Part shown: piece after piece, positions 1-53,286 of the stretch
How the letters are laid out: every line of letters starts with the position of its first letter
How positions within the stretch are numbered: position 1 is the stretch's first letter
Program-made: the position numbers and the translations under genes
From: Streptosporangiales bacterium
GTDB taxonomy: Bacteria > Actinomycetota > Actinomycetes > Streptosporangiales > WHST01
Direction of reading: 5' to 3'
Length of the DNA stretch: 53,286 nt
Assembly: GCA_009379955.1 (NCBI GenBank)
Contig: WHST01000035.1
Span: forward strand, 1 to 53,286
The notes under the pieces: model-generated
The model's input: the letters and a program-made list of their open reading frames with translations, nothing else
Database searches by the model: none
What the model was told of the DNA's origin: nothing

Positions 1-71
1 AGCCCGCCGAGCATCTCCGCAGCGAACGCCACCAGCCGCGGCCTGACCTGGTCCATCTCCTCCGGGGTCAC
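1..71 (-). CDS. IS701-family transposase, N-terminal fragment (runs off left edge)
   Basis: Reading the minus strand from a GTG at 71 gives an open frame to the window edge that begins VTPEEMDQVRPRLVAF and continues AAEMLGG. From memory this closely matches the conserved start of IS701-type DDE transposases in actinomycetes, where a 'TPEELxxVRPRLxxFAAEML' opening is usual. Only 23 residues are visible, so the catalytic DDE residues and the far end of the element are outside the window. Positions 72-151 hold no gene. They would contain the IS end, and a CTAG tetranucleotide lies at 135-138, the kind of target IS701 elements prefer. The terminal inverted repeat could not be confirmed with one end visible. 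Confidence 0.6.
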   Translation of the reverse strand, partial: MTPEEMDQVRPRLVAFAAEMLGG

Positions 72-151
72 GGATCAGAACACGACCACATCACGAGCCG
101 GATCAGCGGTAGCGACACACGTAACAAAGTACTACTAGTGGCAGCGTCCTA

Positions 152-940
152 ATGGCGGCGTCGAGCGCCTTCGAACCCGGGGCGTCGCGATGGCTCGCCA
201 ACGTCGACAAGGTCCGTCAGGTCGTCCGGCAGGAGCTCGTCGCCAGGCAGCTGGCGTACCACCTCGGTGACGGGTCCGCCCGAGTGCTCGACGTCGGCTG
301 CGGGCAGGGCACCCAGGCGATCCGCCTCGCCCGCGCGGGGCACCGGGTCACCGGGCTCGACACCAGTGACCGCATGCTCGACGCGTGCCGCACGGCGTTG
401 GCCGAGGAGGAGGACGACGACACCCGCGCGCGGGTCGAGCTCGTCCAGGGCGACGGCGGCACCGCGCTCGACCTCTTCGGGCCGGCGTCGTTCGACGCGG
501 TCCTGTGCCACGGCGTCCTGATGTACCTCCCCGACCCCACTCCCCTGCTGCGGAGCCTCGTGACCACCCTCGCCCCCGGTGGGGCGCTCTCGGTGCTCGC
601 GAGGAACGGGGACGCGCTCGCGCTCCGCCCGGCGCTGCTGGGCAACTGGGAGCAGGCGCGCGACGCGTTCACGTCGCCGGCGATGTACGTCAACCGGCTC
701 GGCATCGAGGCCAGGGCGGACCGGCTGGAGGACCTCGTCGCCATGGTGCGCTCGCTCGATCTCGAGGTCGAGGCCTGGTACGGCGTGCGCGCCCTCAGCG
801 ACGCCCTGGCCGACACCGCGGCGCCGCCGTCGAACATCGCCCTGGTCCTCGAGTGCGAGGAACAGGCGGGCCGCACCGACCCGTACCGCGGGATCGCCGC
901 ACTCCTCCACCTCATCGGACGCGTCCCGGAGCGCTCGTGA
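152..940 (+). CDS. class I SAM-dependent methyltransferase
   Basis: The 262-residue protein has the Rossmann-fold methyltransferase signature. Motif I is VLDVGCGQGTQ (about residues 45-55), the acidic post-strand residue is in TGLDTSD, an LVQGDG motif follows, and FDAVLCHGVLMYLPD lies at strand 4. This places it in the Methyltransf_11/25 group, and the visible CmoM-like 'NGDALALRP' segment may hint at a tRNA-modifying relative. The substrate cannot be read from the sequence. The ATG at 152 lies just inside the IS remnant, so the native promoter may have been displaced. Its TGA overlaps the GTG of the next gene (GTGA at 937-940), indicating translational coupling to the dehydrogenase. Confidence 0.85.
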   Translation: MAASSAFEPGASRWLANVDKVRQVVRQELVARQLAYHLGDGSARVLDVGCGQGTQAIRLARAGHRVTGLDTSDRMLDACRTALAEEEDDDTRARVELVQGDGGTALDLFGPASFDAVLCHGVLMYLPDPTPLLRSLVTTLAPGGALSVLARNGDALALRPALLGNWEQARDAFTSPAMYVNRLGIEARADRLEDLVAMVRSLDLEVEAWYGVRALSDALADTAAPPSNIALVLECEEQAGRTDPYRGIAALLHLIGRVPERS

Positions 941-3762
941 CCGGTGACGCCGCCGGCCTGCGCGCGGCGCTCGTCAGGGAGCTGCCCGCGGCGGTCCGCA
1001 CCGACACGACCACGCGGGGTGCGTACGCCGGTGACGCGTCGCTGTACCGCCACGTGCCCGCGGCCGTGCTGCTCCCGCGCAGCACCGACGACGTCGTCCA
1101 CGCGCTCGCCCTCGCTCGCGAGCACGGCGTGCCCGTCACCTCTCGCGGCGGCGGCACGTCCATCGCCGGCAACTCCGTCGGTCCCGGGCTCGTCGTCGAC
1201 TTCTCCCGGCACCTGGACCGCGTCGTCCGGGTCGACCCCGACACCGCGACCGCCGTCGCCGAGCCGGGCGCGATCTGCGACGCGGTGAGCGCGGCGGGCG
1301 CGCCGTACGGCCTCGTCTTCCCGCCTGACCCGTCCACCCACGCCCGCTGCACGATCGGCGGGATGGTCGGCAACAACTCCTGCGGCGCCCACTCCGCGGC
1401 GTGGGGCACGACCGCCGACCACGTGCGGGAGCTCGAGGTGCTGCTGCCCGACGGTCGCATCGTCACCCTGCGACGCGGTGGCACGGGCGACGCTGCACTC
1501 GACGAGGCACTGCGCGGGCTGCGCGACGCCCACCTGGAGACGTTGCGCACCGAGCTCGGCAGGTTCCGCCGACAGGTGTCCGGGTACGCGCTGCACCGAC
1601 TGCTCCCGGAGAACGACTTCGACACGGCGAGGGCGTTCGTCGGCAGCGAGGGCACGTGCGGTGTCGTGCTGTCGGCGACCGTCGGCCTGGTGCCGACGCC
1701 TGCCGTGACGGCCCTGCTGGTGCTCGGCTTCCCCGACGTCATCGCGGCGGCGGAGGTGGCGCCCGACCTGCCGGCCCTCGGCGCGTTGACCGCTGAGGGC
1801 CTCGACGCCGAGCTCGTCGAGACGGTGCGCAGGAGCCCGGGACGAGGCAGGGTCGGCGACGGCCTGCCGGAGGGTCGCGGCTGGCTGATGTGCGAGGTCG
1901 GCGGCGCCACGCCGGCCGAGGCCAGGGCGACCGCGCAGCGGATCGCGTCCACGGTCCCCGGGGCCACCCACCTGATCACCGACGACCCCGCGACCACCAG
2001 GGCGCTGTGGCGGGTGCGCGAGGACGGTTCCGGGCTGGCGACCAGGGCGGCGAGCGGCACCGAGGCGTGGCCGGGCTGGGAGGACGCCGCCGTCCCGCCG
2101 CACAACCTTGCGGCGTACCTCACGGACTTCCGCGACCTCATGCACAAGCACGGCCGCACCGGGGTCCTCTACGGGCACTTCGGCGAGGGCTGCGCCCACG
2201 TACGGGTCGACTGGCCGTTGCACGAGCCCGGCGGCATCGCGGGCTACCGGAGCTTCGTCGAGGACGCCGCCGATCTCGTCGCCTCGCACGGCGGCAGCGT
2301 GTCGGGCGAGCACGGCGACGGGCGGGCGCGCTCGGAGCTGCTGTCCCGGATGTACTCGCGCGACGCAATGGCGGCGTTCGGCGCGTTCAAGCACGCGTTC
2401 GACCCGACCGGCATGCTCAACCCGGGCATCGTCGTCGACCCCGCACCGCTCGACGCCGACCTGCGGTTCGGACCGCCGAAGCGACCGGCGGCGTTCGTCC
2501 CCGTGCAGGCGCTGCACGCCGACGGCGGGTCGTTCACCGGCGCCGTGCGCCGCTGCGTCGGCGTGGGCAAGTGCCGGGTGCCGTCGGGCACCGCGATGTG
2601 CCCGTCGTACCAGGCCACGAGGGACGAGGTGCACTCCACGCGCGGCCGCGCCCGGTTGCTGGCGGAGATGCTCGAGGGCGACGTCATCCGCGACGGCTGG
2701 CGGTCGACCGAGGTGCGCGACGCGCTCGACCTGTGCCTGAGCTGCAAGGCGTGCAAGAGCGACTGCCCCGTCGACGTCGACATGGCCACGTACAAGGCCG
2801 AGTTCCTCTACCACCACCACGCCGGCCGGCTCCGTCCGCGCACCCATTACTCCCTGGGCTGGCTCCCGGTCTGGCTGCGGCTCGCCCAGGGCGCCCCCGG
2901 CGTGAGCGGCCTCGTCGGCCGCACGCCCGCACTCGCGACGCTCGCCCGCGCGGTCGCGGGCATCGACCAGCAGCGCGACATCCCGCGGCTGCCGGCGACG
3001 ACCCTGCGCCGTGCCTTCCGCCGCCGCGGCTCACGGGGCAGCGGACGTGCGGGCACGATCGTGCTCTGGCCGGACAGCTTCACCAACCTGCTCGAGCCCC
3101 GCGTCGGCGCCGCCGCGGTCGAGGTGCTCGAGGCACTCGGCTACCGCGTCGTCCTGCCCCGCGGCCCGGTGTGCTGCGGCCTCACCTGGTACTCGACCGG
3201 CCAGCTCGACATCGCGCGCAGGATCGTCCGCCGGTCACTCGCCACGCTCACCCCGTATCTCGACGCCGGCTACCCGATCCTCGGGCTCGAACCGTCCTGC
3301 ACGTCGACGCTGCGCGACGACGCCAGGGAGCTCCTCCCCGGCGACCCCCTGGCCGACCGTGTCGCCGCCTCGTTGACGACGCTCCCCGAACTGCTCGCCG
3401 ACCGCGACGACCTTCCGTTCGCCGACCTCGACGTCGACGCCGTCGTCCAGGTGCACTGCCACCAGACCTCGACCCGCGGCGCGGCCGGCGACCTCTCGCT
3501 GCTCCGCAGCGTCGGCGTCCGTCCCGACCAGGCCGGCCCCGGCTGCTGCGGCCTCGCCGGCGACTTCGGCTTCGCCGACGGGCACTACGAGGTCTCGCAG
3601 GCCTGCGCCGAGCAGTCCCTGTACCCGAAGGTCCGCTCCGCCTCCACCGACACTCTCGTCGTCGCCGATGGCCTCTCGTGCCGCACCCAACTCGCCCAGG
3701 GCACCGGTCGCACCGCGCTGCACACGGCCGAGGTCCTCCGCCGCGCGCTGCACCGAGGCTGA
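937..3762 (+). CDS. FAD-binding / 4Fe-4S oxidoreductase (GlcD-GlpC-type fusion)
   Basis: This 941-residue protein fuses three modules: an N-terminal FAD-binding PCMH domain (SRGGGTSIAGNS, then GGMVGNNSCGAHS), a FAD-oxidase C-terminal domain ending near EHGDGRARSELL, and a two-cluster ferredoxin part (a cysteine-rich segment around CVGVGKCRVPSG, then CLSCKACKSDCP). Two CCG-type cysteine motifs follow (PVCCGLTW and GPGCCGLAG). The architecture is that of 2-hydroxyacid (glycolate, D-lactate or D-2-hydroxyglutarate) dehydrogenases that pass electrons to a membrane acceptor. The substrate is not determinable here. The GTG at 937 was chosen because it overlaps the upstream stop. The frame is open much further upstream, but that region is the methyltransferase gene. 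The 3' end overlaps the convergent permease frame by 178 nt. Confidence 0.9.
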   Translation: MTGDAAGLRAALVRELPAAVRTDTTTRGAYAGDASLYRHVPAAVLLPRSTDDVVHALALAREHGVPVTSRGGGTSIAGNSVGPGLVVDFSRHLDRVVRVDPDTATAVAEPGAICDAVSAAGAPYGLVFPPDPSTHARCTIGGMVGNNSCGAHSAAWGTTADHVRELEVLLPDGRIVTLRRGGTGDAALDEALRGLRDAHLETLRTELGRFRRQVSGYALHRLLPENDFDTARAFVGSEGTCGVVLSATVGLVPTPAVTALLVLGFPDVIAAAEVAPDLPALGALTAEGLDAELVETVRRSPGRGRVGDGLPEGRGWLMCEVGGATPAEARATAQRIASTVPGATHLITDDPATTRALWRVREDGSGLATRAASGTEAWPGWEDAAVPPHNLAAYLTDFRDLMHKHGRTGVLYGHFGEGCAHVRVDWPLHEPGGIAGYRSFVEDAADLVASHGGSVSGEHGDGRARSELLSRMYSRDAMAAFGAFKHAFDPTGMLNPGIVVDPAPLDADLRFGPPKRPAAFVPVQALHADGGSFTGAVRRCVGVGKCRVPSGTAMCPSYQATRDEVHSTRGRARLLAEMLEGDVIRDGWRSTEVRDALDLCLSCKACKSDCPVDVDMATYKAEFLYHHHAGRLRPRTHYSLGWLPVWLRLAQGAPGVSGLVGRTPALATLARAVAGIDQQRDIPRLPATTLRRAFRRRGSRGSGRAGTIVLWPDSFTNLLEPRVGAAAVEVLEALGYRVVLPRGPVCCGLTWYSTGQLDIARRIVRRSLATLTPYLDAGYPILGLEPSCTSTLRDDARELLPGDPLADRVAASLTTLPELLADRDDLPFADLDVDAVVQVHCHQTSTRGAAGDLSLLRSVGVRPDQAGPGCCGLAGDFGFADGHYEVSQACAEQSLYPKVRSASTDTLVVADGLSCRTQLAQGTGRTALHTAEVLRRALHRG

Positions 3763-4955
3763 ACGTACGCCGCGACGATCACGAGCAACCCGAGGAGCAC
3801 CGCCCACCCGGTGAAGGCCAGGACGCCGAGCACTGCGACGAACGCCACGGCCGCCGCGACCCGTACCGGCCCCCGGAGGATCCGTGCGGCAGCCGCGGTG
3901 CACCCGAGATAGACGACGAGGAACAACGTCGTCGGAAGAGCCACCAGCTGAGCGGTGGTGACGATGCCGGTCGCCACGCCGCCGAGCAGCAGCATCCCCG
4001 CTGCCGCCACACCGAGCTGCAGCCTGCGCGAGTCGACCGGGCCGGTGCGCTCCGGTCGCCTGGCCCGTAGCTCGGCGACGAGCGCGGCCGCCCCGGAGAG
4101 GTACGCGTTGGTGGCGGCGAGCGTCAGCACGACCGCCGCGACCGTGGCCACGTAGGGCCCGGCCGCACCGACGGCGACGCGCAGCAGGTCGGCGAGCGGC
4201 ACGGCACTGCCTGCGTCCGGCCCGAGCACGCCGACGGTCGCCGCGGCAAGCGCGAGGTAGACGGTCAGGGTCACGGCGAAGGCCACGCCGATGATCCACG
4301 GCAGCTGCCGGCGCGGGTCCCGCAGGCGCGAGGTCAGAGGCGCGACGGCCTCCCACCCGACGAACGACAGCATCAATGCCGCGCTCGCGCTGCCCACCGA
4401 CGTCCACCCGTGCGGTGCGAAAGGGAGCCAGTTCGCCGCCCGCGCCGACGACGCCGAGCCGGCGACGGCCACGACGACGAGCCCGACCAGCAGGGCGACG
4501 AGCACGACCTGGACGGCTGTGCCGGTGCGTGCCCCGCCGAGCGTGAGCACGACGACGACGGCGAGCAGGGCCGCCGCCGCGAGCACGCTCGTCGTCCTGC
4601 CGCCCCCGACGAGGGCGGCGACGTACGTACCGCCGATCAGGCAGACGACCGGGGCGCCGAGCACGACCCCGAGGAGGAAGGCCCAGCCGACCGCACGCCC
4701 CGCGCGCTCCCCGAGGCCGGCGGTCGCGTAGCCCGCGACCCCGTCGCGACCGTGGAGCCGCGTGCCGAGGCAGGCGAAGACCCAGGCGAGCAGGCCGGAG
4801 ACCACGAGCATGCCGAGCCACGCGAGGATCGACGCCGGTCCCGCCAGGTCGGCGGCGAGGCCGGGCAGCAGCAACAGGCTCGGGCCGAGCAGGGCGCCGA
4901 TGTACAGCGCCGCGCCGCGGCTGTTGGACAGGGCCGGAGGAGGAGTCGCGTTCAT
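3585..4955 (-). CDS. APC-family amino-acid permease
   Basis: The 456-residue membrane protein opens with the APC segment ALYIGALLGPSLLLLPGLAA and has about 12 hydrophobic helices. It is probably a proton-coupled amino-acid transporter in the plasma membrane. The ATG at 4955 gives a natural APC N-terminus; the frame stays open another 48 codons upstream but that stretch is not APC-like. After the last helix (ending near AAYVQPR) there is no stop, so about 60 polar residues are encoded antisense to the end of the dehydrogenase gene. The tail has no family likeness and probably arose when the original stop was lost. The adjacent divergent Lrp-type gene is a likely regulator, as is usual for amino-acid permeases. 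Confidence 0.85.
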   Translation of the reverse strand: MNATPPPALSNSRGAALYIGALLGPSLLLLPGLAADLAGPASILAWLGMLVVSGLLAWVFACLGTRLHGRDGVAGYATAGLGERAGRAVGWAFLLGVVLGAPVVCLIGGTYVAALVGGGRTTSVLAAAALLAVVVVLTLGGARTGTAVQVVLVALLVGLVVVAVAGSASSARAANWLPFAPHGWTSVGSASAALMLSFVGWEAVAPLTSRLRDPRRQLPWIIGVAFAVTLTVYLALAAATVGVLGPDAGSAVPLADLLRVAVGAAGPYVATVAAVVLTLAATNAYLSGAAALVAELRARRPERTGPVDSRRLQLGVAAAGMLLLGGVATGIVTTAQLVALPTTLFLVVYLGCTAAAARILRGPVRVAAAVAFVAVLGVLAFTGWAVLLGLLVIVAAYVQPRCSARRRTSAVCSAVRPVPWASWVRHERPSATTRVSVEAERTFGYRDCSAQACETS

Positions 4956-5061
4956 GCCTCGAGCGTGCCCGGGATCGGCCGGCACGCGCTGGCAAATGTG
5001 GCCCACCAGAGGCCGATCCGCGCAACATCGTGCGGCCGTCTCTCCCGTTACCATGGCTGAC

Positions 5062-5553
5062 ATGCCGGAGAAGATCCGAGACAAGACAGATCGCGCCATC
5101 CTGAGCCACCTTCAGCAGGACGGCCGCGTCGCCAACGTCGACCTCGCCGAGGCGGTGTCGCTCTCCCCGTCGTCCTGCCTGCGGCGTACCAAGGCGCTCG
5201 AAGCCGACGGGCTCATCGCCGGCTACCGCGCCGAGCTCGACCGCGGGCGACTCGGCCTGGGACTCACCGTCTTCATCTCGCTGCGGGTCGAGCAGCACTC
5301 CAGGGAGACCTCGCAACACATCGAGACGGCGCTGGCCGAGATCCCGGCCGTCGTGTCGTGCCACGTCGTCTCCGGGGAGGCCGACTTCCTCGTGGAGGCG
5401 GTCGTGCCGAGCCTCGTGGAGTACGAGCGGCTGCTGCTCGACCAGATCCTGGCCATCGAGTCCGTGCGGGACGCGCGTAGCACGTTCGCCATCCGTACCG
5501 TGCTCGACCGCGGACCGCTGCCCCTCGACCAGCTCACCGGCGACGCGCGCTGA
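5062..5553 (+). CDS. Lrp/AsnC-family transcriptional regulator
   Basis: The roughly 163-residue protein has an N-terminal winged helix-turn-helix (DRAILSHLQQDGRVANVDLA then LSPSSCLRRTKALE) and a C-terminal RAM/AsnC effector domain (VVSCHVVSGEADFLVEAVVP). Lrp/AsnC proteins bind amino acids and form octamers or dimers that control amino-acid transport and catabolism. It is divergent from the APC permease with about 100 nt between starts, so autoregulation and control of the permease are likely. The start is ambiguous: an ATG at 5053 lies in frame, but TACCAT at 5049-5054 is a good -10 box placed 7 nt before the ATG at 5062, which fits a leaderless transcript starting there. Confidence 0.9.
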   Translation: MPEKIRDKTDRAILSHLQQDGRVANVDLAEAVSLSPSSCLRRTKALEADGLIAGYRAELDRGRLGLGLTVFISLRVEQHSRETSQHIETALAEIPAVVSCHVVSGEADFLVEAVVPSLVEYERLLLDQILAIESVRDARSTFAIRTVLDRGPLPLDQLTGDAR

Positions 5554-5623
5554 CCTGACAGGCCATCCACAGATCCCTCTCGACCCACCGTCGACGTCGG
5601 CGACATGCCCTAGAGTCGCACAC

Positions 5624-7057
5624 ATGTTCGAGCCGAGGGTCGATGCTGATCCGGCCGGCGCCGTGGAGGCGTCGGCCCGGATGCTCGCGGGCGTGCCGGC
5701 GCGGCGGTCGGTGCCGCCGGCCGAGCTGGTCACGCGCGCGCCGTCGCCCTCTGTAGTGAGCGCGCTGGTCGAGGCCTGCGGGGGCGACCTCGACCACGAC
5801 GGTCTGCTCGATGCGGTCGCCGTGGCGCAGCGGTGCGTCGGCTGGTTGCTGGGGTTGCAGCACGACCTGGTGGCCCGGCTCCTCGAGTCGCCGTTGCCCG
5901 GCACTCCGGGAGACTCGCCCGAGTACACGCAGGAGGAGTTGCAGTGCGAGCTGCTGACCACGCCGCACCAGGCCGGCACCCTGGTGACGGTCGCCGGTGA
6001 CCTCGCGACCCGGCTGACGGGCACCCGCGAGCTGCTCGCCGCCGGTCGGCTGAGCATCGAGCGGGTGCGGTTCCTGTCCCGGCACACCGTGCACCTCGAC
6101 GACTCCCAGTGCGCAGCGGTCGAGGTGCTGATCCTGCCCGACGCACCGGAGCAGACCGAGCCGGAGTTCCGCCGCGCGGTGCGCAAGGCGGTGCTCGAAG
6201 TCGATCCCGCCGACGCCGAGCGGCGACACGCCCGCGCGGTCGACGCCCGCACCGTGACGAGGATCCCCCTGCCCGACGGCATGGTCGGGCTGTGGCTCGA
6301 GCTGCCGGCCGAGTCGGCGCAGCTGGTGTGGTCGGCGGCCGAGAAATGGTCCAGACCGGACGGCCTCTACGACCGCCGTACCGCCGACCAGCGCCGCGCC
6401 GACGCGCTCGTCGCGATCTGCACGGCCGCGCTGTCCGGTCACCTGCGCATCCGGACCGGCCTGCCGGTCGCAGACGTGCAGGTCACCGTCTCCCTCGACA
6501 CCCTCCTCGGCGATATGGAGGCCCCGGGCGACCTCGCCGGCTACGGCCCCGTGACCCCGTCGGTCGCCCGGGCCATCGCGGAGCGGGCCGGCGCCCGCTT
6601 CACCCGCCTCGTCGTCCATCCCGACACCGGCGCGATGCTCTGCGTCGACCCGGTGACCTACGGCTCGCGCGACGAGCTCGTCACCCATGCCCACGATCCA
6701 CCGCCGCCGATCGAGCACTCGCGCGCATGCGCGGGTGCCCGGTCCGTCGATGGCCGGCATCCCGATCCCTACCGGCCCACGGTGCGCCAGCAGCGGGCGG
6801 TCCGGGCGCGCGACCCCGTCTGCACGTTCCCCGGATGCTCCCGCCCCGCAGCGCGCTGCGAGATCGACCACGTCACGCCGTACGGTGACGGCGGTCCGAC
6901 ATGCCTGTGCAACCTGCGTCCCGGTTGCAAACGACACCATCAGGCCAAGACGGCAAAGGTCTGGCGACTGGAGCACGATCTCGACGGGTCCTGCACGTGG
7001 ATCGGCCCGACCGGCCGCGGTTACCGTTCCGCGCCGTACGACCACCGCCCCGGCTGA
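5624..7057 (+). CDS. DUF222 / HNH endonuclease (13E12-repeat family)
   Basis: The 477-residue protein has a long helical DUF222-type N-terminal region and a C-terminal HNH nuclease module. The latter contains CTFPGCSRPAARCEIDH, then PYGDGGPTCLCNLRPGCKRHH, giving the paired zinc-type cysteines, the DH of the HNH core and the terminal histidines. Such proteins are multicopy in many high-GC actinobacteria (the mycobacterial 13E12 repeat family). Their role is unclear, and mobility or DNA-damage roles have been suggested. TAGAGT at 5611-5616 lies 7 nt before the ATG, so the gene is probably leaderless. It is transcribed alone. Confidence 0.9.
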   Translation: MFEPRVDADPAGAVEASARMLAGVPARRSVPPAELVTRAPSPSVVSALVEACGGDLDHDGLLDAVAVAQRCVGWLLGLQHDLVARLLESPLPGTPGDSPEYTQEELQCELLTTPHQAGTLVTVAGDLATRLTGTRELLAAGRLSIERVRFLSRHTVHLDDSQCAAVEVLILPDAPEQTEPEFRRAVRKAVLEVDPADAERRHARAVDARTVTRIPLPDGMVGLWLELPAESAQLVWSAAEKWSRPDGLYDRRTADQRRADALVAICTAALSGHLRIRTGLPVADVQVTVSLDTLLGDMEAPGDLAGYGPVTPSVARAIAERAGARFTRLVVHPDTGAMLCVDPVTYGSRDELVTHAHDPPPPIEHSRACAGARSVDGRHPDPYRPTVRQQRAVRARDPVCTFPGCSRPAARCEIDHVTPYGDGGPTCLCNLRPGCKRHHQAKTAKVWRLEHDLDGSCTWIGPTGRGYRSAPYDHRPG

Positions 7058-7111
7058 CGCGGCCGCGGGGCGCGGTTGCCTCGATCAGCTGGTCGTCGGC
7101 AGACTCGTCCG

Positions 7112-7882
7112 GTGACCGAGCCGAGGACGTTCGAGGACCTGTTGGCCGAGGGCGACGCCGTCCCCGTCGAGGGGTGGGACTTCTCCTGGTTCGAGGGACG
7201 GGCGAGCGAGGATCGGCCGTCGTGGGGGTACGCCCGACTGCTCGGCGAACGGATGGCCGAGGCGTCCGCCGGTCTGGACGTCCAGACCGGCGGTGGCGAA
7301 GTGCTCGCCGGCATCTCGACGGCACCGCCGGTCCTGCGGGCGACCGAGGCGTGGCCGCCCAACCTGGAGGTGGCCAGGCACAACCTGGCACCGCTCGGTG
7401 GGGAGGTAGTCGCCGCGCCGGAGAACGGCGAGCTGCCGTTCGACGACGAGACGTTCGACCTCGTCGTGAGCCGGCATCCCGTCGTCGCGGTCTGGCCGGA
7501 GATCGCGCGCGTCCTCGCCCCCGGCGGAACGTATCTCTCGCAACAGGTCGGACAGGGGTCGGTGCACGAGCTCACCGACTTCATGATGGGGCCGCAGCCG
7601 ATCGGTGACGAACGCAGCCCGCGGCGCGCGGCCGCGGACGCCGAGGCGGCCGGGTTGGTGGTGGCGGACCTCAGGGACGAGACGCTGCGGATGGAGTTCC
7701 ACGACATCGCCGCAGTCGTGGTCTTCCTGCGGAAGGTCATCTGGATCGTCCCCGACTTCACGGTCGACGGGTACCGCGACCGGCTCGCGGAGCTGCACGA
7801 GACCATCGGGCGTGACGGGCCGTTCGTCGCGCACTCCCGCCGCTTCCTTATCGAGGCGCGCAAGCCCGCCGCACGACGTTAG
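7112..7882 (+). CDS. SAM-dependent methyltransferase-like protein
   Basis: The 256-residue product resembles class I methyltransferases. It has a glycine-bearing stretch near VQTGGGEVL, an acidic region around APENGELPFDDETFDLVVSR typical of the SAM-dependent strand 4 segment, and ARVLAPGGTYLSQQVG, the usual helix before strand 5. Motif I is weaker (DVQTGGGE rather than DxGxGxG), so cofactor binding is inferred. The GTG at 7112 was chosen over an in-frame TTG at 7076, which would add 12 unrelated residues. The substrate is unknown. The gene ends at 7882, where its TAG is part of a TAGGGT sequence that could serve as the -10 box for the esterase operon downstream. Confidence 0.75.
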   Translation: MTEPRTFEDLLAEGDAVPVEGWDFSWFEGRASEDRPSWGYARLLGERMAEASAGLDVQTGGGEVLAGISTAPPVLRATEAWPPNLEVARHNLAPLGGEVVAAPENGELPFDDETFDLVVSRHPVVAVWPEIARVLAPGGTYLSQQVGQGSVHELTDFMMGPQPIGDERSPRRAAADAEAAGLVVADLRDETLRMEFHDIAAVVVFLRKVIWIVPDFTVDGYRDRLAELHETIGRDGPFVAHSRRFLIEARKPAARR

Positions 7883-7938
7883 GGTCGTAGGCGGGCGACG
7901 ATGGGCGCAGTCCAGACGGGCGACGTGGAGGGAGCCGC

Positions 7939-8979
7939 ATGCAACCGTGGTCGGGGCAGTGGGCCGGCGAGATGCACGAGCACGTCCTCGACAGCACGTT
8001 GCTGCGCGACAACCCGCTGGGTGACCCGCACGAACGCCCATTGTGGGTCTACACGCCGCCCGGATACACCGAGGAGACCGACCGCAGGTACCCGACCGTG
8101 TACGTCATCCAGGGCTACACCGGGCATCTTGGCATGTGGCGCAACCGTTCCGCGTTCCGCCGCCCTTTCCCCGAGCTCGCCGACGAGGTCTTCGCCGACG
8201 GCGTCGCGCCGCCGGGAATCGTCGTCTATGTCGACGCGTGGACCGCGTACGGCGGCAGCCAGTTCGTCGACTCCCCTGGCACCGGGCGCTACCACAGCTA
8301 CCTGTGCGACGAGGTCGTGCCGTACGTCGACGCGCGGTACCGCACGCTCCCGGCACCCGAGCATCGCGGCGTCCTGGGCAAGTCGTCCGGCGGGTTCGGC
8401 GCGATGATCACGCCGATGCTGCGACCCGACCTGTTCGGCGGTCTCGCGACCCACGCCGGCGACGCGCTGTACGAGTACCTCTACCTACCGGAGTTCAGCA
8501 AGTGCGTGCGCCTGCTGCGTGACCACGACGGCGACATCCAGCGCTGGTGGGACGACTTCCGCGGACGCACGGCCTTCACGAAGCAGGGCGACGACACGCT
8601 CCTCATGACCCTCGGCTGCACCGCCGCGTTCTCCGCTGCCGACGACGGCACGCCGCTGCTGCCGTTCGACACCCGCACCGGCGTGCTCGATCCCGACCTG
8701 TGGCAGCGCTGGCTCGACTGGGACCCGGTCCGCATGGTGCCGAGGCACGCCGACGCGCTCCGGTCGATGCGCGGGATCTGGATCGATGGCGGCACCCGCG
8801 ACGAGTGGAACCTCGACATCGGCGCCGAAGCGTTCCGGCAGGCGCTGCTCGACAACGGTGTCGACGAGGGTCGCATCGCCTTCGAGCTGTACGACGCGGG
8901 GCACGGCGGGATCGAGTACCGCTATCCGCTGTCCCTCGGCTTCCTCACCACCGCACTCTCCCCGGAAGGCTCCCGATGA
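7939..8979 (+). CDS. alpha/beta-hydrolase, putative esterase (esterase D-like family)
   Basis: The 346-residue protein matches the 'putative esterase' alpha/beta-hydrolase group. It opens with a beta-strand platform (PLWVYTPPGYTEE), has the YPTVYVIQGYTG segment before the active site, and carries a nucleophile elbow GKSSGGFG with Ser at about residue 150. The likely acid and histidine are in IDGGTRDEWN and YDAGHGGIEYR. It has no signal peptide, so it is cytoplasmic. The ATG at 7939 follows a purine-rich GGAGGGA ribosome-binding site. Its stop overlaps the ATG of the nitrilase gene (ATGA at 8976-8979), so the two are probably a coupled hydrolase pair acting on related ester and amide or nitrile substrates. 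That shared substrate is inference. Confidence 0.85.
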   Translation: MQPWSGQWAGEMHEHVLDSTLLRDNPLGDPHERPLWVYTPPGYTEETDRRYPTVYVIQGYTGHLGMWRNRSAFRRPFPELADEVFADGVAPPGIVVYVDAWTAYGGSQFVDSPGTGRYHSYLCDEVVPYVDARYRTLPAPEHRGVLGKSSGGFGAMITPMLRPDLFGGLATHAGDALYEYLYLPEFSKCVRLLRDHDGDIQRWWDDFRGRTAFTKQGDDTLLMTLGCTAAFSAADDGTPLLPFDTRTGVLDPDLWQRWLDWDPVRMVPRHADALRSMRGIWIDGGTRDEWNLDIGAEAFRQALLDNGVDEGRIAFELYDAGHGGIEYRYPLSLGFLTTALSPEGSR

Positions 8980-9815
8980 ACGTCACCCGCACCAAGATCG
9001 CCGTCGCCCAGTTCGCCGCGGGACCCGACAAGGCGGAGAACCTCGCGACGATCAGGCGGCTCCTCGTCGACGAGCTCCGGTCGCTGGAGAGCGTGAGCGA
9101 GGAGTCACCGGTCGACCTCGTCGTGCTGCCCGAGGCGGCCATGCGGGAGTTCGGTCCGCCGGGCGACCCGCTGGCGCCGCACGCCGAGCCTCTCGACGGT
9201 CCCTTCGTCGCCGAGCTCGGCAAGCTCGCTCGCGGCGCCGACACCAACCTCGTCGCCGGCATCTTCGAGCGCGGCGACGACGAGCGCGTCTTCAACACCC
9301 TCGTCGTCCTCGGCCGCGACGGGGAGCTCACGGCCACCTACCGCAAGGTCCACCTGTACGACGCGTTCGCGTACCAGGAGTCCGACCGGCTCATCCCGGG
9401 CATCGCCGAGCCGCCGGTGCTCGACGACCTGATCCCCGGTCTCAATCTCGGCCTGATGACCTGCTACGACCTGCGCTTCCCCGAGCTGTCCCGCTCGCTG
9501 GTCGACCGGGGCGCCGACGTGCTGCTCGTCCCGGCGGCGTGGGTCCGCGGCCCGCTGAAGGAGATGCACTGGAGCACCCTCGTCCGCGCGCGTGCCATCG
9601 AGAACACGTCGTACGTCGTGGCGTCCGGGCAGTGCGGATCGGTGTGTGCAGGCAACAGCATGGTGGTCGACCCCCAGGGGATCACCGTCGGTTCGCTCGG
9701 CGAGCAGGAGGGCGTCTTCACCGCCGAGATCGACCACGCACGGATCCGCGACGTGCGCACGACGAACCCGTCGCTGGCCAACCGCCGCTATCCGCAACCG
9801 CGGCTGGCCGGCTGA
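8976..9815 (+). CDS. carbon-nitrogen hydrolase (nitrilase superfamily)
   Basis: The 279-residue protein shows the full nitrilase catalytic triad: Glu53 in VVLPEAAM, Lys124 in TYRKVHLYD and Cys163 in MTCYDLRFPE. The YRKxHLYD and TCYDLRFPE contexts fit the amidase/omega-amidase-like branch rather than true nitrilases. It would hydrolyse an amide, but the substrate is unknown. The start codon is fixed by the 4-nt overlap with the esterase stop, and the frame upstream is only the shadow of the esterase gene. The length is normal for the family. Confidence 0.9.
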   Translation: MNVTRTKIAVAQFAAGPDKAENLATIRRLLVDELRSLESVSEESPVDLVVLPEAAMREFGPPGDPLAPHAEPLDGPFVAELGKLARGADTNLVAGIFERGDDERVFNTLVVLGRDGELTATYRKVHLYDAFAYQESDRLIPGIAEPPVLDDLIPGLNLGLMTCYDLRFPELSRSLVDRGADVLLVPAAWVRGPLKEMHWSTLVRARAIENTSYVVASGQCGSVCAGNSMVVDPQGITVGSLGEQEGVFTAEIDHARIRDVRTTNPSLANRRYPQPRLAG

Positions 9816-9851
9816 CCGATCGACCACCGATCGAGGCATGCCCTACCCCTC

Positions 9852-9880
9852 TTGAGTTGACCTTGCCCGCGGCGTAGCGT
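9852..9880 (+). promoter_or_regulatory. candidate sigma-70-type promoter for formaldehyde dehydrogenase gene
   Basis: TTGAGT (9852-9857) and TAGCGT (9875-9880) are separated by exactly 17 nt in the 234-nt gap between the nitrilase gene and the dehydrogenase gene. They resemble -35 and TANNNT -10 boxes and would start a transcript near 9887 with a long leader. No terminator or other gene is evident in the rest of this gap. Confidence 0.35.
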
Positions 9881-10049
9881 CGCGCACACAGGGGCCCGAG
9901 ACGGCCGAGCCAACGGGATGCGCCCGCGGCCGGCATCGTCCACTCACGCCGCATGTGCGCACGCCCGCCTGCGCCTCGGCCGCCGACGACGCCCTGCCCG
10001 TACACCGGGATCCGGGGAAGGCCGCACGTTCCGTCGGAGAGAGGCGATC

Positions 10050-11282
10050 ATGGCGAGCACCAACAAGGCCGTCGAGTACAGGGGTCCTGGCAAGGTCGAG
10101 GTCAGCGCAATCGACTACCCGAGCCTGACCTTGCGTGACGGCCCCGGCGTCAACCCCGCCAACATCGGGCGCGAGTGCCCGCACGGGGCGATCCTCAAGG
10201 TCGTCTCGACGAATATCTGCGGCTCCGACCAGCACATGGTGCGCGGGCGCACGACCGCTCCGGAGGGGCTCGTGCTCGGCCACGAGATCACCGGCGAGGT
10301 GGTCGAGGCGGGCCGCGACGTCGAGTTCGTCAAGAACGGTGACCTGTGCTCGGTGCCGTTCAACATCGCCTGCGGACGCTGCCGCAACTGCAAGGAGGGG
10401 CACACCGGCGTGTGCCTCAACGTGAACCCGGAGCGTCCGGGATCGGCGTACGGCTACGTCGACATGGGCGGCTGGGTCGGCGGTCAGGCCGAGTACGTGA
10501 TGGTGCCGTACGCGGACTGGAACCTGTTGCCGTTCCCCGACAAGGACCAGGCGATGGAGAAGATCCTCGACCTGACGATGCTGTCGGACATCTTCCCCAC
10601 CGGCTACCACGGCTGCCACACCGCAGGCGTCACGACGGGCTCGACCGTGTACGTGGCGGGCGCCGGGCCGGTCGGCCTCGCCGCCGCGCACTCCGCGCAG
10701 CTGCTCGGGGCCGCGGTCGTCGTCGTCGGTGACATGAACGCCGAACGCCTCGCCCAGGCGCGCAGCTTCGGCTGCGAGACGGTCGACCTGACCCGGGACG
10801 CGTCGCTGCCCGACCAGCTCGAGCAGGTCCTCGGCATCCCGGTGGTCGACGCCGCCGTCGACGCCGTCGGCTTCGAGGCGCGTGGACACGGCAGCGACGC
10901 CGACCACGAGGCGCCGGCCACCGTCCTCAACTCGATCATGGAGGTCACGAAGGCGGCCGGGCGGCTCGGCATCCCCGGCCTCTACGTCACCGGCGACCCT
11001 GGCGCCGTCGACGAGGACGCGAAGGTCGGCAGCCTGTCGATCAGGATCGGCCTGGGCTGGGCGAAGTCGCACTCGTTCACGACCGGACAGTGCCCCGTCA
11101 TGCGGTACCACCGCGGGCTGATGATGGCGATCCTGCACGACAGGGCGCAGATCGCGAAGGCCGTCAACGCCACGGTGCTGCCGCTCGACCAGGCCGAGCA
11201 GGGCTACGCCGACTTCGACCAGGGAGCGGCGAGGAAGTTCGTGCTCGACCCGCACGGACTGCTCGGGGGCAAGGCGGCCTGA
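10050..11282 (+). CDS. fdhA: zinc-dependent formaldehyde dehydrogenase, glutathione-independent type
   Basis: The 410-residue medium-chain dehydrogenase closely resembles Pseudomonas-type glutathione-independent formaldehyde dehydrogenase, which oxidises formaldehyde to formate with tightly bound NAD. The catalytic zinc site is visible at Cys57 (NICGSDQHM) and His78-Glu79 (LGHEITGEV). The structural zinc lobe has Cys108, 111, 114 and 122. The long insertion around RPGSAYGYVDMGGWVGGQAEYV and the Rossmann motif VAGAGPVGLAAAHSAQ are characteristic of this subfamily. The ATG at 10050 follows a GAGAGAGG ribosome-binding site. The gene stands alone between the nitrilase and aldo/keto reductase genes and may protect against formaldehyde from demethylation reactions (inference). 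The dismutase variant is an alternative. Confidence 0.88.
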   Translation: MASTNKAVEYRGPGKVEVSAIDYPSLTLRDGPGVNPANIGRECPHGAILKVVSTNICGSDQHMVRGRTTAPEGLVLGHEITGEVVEAGRDVEFVKNGDLCSVPFNIACGRCRNCKEGHTGVCLNVNPERPGSAYGYVDMGGWVGGQAEYVMVPYADWNLLPFPDKDQAMEKILDLTMLSDIFPTGYHGCHTAGVTTGSTVYVAGAGPVGLAAAHSAQLLGAAVVVVGDMNAERLAQARSFGCETVDLTRDASLPDQLEQVLGIPVVDAAVDAVGFEARGHGSDADHEAPATVLNSIMEVTKAAGRLGIPGLYVTGDPGAVDEDAKVGSLSIRIGLGWAKSHSFTTGQCPVMRYHRGLMMAILHDRAQIAKAVNATVLPLDQAEQGYADFDQGAARKFVLDPHGLLGGKAA

Positions 11283-11325
11283 TCTCGCGGACGCCGCCGT
11301 GCCGCGCGCTCGATAGGGTCGAGGC

Positions 11326-12336
11326 ATGGAATATCGACACCTCGGGCGCAGCGGGCTGCGCATCAGCGAGATCGCGTACGGCAACTGGATCACCCACGGC
11401 TCACAGGTCGAGGAGGACGCGGCCGTCGCGTGCGTCAACGCGGCACTCGACGTCGGCATCACGACGTTCGACACCGCCGACGTCTACGCGAACACGCGCG
11501 CGGAGGCCGTCCTCGGCCGCGCCCTCAAGGGGCAGCGCCGCGAGAGCCTGGAGATCTTCACCAAGGTGTACTTCCCGACCGGCGAGGGTCAGAACGACCT
11601 CGGCCTGTCGCGCAAGCACATCATGGAGTCGATCAACGGTTCGCTGACGCGCCTCGGCACCGACTACGTCGATCTCTACCAGGCACACCGCTACGACACG
11701 CACACGCCGCTCGAGGAGACGATGGAGGCGTTCGCCGACGTCGTGCACCAGGGCAAGGCGCACTACATCGGCGTCTCCGAGTGGCGCGCCGACCAGCTGC
11801 GCGCCGCCGCCGAGCTGGCGCGGGAGCTGCGCATCCAGCTCGTCTCCAACCAGCCGCAGTACTCCATGCTGTGGCGGGTCATCGAGCCCGAGGTCATCCC
11901 CACGAGCAAGGAGCTCGGCATCGGGCAGATCGTGTTCTCGCCACTCGCGCAGGGCGTGCTCACCGGCAAGTACAAGCCGGGCAAGGACTACCCCGAGGGA
12001 TCGAGGGCGAGCGACGACGAGGCCTCGTACTTCATGCAGCGACTGCTGACCGACGACATCCTCGAACGGGTGCAGACGCTGCAGCCGCTGGCCGACGAGG
12101 CCGGCCTGTCGATGGCGCAGCTGGCGCTGGCCTGGGTGCTGCAGAACGACGCCATCTCGGCCGCGATCATCGGCGCCACGCGTCCGGAGCAGGTGCACGA
12201 CAACGTCGTGGCCTCGGGTGTGAAGCTCGACGCCGACCTGCTGGCGAAGATCGACGACGTGATCAGCCCGCTCGTCGAGAACGACCCGGCGAAGACACAG
12301 AGCCCCGACCGCATCCGGTTGCGCGAGAGGCGCTGA
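11326..12336 (+). CDS. aldo/keto reductase
   Basis: The 336-residue NADPH-dependent TIM-barrel reductase is of the voltage-gated K-channel beta-subunit/YghZ type. The catalytic residues can be seen: Asp and Tyr in FDTADVYANTRAE, Lys in EIFTKVYFP, and His in DLYQAHRYD. The C-terminal cofactor segment (IIGATRPEQVHDNV) is intact. The substrate is a carbonyl compound of unknown identity. TAGGGT at 11314-11319 lies 6 nt before the ATG at 11326, so a leaderless transcript independent of fdhA is likely. The length is normal for the family. Confidence 0.93.
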   Translation: MEYRHLGRSGLRISEIAYGNWITHGSQVEEDAAVACVNAALDVGITTFDTADVYANTRAEAVLGRALKGQRRESLEIFTKVYFPTGEGQNDLGLSRKHIMESINGSLTRLGTDYVDLYQAHRYDTHTPLEETMEAFADVVHQGKAHYIGVSEWRADQLRAAAELARELRIQLVSNQPQYSMLWRVIEPEVIPTSKELGIGQIVFSPLAQGVLTGKYKPGKDYPEGSRASDDEASYFMQRLLTDDILERVQTLQPLADEAGLSMAQLALAWVLQNDAISAAIIGATRPEQVHDNVVASGVKLDADLLAKIDDVISPLVENDPAKTQSPDRIRLRERR

Positions 12337-12369
12337 GGACGCACGACCACGGACGAGGGCGGTCGGGAG

Positions 12370-12576
12370 TCAGGCCTCGAGACTCATCGGGCCGTAGACC
12401 TCACGGCCGTCCTCGACGAGTGTGACCTGCCGCACACCCGCGCCGGAGAGCGCGTGCCAGTTCTCGCCGAGCCACGACTCGGCGTCGGACTGCGAGGGAA
12501 AGCGTTCGACCACGTCGCTCGCGCCGACGGTGACCACACCTCCGTCGGCGCCTTCATACCGCCACTGCCAGGACAT
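12370..12576 (-). CDS. small conserved actinobacterial protein
   Basis: This 68-residue frame begins MSWQWRYEGADG at the ATG at 12576. It resembles short conserved hypothetical proteins of actinomycetes that start with the same tryptophan-rich motif (recalled likeness, not searched). It has no membrane segment. The pattern (SQSDAESWLGENWHAL, then QVTLVEDGREVYGPMSL) suggests a small alpha/beta fold. The frame is open well upstream in the antisense direction, but those residues are not conserved-looking. Function is unknown. Confidence 0.7.
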   Translation of the reverse strand: MSWQWRYEGADGGVVTVGASDVVERFPSQSDAESWLGENWHALSGAGVRQVTLVEDGREVYGPMSLEA

Positions 12577-12631
12577 CCGGTCAGCGTACCCGCGCGTGCG
12601 TGCCCGACACGACGGCGACACCTCGGGGTGC

Positions 12632-12660
12632 TTGGATAGCCACGACCGATCGGTTCGAAT
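12632..12660 (+). promoter_or_regulatory. candidate promoter upstream of secreted repeat protein
   Basis: TTGGAT (12632-12637) and TCGAAT (12655-12660) are spaced by 17 nt, and a good AAGGAAAGG ribosome-binding site follows before the ATG at 12694. The -10 box lacks the leading TA, so the call is tentative. Confidence 0.25.
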
Positions 12661-12693
12661 CACCCACGCGTCGCGCACGAAGGAAAGGCAGCG

Positions 12694-13962
12694 ATGACCC
12701 TCACCGTCAGGCTCGGGACCCCGGTACGCACCGCGCTCGCGGCGGTGCTCGCCGTTCCCCTCCTCCTCTTCGGTGCGTCGGCGCAGGCGGCGCCGACGGA
12801 CGCCACGCGGGGCCTCTTCGGCACCCAGGACCCGGCGTTCGACGGCGCGTTCCGGCAGAGCCTCTCGATCCTCGCGCTGCAGGCCGCGGGTCACCCGGTG
12901 CCCCGTCCGGCGATCGACTGGCTGGTGACCCAGCAGTGCGACGACGGTGGCTGGAGTCCGTACCGCGCGGACCCGGCGAAGCCGTGCGTCGCCAAGTCGG
13001 AGGACAGCAACTCGACCGCGATGGCCGTCCAGGCGCTCGCGAGCGTCGGTGGACTCTCCGAAGAGGTGTCCGAGGGTGTCGGCTGGCTCACGACCAACCA
13101 GAACACCGACGGGGGCATCGGCTATAACGCCGGTGGCGCGTCCGACACCAACTCCACCGCGCTGTTCGTCCAGGCGCTGACGGCGGCCGACGAGGATCCC
13201 TCCGCCACCGAGAACGCGGGCAAGACCCCGATCGACGCGCTGCTCGGCCTCCAGCTCGGCTGCGACGCTCCCGCGGAGGGTCGCGGGTCGTTCGCCTTCC
13301 AGGCGGCGAAGACCCGCTCGGAGCTCGAGGCCAACGACATCGCCGCAGCCGCCGCGTTGTTCGCGCTGTCCGGTCAGGTCCTGCCGGTCGCCCAACCGGG
13401 CGAGGGCCGGCCGCGGCAGCTCAGCTGCGGCAGTGGCGCGGAGCCCGAGCCTGCACCTGACGCCGCCGGCCCGGCCGCCGCCGCGTACCTCGCCGGCGTG
13501 CTCGACGACAACAAGGGCACCGTGCCCGCGCAGCAGGGCGGCGGCAGCGACCTGGGCACCACCGCGAGCGCGGCCATCGGGCTCGCCGCGTTCGGCGCGA
13601 CGGACGACGCGAACCACGCGATGGCGGCGCTCGTCAAGGGCGCGTCCACCTACACCAAGGGCCCCGACGGCAAGGATGCGCCGGCCGCGCTTGCCAACAT
13701 CGTGCTCGCCGCCACCGCCACCGGCCAGGACCCGGCGAAGATCGCAGACAACGCGGTCGAGCGGCTCGCGGCCACCGGCCCGGAGGCCACGACCCCGACG
13801 CAGTCGGCGAGCCTCCTGCCGTCCCCGCTGGCGACCCGCGCCGCGAGCCAGGGCGGAGACAGCGGCGGCACCGGCAGCTGGGTGGCCCTCGCGGTCATCG
13901 GCGGCATCGTCCTCGTCGGCACGATCGTCCTCGTCGGCCGGCGCCGCGAGAACGCCGAGTAG
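12694..13962 (+). CDS. secreted, membrane-anchored prenyltransferase/squalene-oxidase-repeat protein (SCO2321-like)
   Basis: The 422-residue protein has a Sec signal peptide (residues 1-32, ending AQAAPT) and several alpha/alpha-toroid repeats of the prenyltransferase/squalene cyclase type. These include WLVTQQCDDGGWSPY, then WLTTNQNTDGGIGYN, each followed by an 'NSTAxxVQAL' helix. A C-terminal helix VALAVIGGIVLVGTIVLVG is followed by RRR, which would anchor it with the repeats outside. In Streptomyces such proteins sit beside the SCO2322 family and an ECF-type importer, and a role in binding the imported corrinoid or vitamin-like ligand has been suggested. Here no importer genes are adjacent. 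It ends 4 nt before the next gene. Confidence 0.8.
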   Translation: MTLTVRLGTPVRTALAAVLAVPLLLFGASAQAAPTDATRGLFGTQDPAFDGAFRQSLSILALQAAGHPVPRPAIDWLVTQQCDDGGWSPYRADPAKPCVAKSEDSNSTAMAVQALASVGGLSEEVSEGVGWLTTNQNTDGGIGYNAGGASDTNSTALFVQALTAADEDPSATENAGKTPIDALLGLQLGCDAPAEGRGSFAFQAAKTRSELEANDIAAAAALFALSGQVLPVAQPGEGRPRQLSCGSGAEPEPAPDAAGPAAAAYLAGVLDDNKGTVPAQQGGGSDLGTTASAAIGLAAFGATDDANHAMAALVKGASTYTKGPDGKDAPAALANIVLAATATGQDPAKIADNAVERLAATGPEATTPTQSASLLPSPLATRAASQGGDSGGTGSWVALAVIGGIVLVGTIVLVGRRRENAE

Positions 13963-13966
13963 GTCG

Positions 13967-14665
13967 ATGCGGCGCGCCGCCGTCCGCACGCGCTTCGCTG
14001 TCGCCGCCGGCGCGGTCACGCTCGGCTGCCTCGCACCGCTCGCCGGTACGGCGCACGCCGATACGTACCGGTACTGGTCGTACTGGCACGGCGACGGCAC
14101 GACCTGGACGTACGCGACGACCGGTCCGGCCACGCACCGGCCGGACGACGGTGCGGTCGAGGGCTGGCGCTTCACCGCCGCAGCCGAGGCGAAGGCCGCA
14201 CGCCCGCGGACGACGCCGGCGTTCGACCGGATCTGCGCCGGGATCAGGATCAAGGCCGGGTACAAGCGGGTCGGGCTGGTGCTCGACCACGGCACCGCCG
14301 CGGACGCACCCGACGGCACGCGACCACCGCGCACCGAGCCGACGACGAGGTGTGCCGTGGTGCCCGACGACGCGACCGGCGCGGACGTCCTCGCGCAGGC
14401 CGGCCGTGTCCGGTACGCCACGAGCGGACTCGTCTGTGCCGTCGGCGGCTACCCGGCCCGCGGTTGCGGAGAGGCGGTGGGCGGGCAGTCGAGTGGACCG
14501 TCGACCTCGACCACGGCGTCACCCGCTCCCTCGGCCGCCCCGTCTCGTGCCGGCGATACGACCGGTGCGGGCACGACCACCGCGGTGGCCGGCGGCGTGG
14601 GTGTCGTGCTCGTCGCGGCCCTGGCCGGCGCGACCGCCGTGCGCAGGCGTCGCGAGAAGGGCTGA
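13967..14665 (+). CDS. SCO2322-family secreted protein
   Basis: The 232-residue protein carries a signal peptide (residues 1-33, ending GTAHADT). A globular exported region begins YRYWSYWHGDGTTWTYAT and is characteristic of the SCO2322 family. A Ser/Thr/Pro-rich linker and a C-terminal membrane helix follow, then RRRREKG. It is coupled to the SCO2321-like gene upstream (4-nt gap) and likely forms a surface pair with it. Two conserved cysteines (RICAGIRI and TRCAVVP) could pair outside the cell. The 3' end overlaps the convergent exporter gene by 217 nt. Confidence 0.8.
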   Translation: MRRAAVRTRFAVAAGAVTLGCLAPLAGTAHADTYRYWSYWHGDGTTWTYATTGPATHRPDDGAVEGWRFTAAAEAKAARPRTTPAFDRICAGIRIKAGYKRVGLVLDHGTAADAPDGTRPPRTEPTTRCAVVPDDATGADVLAQAGRVRYATSGLVCAVGGYPARGCGEAVGGQSSGPSTSTTASPAPSAAPSRAGDTTGAGTTTAVAGGVGVVLVAALAGATAVRRRREKG

Positions 14666-15915
14666 CCGGGCGGACGGGTGCGGTCGCGGTCCATCAGGCG
14701 CCAGGCCGGCTGGAAGAACGGGAGCAGCGTGGCGACGAGGTAGGCCGTGCCGAACGCGACCAGCGCCCAGGTGATGCCCACGCCGGACGCGAGCCACCCG
14801 CCGAGTAGCCCGCCGACGGGGATGCCGGCCCAGGCGAGCGACCCGACCGCGCCGAGGACGCGCGCCCGCATCCGTTCGGGGATGCGCTCGAACTCCGCCG
14901 CACCGAGCAGCGGGTTGATCGCGCCGATGGACAGGCTCGTCACGGCGACGACCGTCACGATGACGACGAGGGAGTCGGTCCAGGCCAGCAGGAAGAAGCG
15001 CGGCGCCCCTGCGACGAGGAAGCAGATCGCGAACGTGATCCGCCGCGGCAGGCGGTGCGCGATCACGCTGAAGATCAGGTTGCCGACGAGCGCCCCCAGG
15101 CCCGCCGCGCCGCCGACGAGGCCGATGATCGTCGCGGAGCCGAAGACCGTCTTCGCCCACACCGGCAGCAGCACGGCGGTGTACGCCTGGTCCACGAGGT
15201 TCGTCGCGAGGACCATGAGGCCGATCGCCCGCAGCAGCGGGTCGTGGACGAGGAACCGCAGGCCCTCGCGCATGTCATCGACGTAGCCGCGGACGCCCGA
15301 CCCGCCCTCGGGTCGGGCCGCCCTGGCGTGCGCCGGCCGCGGCACCCGTACGAGCGCGAGGATCAGGACACCGGCGACCCCGAACGTCGCGGCGTCGACG
15401 AGGAGCGCGTTGCCGGCGCCGATCGTCGCCGCGAGCACCCCGCCGAGCGGCAGGCCGACCAGGCTGCCGGCCCTCGACACACCGTCGAGCAGGCCCGCGC
15501 CGCGCTCGAGCGGGAGCCCGGCCGCGGTGACGATGTCGGGGATGAGCACGTGCTTGGCGTTCTCGCCCGGGCCGCGGACCGCGCCCAGTAGGGCGACGAG
15601 ACCGCACAGCGCCCAGAACGGCAACCCGCCGGTGTCGTAGAGCACGACGGTCACGCCCAGGATCACGACGCTCGCGGCGTCGCACAGGATGCTGACCCGG
15701 CGTCCGCCGAACCGGTCGACCAGCGGCGCCGCGAGCGCCTGCAGCAGGACGTACGGCAGCATCTCGGCGAACGCGATGACACCGGTCTGCGCGGCGCTGC
15801 CGGTCGTGACGAGGACCAGCCAGGGCAGCGCCACCACCGACACGCGGGTGCCGGCCGCGGAGATGCCCGAGGCGACGAGGAGGCCGACCAGGCCGGCGCG
15901 AGGACCCGGGCCCAC
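14449..15915 (-). CDS. MFS transporter, EntS-like exporter
   Basis: The 488-residue protein has a 12-helix major facilitator core related to the MFS_3/EntS exporters. The N-terminal GLVGLLVASGISAAGTRVS and the FGGRRVSILCD loop between helices 2 and 3 are typical. The GTG at 15915 lies 3 nt after the stop of the ArsR-like gene, so they share a transcript and this is probably the regulated exporter. The family-like part ends near FFQPAWRLMDRD. About 70 further Ala/Pro-rich residues are encoded antisense to the tail of the SCO2322-like gene and have no transporter likeness. The exported compound is unknown. Confidence 0.88.
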   Translation of the reverse strand: MGPGPRAGLVGLLVASGISAAGTRVSVVALPWLVLVTTGSAAQTGVIAFAEMLPYVLLQALAAPLVDRFGGRRVSILCDAASVVILGVTVVLYDTGGLPFWALCGLVALLGAVRGPGENAKHVLIPDIVTAAGLPLERGAGLLDGVSRAGSLVGLPLGGVLAATIGAGNALLVDAATFGVAGVLILALVRVPRPAHARAARPEGGSGVRGYVDDMREGLRFLVHDPLLRAIGLMVLATNLVDQAYTAVLLPVWAKTVFGSATIIGLVGGAAGLGALVGNLIFSVIAHRLPRRITFAICFLVAGAPRFFLLAWTDSLVVIVTVVAVTSLSIGAINPLLGAAEFERIPERMRARVLGAVGSLAWAGIPVGGLLGGWLASGVGITWALVAFGTAYLVATLLPFFQPAWRLMDRDRTRPPGQPFSRRLRTAVAPARAATSTTPTPPATAVVVPAPVVSPARDGAAEGAGDAVVEVDGPLDCPPTASPQPRAG

Positions 15916-15918
15916 GGC

Positions 15919-16617
15919 TCAGGCCTCCTCGTCTCCGTCGCCGTCACCGTCGCCGGGTCCGGACTCCTGGTCGGCGGCCGGCCTGATCGTGCGGGGCATG
16001 AGCTGGTACTGCAGTGACACCGGCCGGCCGTCTGTCGGCACCCGCGTGGCGTCGTACCGCGGGTACCGGCGGATGACGTCCTGGATCTCCTCGACGAGCC
16101 GCGTGGCATCGTCGGGGGTCAGGGCCAGCAGCACGTCGGACATGTTGCCCACCTGCTGCCACTCGACCGGCATCGACGGACTCTCGGCGACGTGGGCCCT
16201 GATGGTCTCGATGTACTTGTCCGCGACGCCGCGCAGGTACTCCTCCGCGAGCGCGTCGGTCTCGCCCTCGTCGTCGGCGTCGGACGTGAGCATGGACCGG
16301 TCGAACCAGGTGGACCGGTGCGCAGACTTCCACCAGCGCTCCCGCGTCTTGCCCCTGCCCTCGTCCTCGACGACGAACCCGTACTCGGCCAGTTGGCGCA
16401 GGTGGTAGCTCGTCGCCGCGGAGCTCAGCCCGAGTCGCTGGGCGAGCTTCGTCGCGGTGGACGGCCCCTCGTGCCGGAGCAGGCCGAGCAGCTGGTTGCG
16501 CAGCGGGTGTGCGATGCCCCGCAGCGACCTGGCGTCGAGCAGGACGTCCCGCTCGGGGTCGAACCCGCGCGGGTACGTCCGTTCCTCGCCGGCCGCCGGC
16601 TCGCCGTCGCCGCTCAT
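15919..16617 (-). CDS. ArsR-like winged-helix transcriptional regulator
   Basis: The 232-residue regulator has a helix-turn-helix of the ArsR/HTH_20 type (SLRGIAHPLRNQLLGLL, THEN-type recognition helix in LGLSSAATSYHLRQLAEYG, and the wing VEDEGRGKTRERWW). It has a longer C-terminal effector region than classic metal-sensing ArsR proteins and no obvious cysteine metal site, which points to a non-metal ligand. The ATG at 16617 overlaps the stop of the upstream 53-codon gene. The frame extends to 16851 only because of the palindromic promoter region. It probably represses its own operon through the inverted repeat at 16791-16850. Confidence 0.88.
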   Translation of the reverse strand: MSGDGEPAAGEERTYPRGFDPERDVLLDARSLRGIAHPLRNQLLGLLRHEGPSTATKLAQRLGLSSAATSYHLRQLAEYGFVVEDEGRGKTRERWWKSAHRSTWFDRSMLTSDADDEGETDALAEEYLRGVADKYIETIRAHVAESPSMPVEWQQVGNMSDVLLALTPDDATRLVEEIQDVIRRYPRYDATRVPTDGRPVSLQYQLMPRTIRPAADQESGPGDGDGDGDEEA

Positions 16618-16775
16618 GCGGCGTGCAGCTTCGCCGTCGCCAGTCGGGTGCGCGCCTTGACGAAGCGCCGCTCGGCCTTGCGGACCTTCATGACGCGCTC
16701 GACGCGACGCACGCTGTCGGCCTCCTCGCGCAGCCGGGCGATCCTCTCCTGCACCACGATGTCGTAGCTCATCAT
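16614..16775 (-). CDS. small basic helical protein coupled to ArsR-like regulator
   Basis: This 53-residue frame runs from ATG at 16775 (a second ATG is at 16772) and begins MMSYDIVVQERIARLREEA. It is rich in Arg, Lys and Glu and predicts one long helix. A GGAGGTGA ribosome-binding site lies just upstream, and its TGA overlaps the regulator ATG (ATGA), so it is very likely translated. I do not recognise a family. Similar short helical proteins occur beside ArsR regulators in actinomycetes (recollection only). It could be a coupling leader or an accessory partner of the regulator. Confidence 0.65.
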   Translation of the reverse strand: MMSYDIVVQERIARLREEADSVRRVERVMKVRKAERRFVKARTRLATAKLHAA

Positions 16776-16790
16776 CCTGCTCACCTCCGA

Positions 16791-16850
16791 TGCCGAGAAT
16801 ACTGTGCAAAGGAACCTTTGCCAAGAGATCTTTGCATAGATTTCTCGGCA
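16791..16850. promoter_or_regulatory. long imperfect inverted repeat, likely operator of ArsR-MFS operon
   Basis: Two 21-nt arms (16791-16811 and 16830-16850) are inverted copies with 18 matches. The outer 9 nt TGCCGAGAA/TTCTCGGCA and the inner 7 nt TGCAAAG/CTTTGCA are exact. Nested inside is a second palindrome, GCAAAGG-AA-CCTTTGC, at 16806-16821. The block lies directly upstream of the small gene, regulator and exporter operon, where an autorepressor would bind. Its two GCAAAG-type half-sites fit a winged-helix dimer. Confidence 0.6.
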
Positions 16851-16915
16851 TACGCTCGACGCTCCCGTACGTCGGGGAGACGGACGGAGCGTCGAGGTGT
16901 TGGTGGGCAGGACTC

Positions 16916-18022
16916 TCAGCGGGTGGAGGGCGTGACGAACGGCGGCTTCACCACGCGGGCGCGCGCGGTACGGCCGCGCACGTCGAGGGTGACCTCGTCG
17001 CCGTCGCCGACGCCGCGGTCGAGCAGCGCGAGCGCGATGCCCTGCTTGCGGGTCGGCGAGAACGTGCCGCTCGTGACGACGCCGACCGGCTCACCGTCCC
17101 TGGCCACGGTCATCTCCGGCCGCGGGATCGCGCGGTCGATCGCCTCGAGCCCGCGCACGACACGGCGCGCGCCCTCCTCGCGCTCGCGGGTGAGGACGTC
17201 CCGGCCCCAGAACGCCGGCTTCCGCCAGCCGACGGCCCAGCCGGCGCGCGCCTGGACCGGGGTGATGTCGAGGGTGAGCTCGTGCCCGTGCAGCGGGTAG
17301 CCCATCTCGGTGCGCAGCGTGTCGCGCGCCCCGAGCCCGGCCGGCTGCACACCGTGCGTGGCACCGGCGGCGACCAGCGCCTCCCAGACGCGGACCGTGT
17401 CGGCGGCGGTCGGCAGCAGCTCGTACCCGTGCTCGCCGGTGTAGCCGGTGCGGCAGACGACGACCCTGGTGCCGTTCCACTCCGCATCGGCGAAGGACAT
17501 GTAGTCGTGCTCGTACGGCAGGCCGACGTCCTTCAGCAGCTCGGCGCTGCGCGGCCCCTGCACGGCGAGCACGCCGTACGCCTCGTGCAGGTTCTCGACC
17601 TCGACACCGGCCGGTGCCGCCGCCGCGAGCCGCCGGACGACCTCGGCGGTGTTCGCGGCGTTCGGCACGAGGAAGACCTCGTCGGGGCCGCGCAGGTAGG
17701 CGATGAGGTCGTCGACGACCCCGCCGGTCGGGTCGTCGCAGCACAGCGTGTACTGCGCCTGCCCGGGACCGATCCGGCCCAGGTCGTTCGACAGCGTGGC
17801 GTTGACGTAGTCGGCGGCGCCGGGACCGCGGACGACGGCCTTGCCGAGGTGGCTGACGTCGAACAGGCCGACCGCCTCGCGCACGGCGGTGTGCTCCTTG
17901 ACCACGCCACCGCCGGTGTACTCCAGTGGCATCTCCCAGCCGCCGAACTCGGCGAACTTCGCGCCGTTCGCGGCGTGCCAGTCGTGCAGGGGAGAACGGA
18001 TCAGGGCGGCGTCGTCGGTCAT
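16916..18022 (-). CDS. gcvT: aminomethyltransferase (glycine cleavage system T protein)
   Basis: The 368-residue protein takes the aminomethyl group from the H protein to tetrahydrofolate, releasing ammonia, in glycine cleavage. Family marks are [20 protein letters not shown] near the N-terminus, LFDVSHLGK, the catalytic-region Asp in the [14 protein letters not shown] block, and [13 protein letters not shown]. The length is normal. TAGCGT lies 7 nt upstream of the ATG on the minus strand (18030-18035), indicating a leaderless transcript. gcvH and gcvP are not in the window. Confidence 0.95.
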
Positions 18023-18053
18023 GGACGTGACGCTAGCAGCGGCGGCCCTGCGC

Positions 18054-18841
18054 TCAGCCGCAGTCCCAGTGGTAGGCGATGTCCCAGGTGTCTCCGTGGG
18101 CGAGGCGGTGGGGGTTGCCGAAGAGGTGCCCGACGCCCGCGCCGGCCCACATCACGCCGAGGTCCTCGTCGGTGTCGAGCTGGACGAGCAGCGGCCAAGG
18201 CGCGTGCTTCGCCGCGGGTCGTACTGGACGAAGCTCGGGTAGCCGCCGATCCGGCCGCCCTGCGGGTTGAGCGGCTCCCAGACGTCGGCCCGGTCACGGC
18301 CGGTGAACCGCTCGATCTCGCTCCAGGGCAGGTCACGCTGCAGTCGCGTCGTTTCCACGCTCTCCCAGTCCGGCATGTCGAGGGCGGGCGTGAACGCCAT
18401 CGCCACGGGTCCCGGCCGGTCGAGCGGCGTGTGCGCCTCCGGCGGGGTGGGGGTCGGCGCACCGGGCTCGACGACGGACGGACCGCTCGGGCCGGGGAAG
18501 TAGCGCACGTCGAAGCCGTCGCGCACCCGCGGGTTCCCCAGCAGCTGACCGAGCACCTCGTCGGCGCCGACGAACCACTGGAGCAGGCCCGCCCTCGGGA
18601 ACCCCGGCAGGGCCGGGACCTGCTCGAAGTTCAGCTGCAGGACGAAGGTCATCGGCACGCCACGGACGTCGACCGGCCACGGCGCACCATGCGGCAGGTA
18701 CGGGTGCCCGCCGACGTGACAGTCACCGACGCCCGGCGCGCCGTCGGCGGCGCCGAAGGTCACGGCCGGCTTGGCGTACGGGGCGAGCTGGTACCTGAAC
18801 GGTTCGAGCTCGCCGGGCAGCGGCAACGGCTCCTGCGTCAT
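18054..18841 (-). pseudogene. DUF1963 (YwqG-like) protein with a frameshift
   Basis: The frame from ATG 18841 begins MTQEPLPLPGELEPFRY and shows a DUF1963/YwqG-like pattern (GGHPYLPHG, FVLQLNFEQVPAL, GRIGGYPSFVQYDPR). It then runs into non-family residues and stops at 18152. A different frame restores a family-like C-terminus: HAPWPLLVQLDTDEDLG, then [10 protein letters not shown], ending at 18054. The switch lies near 18207-18216, within a CGCGG-rich run, and needs a one-base insertion to join the halves. It is either a recent frameshift or a sequencing error. The start overlaps the stop of the GH13 gene (ATGA), so it belongs to the sugar operon transcript. Function is unknown. Confidence 0.75.
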
Positions 18842-20466
18842 CGACCGGCCGATCCGTTCGTCGTGCTCGGGAGCACCCACGCGGCCGTGTCCCGCGGCAG
18901 GTGTCCGCCGGTGTCGAGGGCGCCGCTGGTCGCGAGCACCTCGCCGTCGGGGAGGGGCACCGGAGAGTCCCCGGCGTTGACCACGCAGACCAGGCCGCCC
19001 CGCGTGAACGCGAGCACGCCCGGCGGCGCGTCGAGCCAGCCGATCGTCTCGTTCTGCTCGATCACCTCGCGTCCGAGCACACTCGAGGCGAGCAGGCCGC
19101 GGCGCAGGCGCAGCGCCGACCGGGTGAACGCGAGCGTCGACGCCTCGTCGGAATCCTGCGCCTCGACCGACGTGTCGCCCCAGCCCGCCGGCTGCGGCAG
19201 CCACGGCGCGGCGGTGGCGCCCGCCGGGGAGAACCCGTACGACGCACCGTCGCGGGTCCACGGCAGCGGGACGCGGCAGCCGTCCCGCGTGCGCCCGCTG
19301 CGGAACCAGGCGGGGTCCTGCCGCGCGCCGGGCGGCACGTCGACCTCGGGCAGGCCGAGCTCCTGGCCCTGGTACAGGTACACCGTGCCCGGCAGCGCGA
19401 GCATCAGCAGCAGCGCCGCCCGCGCGCGGGCGTGCCCCCGCGACCCGCCGCCGTACCTCGTCGCCGAGCGCACGACGTCGTGGTTCTCCGTCACCCAGGT
19501 GACCGGCCCGCCGTTGACCGTCGACGCGGCCAGCAGGTCGTCGATCGTCGACCGGAGGGCCGCGGGATCCCAGGGCGTGTGGATGAACGCGAACGCGAAG
19601 CCGAGGTGCAGCTCGTCGGGGCGCACGTAGCGCGCGGCGCGGTCGGCGGGCAGGTTGATCTCGCCGACGAGGCAGCGGGGCGGGTCGTAGGTGTCGGCGA
19701 TCCGCCGCCACCGCCGGTACACGTCGTGCACCTCTTCCCTGTCGCACGCCAGCGGGTTGCTGCGCAGCAGCAGCGGTCGCTGGACGGACGGGTCGGGCAG
19801 GTCGGGCAGGTCGGCGGCCTTGAACAGACCGTGCGCGACGTCGATGCGCACACCGTCGAACCCCCGGTCGAACCAGAACCGCAGGACCCCGTCGAAGAGC
19901 TCGGCGGTCGCCGGGTGGTCCCAGTTCCAGTCCGGCTGCTCGGGGGCGTACATGTGCAGGTACCACTCCCCCGGCATGCCGTCGGGCCCGACCACCCGCG
20001 TCCATGCCGGTCCGCCGAAGACGCTCGTCCAGTTGTTCGGCGGCTCGCCTCCGTCCTCGCCCCGTCCGGGCCTGAAGTGGAAGCGCTCCCGCTCCGGCGA
20101 GCCCGGGCCCGCCGCGAGCGCCGCGCGGAAGAGCGGGTGCTCGCTGGAGCAGTGGTTGGGCACCAGGTCGACGAGCATCCGCAGGCCGTGGTCGTGCGCG
20201 ACCGCGAGCAGCCGGTCGACGTCACCGAGGGTGCCGAACAGCGGGTCGACGTCGACGTAGTCGCTCACGTCGTACCCGTGGTCGGCCTGCGGTGACGTCT
20301 GGAACGGCGTCAACCACACGGCGTCGACGCCGAGGCCCACGACGTGGCCGAACCGCTCCGCGATGCCGGCGAGATCGCCGACGCCGTCACCGTCGGCGTC
20401 GGCGAAGCTGCGCGGGTACACCTGGTAGACGACCGCGTCGCGCCACCAGTCCGTGCTGTCGACCAT
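18838..20466 (-). CDS. GH13 alpha-glucosidase
   Basis: The 542-residue cytoplasmic glycoside hydrolase has the GH13 catalytic set: nucleophile Asp209 in GVRIDVAHG, acid/base Glu269 in CLVGEINL, and transition-state Asp330 in TENHD. The N-terminal motifs are WWRDAVVYQVYPRSF and DLVPNHCS. This layout fits the GH13 alpha-glucosidase/oligo-1,6-glucosidase group (probably subfamily 30). It is downstream of an ABC importer on the same strand, so it probably hydrolyses the imported maltose-, isomaltose- or trehalose-like sugar to glucose. The ATG at 20466 was chosen as the first residue of family likeness. Confidence 0.92.
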   Translation of the reverse strand: MVDSTDWWRDAVVYQVYPRSFADADGDGVGDLAGIAERFGHVVGLGVDAVWLTPFQTSPQADHGYDVSDYVDVDPLFGTLGDVDRLLAVAHDHGLRMLVDLVPNHCSSEHPLFRAALAAGPGSPERERFHFRPGRGEDGGEPPNNWTSVFGGPAWTRVVGPDGMPGEWYLHMYAPEQPDWNWDHPATAELFDGVLRFWFDRGFDGVRIDVAHGLFKAADLPDLPDPSVQRPLLLRSNPLACDREEVHDVYRRWRRIADTYDPPRCLVGEINLPADRAARYVRPDELHLGFAFAFIHTPWDPAALRSTIDDLLAASTVNGGPVTWVTENHDVVRSATRYGGGSRGHARARAALLLMLALPGTVYLYQGQELGLPEVDVPPGARQDPAWFRSGRTRDGCRVPLPWTRDGASYGFSPAGATAAPWLPQPAGWGDTSVEAQDSDEASTLAFTRSALRLRRGLLASSVLGREVIEQNETIGWLDAPPGVLAFTRGGLVCVVNAGDSPVPLPDGEVLATSGALDTGGHLPRDTAAWVLPSTTNGSAGR

Positions 20467-20495
20467 GCACCAGACCCTAATGGGGTGGGCCGGGC

Positions 20496-21422
20496 CTACT
20501 TCACGCCTCCGGTCGTCAGGCCGGCGATGATCCGGCGCTGGAAGATGAGCACGGCCACGACGAGCGGCACGGTCACGAGCACACCGGCCGCCATCTGCGT
20601 GCCGAACGGCTGGTCGAACCCGTACGCGCCGGTGAACTTCGAGATCGCCACGGTCGCGGTCTGCATCTCCTTCTCGTTCACCATCGACAGCGCGATGATG
20701 AACTCGTTCCACGCCGCGATGAAGGTGATGATCGCGGTGGTGAACACGCCCGGTGCGGCGAGCGGGATGATGATCTTGCGGAACGCCTGGCCCGGGGTGC
20801 AGCCGTCGATCATCGCCGCCTGCTCGAGGTCGAACGGCAGCTGCCGGAAGAACGCGGTGAGGTTGAACACCGCGAGCGGCAACGCGAACGACAGGCTGGG
20901 CAGGATCATCGCCTGGTAGGTGTTGATCCAGCTCTCGCCCCAGATCGAGCCGAGGAACGCGCCAACGGGTCCCAGGTTCCCCCAGTCCGTGAACGCCTTG
21001 AGCAGCGGCACGATGAGCGAGATGCCGGGGAACATCGACGTGGCGATGATGACCGCCAGCACCACGTTCTTGAACCTGAAGTCCAGGCGCGCGAGCGCGT
21101 ACGCCGCGAACGTGCCGATGATCAGGGTGAGGATCGTCGCCGTGCCGGCGACGATGAGGCTGTTCAGCAACGACCGGCCGAAGCCGACGTCGGGCTTGAA
21201 CACCGCGACGAAGTTCTCGATCGAGATCGGCCACGGGATCGGCAGGTTGCTGAACTGGTCGTCGGGACGCCGGAAGGCCGAGACCACCATCCAGTAGAAC
21301 GGGACGAGGCAGTAGACGATGATCACGGCGACGCCGATCATCGGCCAGACGTTGCGCTCCCTCTTGACCTTCACCGGCTGGGTGGCCGGGGCGCTGGGCG
21401 CGCGTTCTGCGACGGTCGTCAT
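20496..21422 (-). CDS. carbohydrate ABC transporter permease, MalG-type
   Basis: The 308-residue membrane protein of the MalG/GanQ type has six helices and the cytoplasmic EAA-loop segment around EQAAMIDGCTPGQAFRKIIIPLAAPG, which docks with the ATPase. The ATG at 21422 overlaps the stop of the MalF-type gene (ATGA), so both permeases are made in equal amounts. No ATP-binding subunit is encoded here, so it presumably uses a shared MsiK-type ATPase made elsewhere, as in Streptomyces. Confidence 0.93.
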   Translation of the reverse strand: MTTVAERAPSAPATQPVKVKRERNVWPMIGVAVIIVYCLVPFYWMVVSAFRRPDDQFSNLPIPWPISIENFVAVFKPDVGFGRSLLNSLIVAGTATILTLIIGTFAAYALARLDFRFKNVVLAVIIATSMFPGISLIVPLLKAFTDWGNLGPVGAFLGSIWGESWINTYQAMILPSLSFALPLAVFNLTAFFRQLPFDLEQAAMIDGCTPGQAFRKIIIPLAAPGVFTTAIITFIAAWNEFIIALSMVNEKEMQTATVAISKFTGAYGFDQPFGTQMAAGVLVTVPLVVAVLIFQRRIIAGLTTGGVK

Positions 21423-22426
21423 GATGCCGCACCTCCGGTTGCCGTCGTCGCGGTCGGCGCCTTCGCCCGCGGGGTCTTCTTCCGCTGCGACTTGGCCGCG
21501 CCGATGACGTCGGCGCCGAGCAGCCTGACGAACAGGAACGCGATGACCGCGACATAGAGGAACAGGATCGTCGCGTAGGCGGCCGCCGGTCCGTATCTCG
21601 TCTGGTTCGCCTCGTCGAACGCGAGCATCGAGAGCACTTCGACCGAGTCCTTGCGCGGACCGATGAGCACGTACGGCAGGTCGAACATGCGCAACGAGTC
21701 GAGCAGCCGGAACAGAACGGCGACGAGCAGGGCGGGCTTGGCGAGCGGCAAGGTGATGCGGAACAGCTGGGTCCAGCCGCTCGCACCGTCGACCTTCGCC
21801 GCCTCGTAGACCTCGCCGGGGATCGTCTGGAGCCCGGCGAGCACGAGCAGGCCGATGAACGGCGCCGTCTTCCAGGTGTCGGCGAGGATGATGGCGACCT
21901 TGGCCTGCCACCCCTCCGTGGTCCACAGGATCTCGGTCCGCAGCAACGCGTTCGCGGCGCCGTCGGGCTGGAAGATCCACTTCCACAGCAGTGCGGAGAC
22001 GGCGGTCGGGATCGCCCACGGCACCAGGATGCTCGCTCGCAGGATGCCCCGGCCGCGGAAGGCCCGGTGCATCACCAGTGCCATCGCGACGCCGATGAAG
22101 GTCTCGAAGAGCACCGTCGTGACCGTGAAGAACGTCGTGTTGTAGAGGGCGTTGACGAACCTGTCCGCCCCGGCACCGGCGAACATCGCCGCGTAGTTGC
22201 CGAGGCCGACGAACTGGTCGCCCTCGATGACGAAGCCCTGCGCGTCGAGGCCCTCGCCCTCCCGGTACAGGGAGGTGTAGAGAGCGGAGATGATCGGGTA
22301 GAGGACGACGAGACCGAGCACGGCCATCGTCGGTGAGACCAGGATCGCGGCGAGCCGGCCGGCGCCCTCCTCACGGTTCTTCGGTCTCTTCCCCGCCTTC
22401 CGCACTGCTCCTGCGGCAACTGCCAT
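21419..22426 (-). CDS. carbohydrate ABC transporter permease, MalF-type
   Basis: The 335-residue permease has six membrane helices and the EAA-loop motif in YEAAKVDGASGWTQLFRITLPLAKP. A GGGGAGGGTG ribosome-binding site precedes the ATG at 22426. The frame is open 19 codons further, but only because of the palindrome upstream. The Lys/Arg-rich N-terminus and a basic C-terminal tail (KSQRKKTPRAKAP) are normal for this group. It forms the channel with the downstream MalG-type protein. Confidence 0.93.
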   Translation of the reverse strand: MAVAAGAVRKAGKRPKNREEGAGRLAAILVSPTMAVLGLVVLYPIISALYTSLYREGEGLDAQGFVIEGDQFVGLGNYAAMFAGAGADRFVNALYNTTFFTVTTVLFETFIGVAMALVMHRAFRGRGILRASILVPWAIPTAVSALLWKWIFQPDGAANALLRTEILWTTEGWQAKVAIILADTWKTAPFIGLLVLAGLQTIPGEVYEAAKVDGASGWTQLFRITLPLAKPALLVAVLFRLLDSLRMFDLPYVLIGPRKDSVEVLSMLAFDEANQTRYGPAAAYATILFLYVAVIAFLFVRLLGADVIGAAKSQRKKTPRAKAPTATTATGGAAS

Positions 22427-22458
22427 GTCACACCCTCCCCATGGCAACACAGCCGCGG

Positions 22459-22490
22459 GAGCCGGATGGCGTGTACACGCCATCCGGCTC
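22459..22490. terminator. perfect 32-nt palindrome between binding-protein and permease genes
   Basis: A perfect inverted repeat with 16-nt arms and no spacer (centre GTGTACAC at 22471-22478) sits in the 77-nt gap between the binding-protein stop and the permease start. It is not followed by a T-run. Its place matches the intercistronic hairpins of sugar ABC operons, which partly terminate or stabilise the upstream mRNA so that more binding protein than permease is made. A protein-binding role is also possible. Confidence 0.6.
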
Positions 22491-22503
22491 GCCGCGGAGG
22501 TGT

Positions 22504-23814
22504 CTACTCCGTGATCAGCTTCTCGAGCTCGGCCTGCAGGTCCTTCAGCGCCTGGTCCGACGTCTTCTCGCCGTTCATCGCGCCGTATGCCGCCTCCTGG
22601 AGAGCGACGGTGACATCGCCGTACTTGACCGCCTGGGGACGCGGCTTCGCCGTCTCGATGGACTCCTTGAGGGTCGGCAGGTGCGGGAACTTCTTGACCA
22701 GCGCCGGGTCGTCGTACAACCCGCTCCTCGTCGGCGCCTGCGACGTGGCGACGAGGTTGGCCCGCTGGCGTTCCTCACTGGTGAGGAACGTGATGAAGTC
22801 GAGCGCCGTGGCCTTGTTCTCCGCGAACGCGCTCACCGCGAGGTTGTGACCGCCGAGCGTCGAGACGCCAGGACCGTCTTGGCCGGGGATCGGGGCCATC
22901 GCGAACTTGCCGCCCTTCACCTTCGACGCGCTCTCCTTGTTCATCAGCGCGTTGGCGTACGGCCAGTTGCGCATGAAGACGAGGTCGCCGCTCTGGAACG
23001 CCCGTCGTGACGGTTCCTCCTGGTACGTCACGGACGCCTTCGGGAACTCCTTGCTCTTGATGCCGTTGACGAGGAAGTCGAGTCCCGCCTTCGCCTCTGG
23101 CGTGTTCACGTCGGGCTTGCCACTGTCGTCGAGGACCGCGCCGCCCGCGGAGTTGATGGCCTCGGAGAAGTTGCAGGTGAGGCCCTCGTACTTGTCGAAC
23201 TGGCCGGCGTAACAGCTCATGCCCTTGCCCTCGGGGAGCGCGAGCACCTTGTCGCAGGCCGCCTTCATCTCGTCCCAGGTCTTGGGCGGCTCGGCGACCT
23301 TGGCCTTCTTCAGCAGGTCGCTGCGGTAGTACAGCAGCGCGCCGTCGGAGAAGTTCGGCACCGCGTACATGTTGCCGCGGTACGTCGCGCTCGTGATCGT
23401 GGGCTTGAGGAACGCCTCGGTGTCCACCTCGTCCTTGGGGATCGGCAGCACCCAGCGGTTGGCCGCGAACTCCGCGGTCCAGACCACGTCGAGGCTGAGG
23501 ATGCCGTACTCCTTCGACTTCGTCTGTGCGTTCTGCACCATCTGCTGACGCTGCGCGTCAGCGGACTCGGGCAGCTCGACGATGCGGACCTTCTCGTCGG
23601 GATGACTCTTGTTCCAGGCGTCGACCTGGTTCTGCTGGTTGCCCGAGGTGTCCTTGCCGGTGGCGTAGGTCACGGGTCCGCGGCCGCTGAAAGCGTCCTT
23701 GTCCGTGCTACCGCCGCCGCCGTCGTCACCGCCACCACCGCCGCCGCCACACGCCGCGAGCATGGCGACCGCGACCAGTGCGACGCCTCCGCGCGCTAGA
23801 TACCGCCCTACCAT
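22504..23814 (-). CDS. carbohydrate ABC transporter substrate-binding lipoprotein
   Basis: The 436-residue extracellular solute-binding protein (family 1) has a lipoprotein signal: a hydrophobic segment GGVALVAVAMLAAC with a LAAC lipobox, then a Gly/Asp-rich linker. The mature protein has family motifs GILSLDVVWTAEFAANRW and AVPNFSDGALLYYRSDLL. It captures an oligosaccharide and hands it to the permeases downstream. It is the first gene of the operon. The ATG at 23814 has a GGAAGGGG ribosome-binding site. The divergent gap to pepA (23815-24053) should hold its promoter, but no clear LacI-type operator is seen; only short AGTAC/GTACT arms lie near 23920-23936. Confidence 0.93.
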   Translation of the reverse strand: MVGRYLARGGVALVAVAMLAACGGGGGGGDDGGGGSTDKDAFSGRGPVTYATGKDTSGNQQNQVDAWNKSHPDEKVRIVELPESADAQRQQMVQNAQTKSKEYGILSLDVVWTAEFAANRWVLPIPKDEVDTEAFLKPTITSATYRGNMYAVPNFSDGALLYYRSDLLKKAKVAEPPKTWDEMKAACDKVLALPEGKGMSCYAGQFDKYEGLTCNFSEAINSAGGAVLDDSGKPDVNTPEAKAGLDFLVNGIKSKEFPKASVTYQEEPSRRAFQSGDLVFMRNWPYANALMNKESASKVKGGKFAMAPIPGQDGPGVSTLGGHNLAVSAFAENKATALDFITFLTSEERQRANLVATSQAPTRSGLYDDPALVKKFPHLPTLKESIETAKPRPQAVKYGDVTVALQEAAYGAMNGEKTSDQALKDLQAELEKLITE

Positions 23815-24053
23815 TCGTGCCCCTTCCGACCTCTTCGTCGAAACGCGCCGGGGTCTCGCCCGTACCGGCCTCTCACCGGCGGCGCCGTGGATGGTGCCCT
23901 GACCTTGCCGCATGGAAAGTACCAAGGGAAGTACTCGTGATGGCTCCGTTACCCGCGAAATGGCGCGCGCGGCGTTTCGCGGACACACGCGACAGGCGAG
24001 AATCCGCTGCGTAGCCGTACGATCGGGCTCGGCAACGCCTCGAAAGGAGCCCC

Positions 24054-25559
24054 GTGACCGCATCAGTGCTCAGCAGGAAGTCGCCCGCTTCGGCCCGCGC
24101 CGACGCCGTGGTGGTCGGCCTCGTCCCGTCCGGCGACGACCCGGGCCCGACCCTCGCCCCCGGCGCCGAGGACCTCGTCAAGGCGTCCCGGCGGGCGAAG
24201 CGAGGGCTCGTGGAGAGCCTCGCGGTGGTGCGGGCAGGCACCAAGGTCGGCGCCGTCACCCGCATCCCCGCGCCGGCCGGGTTGGCGGCCGACACGGTGG
24301 TCGCGGTGGGGCTCGGGGCCTGGTCGGACGACTCCGCGGGCCTCGACACACTGCGCGCGGCCGCCGCGACCGCCGTCCGCAGTCTCGCCGGCACCGGGAC
24401 CGTCGTCGTCGCCCTCCCGGCGGCGACACCGGAGCAGGTCGCCGCCGTGACCCTCGGAGCCGAGCTTGGCGCGTACACCTTCGACCGGTACCGCACCACG
24501 CCGAGGGCGGAGGCGGCGCCCGTCGGCCAGGTCACGGTGACGAGCGACCGGGCCGGCGACCGTGCCACGAAGGCGGCGTTCGCCCGCGCGCAGCAGGTCG
24601 CGGCCGGCGTCCGCCTGGCCCGCGATCTCGTCAACACCGCGCCGTCCGACCAGAGCCCCGCCGGGCTCGCCGACGCCGCGGTGCGCACGGGCAAGGACCA
24701 CGGCCTCAAGGTGCAGGTGCTCGACGAGAAGGCGCTGGCCAAGGGCGGCTACGGCGGTCTCGTCGGCGTCGGTCAGGGATCCGTGAACCCGCCGCGGCTG
24801 ATCCGGGTGGCGTACACGCACCCCCGCGCGAAGAAGACCCTCGCGCTGTGCGGCAAGGGCATCACGTTCGACTCAGGCGGTCTTTCCCTCAAGACGAACG
24901 ACGGCATGGCCGCGATGAAGTGCGATATGGGCGGCGCGGCCGCGGTGCTCGGCACGCTGGTCGCGGTGAGCCGGATCAAGCCGAAGGTCAACGTCGTCGG
25001 CTACCTCGCGTGCGCGGAGAACATGCCGAGCGGCTCGGCCCAGCGGCCGTCCGACGTGCTCACGACGTACGGCGGGACGACGGTGGAGGTGCTCAACACC
25101 GACGCCGAGGGTCGCCTCGTCCTCGCCGACGCCCTCGCCCGCGCCGTCGAGGACGAGCCCGACATCCTCGTCGACATCGCGACGCTGACCGGCGCCCAGA
25201 TGGTCGCGCTCGGCCACCGGTACTTCGCCGTGCTCGGCGACGACGAGACCCGCGCCGCGGTCGTGGCGGCGGCCGATCGCGCCGGCGAGCCGGCCTGGCC
25301 GATGCCCCTCCCCCCGGACGGCCGTGAGCACCTCTCCTCCGACGTCGCCGACATCGCCAACGTCGCCCGCCACCGGCACGCCGGCATGCTCCTCGCCGGT
25401 GTCTTCCTCAAGGCGTTCGTGCCCGACGGCCAGGCGTGGGTCCACCTCGACATCGCCGGTCCCGCCTTCAGTGACAAGGCCGACGGCTACACGAGCAAGG
25501 GCGGCACGGGAGTCACGGTCCGCACCATGGTGGAGCTGGCCGAGAGCCTGGCCGGCTGA
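24054..25559 (+). CDS. pepA: leucyl aminopeptidase
   Basis: The 501-residue cytosolic M17 metallopeptidase removes N-terminal residues from peptides. The two-metal site motifs are intact: GKGITFDSGGLSLK (Lys and Asp ligands) and NTDAEGRLVLADAL (Asp, Glu and the Arg that stabilises the transition state). The GTG at 24054 has an AAAGGAG ribosome-binding site. In Streptomyces and mycobacteria pepA lies close to the lpd/sucB and lip genes, as here. An end-terminator could not be identified convincingly. The next gene is convergent. Confidence 0.97.
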   Translation: MTASVLSRKSPASARADAVVVGLVPSGDDPGPTLAPGAEDLVKASRRAKRGLVESLAVVRAGTKVGAVTRIPAPAGLAADTVVAVGLGAWSDDSAGLDTLRAAAATAVRSLAGTGTVVVALPAATPEQVAAVTLGAELGAYTFDRYRTTPRAEAAPVGQVTVTSDRAGDRATKAAFARAQQVAAGVRLARDLVNTAPSDQSPAGLADAAVRTGKDHGLKVQVLDEKALAKGGYGGLVGVGQGSVNPPRLIRVAYTHPRAKKTLALCGKGITFDSGGLSLKTNDGMAAMKCDMGGAAAVLGTLVAVSRIKPKVNVVGYLACAENMPSGSAQRPSDVLTTYGGTTVEVLNTDAEGRLVLADALARAVEDEPDILVDIATLTGAQMVALGHRYFAVLGDDETRAAVVAAADRAGEPAWPMPLPPDGREHLSSDVADIANVARHRHAGMLLAGVFLKAFVPDGQAWVHLDIAGPAFSDKADGYTSKGGTGVTVRTMVELAESLAG

Positions 25560-25575
25560 GCCTGCGCCTCGGGCC

Positions 25576-25926
25576 TCAGCGGTCCTCGAGGCGGCGGCGG
25601 TCGGCGAGGCGTTGCTCCTGGGCGCGGCGGGCGTTCCACTCGCGCATGCGCTGGGGATAGCCGACGACGGCGGCGTCGTAGCTCGGGATGCCGAGGCGGT
25701 TGGCGAAGTCGTGGGCGTAACGGGGACCAGGGACGCGCCGGCGGGTCCACTCGCCGTCGACGGCGACCAGGACGAGCGTCGTCTCGGTCACCGCGGTCTT
25801 GGGCTCGACGAAGCCCTCGACGCCCCGCCGCGACCGCGCGAACTCCTCGAGGTGCGCGAGGTCGGCCCGGTCGGCCTCACGCAGCCGCCCGGACTTCGCC
25901 TTCTTGCGGCGCAACCATCGGGCCAC
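25576..25926 (-). CDS. conserved short protein of the pepA neighbourhood
   Basis: The 116-residue soluble protein is basic at both ends (ARWLRRKKAKSGRLREAD and RRAQEQRLADRRRLEDR). The centre has EGFVEPKTAVTETTLVLVAVDGEW and GIPSYDAAVVGYPQRMR. Comparable short proteins next to pepA in Streptomyces are annotated as hypothetical or oxidoreductase-like. The function is unknown. The GTG at 25926 was chosen because AGGAG lies 7 nt upstream. The frame can start at 25953, adding 9 residues. It is convergent with pepA. Confidence 0.75.
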   Translation of the reverse strand: MARWLRRKKAKSGRLREADRADLAHLEEFARSRRGVEGFVEPKTAVTETTLVLVAVDGEWTRRRVPGPRYAHDFANRLGIPSYDAAVVGYPQRMREWNARRAQEQRLADRRRLEDR

Positions 25927-25967
25927 GACCACGCTCCTCTCGACGGACGCCACGGGAGCGTCTCACC

Positions 25968-28529
25968 CTAGGGTGAACGATCGGGCATGGCCCGGGTTCC
26001 CGCTCCACCGGCGCGGGAGTCCGGCTGTCCGGGGAGCGGCCAGCTGCTCCCCTGCGCGATCGGCTGGAAGTATCGAAGCAGATCGTCGCTCATCGCGGCG
26101 CCGAGATCCCAGTGTTCGGTCACCTCGGTGCACACGTCGTTCGCGGACCGTTCGGTGAAGCCCGCGGCCTCACCCTCGGCGACCCTGCGCGCCGTCCGCA
26201 GGACGGAGGCGAGGCTGCGGGTCGGCGCCTTGCTCCTGCGCTCGTGCAGGGGACGGTCGAGCTCGGCCCACAACGCGTCGACCAGGTCGCCGAGCTCGAC
26301 GGGCTCGCCGGCGTTCGCCTCGTCCGACGGGAAGCGCCACCACGGGTGGCGCTCGTACAGGTCGCCGGGCACGTGCGCGGCCGGCACCGGGCCGAAGCGG
26401 CGGCCGAACGAGCGCATCGCGTCGTCGAGCGCCCGCATGCCGGCGACGGGGAAGAGCCCGGCGAGGCGTTCGTCCTGCAACTCGTCGGCGACGAGCTGCG
26501 CTCCCGACCGCACCGCGCACAGCAGGTGCCAGCGCGGGTAGTCGAGCAGCCGCGTGGTGTCGACGAGGTCGGCGAACATCACCTCGACCGCCCGCCTGCC
26601 GCCGTTCGCGAGCGCGGCGATCCAGTCCTCCCGCCAGGCGGTGCCGTCGATCCCGTCGAGCACGCCCGCGCCGAAGACCCGGCACAGGCCGGCGAGACCG
26701 GGCCGCAGCTCGCCCCGCCACAGGTGCCTGGACACGCCGTGCAGCAGCGGCCGCGACAGTGCCGCATCGGCACCGAACATGCCCGGACCCCAGCCGTACC
26801 GGCTCACCATCGTCGGACGGGTGGACGACCGCCAGTCCGAGATCGGCGCCCCGAGCTCGTCCTCCCACGCCCGCAGCACCTCGGTCAGCGCGCCGTTGTC
26901 GACGGCCTCGAGCTCCGCGTCGACGACGAGCACCGCGCATCCGCCCGACGTCACCTCGCGGTCGTCGTCGCCGCGGCGGCGCAGCAGCTCGACCGAGAGC
27001 GCCGCGCGATGCCCCCCGCGGCCGAACGCGCCGCGGACGGTGGCCGCCGTGACGACGCGACCGGCGACCGGCGCGTGGGCGAGGTCGGGGTCGGTCACGA
27101 CCAGGTGGTCGCCGCGGACCTCGGCGCCGAGCGAGGCGTCGGCCCAGAGGACCGCGCCGTCGGCTCCGAGCGCCTGGACCATCGCGGTCGCGGTCCGCGG
27201 CTCGAACAGGTCGCCGAACGCGGACAGCGTGCCGCGGACCATCCGCTCCGCGAGCTCGGCCGAGGCGCCCGCGCCGCCGTCACCCGGCATCGGCAGCTCG
27301 ATGCGCCAGACCCCGCGGCCGGGGTACCAGCGCGGGTGCATCGGCAGGCCGGCGCGGTTGGCCGCCGACTCCGCGGGCGGGTCGAGCACCCACCACCAGT
27401 GCGAGTTGGGGAACCTCGGCGCGGTGCGGCCGACCGCGACGCCGAAGTGGCACGTCGGCGCGGTGAGCAGGGCGTCGATCCTGGCGATCTCGGCGCGGTC
27501 GACGAACTCCGCCGCCGCCCGGTCGCGGTACGTCGTGACGAGCAGCTCGAGCGCGGACCTCATCGACCTGGCCCGCGTCCAGTCGGCGTCGTCCGCGACG
27601 GTCTGCGCCACCTGCGTCGCGTCGTCGACGTAGTCGGCGACCCAGGACGGCAGGACGTGGTCGAGCAGGTCACCGACCCTCGCCTCGAACGCGGGGAAGT
27701 CGGCGATCCGCAGCTCCGGGACGCCGTACATCCGGACGAGTCCCGTCATCGCCGGGTGCAGGTCGCCCCGCTTGAGCGCCGCGAGCGTGCCCTCGATCAC
27801 GGCCGCGGGCGTGCCCGCCATCTCCGGTCCCGCGGCGACCGGGCTGACCAGGCGCTCGCGGAGACCGACCAGGAGGTCGCCGGTGGTGGGGCAGGCGGCG
27901 TCGTACGTGAAGTGCGCGCCCGACCGCGCCACGACCTCGGCGAAGTCGGCCTCCGAGCGGCCCTCCTCCAGGAGCTCGGCGAGCTCCGCGGCGATCGCGC
28001 CCGGGTCGACGTCGGCGACCTCGACGAGCCGGCCGAGGCCGTGCTCGACCTCCTCGAGCACCCGGCTCGTGGTCGCACAACCCTTGGCATAGAGCATCAC
28101 CAGGAGGGAGTGCAGGCGCGGACAGGCCGACAGCCCGGTGGCGACCCGCGCGGCCGGGACCGGAGCCGAGGTCAGGGCCGGCACCTCGGCGGCCCTCGCG
28201 GACGCGGGCACGTGGGCCGCGGCCTCGGCCAGCCGGTCGCGCAGCCGGGTCAGGAAGAGCTCGGCGCTGCCGTACTCGGTGTACGGCGTGAACCGGGCGC
28301 CGGACTCCACGATGACGCTGACGTAGTCGTACTCCGACCCGGCCGACTCGCAGAGCTCGTCGAGCTCGGTGGCCACGGCCGCCACGTCGTCGCAGGCCTC
28401 ATCGGCGTGACCGGTGAGGAACTCGATCGGGTCGGGCCGCTCGGTGCGCCAGTCGTCGGCGAGCGTGCCGAGGAGCCGTCGCACGAGCGGATAGGCAGTA
28501 GTCATCGAGCTACTCATCGTCACCACCAC
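25968..28529 (-). CDS. large protein with CdiI-like N-terminal repeats, paralogue A
   Basis: The 853-residue protein is of unknown function. Its N-terminus has two repeats (about residues 14-101 and 138-228). Each opens with an LRRLL/LHSLL helix and ends with a SGAxFTxY segment and a LRDRL/LRERL helix, a pattern that recalls the CdiI_2 immunity-type domain. The remaining 600 residues are shared only with the paralogue at 28588. They include NSHWWWVLDPP, GLPMHPRWYPGRG, FGPVPAAHVPGDLY and YFQPIAQGSSW. No signal peptide or membrane helix is seen, so it is cytoplasmic. TAGCGT (28535-28540) lies 5-8 nt before the GTGs at 28529 and 28526, supporting a leaderless start. An ATG at 28517 is an alternative. 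Confidence 0.85.
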   Translation of the reverse strand: MVVTMSSSMTTAYPLVRRLLGTLADDWRTERPDPIEFLTGHADEACDDVAAVATELDELCESAGSEYDYVSVIVESGARFTPYTEYGSAELFLTRLRDRLAEAAAHVPASARAAEVPALTSAPVPAARVATGLSACPRLHSLLVMLYAKGCATTSRVLEEVEHGLGRLVEVADVDPGAIAAELAELLEEGRSEADFAEVVARSGAHFTYDAACPTTGDLLVGLRERLVSPVAAGPEMAGTPAAVIEGTLAALKRGDLHPAMTGLVRMYGVPELRIADFPAFEARVGDLLDHVLPSWVADYVDDATQVAQTVADDADWTRARSMRSALELLVTTYRDRAAAEFVDRAEIARIDALLTAPTCHFGVAVGRTAPRFPNSHWWWVLDPPAESAANRAGLPMHPRWYPGRGVWRIELPMPGDGGAGASAELAERMVRGTLSAFGDLFEPRTATAMVQALGADGAVLWADASLGAEVRGDHLVVTDPDLAHAPVAGRVVTAATVRGAFGRGGHRAALSVELLRRRGDDDREVTSGGCAVLVVDAELEAVDNGALTEVLRAWEDELGAPISDWRSSTRPTMVSRYGWGPGMFGADAALSRPLLHGVSRHLWRGELRPGLAGLCRVFGAGVLDGIDGTAWREDWIAALANGGRRAVEVMFADLVDTTRLLDYPRWHLLCAVRSGAQLVADELQDERLAGLFPVAGMRALDDAMRSFGRRFGPVPAAHVPGDLYERHPWWRFPSDEANAGEPVELGDLVDALWAELDRPLHERRSKAPTRSLASVLRTARRVAEGEAAGFTERSANDVCTEVTEHWDLGAAMSDDLLRYFQPIAQGSSWPLPGQPDSRAGGAGTRAMPDRSP

Positions 28530-28587
28530 ACCAGACGCTACTCCTCCCGGCCGCGCGAGGGGTAGACCGCGAGGTCACGGCGCGGCG

Positions 28588-31071
28588 TCAGGTGCTGCCC
28601 TTCGGCAGGGTCCAGAGGCTCTCGTGGTGCTTGATCGGCTGGAAGTACCCGAGCACCTGGTGCGACAGCGCCGCGTCCGCGCTCCAGCCCTCCAGGACCA
28701 GCCCGCACACCGTCTCGGCGTCGCGCGCACCGAAGCCGACGAGCGTGCCGTCGAGGACGCGCTCGCACCCGCGCAGGATCGTCGTGAGCGTCGACGTCTC
28801 CGCACCGGTGGGCCGGTCGGTGCGGTCGAGCTCCGAGCGCAGGCCGACGACGAGCTGCCGCAGGTCCGCCTGTTCATCACCGGCAGGAGTGCCCGCCGGG
28901 TAACGCCACCACTTGTGGATCCGGTGGAGCCGGCCGGGCACCGCGGACAGCGGGACCGGCCCGAACAGGTGGCCGAACGCGCGCATCGCCACGTCGAGCG
29001 TGCGTACCCGGTGCGGGTCGACGAGCCCGGCGAGCCGCTCGCCCCCGAGCTCCTCGTCGACGAACTGGATGCCCGACCTCGTGGCGCACAGGACGTACCA
29101 CTCCCGCGCGCTGAGCTCCCTGGTCCAGTGCACGAGCCGCCCGACGAACTCCGCCCATCCGTCGGCGCCCACGTAGCGCAGGGCCGCGATCCAGTCGTCC
29201 TCCCACGGACGCCCGTCGAGGTGGTCGAACAGCTCGTCCGCGTACACCCGTGCGAGGCCGGTCAGCCCGAGCTGCAGGTCGCCGTCCCAGAGGTGGCGGG
29301 AGATCCCGGTCAGCAGCGGGTGCGCCCGGGGCGGATCGTGCGCGAACGTCTCGCCCTCCCAGCCGTACCGCCCGATCAGCGTGGGTGCCACGGCCGAGCA
29401 CCAGTCGAGGAGAGGCGCGCCGAGCTCGTACTCCCAGCCGCGCAGGGCCTCCGCGAGCGTGCCGTCGCCGTCGGACGCCGGGGACCGGTCAACCACCAGC
29501 ACGGCCCATCCCCAGGAGTCGTCGCCGGCGGAGGCCCCGCCGACCGGTCCCACCAGCTCGGCCGACCAACAGGCGTCGACGTCGCCGACCGTCCCGCGGA
29601 TCGTCGCCGAGGTGATCACGCGCTCGCCGTCGGGGGCGGCCGCGAGTCGCGCGTCGTCGACCACGAGGCGGTCGCCGATGACCCGCGCGGACAGCGACCT
29701 GCCCGCCCACCGCGCGCTGCCGCCGTCGCCGAGCACCTGGACCGCGACGGTGGCGTCCCGCGGCGCGAAGACACCGGCGAGCCCGACCAGCCCGGCGCGG
29801 ATCATCCGCGCCGACAGGTGCGCCGGCGCGTTCGGCTGGGCGGCGTCGTCCTCGCGGACGTCGACGCGCGCCTGCCAGGTGCCCCACCCGCGGTACCACC
29901 GCAGGTGCGTGGGCAGGCCGACGTGCCCGACGGCACCCTGCGCCTCCTGGCGCCACCACCAGTGGGAGTCGGGGAGCTCGGGCTCGGACGAGCCGGCGAC
30001 CCGGCCGAACCGCGCGACGGGCGACCTCAGCAGGCCGTCGATCACCGCCACCTGGTGCGGGTCGACGAACGCCGCCGCGTCGGAGCCGGCGAACTCCGTC
30101 ACGAGCAGCTCGATCGCCGACCGCATCCACCGCGCCCTGGTCCAGGTCGCGTCGTCGACCACGCACTGGGCGACGTGGCAGGCACGGTCGACGTACCGCT
30201 CCACCCACTGGGGCAGGACCTTGTCGAGACGGTCGGCAAACCTCGACCGGAAGCCGGCGAACTCCCCCGTCCGCAGGGCCGGGGTCGCGTAGCGGCGGAC
30301 GAGTCCCGTCATCGCCCGGCCGAACGCCCCGTGCGACAGCGCGTCGAGCGTCTCCGTGGTGACGGCGCCCGGGTCGACCATCGGCCGCGGCAGCCCGGCG
30401 CCGAGCTCGGCCACCTGCTCGCGCAGGTCGCGCCAGAACTGCTCGACCGTCCCGGCCCTGGAGTAGTACGCACCGGCGTCGCTGAGGAAGTGCGTGTGCT
30501 CCGACCGGGACCAGCCGGACGAGAGCAGCCGGTCGATCTCGGCGAGCAGGGACGCGGGCTCGATCCCCTCGAGCTCCACGAGATCGCGCGTCTCGAGCCC
30601 CAGGTGGTCGACGACGTCGACGTCGTCGCTGTGGTCACGCCAGCCCGACCACAGGGACCTGAGCAGGCGGCGCAGGAGGGGGAAGTCGACGGCCTCCGGC
30701 TCGGGCACCGGCGCACGCGCCCTCGGCGGGGACGACGGGCCGGCGGGCGGCGGCGCGGCCAGGCGGTCGCGCAGCGTCCGGACGAACGACTCGGCCGAGG
30801 GGAACTCGCCGTAGGGACTGAAGTGCGCTCCCGACTCGATGACGACCTGGATGTAGTGGAACTCCGAGGTCGACGCCGCCAGCAGGTCGTCGAGCTCGCC
30901 GACGAGCGTCTCGGCGTGGGCACGGTCACCGGCGGCCTGGGCGCGCGCGCCCGCGACGAGGAAGCCGACCGCGTCCTCGTTCGCCGCGCGCCAGCTCCCC
31001 GTCATGGTTCCCAGCAGCCGCCGGAGCGCGGGATACTGCGCGGCTGCCGCCGCCGACCTGCCCTCTGCCAC
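28588..31071 (-). CDS. large protein with CdiI-like N-terminal repeats, paralogue B
   Basis: The 827-residue protein is collinear with paralogue A over its full length (both open with a YPxxRRLLGT helix; B has DSHWWWRQEAQG, FGPVPLSAVPGRLH and a terminal YFQPIKHHESLW). The N-terminus carries the same two CdiI-like repeats (about residues 13-95 and 118-215). The pair likely arose by tandem duplication followed by substantial divergence. TAGGTT lies 6 nt before the GTG at 31071, so the gene is probably transcribed from its own promoter as a leaderless mRNA. No toxin or secretion gene is visible beside it. The function is unknown. Confidence 0.85.
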   Translation of the reverse strand: MAEGRSAAAAAQYPALRRLLGTMTGSWRAANEDAVGFLVAGARAQAAGDRAHAETLVGELDDLLAASTSEFHYIQVVIESGAHFSPYGEFPSAESFVRTLRDRLAAPPPAGPSSPPRARAPVPEPEAVDFPLLRRLLRSLWSGWRDHSDDVDVVDHLGLETRDLVELEGIEPASLLAEIDRLLSSGWSRSEHTHFLSDAGAYYSRAGTVEQFWRDLREQVAELGAGLPRPMVDPGAVTTETLDALSHGAFGRAMTGLVRRYATPALRTGEFAGFRSRFADRLDKVLPQWVERYVDRACHVAQCVVDDATWTRARWMRSAIELLVTEFAGSDAAAFVDPHQVAVIDGLLRSPVARFGRVAGSSEPELPDSHWWWRQEAQGAVGHVGLPTHLRWYRGWGTWQARVDVREDDAAQPNAPAHLSARMIRAGLVGLAGVFAPRDATVAVQVLGDGGSARWAGRSLSARVIGDRLVVDDARLAAAPDGERVITSATIRGTVGDVDACWSAELVGPVGGASAGDDSWGWAVLVVDRSPASDGDGTLAEALRGWEYELGAPLLDWCSAVAPTLIGRYGWEGETFAHDPPRAHPLLTGISRHLWDGDLQLGLTGLARVYADELFDHLDGRPWEDDWIAALRYVGADGWAEFVGRLVHWTRELSAREWYVLCATRSGIQFVDEELGGERLAGLVDPHRVRTLDVAMRAFGHLFGPVPLSAVPGRLHRIHKWWRYPAGTPAGDEQADLRQLVVGLRSELDRTDRPTGAETSTLTTILRGCERVLDGTLVGFGARDAETVCGLVLEGWSADAALSHQVLGYFQPIKHHESLWTLPKGST

Positions 31072-31109
31072 GCGCCGAACCTACTGGCCTGCGGCGATGA
31101 TCGGCACCC

Positions 31110-31613
31110 TCACGGCGTTCCGTGTGTCCGTGGGTGGTCACCGCCGCGCAGCTGGTCGAGGGCGTGGACGAGGATCGGTTCGAGCACGGCGAGCCCGTCG
31201 CGGACACCGCCGCGCGAGCCCGGCAGGTTGACCACCAGCGTGCGACCTGCCACTCCCGCGACGCCGCGGGACAGGATCGCCGTCGGCACGTGCGCCAGAC
31301 CCCGCGCGCGAATGGCCTCGGCGATGCCCGGCACCTGGTGGTCGACGACACGCTCGGTCATCTCGGGAGTGCGGTCGGTCGGCGAGATCCCCGTCCCCCC
31401 GGTTGTGACGACGATCTCACAGCCGTCCGCGATCGCGTCACGCAGCGCGACCTCCACCGGCTCGCCGTCGGGCACGACGACGGGGCCTGACACGGCGAAC
31501 CCGAGGCCGGACAGGGCCTCCGCGATCAACGGTCCCGTCGTGTCCTCGTAGACGCCCGCGCTCGCCCTGTTGGAAACGGTCACCACTCGTGCGCTTCCGG
31601 TCACGTCGCTCAT
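31110..31613 (-). CDS. MoaB/MogA-family molybdenum cofactor protein
   Basis: The 167-residue protein has the MoCF-biosynthesis fold: SNRASAGVYEDTTGPLIAE at the N-terminus, TTGGTGISPTDRTPE as the molybdopterin-binding loop, and LVVNLPGSRGGVRDGL near the C-terminus. Family members adenylylate molybdopterin before metal insertion. The length fits MoaB/MogA. TACGCT lies 8 nt before the ATG at 31613, a leaderless arrangement that fixes the start. It is divergent from lpdA, with a 184-nt gap holding the tandem repeat. Confidence 0.93.
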   Translation of the reverse strand: MSDVTGSARVVTVSNRASAGVYEDTTGPLIAEALSGLGFAVSGPVVVPDGEPVEVALRDAIADGCEIVVTTGGTGISPTDRTPEMTERVVDHQVPGIAEAIRARGLAHVPTAILSRGVAGVAGRTLVVNLPGSRGGVRDGLAVLEPILVHALDQLRGGDHPRTHGTP

Positions 31614-31691
31614 GGGGTGCGAGCGTACGGGGAGGTCGGGGCGTTCGTACCGGACGTACCGGGCTATCGCCCCGTTTCCGGACGGTGCCCG

Positions 31692-31783
31692 GCAGGTGAC
31701 AAGATGGCATCCGGGTAGGTCGCCACGTTGGCACCCTGTAGGTCGACACGTTGGCATCCTGTAGGTCGGCACAGAGGCATGAG
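31692..31783 (+). repeat. about four tandem copies of a 23-nt unit upstream of lpdA
   Basis: Two near-identical 23-nt copies lie at 31715-31737 and 31738-31760, built on GTAGGTCG, then CACGTTGGCA and CCT, with 21 of 23 positions equal. A weaker copy precedes them (31692-31714) and another follows (31761-31783). The block ends 14 nt before the lpdA GTG and lies within the lpdA/MogA intergenic region. It does not encode a continuous frame worth calling. It could bind a regulator on one helical face every two turns. Confidence 0.7.
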
Positions 31784-31797
31784 CGAAGGAGCGTCAG

Positions 31798-33186
31798 GTG
31801 ACGGACGCGGGCACGAACTCGTACGACCTCGTCGTTCTCGGTGGTGGCAGCGGCGGGTACGCGGCGGCGTTCCGCGCGGCCGAGCTCGGCATGACGGTCG
31901 CGGTCGTCGAGAAGGACAAGTTCGGCGGCACGTGCCTGCACCGCGGCTGCATCCCGACCAAGGCGCTGCTCCATGCGGCCGAGGTCGCCGACCAGGTCCA
32001 GCACAGTGCCGACTTCGGCGTCACCGCCACGTTCGGCGGCATCGACATCGAGCAGGTCAACGCGTACAAGGACAAGGTGGTCGGCGGCCTGTACAAAGGC
32101 CTCACCGGCCTGGCCAAGGCGCACAAGGTCGCGCTGATCGAGGGCGAGGGACGGGTCGAGAGCCCGACCACCGTGCGGGTCGGCGACCAGGTCCTCACCG
32201 GCAGGCACCTGCTGCTCGGCACGGGCTCGGTGCCCAAGAGCCTCCCCGGCCTGGAGATCGACGGGCAGCGGATCATCACCAGCGACCACGCGCTGCGGAT
32301 GAACTGGATCCCGAAGTCGGCCGTCATCCTCGGCGGCGGCGTGATCGGCGTCGAGTTCGCGAGCGTCTGGCGGTCGTTCGGCGCCGACGTGACGATCGTC
32401 GAGATGCTGCCCCACCTGCTCCCCCCCGAGGACCTCTCCAGCCAGAAGCTCATCGAGCGGGCGTTCCGCCGGCGCAAGATCACCGCCGAGCTCGGCGCGA
32501 GGTTCGAGGGCGTCAAGACCACGGAGACCGGCGTCACCGTGTCGCTCGAGGGCGGCAAGACGATCGACGCCGAGGTCCTCCTCGTCGCGGTCGGCCGCGG
32601 GCCCGTGTCGTCCGGTCTCGGCTACGAGGAGATCGGCGTGCGCGTCGACCGCGGCTTCGTGCAGGTCGACGAGTACTGCCAGACCAGCGTGCCCGGCGTC
32701 TCGGCCGTCGGCGACCTCATCCCGACCCTGCAGCTCGCGCACGTCGGCTTCGCCGAGGGCATCCTCGTCGCCGAGCGCCTCGGCGGGCTCGACCCGGTGC
32801 CGATCGACTACGCCGGCGTCCCCCGCATCACGTACTCCAACCCGGAGGTCGCCTCGGTCGGCCTCACCGAGCAGCAGGCCGTGGAGAGGTACGGCGCCGA
32901 CGCCGTCACCACGTTCGACTACAACCTCGCCGGCAACGGCAAGAGCCAGATCCTCAAGACCTCGGGAGCGGTCAAGCTCGTCCAGCAGAAGGACGGCCCT
33001 GTGGTGGGCATCCACATGGTGGGCGAGCGGATGGGCGAGCTCTCCGCGGAGGCCCAGCTCATCTACAACTGGGAGGCGTTGCCGGCCGACGTCGCTCAGC
33101 TCATCCACCCGCACCCGACCCAGTCGGAGGCGATCGGCGAGGCACACCTCGCCCTCGCCGGCAAACCGCTTCACGTTCACGGCTAG
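31798..33186 (+). CDS. lpdA: dihydrolipoamide dehydrogenase (E3)
   Basis: The 462-residue flavoprotein reoxidises dihydrolipoyl groups of 2-oxoacid dehydrogenases and the glycine cleavage H protein with NAD. It has the FAD motif VVLGGGSGGYAAAFRA, the redox disulfide Cys46/Cys51 in GGTCLHRGCIPTKALLH, the NAD motif VILGGGVIGVEFAS, and the C-terminal catalytic His-Glu dyad in HPHPTQSEAIGEAH. The GTG at 31798 follows GAAGGAGCG. It is 52 nt upstream of sucB on the same strand. Confidence 0.97.
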   Translation: MTDAGTNSYDLVVLGGGSGGYAAAFRAAELGMTVAVVEKDKFGGTCLHRGCIPTKALLHAAEVADQVQHSADFGVTATFGGIDIEQVNAYKDKVVGGLYKGLTGLAKAHKVALIEGEGRVESPTTVRVGDQVLTGRHLLLGTGSVPKSLPGLEIDGQRIITSDHALRMNWIPKSAVILGGGVIGVEFASVWRSFGADVTIVEMLPHLLPPEDLSSQKLIERAFRRRKITAELGARFEGVKTTETGVTVSLEGGKTIDAEVLLVAVGRGPVSSGLGYEEIGVRVDRGFVQVDEYCQTSVPGVSAVGDLIPTLQLAHVGFAEGILVAERLGGLDPVPIDYAGVPRITYSNPEVASVGLTEQQAVERYGADAVTTFDYNLAGNGKSQILKTSGAVKLVQQKDGPVVGIHMVGERMGELSAEAQLIYNWEALPADVAQLIHPHPTQSEAIGEAHLALAGKPLHVHG

Positions 33187-33238
33187 CGGCCCCCGCTAGG
33201 CACGACAGCAACGGCGCATTAAAGGAAAGGGACGACGC

Positions 33239-35050
33239 ATGTCGGTCTCCGTCACGATGCCGCAGCTCGGTGAGAGCGTGACCGAAGGCACGGTCACGCG
33301 CTGGCTGAAGCAAGAAGGCGAGCAGGTCCAGGCGGACGAACCGCTGCTCGAGGTCTCCACCGACAAGGTCGACACCGAGATCCCCGCCCCCACCTCGGGC
33401 ACGTTGCTGCAGATCAAGGTCGGCGAGGACGAGACCGTCCAGGTCGGCGCCGAGCTGGCGACGATCGGCGAGGCGAGCGAGTCCGGCGGCGGCGCGCCGC
33501 AGTCCGACGGCCAGGCGCAGGCACCCCAGCAGCAGGCGCCTCCCCCGCAGCAGGAGGAGCCGGCACCACAGCAGCCGGCTGAGCCGGCGGCGCAGGAGCC
33601 GCAGCAGTCGGCGCCGCCGCAGCAGTCCGGTGGTGGCGGCGGCTCGGCGGCGGGCACGCCGGTGACCATGCCGCAGCTCGGCGAGAGCGTGACCGAGGGC
33701 ACGGTCACCCGCTGGCTGAAGCAGGAGGGCGACCAGGTACAGGCCGACGAGCCGCTGCTCGAGGTCTCCACCGACAAGGTCGACACCGAGATCCCCGCCC
33801 CCACGTCCGGCACGCTGCTGCAGATCAAGGTCGGCGAGGACGAGACCGTCCAGGTCGGCGCCGAGCTCGCCACCATCGGCGACGCCGGCGCGCAGGCGTC
33901 CGCGCCGGCACCGCAGCACGCGGCCCCGCAGCAGCAGCAGCAGGAGCCGCCCGCACCCGCCGCCCCGGCGCAACAGGCACCGACGCCGCCGGAGCCGCAG
34001 GCTCCCCCGCGGCAGCAGGCTCCCCCACCGCCGCCGGCCGCTCCCACACCGCAGGCCACTCCCGCGCCGCCGGCGGCACCCGCACCACAGCAGGGGCCGG
34101 GGGGCGGCGAGGGTCCGTACCTCACGCCGCTGGTCCGCAAGCTCGCCGCCGAGCACGGCGTCGACGTCTCGGCACTGCAGGGCAGCGGTGTCGGCGGGCG
34201 CATCCGCAAGCAGGACGTCCTCGACGCCGCGAAGCGGCAGCAGTCCGCGCCGCGGCAGCAGGCACCGGCGGCCCCCGCGGCGGGTGCCCCGGCGCACGCG
34301 GCTCCGTCCGAGGCCGCCGACCGGCTGCGCGGCACGACGGAGAAGATGTCGCGCCTGCGGTCGATCCTCGCCAAGCGCATGGTCGAGTCGCTGCAGATCG
34401 CGGCGCAGCTGACCACCGTCGTCGAGGCCGACGTCACGAAGATCGCGCGGCTCCGCAACCGCGCGAAGGCCGACTTCCAGGCACGCGAGGGCGTGAAGCT
34501 GTCGTTCATGCCGTTCTTCGCGCTCGCGACGGTCGAGGCCCTGAAGCAGCACCCGAAGCTCAACGCGAGCATCGACGCCGATACCAACGAGGTCACGTAC
34601 TACGACGCCGAGCACCTCGGCATCGCGATCGACACCGAGCGCGGCCTGGTCGCCGCCGTGGCGCACCACGCCGGCGACCTCAACCTCGCCGGGCTGGCCA
34701 GGAAGATCACCGACCTCGCCGAGCGCACCAGGGCCAACAAGGTGTCCCCCGACGAGCTCGGCGGCGCCACGTTCACGCTGAGCAACACCGGGAGCCGCGG
34801 GGCGCTCTTCGACACCCCGATCATCGTGCAGCCGCAGATGGGCATCCTCGGCACGGGCACGGTCGTGAAGCGCGCGGTCGTGATCGACGACGAGGACCTC
34901 GGCGAGACCATCGCCGTCCGGCACATGGTCTACCTCGCGCTCACCTACGACCACCGCCTGGTCGACGGCGCCGACGCCGCCCGCTTCCTGACCACGATCA
35001 AGGAGCGCCTCGAGGAGGGCAACTTCGAGGCCGACCTCGGCCTCGACTGA
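33239..35050 (+). CDS. sucB: dihydrolipoamide acyl/succinyltransferase (E2)
   Basis: The 603-residue E2 core enzyme has two lipoyl domains (about 3-77 and 141-215, lipoylated Lys43 and Lys180 in TDKVDTE), two long Ala/Pro/Gln linkers, a peripheral-subunit-binding domain (about 294-330, containing [13 protein letters not shown]), and a catalytic acyltransferase domain (about 370-600) with the active-site [14 protein letters not shown] (His572, Asp576). In actinobacteria this E2 commonly serves both pyruvate and 2-oxoglutarate dehydrogenases. The two lipoyl segments are almost identical even at DNA level, suggesting recent duplication or conversion. It uses lipoate made by LipB/LipA downstream. 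It ends 4 nt from the convergent LarA-like gene. Confidence 0.96.
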
Positions 35051-35054
35051 CTGC

Positions 35055-36311
35055 CTAACCGAGGCGCAGGCGGCCCGTCCCGTCGAACCCGACAGCGACC
35101 GGGTCGCCGACGACCTCGATGTCCTTTGCCTCGCCCGCGCTGCGCTCCGACAGCCACAGCTCGTCGAGGCGGAGCGTGCTCTCGACGACGGCGGCGCGTA
35201 CGTCGCCCATCCGCTCCGGCTTGAGCGCCTGCCAGACCGCCTCGAACACGGCGCGGTCGTCCGGCAGCGTCATCGGCACGGCGGCCCGGACCGGGCTGCC
35301 GCTGGTGAGGCAGTTGACGTAGGTCGCGTCGCGGTCGACGGAGTCGGCGAGCCGCTGCGTAGTGAAGTCGGCGAGGCCTACGCCGGTGGCGTTGCCGTGC
35401 GACGCCTCGGTCAGGTCGAGCACGGCGAGGTACGCGATCCGCGGGCGGGCGGGCTCGGGGAGTCCCTGGACCCGGAGCCGGCCGATGATGTTGGTGTCCA
35501 TGCCGGTGCCGCTGATGTCCTTGCCCATCTCGAGGACGACGCAGAGGTCGAGGTCGTCGACGGGCAGGTACGGCATGCGCTCCCTCGCGACGTCGAGCAG
35601 CGCCGCTTCGCGCACGCGGATGTCGGCGGCGGGGATCCCCTCGACGAGTGCGGGCTGCTCGTGGGCGTTCTCGACCACGGCGATCGCGCCGAGCACCGGG
35701 AGCCGTGCCAGGACGACGTCGGCGATCGACTCGACCGCCTGCTCCATGCTGCCCCAGCCGAGCCGGTGCACCATGCTCGCGCCGCGCGCCCGGCCCATGC
35801 CGACCGAGAGCATCTTCATGACGCCGCTCTCGTACGTGCCGTGGAACGACGTATGCGGCTTGACCCGGTTGACGACAAGGACGGCGTCTGCCTCGGCCGC
35901 CTCGCGGGCGGCGAGCACCGGGAGGTCGGCGACCGGCGCGGTCGTATGACCGATGTCCACGACGTCGGCCGAGCACGAGATCTCGGTGCCGACGGAGGCC
36001 TCGATCACGCCGAGGCTGTCGAGCAGGTCGCGCTGGCCCGCGGCCGTGCCACCACCGTGGCTGCCCATCGCGGTGAAGAGGAACGGCCGGTGGCCCGCGG
36101 CGCGGAGGGCGTCGACGGCGGCACGGTAGACCTCCGCCGCCCGCGCCATGCCCCTGCTGCCGGCGGTGATCGCGACCCGCGCCCCCTGCGGCACGTTCCC
36201 GCTCGCGAGCAACCGGTCGACCTCCGCCCGCACCGTCGCCGGGAGGTCGTCGACCGCGTCGGCCGAGAAGCGCTGCCGTACCCGCACCATCCGCAACACG
36301 TCGGTCGTCAT
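35055..36311 (-). CDS. LarA-like (lactate racemase domain) isomerase
   Basis: The 418-residue protein belongs to the LarA-type group, which uses a nickel-pincer nucleotide in 2-hydroxyacid racemases and epimerases. Recognisable pieces are the N-terminal domain with ITAGSRGMA, the TAMGSHGGGTAAGQ segment (candidate histidine), NRVKPHTSFHGTYESG (Lys and His candidates), and GMGRARGAS. The larB, larC and larE cofactor genes are not in the window. The substrate is unknown and could be any of several 2-hydroxy acids. The first codon is ATG at 36311. Confidence 0.8.
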   Translation of the reverse strand: MTTDVLRMVRVRQRFSADAVDDLPATVRAEVDRLLASGNVPQGARVAITAGSRGMARAAEVYRAAVDALRAAGHRPFLFTAMGSHGGGTAAGQRDLLDSLGVIEASVGTEISCSADVVDIGHTTAPVADLPVLAAREAAEADAVLVVNRVKPHTSFHGTYESGVMKMLSVGMGRARGASMVHRLGWGSMEQAVESIADVVLARLPVLGAIAVVENAHEQPALVEGIPAADIRVREAALLDVARERMPYLPVDDLDLCVVLEMGKDISGTGMDTNIIGRLRVQGLPEPARPRIAYLAVLDLTEASHGNATGVGLADFTTQRLADSVDRDATYVNCLTSGSPVRAAVPMTLPDDRAVFEAVWQALKPERMGDVRAAVVESTLRLDELWLSERSAGEAKDIEVVGDPVAVGFDGTGRLRLG

Positions 36312-36354
36312 CGCACCATTCTGCTACGGGTGCTCGGGCCGAGAGACTCTTTCG

Positions 36355-36546
36355 TTACGAACGCTTCCTGCCGCGCAGCCCGAACACGATCCCGGCGACG
36401 CCCACGACGAGCATGACGACGCCGATGGCGGCCCACTTCGGGTCACCGGTCATCGTGCTGCCCTGGAGGATGTCGACTCCCTGGAGCGTGAAGACGCCCC
36501 CGGCCAGCGCGACGAGCACCCCGAGCACGAATGCGACGGTGCGCAT
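36355..36546 (-). CDS. small two-helix membrane protein
   Basis: The 63-residue protein has two hydrophobic helices (TVAFVLGVLVALAGGVFTL and WAAIGVVMLVVGVAGIVFGL), a short loop containing QGSTMTGDPK, and a basic C-terminus. A GGGGAGGCGG ribosome-binding site precedes the ATG at 36546. Start choice matters because the frame is open 13 codons upstream. It is a plausible conserved actinobacterial membrane protein of unknown function, transcribed with the pseudokinase-like gene upstream. Confidence 0.7.
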   Translation of the reverse strand: MRTVAFVLGVLVALAGGVFTLQGVDILQGSTMTGDPKWAAIGVVMLVVGVAGIVFGLRGRKRS

Positions 36547-36585
36547 GCCGCCTCCCCTTCGCCGTTGCGACCCGACGCGTGCCAC

Positions 36586-37719
36586 TCACCCGGCCCGGCG
36601 GACGTCGGCGACCAGCCAGGCGTCGCCCACCCTACGCAGGCTCAGTCGCCAGCTCACCGCACCACGCCCCGGCTCGCGACGGACGACCCGGCCCGCGGCG
36701 TCGACCACGTCGTACGCCGGGAGCCGGTCGGTGACGAGCAGCGTCGCCGCGGTGGGCGAGACGGCGTGCGCGCGCACGGTCAGCAGCCGCAGCCGGAGGT
36801 CGCCGACCCGCAGGCCGGCACGCACGTACCTGCGCAGCGTCGCGGTGTCGGACGCGAGCGCGCGCGAGCCGGGGACGTAGACGTCGCGCAACAGGGCGAC
36901 GTCGCCGTCGCCGTACGCGACGGACCTGCGCCGGTCGAGCTCCGCCACCCTCGCGCGCCAGGACGCCGCAGGGTCGGGAGCCGGCGTACGCGTCGCGGTG
37001 GTGCTCGCCGCCGGCGACTCGCTCGGCGCCGTGCGCGCCGGAGGCTCACGCCCGGCACCCTCCCAGAGCAGCGCGCCGGCCAGGACGAGCAGCGGCACCA
37101 GTGCCACGGCGAGCAGTCGGCTCCTGCCGCGCACGAGGTCGGCGCCGGTCGAGGCCACGCGCTGCCACCGCGGCACCGCACCGGTCGAGGCGACCGGACG
37201 CCGCAGCGCGCCGGGCCGGAACGGGTCGGGAGACATGGGTACGGTGGGAGACACGGGTCCGGTGGGAGGCACTGGCCCGATGGGAGGCGTGGCGCCGGGG
37301 TTCACCGCGCCGGGGTGCACCATGCCGGGATGCGCCGCGCCGATGCGTACCGGCTCGGCCCGGCACGCCCCGAGCACCTTCGCCGCGAGCGCCGCCGCCG
37401 TGCCCCCGGTGGCCGCCTCGCGCAGCACCGCGACGAGGGCGTGCGGCGGGTACGGCCCGACCAGGCCGGACCCGAGCTCGGCGAGCGCACGCACGTCGCC
37501 CTCGCGGTCGGCGCCGGGCGACATCCGAGACGGCCCGCACAGCCGCGGGCGCCCGCCGGCGTCGAGCTCGATCGCGGCGGCCGTCACCGCTCCGTGCACC
37601 GCGCCCGCAGCGTGCCACCGGGCCAGCTCGCCCGCCACGGAGGCGATCACGGTCACCACCTCGCCCGGGCGCAGGGAGGAGCGCGCGGCGAGCAGCGTGT
37701 CGAGCCTGATCTCGGACAT
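36586..37719 (-). CDS. membrane protein with degenerate kinase-like N-terminal part
   Basis: The 377-residue protein has an N-terminal segment that resembles the middle of an STK-type kinase (ELARWHAAGAVHGAVTAAAI in place of the HRD loop). It lacks the HRD Asp and the Lys/Glu pair, so it should be catalytically dead. A Pro/Gly-rich low-complexity stretch, one membrane helix (LLAVALVPLLVLAGALLW) and a C-terminal NTF2-like domain (TLRRYVRAGLRVGDLRL, then SWRLSLRRVGDAWLVADV) follow. The C-terminal domain would face outside. The function is unknown; extracytoplasmic ligand sensing is a guess. Confidence 0.65.
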   Translation of the reverse strand: MSEIRLDTLLAARSSLRPGEVVTVIASVAGELARWHAAGAVHGAVTAAAIELDAGGRPRLCGPSRMSPGADREGDVRALAELGSGLVGPYPPHALVAVLREAATGGTAAALAAKVLGACRAEPVRIGAAHPGMVHPGAVNPGATPPIGPVPPTGPVSPTVPMSPDPFRPGALRRPVASTGAVPRWQRVASTGADLVRGRSRLLAVALVPLLVLAGALLWEGAGREPPARTAPSESPAASTTATRTPAPDPAASWRARVAELDRRRSVAYGDGDVALLRDVYVPGSRALASDTATLRRYVRAGLRVGDLRLRLLTVRAHAVSPTAATLLVTDRLPAYDVVDAAGRVVRREPGRGAVSWRLSLRRVGDAWLVADVRRAG

Positions 37720-37785
37720 CGGGTCATCGTGCCCGTTCCGGCGCAGGCGCCGCAGAACTCGTCCACAGGCTCCCGGCGGGGGACG

Positions 37786-38241
37786 TCAGCGTGACACGTG
37801 GGCGAGGACGCCGAACGCGGTCGCGGCGCCGGTCAGCGTCAGCATGGTCCAGGCGACGAGACGGAACCGGCGGCGGTGCGCGGGCAGCTCGCCGGGCAGG
37901 GCGAAGACGCGCGCGGGCCACATCCGCCACGACACCACGCAGAACACGGCGGTGGCCGCCACGAGCGCGACGGCGGACGCGACGACCGACGCCCACCACA
38001 GCGCACCGTCACCCGGCGCCAGGAGCACGAGCCCGACACCGGACGCGGCGAGCACGCCGATCAGCCCGACGACCTTCCAGCGCGCGCCGGAGCCGAGGAT
38101 GACGAGCAGCTCCTCCGCCCGTCCGCCGAGGACCCGCTCGACCCGCGGCTGCACGACCGCGAGGCTGTACGCCATCGCGCCGAACCACACCGCGGCGGCG
38201 AAGACGTGGGCGGCCGTGACGACGAGGGTGAGGAACGTCAT
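37786..38241 (-). CDS. four-helix membrane protein
   Basis: The 151-residue protein has four hydrophobic helices ([58 protein letters not shown], and LVAWTMLTLTGAATAFGVL) with short basic loops. The first helix carries an AHVFAAAVWFGA pattern similar to CopD/DUF4149-type heme or copper proteins. Its ATG at 38241 overlaps the stop of the Gfo/Idh/MocA gene (ATGA), so they are coupled. A physiological role cannot be assigned. Confidence 0.75.
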   Translation of the reverse strand: MTFLTLVVTAAHVFAAAVWFGAMAYSLAVVQPRVERVLGGRAEELLVILGSGARWKVVGLIGVLAASGVGLVLLAPGDGALWWASVVASAVALVAATAVFCVVSWRMWPARVFALPGELPAHRRRFRLVAWTMLTLTGAATAFGVLAHVSR

Positions 38242-39287
38242 CGGGCGACGACGGCGTCCTGTTGCGCGAGGGTACGCGCGTCGGCCAGCAGCCGTTGCGT
38301 CTCGAGCGCGTCGTGTGGATCGACCGGCATCGGCTCGCGGTCCCGCAGCGCCCGGGCGACGCCGGCGTAGAACTCCTGCCAGGCGCCGCGTTCCGGCGTC
38401 ACCCACTCCCACTGGTCACCGCATTCGAGCCAACCCCAGCGGTCGTCGATCTCCGCGCCGTACGCCGCATGCATCGGACGGATGCCGGCGCGCAGCTGGT
38501 CCTCCTGCCGGTCGATCCGGTCGGCGACGAACGCGGCATCGGTGCCGAGGACCCGCAGCCGCGGGCCGGGCGCGCCGAACACCGCACCGACGGAGAGGTG
38601 GGCGTGCACGCCGTTCTCGTGCCGCAGCACCAGGAACACGGCATCGTCGGAGACGCCGCCGCGCACGGCGCGGACGTCCGCGTGCACCACCTCCGCGGCA
38701 CCGAACAGCTGGCACGCCTGGTCGACGACGTGGCTGCCGAGGTCGAGCAGCGAGCCACCGCCCCGCTCCGGCGGCACGGTGTCGCGCCACCGGTCGGAGC
38801 GCACGGCGGGCTGCCAGCGCTCGAACCGCGACTCGTAACGCACGACCTCGCCCAGCGATCCGGCGTCGAGCAGCCGCCGCAGTGTGAGGTGGTCGGAGTC
38901 CCAGCGGCGGTTGTGGAAGACGGTCACCGCGACACCGCGGTCCGACGCGGCGGAGAGCAGCTCCTCGGCCTCGCGCGGGTCGGTCGCGAACGGCTTGTCG
39001 ACGACGACGGGCACGTCACGGCGGACGGCCTCGAGCGCGAGCGGCACGTGCGACTCCGTGGGTGTCGCGACCACGACGAGGTCGACGTCGGACGCGCGAC
39101 GCCAGAGCTCGTCGACCCTGTCGAAGACGATCACCCCGGGCAACGCCACCCGCGCCTGCCGCTGCCGTTCCCTGTTACCCGTCACCACCGACGTGATGCG
39201 CATGCCCTCCTGCGCCTGCACGAGCGGCGCGTGGAAGACGCTCCCGGCGAGGCCGTACCCCACGATCGCGACGCGAATCTCCCGCAT
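38238..39287 (-). CDS. Gfo/Idh/MocA-family oxidoreductase
   Basis: The 349-residue NAD(P)-dependent sugar-type oxidoreductase has the Rossmann motif [16 protein letters not shown], the catalytic lysine segment [11 protein letters not shown], and a C-terminal beta-sandwich with [17 protein letters not shown]. The HVVDQ histidine fits the family's substrate-side motif. TACCGT lies 8 nt before the ATG at 39287, so it is probably leaderless. It is divergent from the HAD phosphatase with a 41-nt gap. The substrate is unknown. Confidence 0.93.
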
Positions 39288-39328
39288 ACCGGCTCACGGT
39301 AGCGGTGCGGACCCGGCAGGATGAAGAC

Positions 39329-40114
39329 ATGACACCGCCGGATCGCAAGCCCATCGAGTGCTGGCTGACCGACATGGACGGCGTTCTCGTGCACGAGGGC
39401 GTCCCCGTCGCCGGTGCCCAGGAGTTCATCGGGCGGCTCCAGGCGTCCGGCAGGCGTTACCTGGTGCTCACCAACAACTCGATCTACACGCCGCGAGACC
39501 TCCGTGCCCGCCTGCTCGTCGCCGGCATCGACGTGCCCGTCGACCGCATCTGGACGTCCGCGCTCGCGACCGCGTCGTTCCTCGACACGCAACGCCCCGG
39601 CGGCACCGCCCACGTCGTCGGGGAGGCCGGCCTGACGACCGCACTGCACGAGATCGGCTACGTCCTCACCGACAACGAGCCCGACTACGTCGTGCTCGGC
39701 GAGACCAGGACGTACAGCTTCGAGGGGATCACCCGGGCGATCAGGCTGATCGACCGCGGCTCGCGGTTCATCGCCACCAACCCCGACGCGACCGGGCCGA
39801 GCAACGAGGGCGCGCTGCCCGCCACCGGCGCCGTCGCGGCGCTGATCACCAAGGCGACGGGCGTGCAGCCGTACTTCGTCGGCAAGCCCAACCCGCTGAT
39901 GATGCGCAGTGCGCTCAACGCGGTCGAGGGTCACAGCGAGTCGACCGCCATGATCGGCGACCGGATGGACACCGACATCATCGCCGGCATGGAGGCGGGG
40001 CTCGAGACGATCCTCGTCCTGACCGGCGTGACCACCAGGAGCGACGTCGAGCGGCACCCGTTCCGTCCCCACCGGGTCGTCGAGTCCATCGCCGATCTCC
40101 TCGACGAGATCTGA
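39329..40114 (+). CDS. HAD-IIA phosphatase (NagD-like)
   Basis: The 261-residue protein shows the HAD nucleophile motif [12 protein letters not shown], motif II LVLTNNS, motif III around GKPNPLMM, and motif [11 protein letters not shown]. The C2-cap arrangement fits the NagD/4-nitrophenylphosphatase group, which dephosphorylates sugar phosphates or nucleotides. The ATG at 39329 lies 6 nt after CAGGAT, a weaker -10 box. The frame open from 39305 adds 8 doubtful residues. Confidence 0.93.
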
Positions 40115-40256
40115 CCGGGATATGCAGACGTATGGCACGATTCCATCGCATCTCAACACCGGTGAGTGACCGTCGGCGAGCGCAAATCAAACGCTCGGAA
40201 GATCAGACGGAGAGTGCCCGTCCCGCCACGGGCGGCAGGGTTTAGGGTCGGTCGTC

Positions 40257-42032
40257 GTGACGAGTTTTCAGGTCGGACCCGACGCCTTTCTCCTCGACGG
40301 CAGGCCCTTCCGCGTCATCAGCGGCGCCATGCACTACTTCCGCACCCTTCCCGAGCAGCACGGCCGGCGACTCGAGCTGTTGCGCGGCATGGGCCTGAAC
40401 ACGATCGAGACCTACGTCGCCTGGAACGTCCACGAACCGCTGCCCGGCAGGTACGTCTGGAACGGACTGGCCGACCTGGAGGGGTTCCTCGACGCCGTCG
40501 CGGACCTCGGCATGTACGCCATCGTCCGTCCCGGCCCCTACATCTGCGCCGAGTGGGACAACGGCGGCCTGCCCGCGTGGCTGCTCCGCGACCGCTCGGC
40601 ACGCGTCCGCTGCTACGACACCAACTACCTCGCCGCCGTCGACAGGTGGTTCGACCAGCTGGTCCCCCGGCTCGCCGCGCGCCAGATCCACCGCGGTGGC
40701 AACGTGATCATGGTGCAGGTCGAGAACGAGTACGGCCACTACGGCACCGACCGCCCGTACCTCGAGCACCTCGCCGGCGGCCTGCGCGGCCGCGGCATCG
40801 AGGTGCCGCTGTTCACCAGTGACGGTCCGACCGACGCCGGTCTCGCGGGCGGCTCGCTGCCCGGGGTGCTGGCGACCGTGAACTTCGGCAGCGGCGCCAA
40901 GGACGCGTTCACCACCCTGCGCCGGCACCAGCCCGATGCTCCCCTGATGTGCATGGAGTACTGGAACGGCTGGTTCGACCACTGGGGTGAGCGGCACCAC
41001 GTGCGGACGGCGGACGACACGGCGCAGAACCTCGGCGAGATCCTCGACCACGGCGCGTCGGTCAACATCTACATGGCCCACGGCGGCACGAGCTTCGGGT
41101 TCTGGGCCGGGTCCAACCGCACGGAGTCGGGCGAGCTCGAGCCCACCGTCACGTCGTACGACTACGACGCCCCGCTCGACGAGGCCGGCCGCCCGACCGA
41201 CAAGTACTGGGCGTACCGCAAGGTGATCGGTAAGCACGTCGAGCTGCCGCCGGAGCCGGTCGTGCGCGGCCACGCCGTCATCCCCGCCACCGACCTCCCC
41301 GTCGACGGTCACCTCGACCTGCGGGCCGGCATCGACCGCATCGCCAGGGCCGCGCGCAGCGCGCCCGTCCCCCTCACGTTCGAGGAGCTCGGTATCTCCG
41401 GCGGGCTGATGCGCTACCGGTGCACCGTGACCGGTCCGCGGCCGCTCGCACCGCTGCGGTTCGAGGGGCTCGGCGACATCGCGCACGTCTGGGTCGACGA
41501 CGAGTTCCGCGGCGTGATGTCGGGCACCGAGTCGCTCGATCTCGCCGTGCCGGACGACGGCGCGCGCCTCGAGGTCATCGTGAGCGCGTACGGGCGCACG
41601 AACTTCGGCATCGGCATCGGTGACCGTAAGGGCATCGTCGGCGGCGTCGTGCACGGCACGTCGTACCTGCACGGCTGGGAGTCGACGCCGGTGCCGCTCG
41701 ACGCCCTGCCGATGCTCGACTTCACCGCGCCGCCGTCTCCTGGCGGCACGCGCGACCCGGCGTTCTGGCGTGCCGCCCTCGTCGTCGACACCGCGGCCGA
41801 CGGCTACCTCGCGATGCCGGGCTGGGACTACGGCGTCGTCTGGGTCAACGGGTTCTGCCTCGGCCGGTACGACGGCGCCAGCGGCCCACAGCAGACGCTG
41901 TACCTCCCGTGGCCGCTGCTGCGTCCGGGCAAGAACGAGGTCGCCGTGCTCGAGCTCGGCGAGCCGAGTGGCCGCAAGGCCCCCGTCGTCGCCCTGCGCG
42001 ACGCCCCCGACCTAGGCCCACCCGAGCGCTGA
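40257..42032 (+). CDS. GH35 beta-galactosidase
   Basis: The 591-residue protein is a typical bacterial GH35 enzyme without a signal peptide, hence cytoplasmic. The catalytic (beta/alpha)8 domain starts [19 protein letters not shown]. The acid/base Glu158 is in [10 protein letters not shown] and the nucleophile Glu234 in [13 protein letters not shown]-terminal galactose-binding-like domains end with [24 protein letters not shown] lies 8 nt before the GTG at 40257, a leaderless arrangement. The preceding 142-nt gap holds a short GCCCGT/ACGGGC inverted repeat and nothing else obvious. Confidence 0.94.
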
Positions 42033-42079
42033 CCTTCGCGTCCGTTCGGGTCGTTCGGGCGCGGGCTAGGCTGGCTCCC

Positions 42080-42781
42080 GTGACCTCCACGTTGACCTAC
42101 GTCCACCTCGGGTTCGGCGACGGCGCGGTGCCGTACGAACGCGCGTGGGACGTCCAGCGGCAGACCCACGAGGCCGTGGCCGACGGCACGCGCGACGACA
42201 CCTGCCTGCTCCTCGAGCACCCGGCCGTCTACACGGCGGGCAAGCGCACCGAACCGTTCGAGCGTCCGACCGACGGCACGCCGGTGGTCGACGTCGACCG
42301 CGGCGGCAAGATCACCTGGCACGGCCCCGGCCAGCTGGTCGGCTACCCGATCGTGCGGCTGCGCGACCCGATCGACGTCGTGGCGTATGTCCGCGACGTC
42401 GAGGAGATGCTGATCCGCGCCTGCGCCGACGTCGGCGTCGACACCACCCGGGTCGAGGGGCGCAGCGGCGTCTGGCTGCCCGCCGACTCCACGCGCCCGG
42501 AGCGCAAGGTCGGCGCGATCGGCATCCGCGTCTCGCGTGGCGTCACCATGCACGGGTTCGCGCTCAACTGCGACTGCGACCTCACCGCGTACGACCGGAT
42601 CGTGCCGTGCGGCCTCACCGACGTCGGCGTCACGACGCTGTCGGCGGAGGCCGGCCGGCGGGTGGGCGTCGACGAGATGCTGCCCGTCGTCGAGCGGCAC
42701 CTGGCCGAGGTCCTCGGCTACCGGGCACACGCCCGCGCACCGCAGGGCGAAGTCGCCGACGTGGTTAGGCTGACGGTATGA
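42080..42781 (+). CDS. lipB: octanoyltransferase
   Basis: The 233-residue LipB transfers octanoate from acyl carrier protein to apo-lipoyl domains. The active-site Lys143 (KVGAIGIR) and Cys177 ([11 protein letters not shown]) are present, as are [17 protein letters not shown] and [17 protein letters not shown] (42067-42072) lies 7 nt before the GTG at 42080, indicating a leaderless transcript and fixing the start. Its TGA overlaps the ATG of the 37-codon ORF at 42778. It works with LipA to lipoylate the SucB E2 encoded upstream. Confidence 0.96.
42766..42771 (+). promoter_or_regulatory. candidate -10 box for leaderless micro-ORF/lipA transcript
   Basis: TAGGCT sits 6 nt before the ATG at 42778, the same geometry as the -10 box of lipB. 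It would give an internal promoter inside the end of lipB whose transcript begins at the A of that ATG. No good -35 box is visible. Confidence 0.4.
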
Positions 42782-42891
42782 CCGTGCATCCCGCCGCTCC
42801 CCTCTGCTCCGCGCCTCGCTCACGTCCGGCACACACGCGGCTGGCGGCAGGCGTCCTCGCTGCGATGCTCACGCCGGAGAGCGGCTCATGA
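42778..42891 (+). CDS. 37-residue ORF between lipB and lipA
   Basis: The frame ATG (42778) to TGA (42891) encodes [20 protein letters not shown], then a tail ending TPESGS. Its ATG overlaps the lipB TGA, and its own TGA overlaps the lipA ATG, so all three are joined by ATGA-type overlaps. It has no membrane helix and no known family. It may be a translated leader that couples lipA translation, or only a by-product of overlapping start and stop signals. Confidence 0.45.
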
Positions 42892-43841
42892 CCACCGCCT
42901 CCAACGGCCGCGCCCCGAACGGACGCAAGCTGCTCCGCCTCGAGGTGCGCAACGCGCGTACTCCCATCGAACGCAAGCCGCCGTGGATCAAGGTGCGGGT
43001 CAACACCGGGCCCGAGTACAAGGAGCTCAAGCGCCTCGTCAAGGACGAGGGCCTCCACACCGTGTGCGAGGAGGCGGGCTGTCCCAACATCTTCGAGTGC
43101 TGGGAGGACCGCGAGGCCACGTTCCTCGTCGGCGGCAACGAGTGCACCAGGCGGTGCGACTTCTGCCAGATCGACACCGGCAAGCCGGCGCCGCTCGACC
43201 GCGACGAACCGCGCCGGGTCGCCGAGTCCGTGACGACGATGGGCCTGCGCTACGCCACCATCACCGGCGTCTGCCGCGACGACCAGCCCGACCTCGGCGC
43301 GTGGCTCTACGCCGAGACCGTCCGCCAGATCCACGAGCAGATCCCCGGCTGCGGCGTCGAGCTGCTCATCCCCGACTTCAACGCCGAGGCCGAGCCGCTC
43401 GCCGAGGTCTTCGGATCGACGCCCGAGGTGCTCGCGCACAACGTCGAGACCGTCCCGCGGATCTTCCGCAGGATCCGGCCCGGCTTCCGCTTCGAGCGCT
43501 CGCTCGACGTGATCACGCAGGCACGCGACGCCGGGCTCGTCACGAAGTCCAACCTCATCCTCGGCATGGGCGAGGAGCGCGTCGAGGTCACCGAGACGAT
43601 GCGCCTGCTGCACGACGCCGGCTGCGAGCTGCTCACCATCACCCAGTACCTCCGGCCGTCCGAGCGCCACCACCCGGTCGAGCGCTGGGTCGAGCCGGCG
43701 GAGTTCGAGGAGATGGGCGTCGAGGCGTACGAGATGGGCTTCGCCGGCGTGATGAGCGGACCGCTGGTCCGCTCGTCGTACCGCGCCGGTCGCCTGTACC
43801 GCCAGGCACTCGAGGCGCGGGCGATCGCCCCGGCGCGATAG
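42888..43841 (+). CDS. lipA: lipoyl synthase
   Basis: The 317-residue radical-SAM enzyme inserts two sulfurs into octanoyl-lysine. Both iron-sulfur cluster motifs are present: auxiliary Cys60, 65 and 71 ([12 protein letters not shown]) and radical-SAM Cys86, 90 and 93 (CTRRCDFC). The C-terminal RSSY motif (VRSSYRAG) supplies the auxiliary-cluster serine ligand. The ATG at 42888 follows GGAGAG. The gene ends 19 nt before the DUF4191 protein. Confidence 0.97.
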
Positions 43842-43860
43842 CGCCCCGTATCCTCGACGC

Positions 43861-44547
43861 ATGGCCAAGAACCCCGACCAGCCGAAGCGGCTCCAGCAGA
43901 TCAAGCGGTCCGCGCAGTTCCTCTGGGAGAAGAACAGGCGCGGCTACCTGTGGATCGCCCTCGGGCTCGTCGGCCCCGTCGTCGTCGCGCTGGCGATCGG
44001 GTACGCCCTCGACTACCTGCTCTACGCGATCTTCCTCGGCGTGCTCTCCGGCCTGACGGTCGCGATGTTCATCTTCGGCCAGCTCGTCCAGAAGGCCGCG
44101 TACAGCAACATCGAGGGCCAGACGGGCGCGGCCGCCGCCGTGCTCGAGGGGCTGCGCGGCGACTGGCAGGTGACGGCCGCCGTCGCGATCAACAAGGACC
44201 AGGACGTCATCCACCGCGCCGTCGGACGCCCCGGCGTCGTCCTCGTCGCCGAGGGCTCGTCCCCGCGGCTCGCCCGCCTGCTCGCGGCCGAGAAGAAGAA
44301 GATCGCCAGGGTCGCGTTCGACACCCCGATCTACGACCTCAGGTGCGGCACCGGCGACGACGAGGTGCCGCTCAAGAAGCTCCAGTCGCGCATCCTGAAG
44401 CTCCCCCGCAACCTCGACAAGAAAGAGGTGTCGGAGGTCAAGCGGCGGATGCGCGCACTCGGCAACAGCCCGCTGCCGATGCCCAAGGGCCCGCTGCCCA
44501 AGGGCGCCAGGCAGAAGATGCCGAAGATGCCCAAGGCCCAGCGCTGA
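43861..44547 (+). CDS. DUF4191 membrane protein (Rv2219-like)
   Basis: The 228-residue protein starts with a lysine-rich segment and has two adjacent helices (YLWIALGLVGPVVVALAIGYAL and LLYAIFLGVLSGLTVAMFIFG). A cytoplasmic domain has DWQVTAAVAINKDQDVIHRAVGR and a basic tail. It corresponds to the conserved membrane protein that follows lipA in mycobacteria and Streptomyces. TATCCT (43849-43854) lies 6 nt before the ATG, so it is leaderless. The RDD protein gene that usually follows is missing; the lanthipeptide cluster is there instead. Confidence 0.9.
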   Translation: MAKNPDQPKRLQQIKRSAQFLWEKNRRGYLWIALGLVGPVVVALAIGYALDYLLYAIFLGVLSGLTVAMFIFGQLVQKAAYSNIEGQTGAAAAVLEGLRGDWQVTAAVAINKDQDVIHRAVGRPGVVLVAEGSSPRLARLLAAEKKKIARVAFDTPIYDLRCGTGDDEVPLKKLQSRILKLPRNLDKKEVSEVKRRMRALGNSPLPMPKGPLPKGARQKMPKMPKAQR

Positions 44548-44578
44548 CGGCCCGGATTCCCTGTCGTAGCAACGTTCT

Positions 44579-44605
44579 GTAGTCAATTCGACTACGTAAA
44601 GTAGT
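44579..44605. promoter_or_regulatory. overlapping inverted repeats in the lanL upstream region
   Basis: GTAGTC (44579-44584) and GACTAC (44590-44595) form an inverted repeat with a 5-nt spacer. ACTAC (44591-44595) pairs again with GTAGT (44601-44605), also with a 5-nt spacer, so three half-sites alternate in orientation. The surrounding 44,560-44,640 is clearly less GC-rich than the genes. The 314-nt gap to lanL (44548-44861) holds no called gene. A TAGAGT at 44663-44668 is a possible -10 box. The binding protein is unknown. Confidence 0.45.
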
Positions 44606-44861
44606 TTGATCACGGATCCATATGTTTGTGGCGTTGAGGATGCGCGCGCGAGTGTGAACGCGTAGAGTCACGTCCTGTGCACGCACCGCGAACACTGGTT
44701 CCACACCAGGGATCAGCCGGGGCGTCGCACGTGCCCTCGTCGCAGTCGCCTCTACGGCGCACGCGAACTCTGTAGCACCACCGCTCCCCCGATCGCTGCG
44801 CCATGCCGCGGTCGGGTCGCCACGCCCGGCACGGGCCGTACGTCGGGAAGGGAGGACCGGG

Positions 44862-47585
44862 TTGGGATCCGTCCGCGACATCGCCGCGGCCGTCCGTCCG
44901 GAGCTCGCCTCGTACACCAGGGAGCTGCTCGCCACGGACGGCGACGCCTGGCACCTGGAGTCCCACGAGGTCTGGTGCACCGCGATCCCGCGGCACCGCG
45001 CGCTCGCGCCCCAGGGGTGGAAGATCCACGTCTCGGCGACGCCCGCGTCGGTCCACGAGGTGCTCGACGGTGCGGTGCCGGTGCTGCGCCGGCATGCGGT
45101 GGCGTTCAAGGTCGCGCGTGACCTCGACGCGGTCCGCTGGCTGACCGGTCGCGACTGCGACCGCGCGCTCGCGGGCAAGGTGCTCACCGTCTATCCCGCC
45201 GACGACGCCGCCTTCGTCGCGGTCGCGACCGACCTCCACGACGCCGTCGGCGCGCTGCCGGGACCCCGGATCCTCTCCGACCGCCCCTACGCACCCGGCA
45301 GCTCGATCCACTACCGGTACGGCGGCTTCCGCGGCGACGGGCAGCTCGACGACGACGGCGTCTACCGCCACCTGCTGACCGCGCCGGACGGCAGCACCAC
45401 GATCGACCGGCGCGAGGCCTGGTTCTCCGCGCCGTCCTGGGCGCCAGATCCTTTGCTAGCACAGCCGTTGCTAACACAGCCTTTGCTAGCACAGCCGTTG
45501 CAGGCAACCGCGTCACCGGCACAGTCGGACGCCGGCGCGGCCGTGCTCCTCGGCGACCGGTACGTCGTTCGCGGCGCCCTGCGACACTCCGCGAAGGGCG
45601 GCGTCTACCTGGCCCGCGACGAGCGCACCGGCGCCGACGTCGTGGTCAAGCACGCCAGGACCCACGCCGAGGTCGACAGCGCGGGACACGACGCGCGCGA
45701 CCTGTTGCGCAACGAGGCGCGCGCCCTCGAGGCGCTCGCCGGCGTCGCTCCGGTGCCGCGCTCGCTCGGTCTCTTCGAGCAGGACGGCGACGTCTTCCTC
45801 GCCCAGGAACGCCTGGCCGGACGTCCGCTGCGGTCCTGGGTGCACGAGCTCGCCGCCGCGCGTCCCGGCGTCCCACAGGTGTCCGCCTGGCCGGTCGCCC
45901 GCGCCCTGACCGCCGCGGTCGCGGCAGTCCACGGTGCGGGCCTCGTGCTGCGCGACCTCAGTCCGACCAACGTTCTCGTCGACGACGACGGCACCGTCCA
46001 CCTCGTCGACCTCGAGCTCGCCACCCCGGTCGGCGGCGTCGCGCGCCGCTCGGGCACGCCCGCCTACCAGGCGCCGGAGCACCACACCGGCGACGACCGC
46101 GTCACGGCGACGGTGGCCGAGGACCTCTACAGCCTCGGCTGCCTGCTGTTCCTGATCGCCACCGGCTGCGACCCGCTGCTGCCCGCCGACGACGGCGCCG
46201 GCCGGCGTCCGCTCGGCGACCGGCTGGCCGGCTGGCTCGACCTCGTCGCCGCGCACGGCGACTCCGCGGCAGCCGCCCGGCCGGCGATCCGCGGCCTCCT
46301 CGCCGCCGACCCGGCGTGCCGCTGGTCACTCGCCGACGTCGAGTCGTTCCTCGCCGCCCAGCCCGATCAGGTGGCGCCCGCCGTCCCGGTCACGGCTGCC
46401 GGCGTCACCCCGCCCGACCCCGCCCGGCTGCTGTCCGACGGCCTCGCGTACCTCCTCGACACGATGACCCCGGAACGCACGCGCCTGTGGCCGACCGGGT
46501 CGTTCGGCGGCCAGACCGACGCCGGCAACGTCCAGCACGGCGCGGCCGGCGTGCTCGTCACGCTCGCCGCCGCGATGCCGCACGCGACCGACGCGGCGAC
46601 GACCCGCGCCGTCGCCACCGCCGCGTCGTGGCTCACCCGCCAGGTGCCGCCACGGCCTCCGCGCCATCCGCTGCCCGGCCTGTACTTCGGTCGCGCCGGC
46701 GTCGCGTGGGCGCTCGCCGACGCGGGCAGCGCACTCGGCGACGACGCGCTCGTCGACGCCGCCGTGCACCGCCTCCTGCGGCTGCCCGCGGCCTGGCCCA
46801 ACCCCGACGTCGCGCACGGTCTCGCCGGCGCGTGCCTCGCCCACGTCCACCTCGCGCGCCGCACCGGCGACGAGCGTCTCGCCCGGCGGGCCGACGCCTA
46901 CGCCGACGCGCTGGCGGCCGCGGCCGACGAGGACGAGCTCGGCCCGTACTGGCGCATCCCCGCGGACTCCGACTCGGTGCTGGCCGGCAAGGTCCACCAC
47001 GGGTTCGCGCACGGCGCCGCCGGCATCGGCTACGCCCTGCTGGCCAACGGCCGCGACGCCGACGTCCGGCTCGCCGTCCGCACCGGCGACGCCCTGTGCC
47101 GCGCGGCGCAGGTCGACGGCGACGGCGCCGCCTGGTGGCCGGTCGGACAGCGGGAACCCACCCGGTTGCCGCACTGGTGCAGCGGCTCCTCGGGCATCGG
47201 CACCTTCCTGCTGCGCCTGTACGCGAGCACCGGCGAGCGACGCTTCGCCGACCACGCGATCGCCGCGGCCACCGCCGTGCACCGCTCGCGCTGGCAGTCG
47301 TCCCCCGCCGCCTGTCACGGGCTCGCGGGTGACGGCCAGTTCCTGCTCGACGCGGCCGACGTCCTCGTCGACCCGACCTACCACGCCCTGGCCGCCGACC
47401 TCGCCACCTGTCTCGCCGCACGGCACTGCGTCCGCGACGGCCGCGTGCTCGTGCCGGACGAGGGCGGCAGGGACGTCGTCGCCGACCACCAGGTCGGCGT
47501 CGCCGGCGTGGTCGCGTTCCTGACCCGCCTGCTGCACGGCGGTCCGCGGCCGTTCATGGTCGACGGGGAGGCCCGCCCGTGCTGA
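44862..47585 (+). CDS. lanL: class IV-type lanthipeptide synthetase (LanL)
   Basis: The 907-residue enzyme has three modules: an N-terminal lyase region (about 1-200), a kinase-like domain (about 225-470) with a glycine-rich loop, Lys263 in VVVKHAR, LRDLSPTN as catalytic loop and DLE as metal motif, and a LanC-like cyclase (about 520-900). The cyclase keeps Cys773 (HWCSGSSG) and the Cys818-His819 pair (ACHGLAG), the zinc ligands that separate class IV from class III. It would phosphorylate and eliminate Ser/Thr in the precursor, then join them to Cys. The TTG at 44862 has a strong GGGAGGA site 5 nt upstream. The lyase-kinase linker holds LLAQP repeats. Confidence 0.9.
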   Translation: MGSVRDIAAAVRPELASYTRELLATDGDAWHLESHEVWCTAIPRHRALAPQGWKIHVSATPASVHEVLDGAVPVLRRHAVAFKVARDLDAVRWLTGRDCDRALAGKVLTVYPADDAAFVAVATDLHDAVGALPGPRILSDRPYAPGSSIHYRYGGFRGDGQLDDDGVYRHLLTAPDGSTTIDRREAWFSAPSWAPDPLLAQPLLTQPLLAQPLQATASPAQSDAGAAVLLGDRYVVRGALRHSAKGGVYLARDERTGADVVVKHARTHAEVDSAGHDARDLLRNEARALEALAGVAPVPRSLGLFEQDGDVFLAQERLAGRPLRSWVHELAAARPGVPQVSAWPVARALTAAVAAVHGAGLVLRDLSPTNVLVDDDGTVHLVDLELATPVGGVARRSGTPAYQAPEHHTGDDRVTATVAEDLYSLGCLLFLIATGCDPLLPADDGAGRRPLGDRLAGWLDLVAAHGDSAAAARPAIRGLLAADPACRWSLADVESFLAAQPDQVAPAVPVTAAGVTPPDPARLLSDGLAYLLDTMTPERTRLWPTGSFGGQTDAGNVQHGAAGVLVTLAAAMPHATDAATTRAVATAASWLTRQVPPRPPRHPLPGLYFGRAGVAWALADAGSALGDDALVDAAVHRLLRLPAAWPNPDVAHGLAGACLAHVHLARRTGDERLARRADAYADALAAAADEDELGPYWRIPADSDSVLAGKVHHGFAHGAAGIGYALLANGRDADVRLAVRTGDALCRAAQVDGDGAAWWPVGQREPTRLPHWCSGSSGIGTFLLRLYASTGERRFADHAIAAATAVHRSRWQSSPAACHGLAGDGQFLLDAADVLVDPTYHALAADLATCLAARHCVRDGRVLVPDEGGRDVVADHQVGVAGVVAFLTRLLHGGPRPFMVDGEARPC
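45450..45499 (+). repeat. 15-nt tandem repeat encoding LLAQP units in lanL
   Basis: Three nearly perfect 15-nt copies and a partial fourth start at 45450, 45465, 45480 and 45495, alternating CCT/CCG before TTGCTAGCACAG. They encode LLAQP-LLTQP-LLAQP-LQ in the linker between the lyase and kinase domains. The unit keeps frame, so copy-number change would alter only linker length. The sequence is lower in GC than the surrounding gene. Confidence 0.8.
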
Positions 47586-49354
47586 CCAGGACGAGCTTCC
47601 GCTTCTCGCCCGCGGGCACGCGCGCCGCCTGCCTGGTCGCACGCGAGCCGGGCGAGTGGCGGGTCGAGTCGTGGTCGCTCGATCCCGTCGAGCCGGCGTT
47701 CACCAGCACCGAGCTCGCCGTCCGCGGACCCGCGAGCCAGGTGCTGCCACTCGACGGCGGCGCCGTCCTGTGCTGCCAGCCGGCGCCGAACGACGAGCGC
47801 CGTCACGAGATCACCCTCGTCCGGCCGGACGGCTCCGCGCGACGGATCGCCGCGCACCGCGCACTCGGCCTGCGGCTGCTCGACCACCCCCACGCCGGCG
47901 CCCTCGCGGTCGCCGTGAGCACCGACGGCGAGGCCGAGCTGTCGTCGAGCGTCTGGCTCGTGCGCGACGACGCACCCGCGCTCACCCACGCACTCACCGT
48001 CCCCGGCCTGCTCGCGGGCGGGAGCTGGCTCGACCATGGCGCGACGCGACTGGCGTTCACGCAGGCGCGCCTGGGACACCTCACCACCCTCGTCGCCGAC
48101 CTGTCCTCCGCATCGGTCGCGCCGCTCTGGCCGGATCTCTCCGGCGTACGGCTGCTGCTCGCCTCGCCAGGCGGTCGTCTGCTGCTCGCCGCCGACGACG
48201 AGCAGGCGATCGGCTGGGCGACCGAGGAGGGCGAGCTCCGCTGGTCGGCCGCGCTCGACGGCCGTCGTGCCGCACTCCCGCTCGCGGTCGACGTCTCGGG
48301 CACGCGGGTCGCCGTCCGCGTCGAGGATGGCGCACGCTCCGGGATCGCCGTGTACACGCCGCACGACGACGCACTCGCCGACCTGTCACTGCCCGCCGGC
48401 ACCGTCGGCGGCACCGCGTCGTGGCGCGCCGACTCGGTGCGCTTCCCGTTCGCGCCGCCCGGGCACCCCGCCGGCATCGCCGAGGTGCGCGTCGGCGACT
48501 CCCGGACGTTCCGCATGCCTGGCGCGTCCGCCGCGACCGACCGCCTCGCACCGCGCGTGGAGAGCTTCACCGGGCCCGACGGCGCCGTCGAGGCGATCGT
48601 CCACGGCGACTGGCGGCACGCTCCGGCCGTCGTCGTCGCCTTGCACGGCGGTCCCGAGGCCTGCTGGCGGATCGACGGCGACCCGTTCCTCGCCTCGCTC
48701 GCGGCCGACGGCGCCGCGGTCGTCGCGGTGAACCCCCGCGGCAGCCGCGGCTACCCCGGTGCCGGCGAGGCCGTCCGCGACGCGTGGGGCGGACCCGACC
48801 TCCGCGACGTCCTCACCGTCGCCACGGCGCTGACCGGCAGGCGCGGCAGGCCCGTGCGCCTCTTCGGCGCGAGCTACGGCGCGTTCCTCGCGCTGCTCGC
48901 GCTCGCGACCCGGCCGGAGCTGTGGGAGCGCGCCGCGGTCGTCGCGCCGTTCCTGTCCGGCGAACGGCTCTTCGCCGACGCGGGACCCCGCGTGCGCGCG
49001 CTGCTCGACCGGCTCGGCGGGCGGACGGTCTACACCGACGACCTCGGTCCGCGCGACGTCCTGCTGCTCGCCGACCGCATCGCCACGCCGCTGCTCCTGA
49101 TGCACGGCACGGACGACGACGTGATCCCGGTGCACCACTCCCGCGAGCTGCACGCGCGGCTGCGCGAGCGCGGCGCCGACGTCACGTACCTCGAGCTCAC
49201 CGACTCCGGCCACGACCCGCTCGCGGGTCCCCGTGCCGGAGCCGCCGCCGAGCGGCTGCGCGGCTTCCTCACCGAGGGAGTGCCGAGCGCCCCGGCCGTC
49301 GACCGCCACCACGGTCCGCGTGGTGGTACGCACCTAGCACTCGGAAGGAGGTGA
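47579..49354 (+). CDS. S9 prolyl-oligopeptidase-family peptidase
   Basis: The 591-residue serine peptidase has a beta-propeller N-terminal half and a C-terminal alpha/beta-hydrolase domain. Family marks are the oxyanion-region HGGPEACW, NPRGSRGYPG, Ser432 in FGASYGAF, an Asp in HGTDDDVIP and His545 in DSGHDPLAG. It has no signal peptide. It starts at GTG 47579, overlapping the lanL stop by 7 nt, and its last codons contain the ribosome-binding site of the precursor gene. POP-type enzymes process class III lanthipeptide leaders in other clusters. A similar leader-processing role here is inference. Confidence 0.9.
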   Translation: MLTRTSFRFSPAGTRAACLVAREPGEWRVESWSLDPVEPAFTSTELAVRGPASQVLPLDGGAVLCCQPAPNDERRHEITLVRPDGSARRIAAHRALGLRLLDHPHAGALAVAVSTDGEAELSSSVWLVRDDAPALTHALTVPGLLAGGSWLDHGATRLAFTQARLGHLTTLVADLSSASVAPLWPDLSGVRLLLASPGGRLLLAADDEQAIGWATEEGELRWSAALDGRRAALPLAVDVSGTRVAVRVEDGARSGIAVYTPHDDALADLSLPAGTVGGTASWRADSVRFPFAPPGHPAGIAEVRVGDSRTFRMPGASAATDRLAPRVESFTGPDGAVEAIVHGDWRHAPAVVVALHGGPEACWRIDGDPFLASLAADGAAVVAVNPRGSRGYPGAGEAVRDAWGGPDLRDVLTVATALTGRRGRPVRLFGASYGAFLALLALATRPELWERAAVVAPFLSGERLFADAGPRVRALLDRLGGRTVYTDDLGPRDVLLLADRIATPLLLMHGTDDDVIPVHHSRELHARLRERGADVTYLELTDSGHDPLAGPRAGAAAERLRGFLTEGVPSAPAVDRHHGPRGGTHLALGRR

Positions 49355-49358
49355 ACCA

Positions 49359-49526
49359 ATGAAGGAGCTCACGTTGGATGTAGCGGCGCTCGAGCGCCTG
49401 CCCGAGGTGGAGTCCGTCGAGCTCGGCGGATGCCACGGTTGCGGGCTGGCGACCTGTGTCGTCAGCTGCCTGAGCACGGGCGGCGTCCACGTCGGAGTCG
49501 GTATCGGTATCGGCGTCGACCTCTGA
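49359..49526 (+). CDS. lanA: lanthipeptide precursor peptide
   Basis: A 55-residue peptide with a near-perfect AAGGAGGTGA ribosome-binding site 5 nt upstream and lying directly after the LanL and protease genes. The leader begins MKELTLDVAALERLPEV and ends near SVELGG; the LPE-type motif is seen in class IV leaders. The candidate core runs from Cys25 to Leu55: CHGCGLATCVVSCLSTGG, followed by an alternating VHVGVGIGIGVDL tail. It has four Cys (25, 28, 33, 37) and four Ser/Thr (32, 36, 39, 40). The single proline is Pro15. It has no match I can name, so ring pattern and activity are unknown. Confidence 0.85.
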   Translation: MKELTLDVAALERLPEVESVELGGCHGCGLATCVVSCLSTGGVHVGVGIGIGVDL

Positions 49527-49563
49527 CGAGCAGTACCAGCACAAGCGCTACCGCAGTAAAGGG

Positions 49564-49591
49564 GTCGGCCGCGCCAGAAGGCGCGGCCGAC
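49564..49591 (+). terminator. strong hairpin after precursor gene
   Basis: A perfect 12-bp stem GTCGGCCGCGCC (49564-49575) and GGCGCGGCCGAC (49580-49591) with an AGAA loop follows the lanA stop by 37 nt. No U-run follows. It probably attenuates transcription into the exporter genes or stabilises the short lanA transcript. Confidence 0.75.
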
Positions 49592-49602
49592 GGAGGGACG
49601 TG

Positions 49603-49632
49603 GTGCGAGGGCGGTCACGACCGCTCTCGCAC
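49603..49632 (+). terminator. second hairpin between precursor and exporter genes
   Basis: GTGCGAGGGCGGTC (49603-49616) pairs with GACCGCTCTCGCAC (49619-49632) over 14 positions, with one G-U pair in RNA, separated by only 2 nt. With the hairpin at 49564 it forms a tandem pair in the 149-nt gap before the first exporter. Confidence 0.65.
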
Positions 49633-49675
49633 CCGTCCGTTACCTCAAAGTGTGCGCCTGGAGAAGCCCAAGCTG

Positions 49676-51412
49676 ATGGCCACGACCCCCGTCACGTCGA
49701 CGAATGGCACGGACAGGTTGCTGCTCGTCACGTTGCGTGCCCAACCCGGCTGGCTGGCGGTCACCGTCCTCGCCGGCCTGGTCTCGGCCGGTGGCCAGCT
49801 GCTCCTCCCGTACGCGATGGGCGGAGCGCTCGACGCCGCGCTCGCGGGCGGTGCGGGACTCGCCGGTGGCGTCGCCCTGCTCGGCGTGGTGATCGTCACC
49901 GTGACGGCCGGCGACGTCCTGGCCCAGATCGCCGGCACCGCGGGCGTGGCCGGCACGACGGCGTGGATCCGCCGCCGGGTGCTCGCGAACCTGCTCGGCC
50001 TCGGCCTCCCCGGCCGCAACGTCTACCCGCCGGGCGACGCCGTCACCCGCCTCACCGCGGGCTCGGCGCTGGCCGGCCGGGTCGTCCCCCTCGTCCTCTC
50101 GGCGGTCACCACGGCCGCGACCGCGCTCGCGGCGCTCGTCCTGCTCGGCCTGCTCGACTGGACGCTGCCGATCACGCTCGTCGCCGGCCTGCTGGTCGGC
50201 GTCCTGCTGCTGCGCCCGTTCACCCGGCAGGCGACGACGGCGTTCGAGGAGTACCAGACGGCGCAGGGCGACATCGCCAGCCGCCTCGTCGACGCGCTCG
50301 GCGGGCTCCGGACGATCCGCGCCTCGGGCACCGCCGACCGCGAGGTCGACCGGGTACTCGGCCCGCTGCCGACCCTGCGCGACTCGGGGCTGCGCACCTG
50401 GACGCTCCAGCGGCGGCTCGCGTGGACGTTCGGGCTGCTGATCCGCGTCCTGCAGGTGGCGGTGCTCGCCGCTGCCGGCTGGGCCGTGAGCCAGGGCCGG
50501 CTGACGCCCGGCGAGCTGATCACGGCGGTCGGGTACTCGACCATCGCCCTGCAGGCCGTCGAGCAGATCGACCTGTTCGTCGAGCTCGTCCAGGTGCGGG
50601 CGGGCGCGACCCGCGTGCGACCGCTCATGCACCGGCCACATACCGTCGCGCCGGAGGTGCGCCTGCCCGACGGCGGCGGGGAGATCGAGCTGCGCGACGT
50701 CACTGTGCGCCTCGACGACCGCGTCGTCCTCGACGACTGCGACCTGCACGTCCCCGCCGGGTCGACGACCGCCGTCGTCGGTCGAAGCGGCTCGGGCAAG
50801 TCGGTCCTCGTCGGCCTGCTCGGACGCCTCGTCGAGCCGACAGCGGGCGAGGTGCTCGTCGACGGCTGCCCGGTCTCGGCCGTCGCGGACACCGACCTCA
50901 GGCAGGCCGTGGCGTACGCGTTCGAGCGTCCGGTGCTCGTCGGCGAGACCGTCGGCGAGGCGATCGGCTACGGGCTCCCCCGGGCGGCCGCCAGGTTCGA
51001 CCACACCACGGTGACGACCGCCGCGCGCACCGCGCTCGCCGACCGCGTCGTGCGCCGGCTCCCGCTCGCGTACGACAACCCGTTGCGCGACACCCCGATG
51101 TCGGGTGGCGAACGCCAGCGGGTGGGGCTGGCCCGCGCGGTCGCAGCGCGGCCGCGCATCCTCGTCCTCGACGACGCGACGTCGAGCCTCGACACCGCGA
51201 CCGAGGTCGAGCTCCAGGCCAACCTCGTCCGGGCGCTACCCGAGCGCACCCGCGTCGTCGTGACCCACCGCGCGCGGACGGCCGCGCACGCCGACCAGGT
51301 CGCGTGGCTCGACGACGGGCGGGTCCGCGCGGTCGGCACCCACGCCGAGCTGTGGCGCGACCGCGCGTACCGCGCGCTGTTCACCGGCGACGAGCCAGGG
51401 GCGGCGCCGTGA
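49676..51412 (+). CDS. ABC exporter half-transporter 1 (LanT-type)
   Basis: The 578-residue protein fuses a six-helix exporter membrane domain to an ATPase domain. ATPase motifs are Walker A GRSGSGKS, signature MSGGERQRVGLARA, Walker B ILVLDDATSSLD, and a C-terminal VVTHRARTA switch. No C39 peptidase domain is present, so leader cleavage must use another protease. The ATG at 49676 has GGAGAAG 9 nt upstream. A GTG at 49652 is an alternative adding 8 residues. The stop overlaps the GTG of the next half-transporter. Confidence 0.9.
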   Translation: MATTPVTSTNGTDRLLLVTLRAQPGWLAVTVLAGLVSAGGQLLLPYAMGGALDAALAGGAGLAGGVALLGVVIVTVTAGDVLAQIAGTAGVAGTTAWIRRRVLANLLGLGLPGRNVYPPGDAVTRLTAGSALAGRVVPLVLSAVTTAATALAALVLLGLLDWTLPITLVAGLLVGVLLLRPFTRQATTAFEEYQTAQGDIASRLVDALGGLRTIRASGTADREVDRVLGPLPTLRDSGLRTWTLQRRLAWTFGLLIRVLQVAVLAAAGWAVSQGRLTPGELITAVGYSTIALQAVEQIDLFVELVQVRAGATRVRPLMHRPHTVAPEVRLPDGGGEIELRDVTVRLDDRVVLDDCDLHVPAGSTTAVVGRSGSGKSVLVGLLGRLVEPTAGEVLVDGCPVSAVADTDLRQAVAYAFERPVLVGETVGEAIGYGLPRAAARFDHTTVTTAARTALADRVVRRLPLAYDNPLRDTPMSGGERQRVGLARAVAARPRILVLDDATSSLDTATEVELQANLVRALPERTRVVVTHRARTAAHADQVAWLDDGRVRAVGTHAELWRDRAYRALFTGDEPGAAP

Positions 51413-53286
51413 TCGTCGCGGGGATGCGGCTCCTGCTGCAGGGACTGCGCGGTCAGCGGGCGTCGCTCGCCTGGCTGGTGTTCTGGTCCCTGGTCGAGGC
51501 GGTCCCCGCGCTGCTGACGGGCAAGTTCCTCGCCCTCGCGCTCGACGACGGGTTCCTCGTCGGCCGGCCCGTCACCGGCGTCACCTGGCTCGGTGCGCTG
51601 CTCGCCACGATGGCCGTCGCCGCGGTCGGGACGGCGATGGTCTACCCGCGGCTCGCGGCCGTGGTCGAGCCGCTGCGCGACGCACTGGTCAGGCAGGTCG
51701 TCGACGCGAGCCTGCACACCGACGGCCACGAGGCCAACCCCGCGGCCGTCTCGCGACTGACCGGGCAGGTCGAGACGACACGTCGCCTGGTCTCGGCGCT
51801 GCTGCGTACGGCACGGCAGTTCGGCCTCGCCCTGGTCGCGACCATCATCGGTGTCACCGTGCTCGCGCCCGCGCTGCTCCTGGTCGTGGCGCCGCCGCTC
51901 GTCGTCTCGCTCGCCATCTTCGTGGTCATGCTGCCGCGCCTGGTCGACCGGCACCGCGACGTCGTCCTCGCCGACGAGGCGGTGGCGCGCGACACCACGA
52001 ACGTCCTGCAGGGCCTGCGCGACGTGCTCGCGTGCCAGGCGTCGCGACGGGCCCGTACGGACGTCGGGGCGTCCATCGACCGGCAGGCGTCGGCGAGCCG
52101 CGCGCTCGCGCGGACGTCGTCCATGCGCATCATCGTGGTCGCCGTCGGCGTCCAGCTGCCCCTCGTCGCACTCATCGCGTCCGGACCGTTCCTCGTCCGC
52201 AACGGCTGGGTGACGCCGGGCGGCCTCGTCGCCGCCGCGGGCTACCTCACCGTGACCCTGGCGCCCGCCATGCAGGCGCTCGTCCAGGTCGCGGGCGCGT
52301 GGGGGCTGCAGCTCGCGGTCGTGCTCGCACGCCTCGCCGAGACCGTGCGGCGTCCCGACCTCGCGCCCGACGTCCGTGCCACCACCGTCGGCCGGGGCCA
52401 CCGCTCGCCCTCCAGCCACACCATCGTGGCGCGCGGGCTGACGTTCGCGTACGGACCCGACGCCGAGCCGCTCATCGCCGGGCTCGACCTGACGATCCGC
52501 GGCGAGGAGCACCTCGCCGTCGTCGGGCCGAGCGGCATCGGCAAGTCCACGCTCGCGGACCTGTTGTCCGGGCTGCTGCCGCCGCAGGAGGGCACCGTCC
52601 ACCTCGGTGGCGTCGACCTCACGGCCTGGGACCCCGCGGCGCTGCGGCACACCGTCGCGCTGATCCCGCAGGAGGCGTACGTCTTCCGCGGCACGCTGCG
52701 CGAGAACGTCGCCTACCTCGCTCCCGACGTCCCCGACTGGCGGCTCGGCCAGATCGCCGACGAGCTCGGCGCCGACGGGCTGGTGCGCCGCATCGGCGGC
52801 TGGGACGCCCTGACCCGACCGGCCGACCTCGGCACCGGCGAGCGCCAGCTCGTCGCACTCGTCCGCGCGTACGCGAGCCACGCCGCCGTCGTGGTGCTGG
52901 ACGAGGCGACCTGCCACCTCGACCCGGCCGCCGAGGAGCGCGTGGAACGCGCCTTCGCCCGCCGGCCGGGCACGCTGATCGTGATCGCGCACCGGATCAG
53001 CTCCGCGATGCGCGCCGACCGCATCCTCGTCCTCGACGGCGACGCCGTGCAGTCCGGCAGCCACGACGACCTGCTCACCAGATCCCCGCTCTACAAGGAA
53101 CTGGTCGGCTACTGGGGCGCCCCGGCGGAGACCCCGACCCCTCCCCTGCTGATCACGTTAACCTCGATTGTTCACGTGGGGTGGTGGTGTGGCCGTGGTG
53201 GGGTGTTGTGGGGTGTGGTTGAGGTGTTTGCGGGGTGGGGGGTAGGGCGGTGGCCCGGTTGTCGCCTGGGGTGGGCGCCGGTTCCA
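51409..53286 (+). CDS. ABC exporter half-transporter 2 (LanT-type), 3' end open at window edge
   Basis: The GTG at 51409 overlaps the stop of the first exporter (GTGA), making a coupled heterodimer. The protein has a membrane domain (WLVFWSLVEAVPALL, LVATIIGVTVLAPALLLVV) and an ATPase with Walker A GPSGIGKS and Walker B VVVLDEATCHLD. The signature LGTGERQLVALVRA is degenerate (LGTGE for LSGGQ), which suggests one weakened ATPase site. The family-like end is near YKELVGYWGAP. The frame then stays open without a stop to 53286 through GT-rich sequence. The last ~40 codons are probably not native protein. Confidence 0.85.
   Translation, partial: MIVAGMRLLLQGLRGQRASLAWLVFWSLVEAVPALLTGKFLALALDDGFLVGRPVTGVTWLGALLATMAVAAVGTAMVYPRLAAVVEPLRDALVRQVVDASLHTDGHEANPAAVSRLTGQVETTRRLVSALLRTARQFGLALVATIIGVTVLAPALLLVVAPPLVVSLAIFVVMLPRLVDRHRDVVLADEAVARDTTNVLQGLRDVLACQASRRARTDVGASIDRQASASRALARTSSMRIIVVAVGVQLPLVALIASGPFLVRNGWVTPGGLVAAAGYLTVTLAPAMQALVQVAGAWGLQLAVVLARLAETVRRPDLAPDVRATTVGRGHRSPSSHTIVARGLTFAYGPDAEPLIAGLDLTIRGEEHLAVVGPSGIGKSTLADLLSGLLPPQEGTVHLGGVDLTAWDPAALRHTVALIPQEAYVFRGTLRENVAYLAPDVPDWRLGQIADELGADGLVRRIGGWDALTRPADLGTGERQLVALVRAYASHAAVVVLDEATCHLDPAAEERVERAFARRPGTLIVIAHRISSAMRADRILVLDGDAVQSGSHDDLLTRSPLYKELVGYWGAPAETPTPPLLITLTSIVHVGWWCGRGGVLWGVVEVFAGWGVGRWPGCRLGWAPVP
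53158..53286 (-). other. partial low-GC3 minus-strand frame at right edge
   Basis: The minus strand is open from the window edge to TAA at 53158-53160, encoding a Pro/His/Thr-rich C-terminus (YPPPRKHLNHTPQHPTTATP). The base composition here differs sharply from the exporter gene. It could be the tail of a convergent gene or of a mobile element. Too little is visible to assign it. Confidence 0.3.

Follow-up and report, generated by a model that had tools for sequence, protein, structure and literature searches.

A class IV lanthipeptide precursor of a Streptosporangiales bacterium whose rings probably run from cysteine to a following serine or threonine

A 55-residue open reading frame in the genome of a Streptosporangiales bacterium is predicted to be a genuine class IV lanthipeptide precursor (LanA). 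The reading of its product that we hold to be probable is that of a self-contained operon making a peptide in which most rings are reversed, with each Cys preceding the Ser or Thr that it joins, and in which the C-terminal tail is exocyclic. The gene lies in a 53,286-nucleotide stretch of contig WHST01000035.1, referred to as the window. Its translation, MKELTLDVAALERLPEVESVELGGCHGCGLATCVVSCLSTGGVHVGVGIGIGVDL followed by a stop codon, confirms the positions of Cys25, Cys28, Cys33 and Cys37 and of Thr32, Ser36, Ser39 and Thr40 given in a first-pass annotation. That annotation had found the ring direction not obvious; this was the right question, and the probable answer from the sequence is Cys before Ser/Thr. 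The features of the locus are summarized in Table 1.

Table 1. Features of the class IV locus in the window
Feature	Position	Strand	Remarks
LanL, class IV lanthionine synthetase, 907 aa	44862..47585	+	TTG start, GGAGG upstream
LanL domains			lyase aa 27-203, kinase aa 245-440, LanC cyclase aa 556-894
LanL putative zinc ligands			Cys773, Cys818, His819
S9 (prolyl-oligopeptidase family) peptidase, candidate leader peptidase	47579..49354	+	PF00326 1.5e-19
Ribosome-binding site AAGGAGGTGA	49345..49354	+	4 nt upstream of ATG; overlaps peptidase stop
LanA precursor, 55 aa + stop	49359..49526	+	
Leader, aa 1-24	49359..49430	+	LDVAALERLPE recognition-type motif; candidate cleavage after Pro15; core boundary predicted
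Cys/Ser/Thr core, aa 25-42 (CHGCGLATCVVSCLSTGG)	49431..49484	+	
C-terminal tail, aa 43-55 (VHVGVGIGIGVDL)	49485..49523	+	partly 6-bp tandem repeat 49498-49513
GC-rich hairpin, 12-bp stem, 4-nt loop	49564..49591	+	between lanA and ABC genes; fold z -3.2
ABC exporter, membrane + ATPase domains	49676..51412	+	PF00664, PF00005
Second ABC exporter half	51409..53124	+	PF00005 above cut-off, PF00664 below cut-off

The gene cluster

The gene order LanL, S9 peptidase, LanA, ABC, ABC reads as that of a self-contained class IV cluster. The Pfam domains RamC_N, Pkinase and LANC_like occur in one LanL protein, which reaches 963 bits with the class IV model NF038150 (cut-off 650) and 471 bits with the class III model, under its 575 cut-off. 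Cys773, Cys818 and His819 (HWCSG, ACHG) are invariant across four aligned LanLs, and this zinc-type CCH triad of the cyclase is described as missing in class III in the portions of two articles drawn on here (PMC7268733; PMC11251773). Domain content, model score and putative zinc triad together mark the window LanL as a class IV synthetase. Its top PDB match is 8car, an entry described as a serine/threonine protein kinase. With the neighbouring LanL above the class IV cut-off and the precursor inside the operon, the earlier proposal that the peptide is a LanL substrate is upheld.

In the S9 peptidase, the Ser of GASYG, the Asp of HGTDDD and the His of SGH fall opposite the catalytic region when the protein is aligned with acylaminoacyl-releasing enzyme, from among its PDB relatives, and we take these three residues to be catalytic. 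The hairpin downstream of lanA has no T-run, and no terminator-like site was found at 49564..49591; a comparable inverted repeat occupies the same position in a congener, and the hairpin may have a role in setting the level of the lanA transcript relative to the ABC genes. Homology of the second ABC half reaches about residue 572, while its frame stays open up to the contig end; its true stop is either outside the window or hidden by a frameshift or an assembly end effect. Between 53124 and 53286 the open frame crosses low-complexity, GT-rich sequence. Domain scans of the cluster, which were not aimed at immunity genes, flagged none. The neighbouring gene at 43861-44547 presumably encodes a DUF4191 protein.

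Relatives of the precursor

Two other genomes of the same genus, G001 and G002, were compared with the window. G001 has the same gene block, likewise beside lipB, lipA and the counterpart of the gene at 43861-44547, and its precursor is MKELTLDVAALERLPEVESVELGCGCGLATCVVSCLSTGGVAVDASVDVEV. The LanLs of the window and G001 are 66% identical and the peptidases 53%. A gap-free comparison of 23 leader codons and 17 core codons in the two precursor genes gives 9 synonymous and 0 nonsynonymous differences. Residues 1-23 of the leader are thus identical, and its motif is common to the Kitasatospora-type precursors described below. The junction between leader and core differs (GGCHGC in the window and GCGC in G001), by which CxxC becomes CxC. 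No match to the precursor was found in G002, a genome that is 77% complete. In the congener, matches to the upstream HAD-family gene (locus L043, 17513-18282) are split between two frames, which looks like a frameshift or an assembly error.

A precursor search of 345 genomes of the order at E <= 0.001 returned G000, G001 and weak matches in G184 and G220; the G184 match proved to be a precursor of a different type (L094). Wider searches, covering 394 genomes from the class and 396 from the phylum, gave no further strong match; the best E outside G000 was 0.0015, and the weak match in G006 is a precursor of the MELDINALEMLPA type. Of the weak matches in relatives of the window genome, L005 and L009 are real minus-strand precursors (loci L059 and L105), and L006 and L010-L012 lie inside long frames and were dropped.

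Of 297 genomes of the order searched for LanL, 107 have a match at E <= 1e-150. From a larger number of LanL matches, 79 regions of the order were read, and a leader regular expression combined with a ribosome-binding site gave precursor candidates at 75 of them, 99 in all. Of the 79 loci, 56 have a detected S9 peptidase. A precursor accompanies it at 53 loci, and at 51 of these all precursors begin more than 1500 nt past LanL, i.e. behind the peptidase. A LanL alignment search provided a second set of 80 named loci, the best 80 of 576 confirmed relatives, with a precursor at 66 of them. Looser patterns applied to 10 empty loci gave candidates in L150, L157, L140 and L113, which were kept out of the statistics.

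In a FastTree analysis the window LanL groups with that of G001 (support 1.0), then with L108/L109 (0.87) and then with 14 LanLs (0.99), mostly from Kitasatospora, Streptomyces and Yinghuangia. A precursor was found at twelve of these 14 loci, all but L177 and L195, and it combines the same leader with a C..TC...TC...T core. To judge by sequence, the nearest precursors found among the best 80 of 576 relatives are of this Kitasatospora/Yinghuangia type, e.g. MENFETDLAALQDLPETEAVELGGHGGGCQFTCLILTCLIFTIS (L164, Kitasatospora), with a DLAALQ.LPE.E.VELGG-HG leader and the core layout of the window. They mostly have three core Cys versus four in the window, and they end 2-3 residues past the last Thr, with no V/I-G tail. 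Ten aligned precursors share invariant A10, L11, L14, P15, E16, E21, L22, G23 and C37. An isolated position of the core is not supported: leader and Cys/Ser/Thr pattern both place it in a class IV group that can be recognised.

Several of the loci read encode more than one peptide. L094 (G184), L107 (G103), L116 (G172) and L115 (G144) each have three or four differing precursors per LanL, several of them built mostly of C-x-x-T units, e.g. CDYTCWFTCFWTED in L094. L159 (Kutzneria sp. 744) has five consecutive class IV precursors at one LanL, with varying Cys/Thr cores. L183 (Streptomyces sp. DvalAA-43) has a two-Cys precursor ending in ITACRWHTSGC, 114 nt past the assumed end of LanL. A class IV product with three dehydrations and two possibly overlapping rings is described from DvalAA-43 in the part of the source used here, and it may come from a cluster other than L183 (PMC9576775).

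Ring direction

Ring direction was assessed with a pairing test, in which a Cys is pairable with a Ser or Thr lying 2-12 residues N-terminal (ordinary direction) or C-terminal (reversed direction) to it. All four Cys of the window core are pairable in reverse, against one of four forward, or two of four if leader Ser19 is counted. This core says little by itself, for 2.5% (with the tail) to 8% (without it) of shuffles match the split. The test was read mainly on 57 non-redundant LanL cores of the order, including those of the window and congener; 20 venezuelin-like and 11 MSF-leader precursors (three and six non-redundant cores) were set aside before the main count.

Among the 57 cores, 223 of 228 Cys are pairable in reverse versus 167.6-172 (sd 6-7.3) after shuffling. 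Ser or Thr stands at exactly Cys+3 for 139 Cys where 53.5 are expected, and for 112 of 187 under a stricter redundancy limit. Forward pairing varies with the number of residues allowed before the first Cys: 140 versus 167 shuffled with four, 172 versus 173 with eight and 184 versus 172 (sd 6.7) with 12. An apparent depletion of forward pairing is gone once leader residues are counted; the reverse excess is robust and the forward depletion is not. Every Cys is pairable in reverse in 52 of the 57 cores, versus five forward, or 19 with eight leader residues.

Ser/Thr is as enriched at -1 as at +3 because the units are tandem (CxxTCxxT). The core ends help to break the tie in favour of +3: in 38 of 57 cores a Ser/Thr follows the last Cys at +3, and in 5 of 57 one precedes the first Cys at -1. 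The first Cys has Ser/Thr at -2 to -7 in 33 of 57 cores, often a leader Ser/Thr at -5. The +3 rule is not shown by the three venezuelin-like or the six MSF-leader cores. Cores of other orders agree more weakly. There, 48 loci gave 44 precursors after four artefact ORFs were dropped, and removal of 13 venezuelin-like precursors left 31, of which 19 are non-redundant; in these, 62 of 70 Cys are pairable in reverse versus 50.6 shuffled (sd 3.7; 0 of 200 shuffles) and 46 forward versus 49.8. In a small, uncurated class II control from the same order (five precursors, four non-redundant, from 30 LanM loci), 15 of 15 Cys are pairable forward and six in reverse.

Reversed closure by a LanL has a precedent in venezuelin, for which three reversed rings (Cys32-Dhb43, Cys34-Dhb39 and Cys45-Dha49) and one ordinary ring (Cys50-Dhb31) were proposed (PMC2843593). 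This topology is a proposal for which the authors wanted NMR confirmation, as stated in the portion of the article drawn on here (PMC2843593). In the window, two of the four Cys fit +3, Cys28 fits +4 and Cys25 is without an obvious partner. The pairs of Cys28, Cys33 and Cys37 match the C..T, C...T and C...T of Kitasatospora-type cores. Most of those cores lack an equivalent of Cys25, which shifts to CxC in the congener and may therefore be a free thiol, part of a disulfide or joined to Ser39.

A maturation route can be proposed on this basis. LanL would bind the leader through LDVAALERLPE and would phosphorylate and eliminate Thr32, Ser36 and Thr40, perhaps also Ser39. The cyclase would then join each Cys to a dehydro residue on its C-terminal side, giving Cys28-Thr32, Cys33-Ser36 and Cys37-Thr40 (or Ser39). 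Leader cleavage by the S9 peptidase, with the bond after Pro15 as a plausible site, would be followed by further trimming that exposes the core, and the ABC pair would export the product. The tail would remain as an exocyclic, strand-like extension with weak sequence constraint in the genus.

The principal alternative, which we consider unlikely although it deserves weight, is that the rings close in the ordinary direction, from Thr32 to Cys37 and from Ser19 to Cys25 or Cys28, with the other Cys in disulfides or as free thiols and Ser39 and Thr40 dehydrated or untouched. In most known Lan/MeLan bridges the Ser/Thr precedes the Cys that it joins, as stated in part of a recent article (PMC11251773). 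The five-residue spacing of Thr32 and Cys37 is sufficient, Ser19 is conserved in the congener, and the 19 cores that could pair every Cys forward fit this direction once leader residues are counted. However, ordinary closure leaves at least two window Cys unpaired, the order-wide forward count reaches at most the 184 given above against 223 of 228 in reverse, and the other orders also favour reverse. Reversed rings remain the preferred reading.

The C-terminal tail

The first-pass annotation had described a 13-residue tail of alternating Val/Ile and Gly without Cys. Residues 43-55 indeed have no Cys, and no Ser or Thr; the alternation itself is loose (V-H, V-G, V-G, I-G, I-G, V-D, L). In length the tail is an outlier, with 15 residues after the last Cys, Ser or Thr versus at most five in 99 other precursors. 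It has six V/I at every second position, whereas no other sequence among 186 precursor calls has more than four; this set contains duplicates and at least five ORFs judged artefacts. The V/I-G tail occurs in none of the 12 precursors of the 14-LanL group. That no named lanthipeptide has such a tail agrees with the precursor sets and with the literature found, within their limited scope. In the precursor of L097 (duplicate L133), 18 residues follow the last Cys (DVSAVETDPETGATHGHM), a stretch equal in length to that of the window precursor and containing Ser/Thr.

The congener tail is VAVDASVDVEV. Both tails place a hydrophobic residue near every second position and have acidic-hydrophobic ends (VDL and VEV), while residue identity is nearly lost. 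Part of the window tail is a TCGGTA repeat, and among 5000 codon shuffles 15 attain the period-6 self-match of this tail. Since V/I-G is not conserved even within the genus, no part of the precursor would be less constrained than the tail, which looks like a rapidly changing addition and not like the signature of the precursor. The two sequences would most simply reflect slippage, combined with weak selection that favours a strand-like pattern.

It is also conceivable, though we think it improbable, that the tail and not the ring region is the functional novelty, i.e. a C-terminal follower or a membrane- or strand-forming segment in which V/I alternation is selected. Its presence in both gene-bearing species, in the same every-other hydrophobic register and with the VDL/VEV end, is in line with this. 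However, identity is nearly lost between the congeners while 40 leader and core residues are unchanged, the 6-bp repeat fits slippage, n is 2, and no other precursor of the order set has the tail. A fast-changing tail is the reading kept here.

Leader processing

The cluster encodes an S9 peptidase and the leader contains a Pro, and the peptidase probably acts on the leader in the manner of FlaP. In flavipeptin biosynthesis the S9 prolyl oligopeptidase FlaP, likewise encoded in the cluster, cuts the modified peptide after Pro(-12), according to the part of the source used (PMC10885120). The flavipeptin synthetase is of class III, whereas the window has a LanL, and by inspection its 55-residue sequence has no class III labionin motif SxxSx2-5C, as this motif is defined in part of PMC11251773. 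Across precursors, the comparison of leader Pro with peptidase presence (61/78 vs 14/22; Fisher p 0.17) shows no significant association.

A double-glycine leader, cut at GG (residues 23-24) by a C39 peptidase on the exporter, is very improbable. ELGG does immediately precede the first Cys in the window. However, the Pfam hits of the two ABC proteins include no C39 peptidase domain, only one Gly precedes the first Cys of the congener precursor, and a separate S9 peptidase gene is present. Because the C39 domain is missing and GG is not kept in the congener, GG before the core is not likely to be the cut site.

Authenticity and family assignment of the precursor

That the gene is a chance Cys-rich ORF can be dismissed: GC-rich DNA yields many long spurious ORFs and an antisense chance match to the precursor exists in the same genome, but the strong ribosome-binding site, the operon position and the congener ortholog, whose 40 aligned codons differ by 9 synonymous and 0 nonsynonymous changes, refute this. 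Two weak matches in the same genome, C69 and C113, were considered as second copies. The C69 ORF is antisense to another gene, presumably that of ribosomal protein S16, and was rejected as a chance match; the C113 match (E 0.96) lies within a 630-residue frame.

Against the VenA family model NF038147 the precursor scores 25 bits (E 1.7e-05, residues 6-39), below the curated cut-off of 35 bits, and it has no match at E 0.1 to the ALQxL family model NF038157 (cut-off 19 bits). It is therefore filed in neither family, although it probably works like both. No Pfam family was found for the window precursor or for five relatives.

Comparison with known systems

Venezuelin (VenA/VenL) resembles the proposed product in being made by a LanL, in having four Cys and in the Cys-first direction of three of its four proposed rings, as described in the portion of the article drawn on (PMC2843593). 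The window core is without the LLTLLNTVC-type stretch of VenA-like precursors. The same portion describes a ven cluster with no recognised protease and with the exporter ATPase and permease as separate genes, unlike the window (PMC2843593). The one Kitasatospora/Yinghuangia-type precursor scanned singly passes the VenA cut-off with 46.6 bits, whereas that of the window does not.

The ALQxL family (e.g. Planomonospora) has the gene order LanL, S9, LanA, ABC, ABC and tandem C-x-x-[ST] cores that resemble that of the window. Its leaders are of the MELDINALDMLPA type, and at L059, L107 and L094, the three loci with scanned precursors, LanL is 43-49% identical to the window LanL.

SflA of Streptomyces, which was compared by description, is a class IV product like that predicted for the window. 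An AplP-like metalloprotease whose gene lies outside the cluster cleaves its leader, according to part of the source (PMC10885120). The genome of Kitasatospora setae is reported in part of another article to have two class IV clusters, one of them called identical to the SflA cluster (PMC11117518). SflA may thus overlap the relatives of the window group, though the PDLLK cleavage motif reported for it is seen in none of the precursors found here.

Significance

Few class IV lanthipeptides have been characterised; part of one report counts two earlier members and adds two (PMC9576775). In the literature surveyed, where subscription papers were thinly covered and the supplements of PMC7268733 were outside the scope, no description was found of this core, of its Kitasatospora-type relatives or of the +3 rule.

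More tentatively than for the window itself, and as a possibility that we rate somewhat short of probable, a large part of the class IV lanthipeptides (the ALQxL type and the window group) could be reversed-ring ladders that run from Cys to Ser/Thr at +3 or +4. The LanL cyclases of this clade would then be dedicated to Cys-first closure, and the window peptide would be a ladder of three to four rungs carrying a strand-like, V/I-rich tail. The tail, which looks fast-changing, is of lesser importance than the ring rule. From the starting point of a single core of unclear ring direction, Cys followed by Ser/Thr at +3 or +4 emerges as a testable rule that fits many precursors. This rule opposes the working assumption of a 2024 topology predictor that Cys joins a preceding Ser/Thr; in the part of that article used here, prediction starts from the preceding Ser/Thr and C*[ST] is mentioned as occasional (PMC11251773). 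If the rule is true, automated prediction would assign the rings of many class IV peptides the wrong way round.
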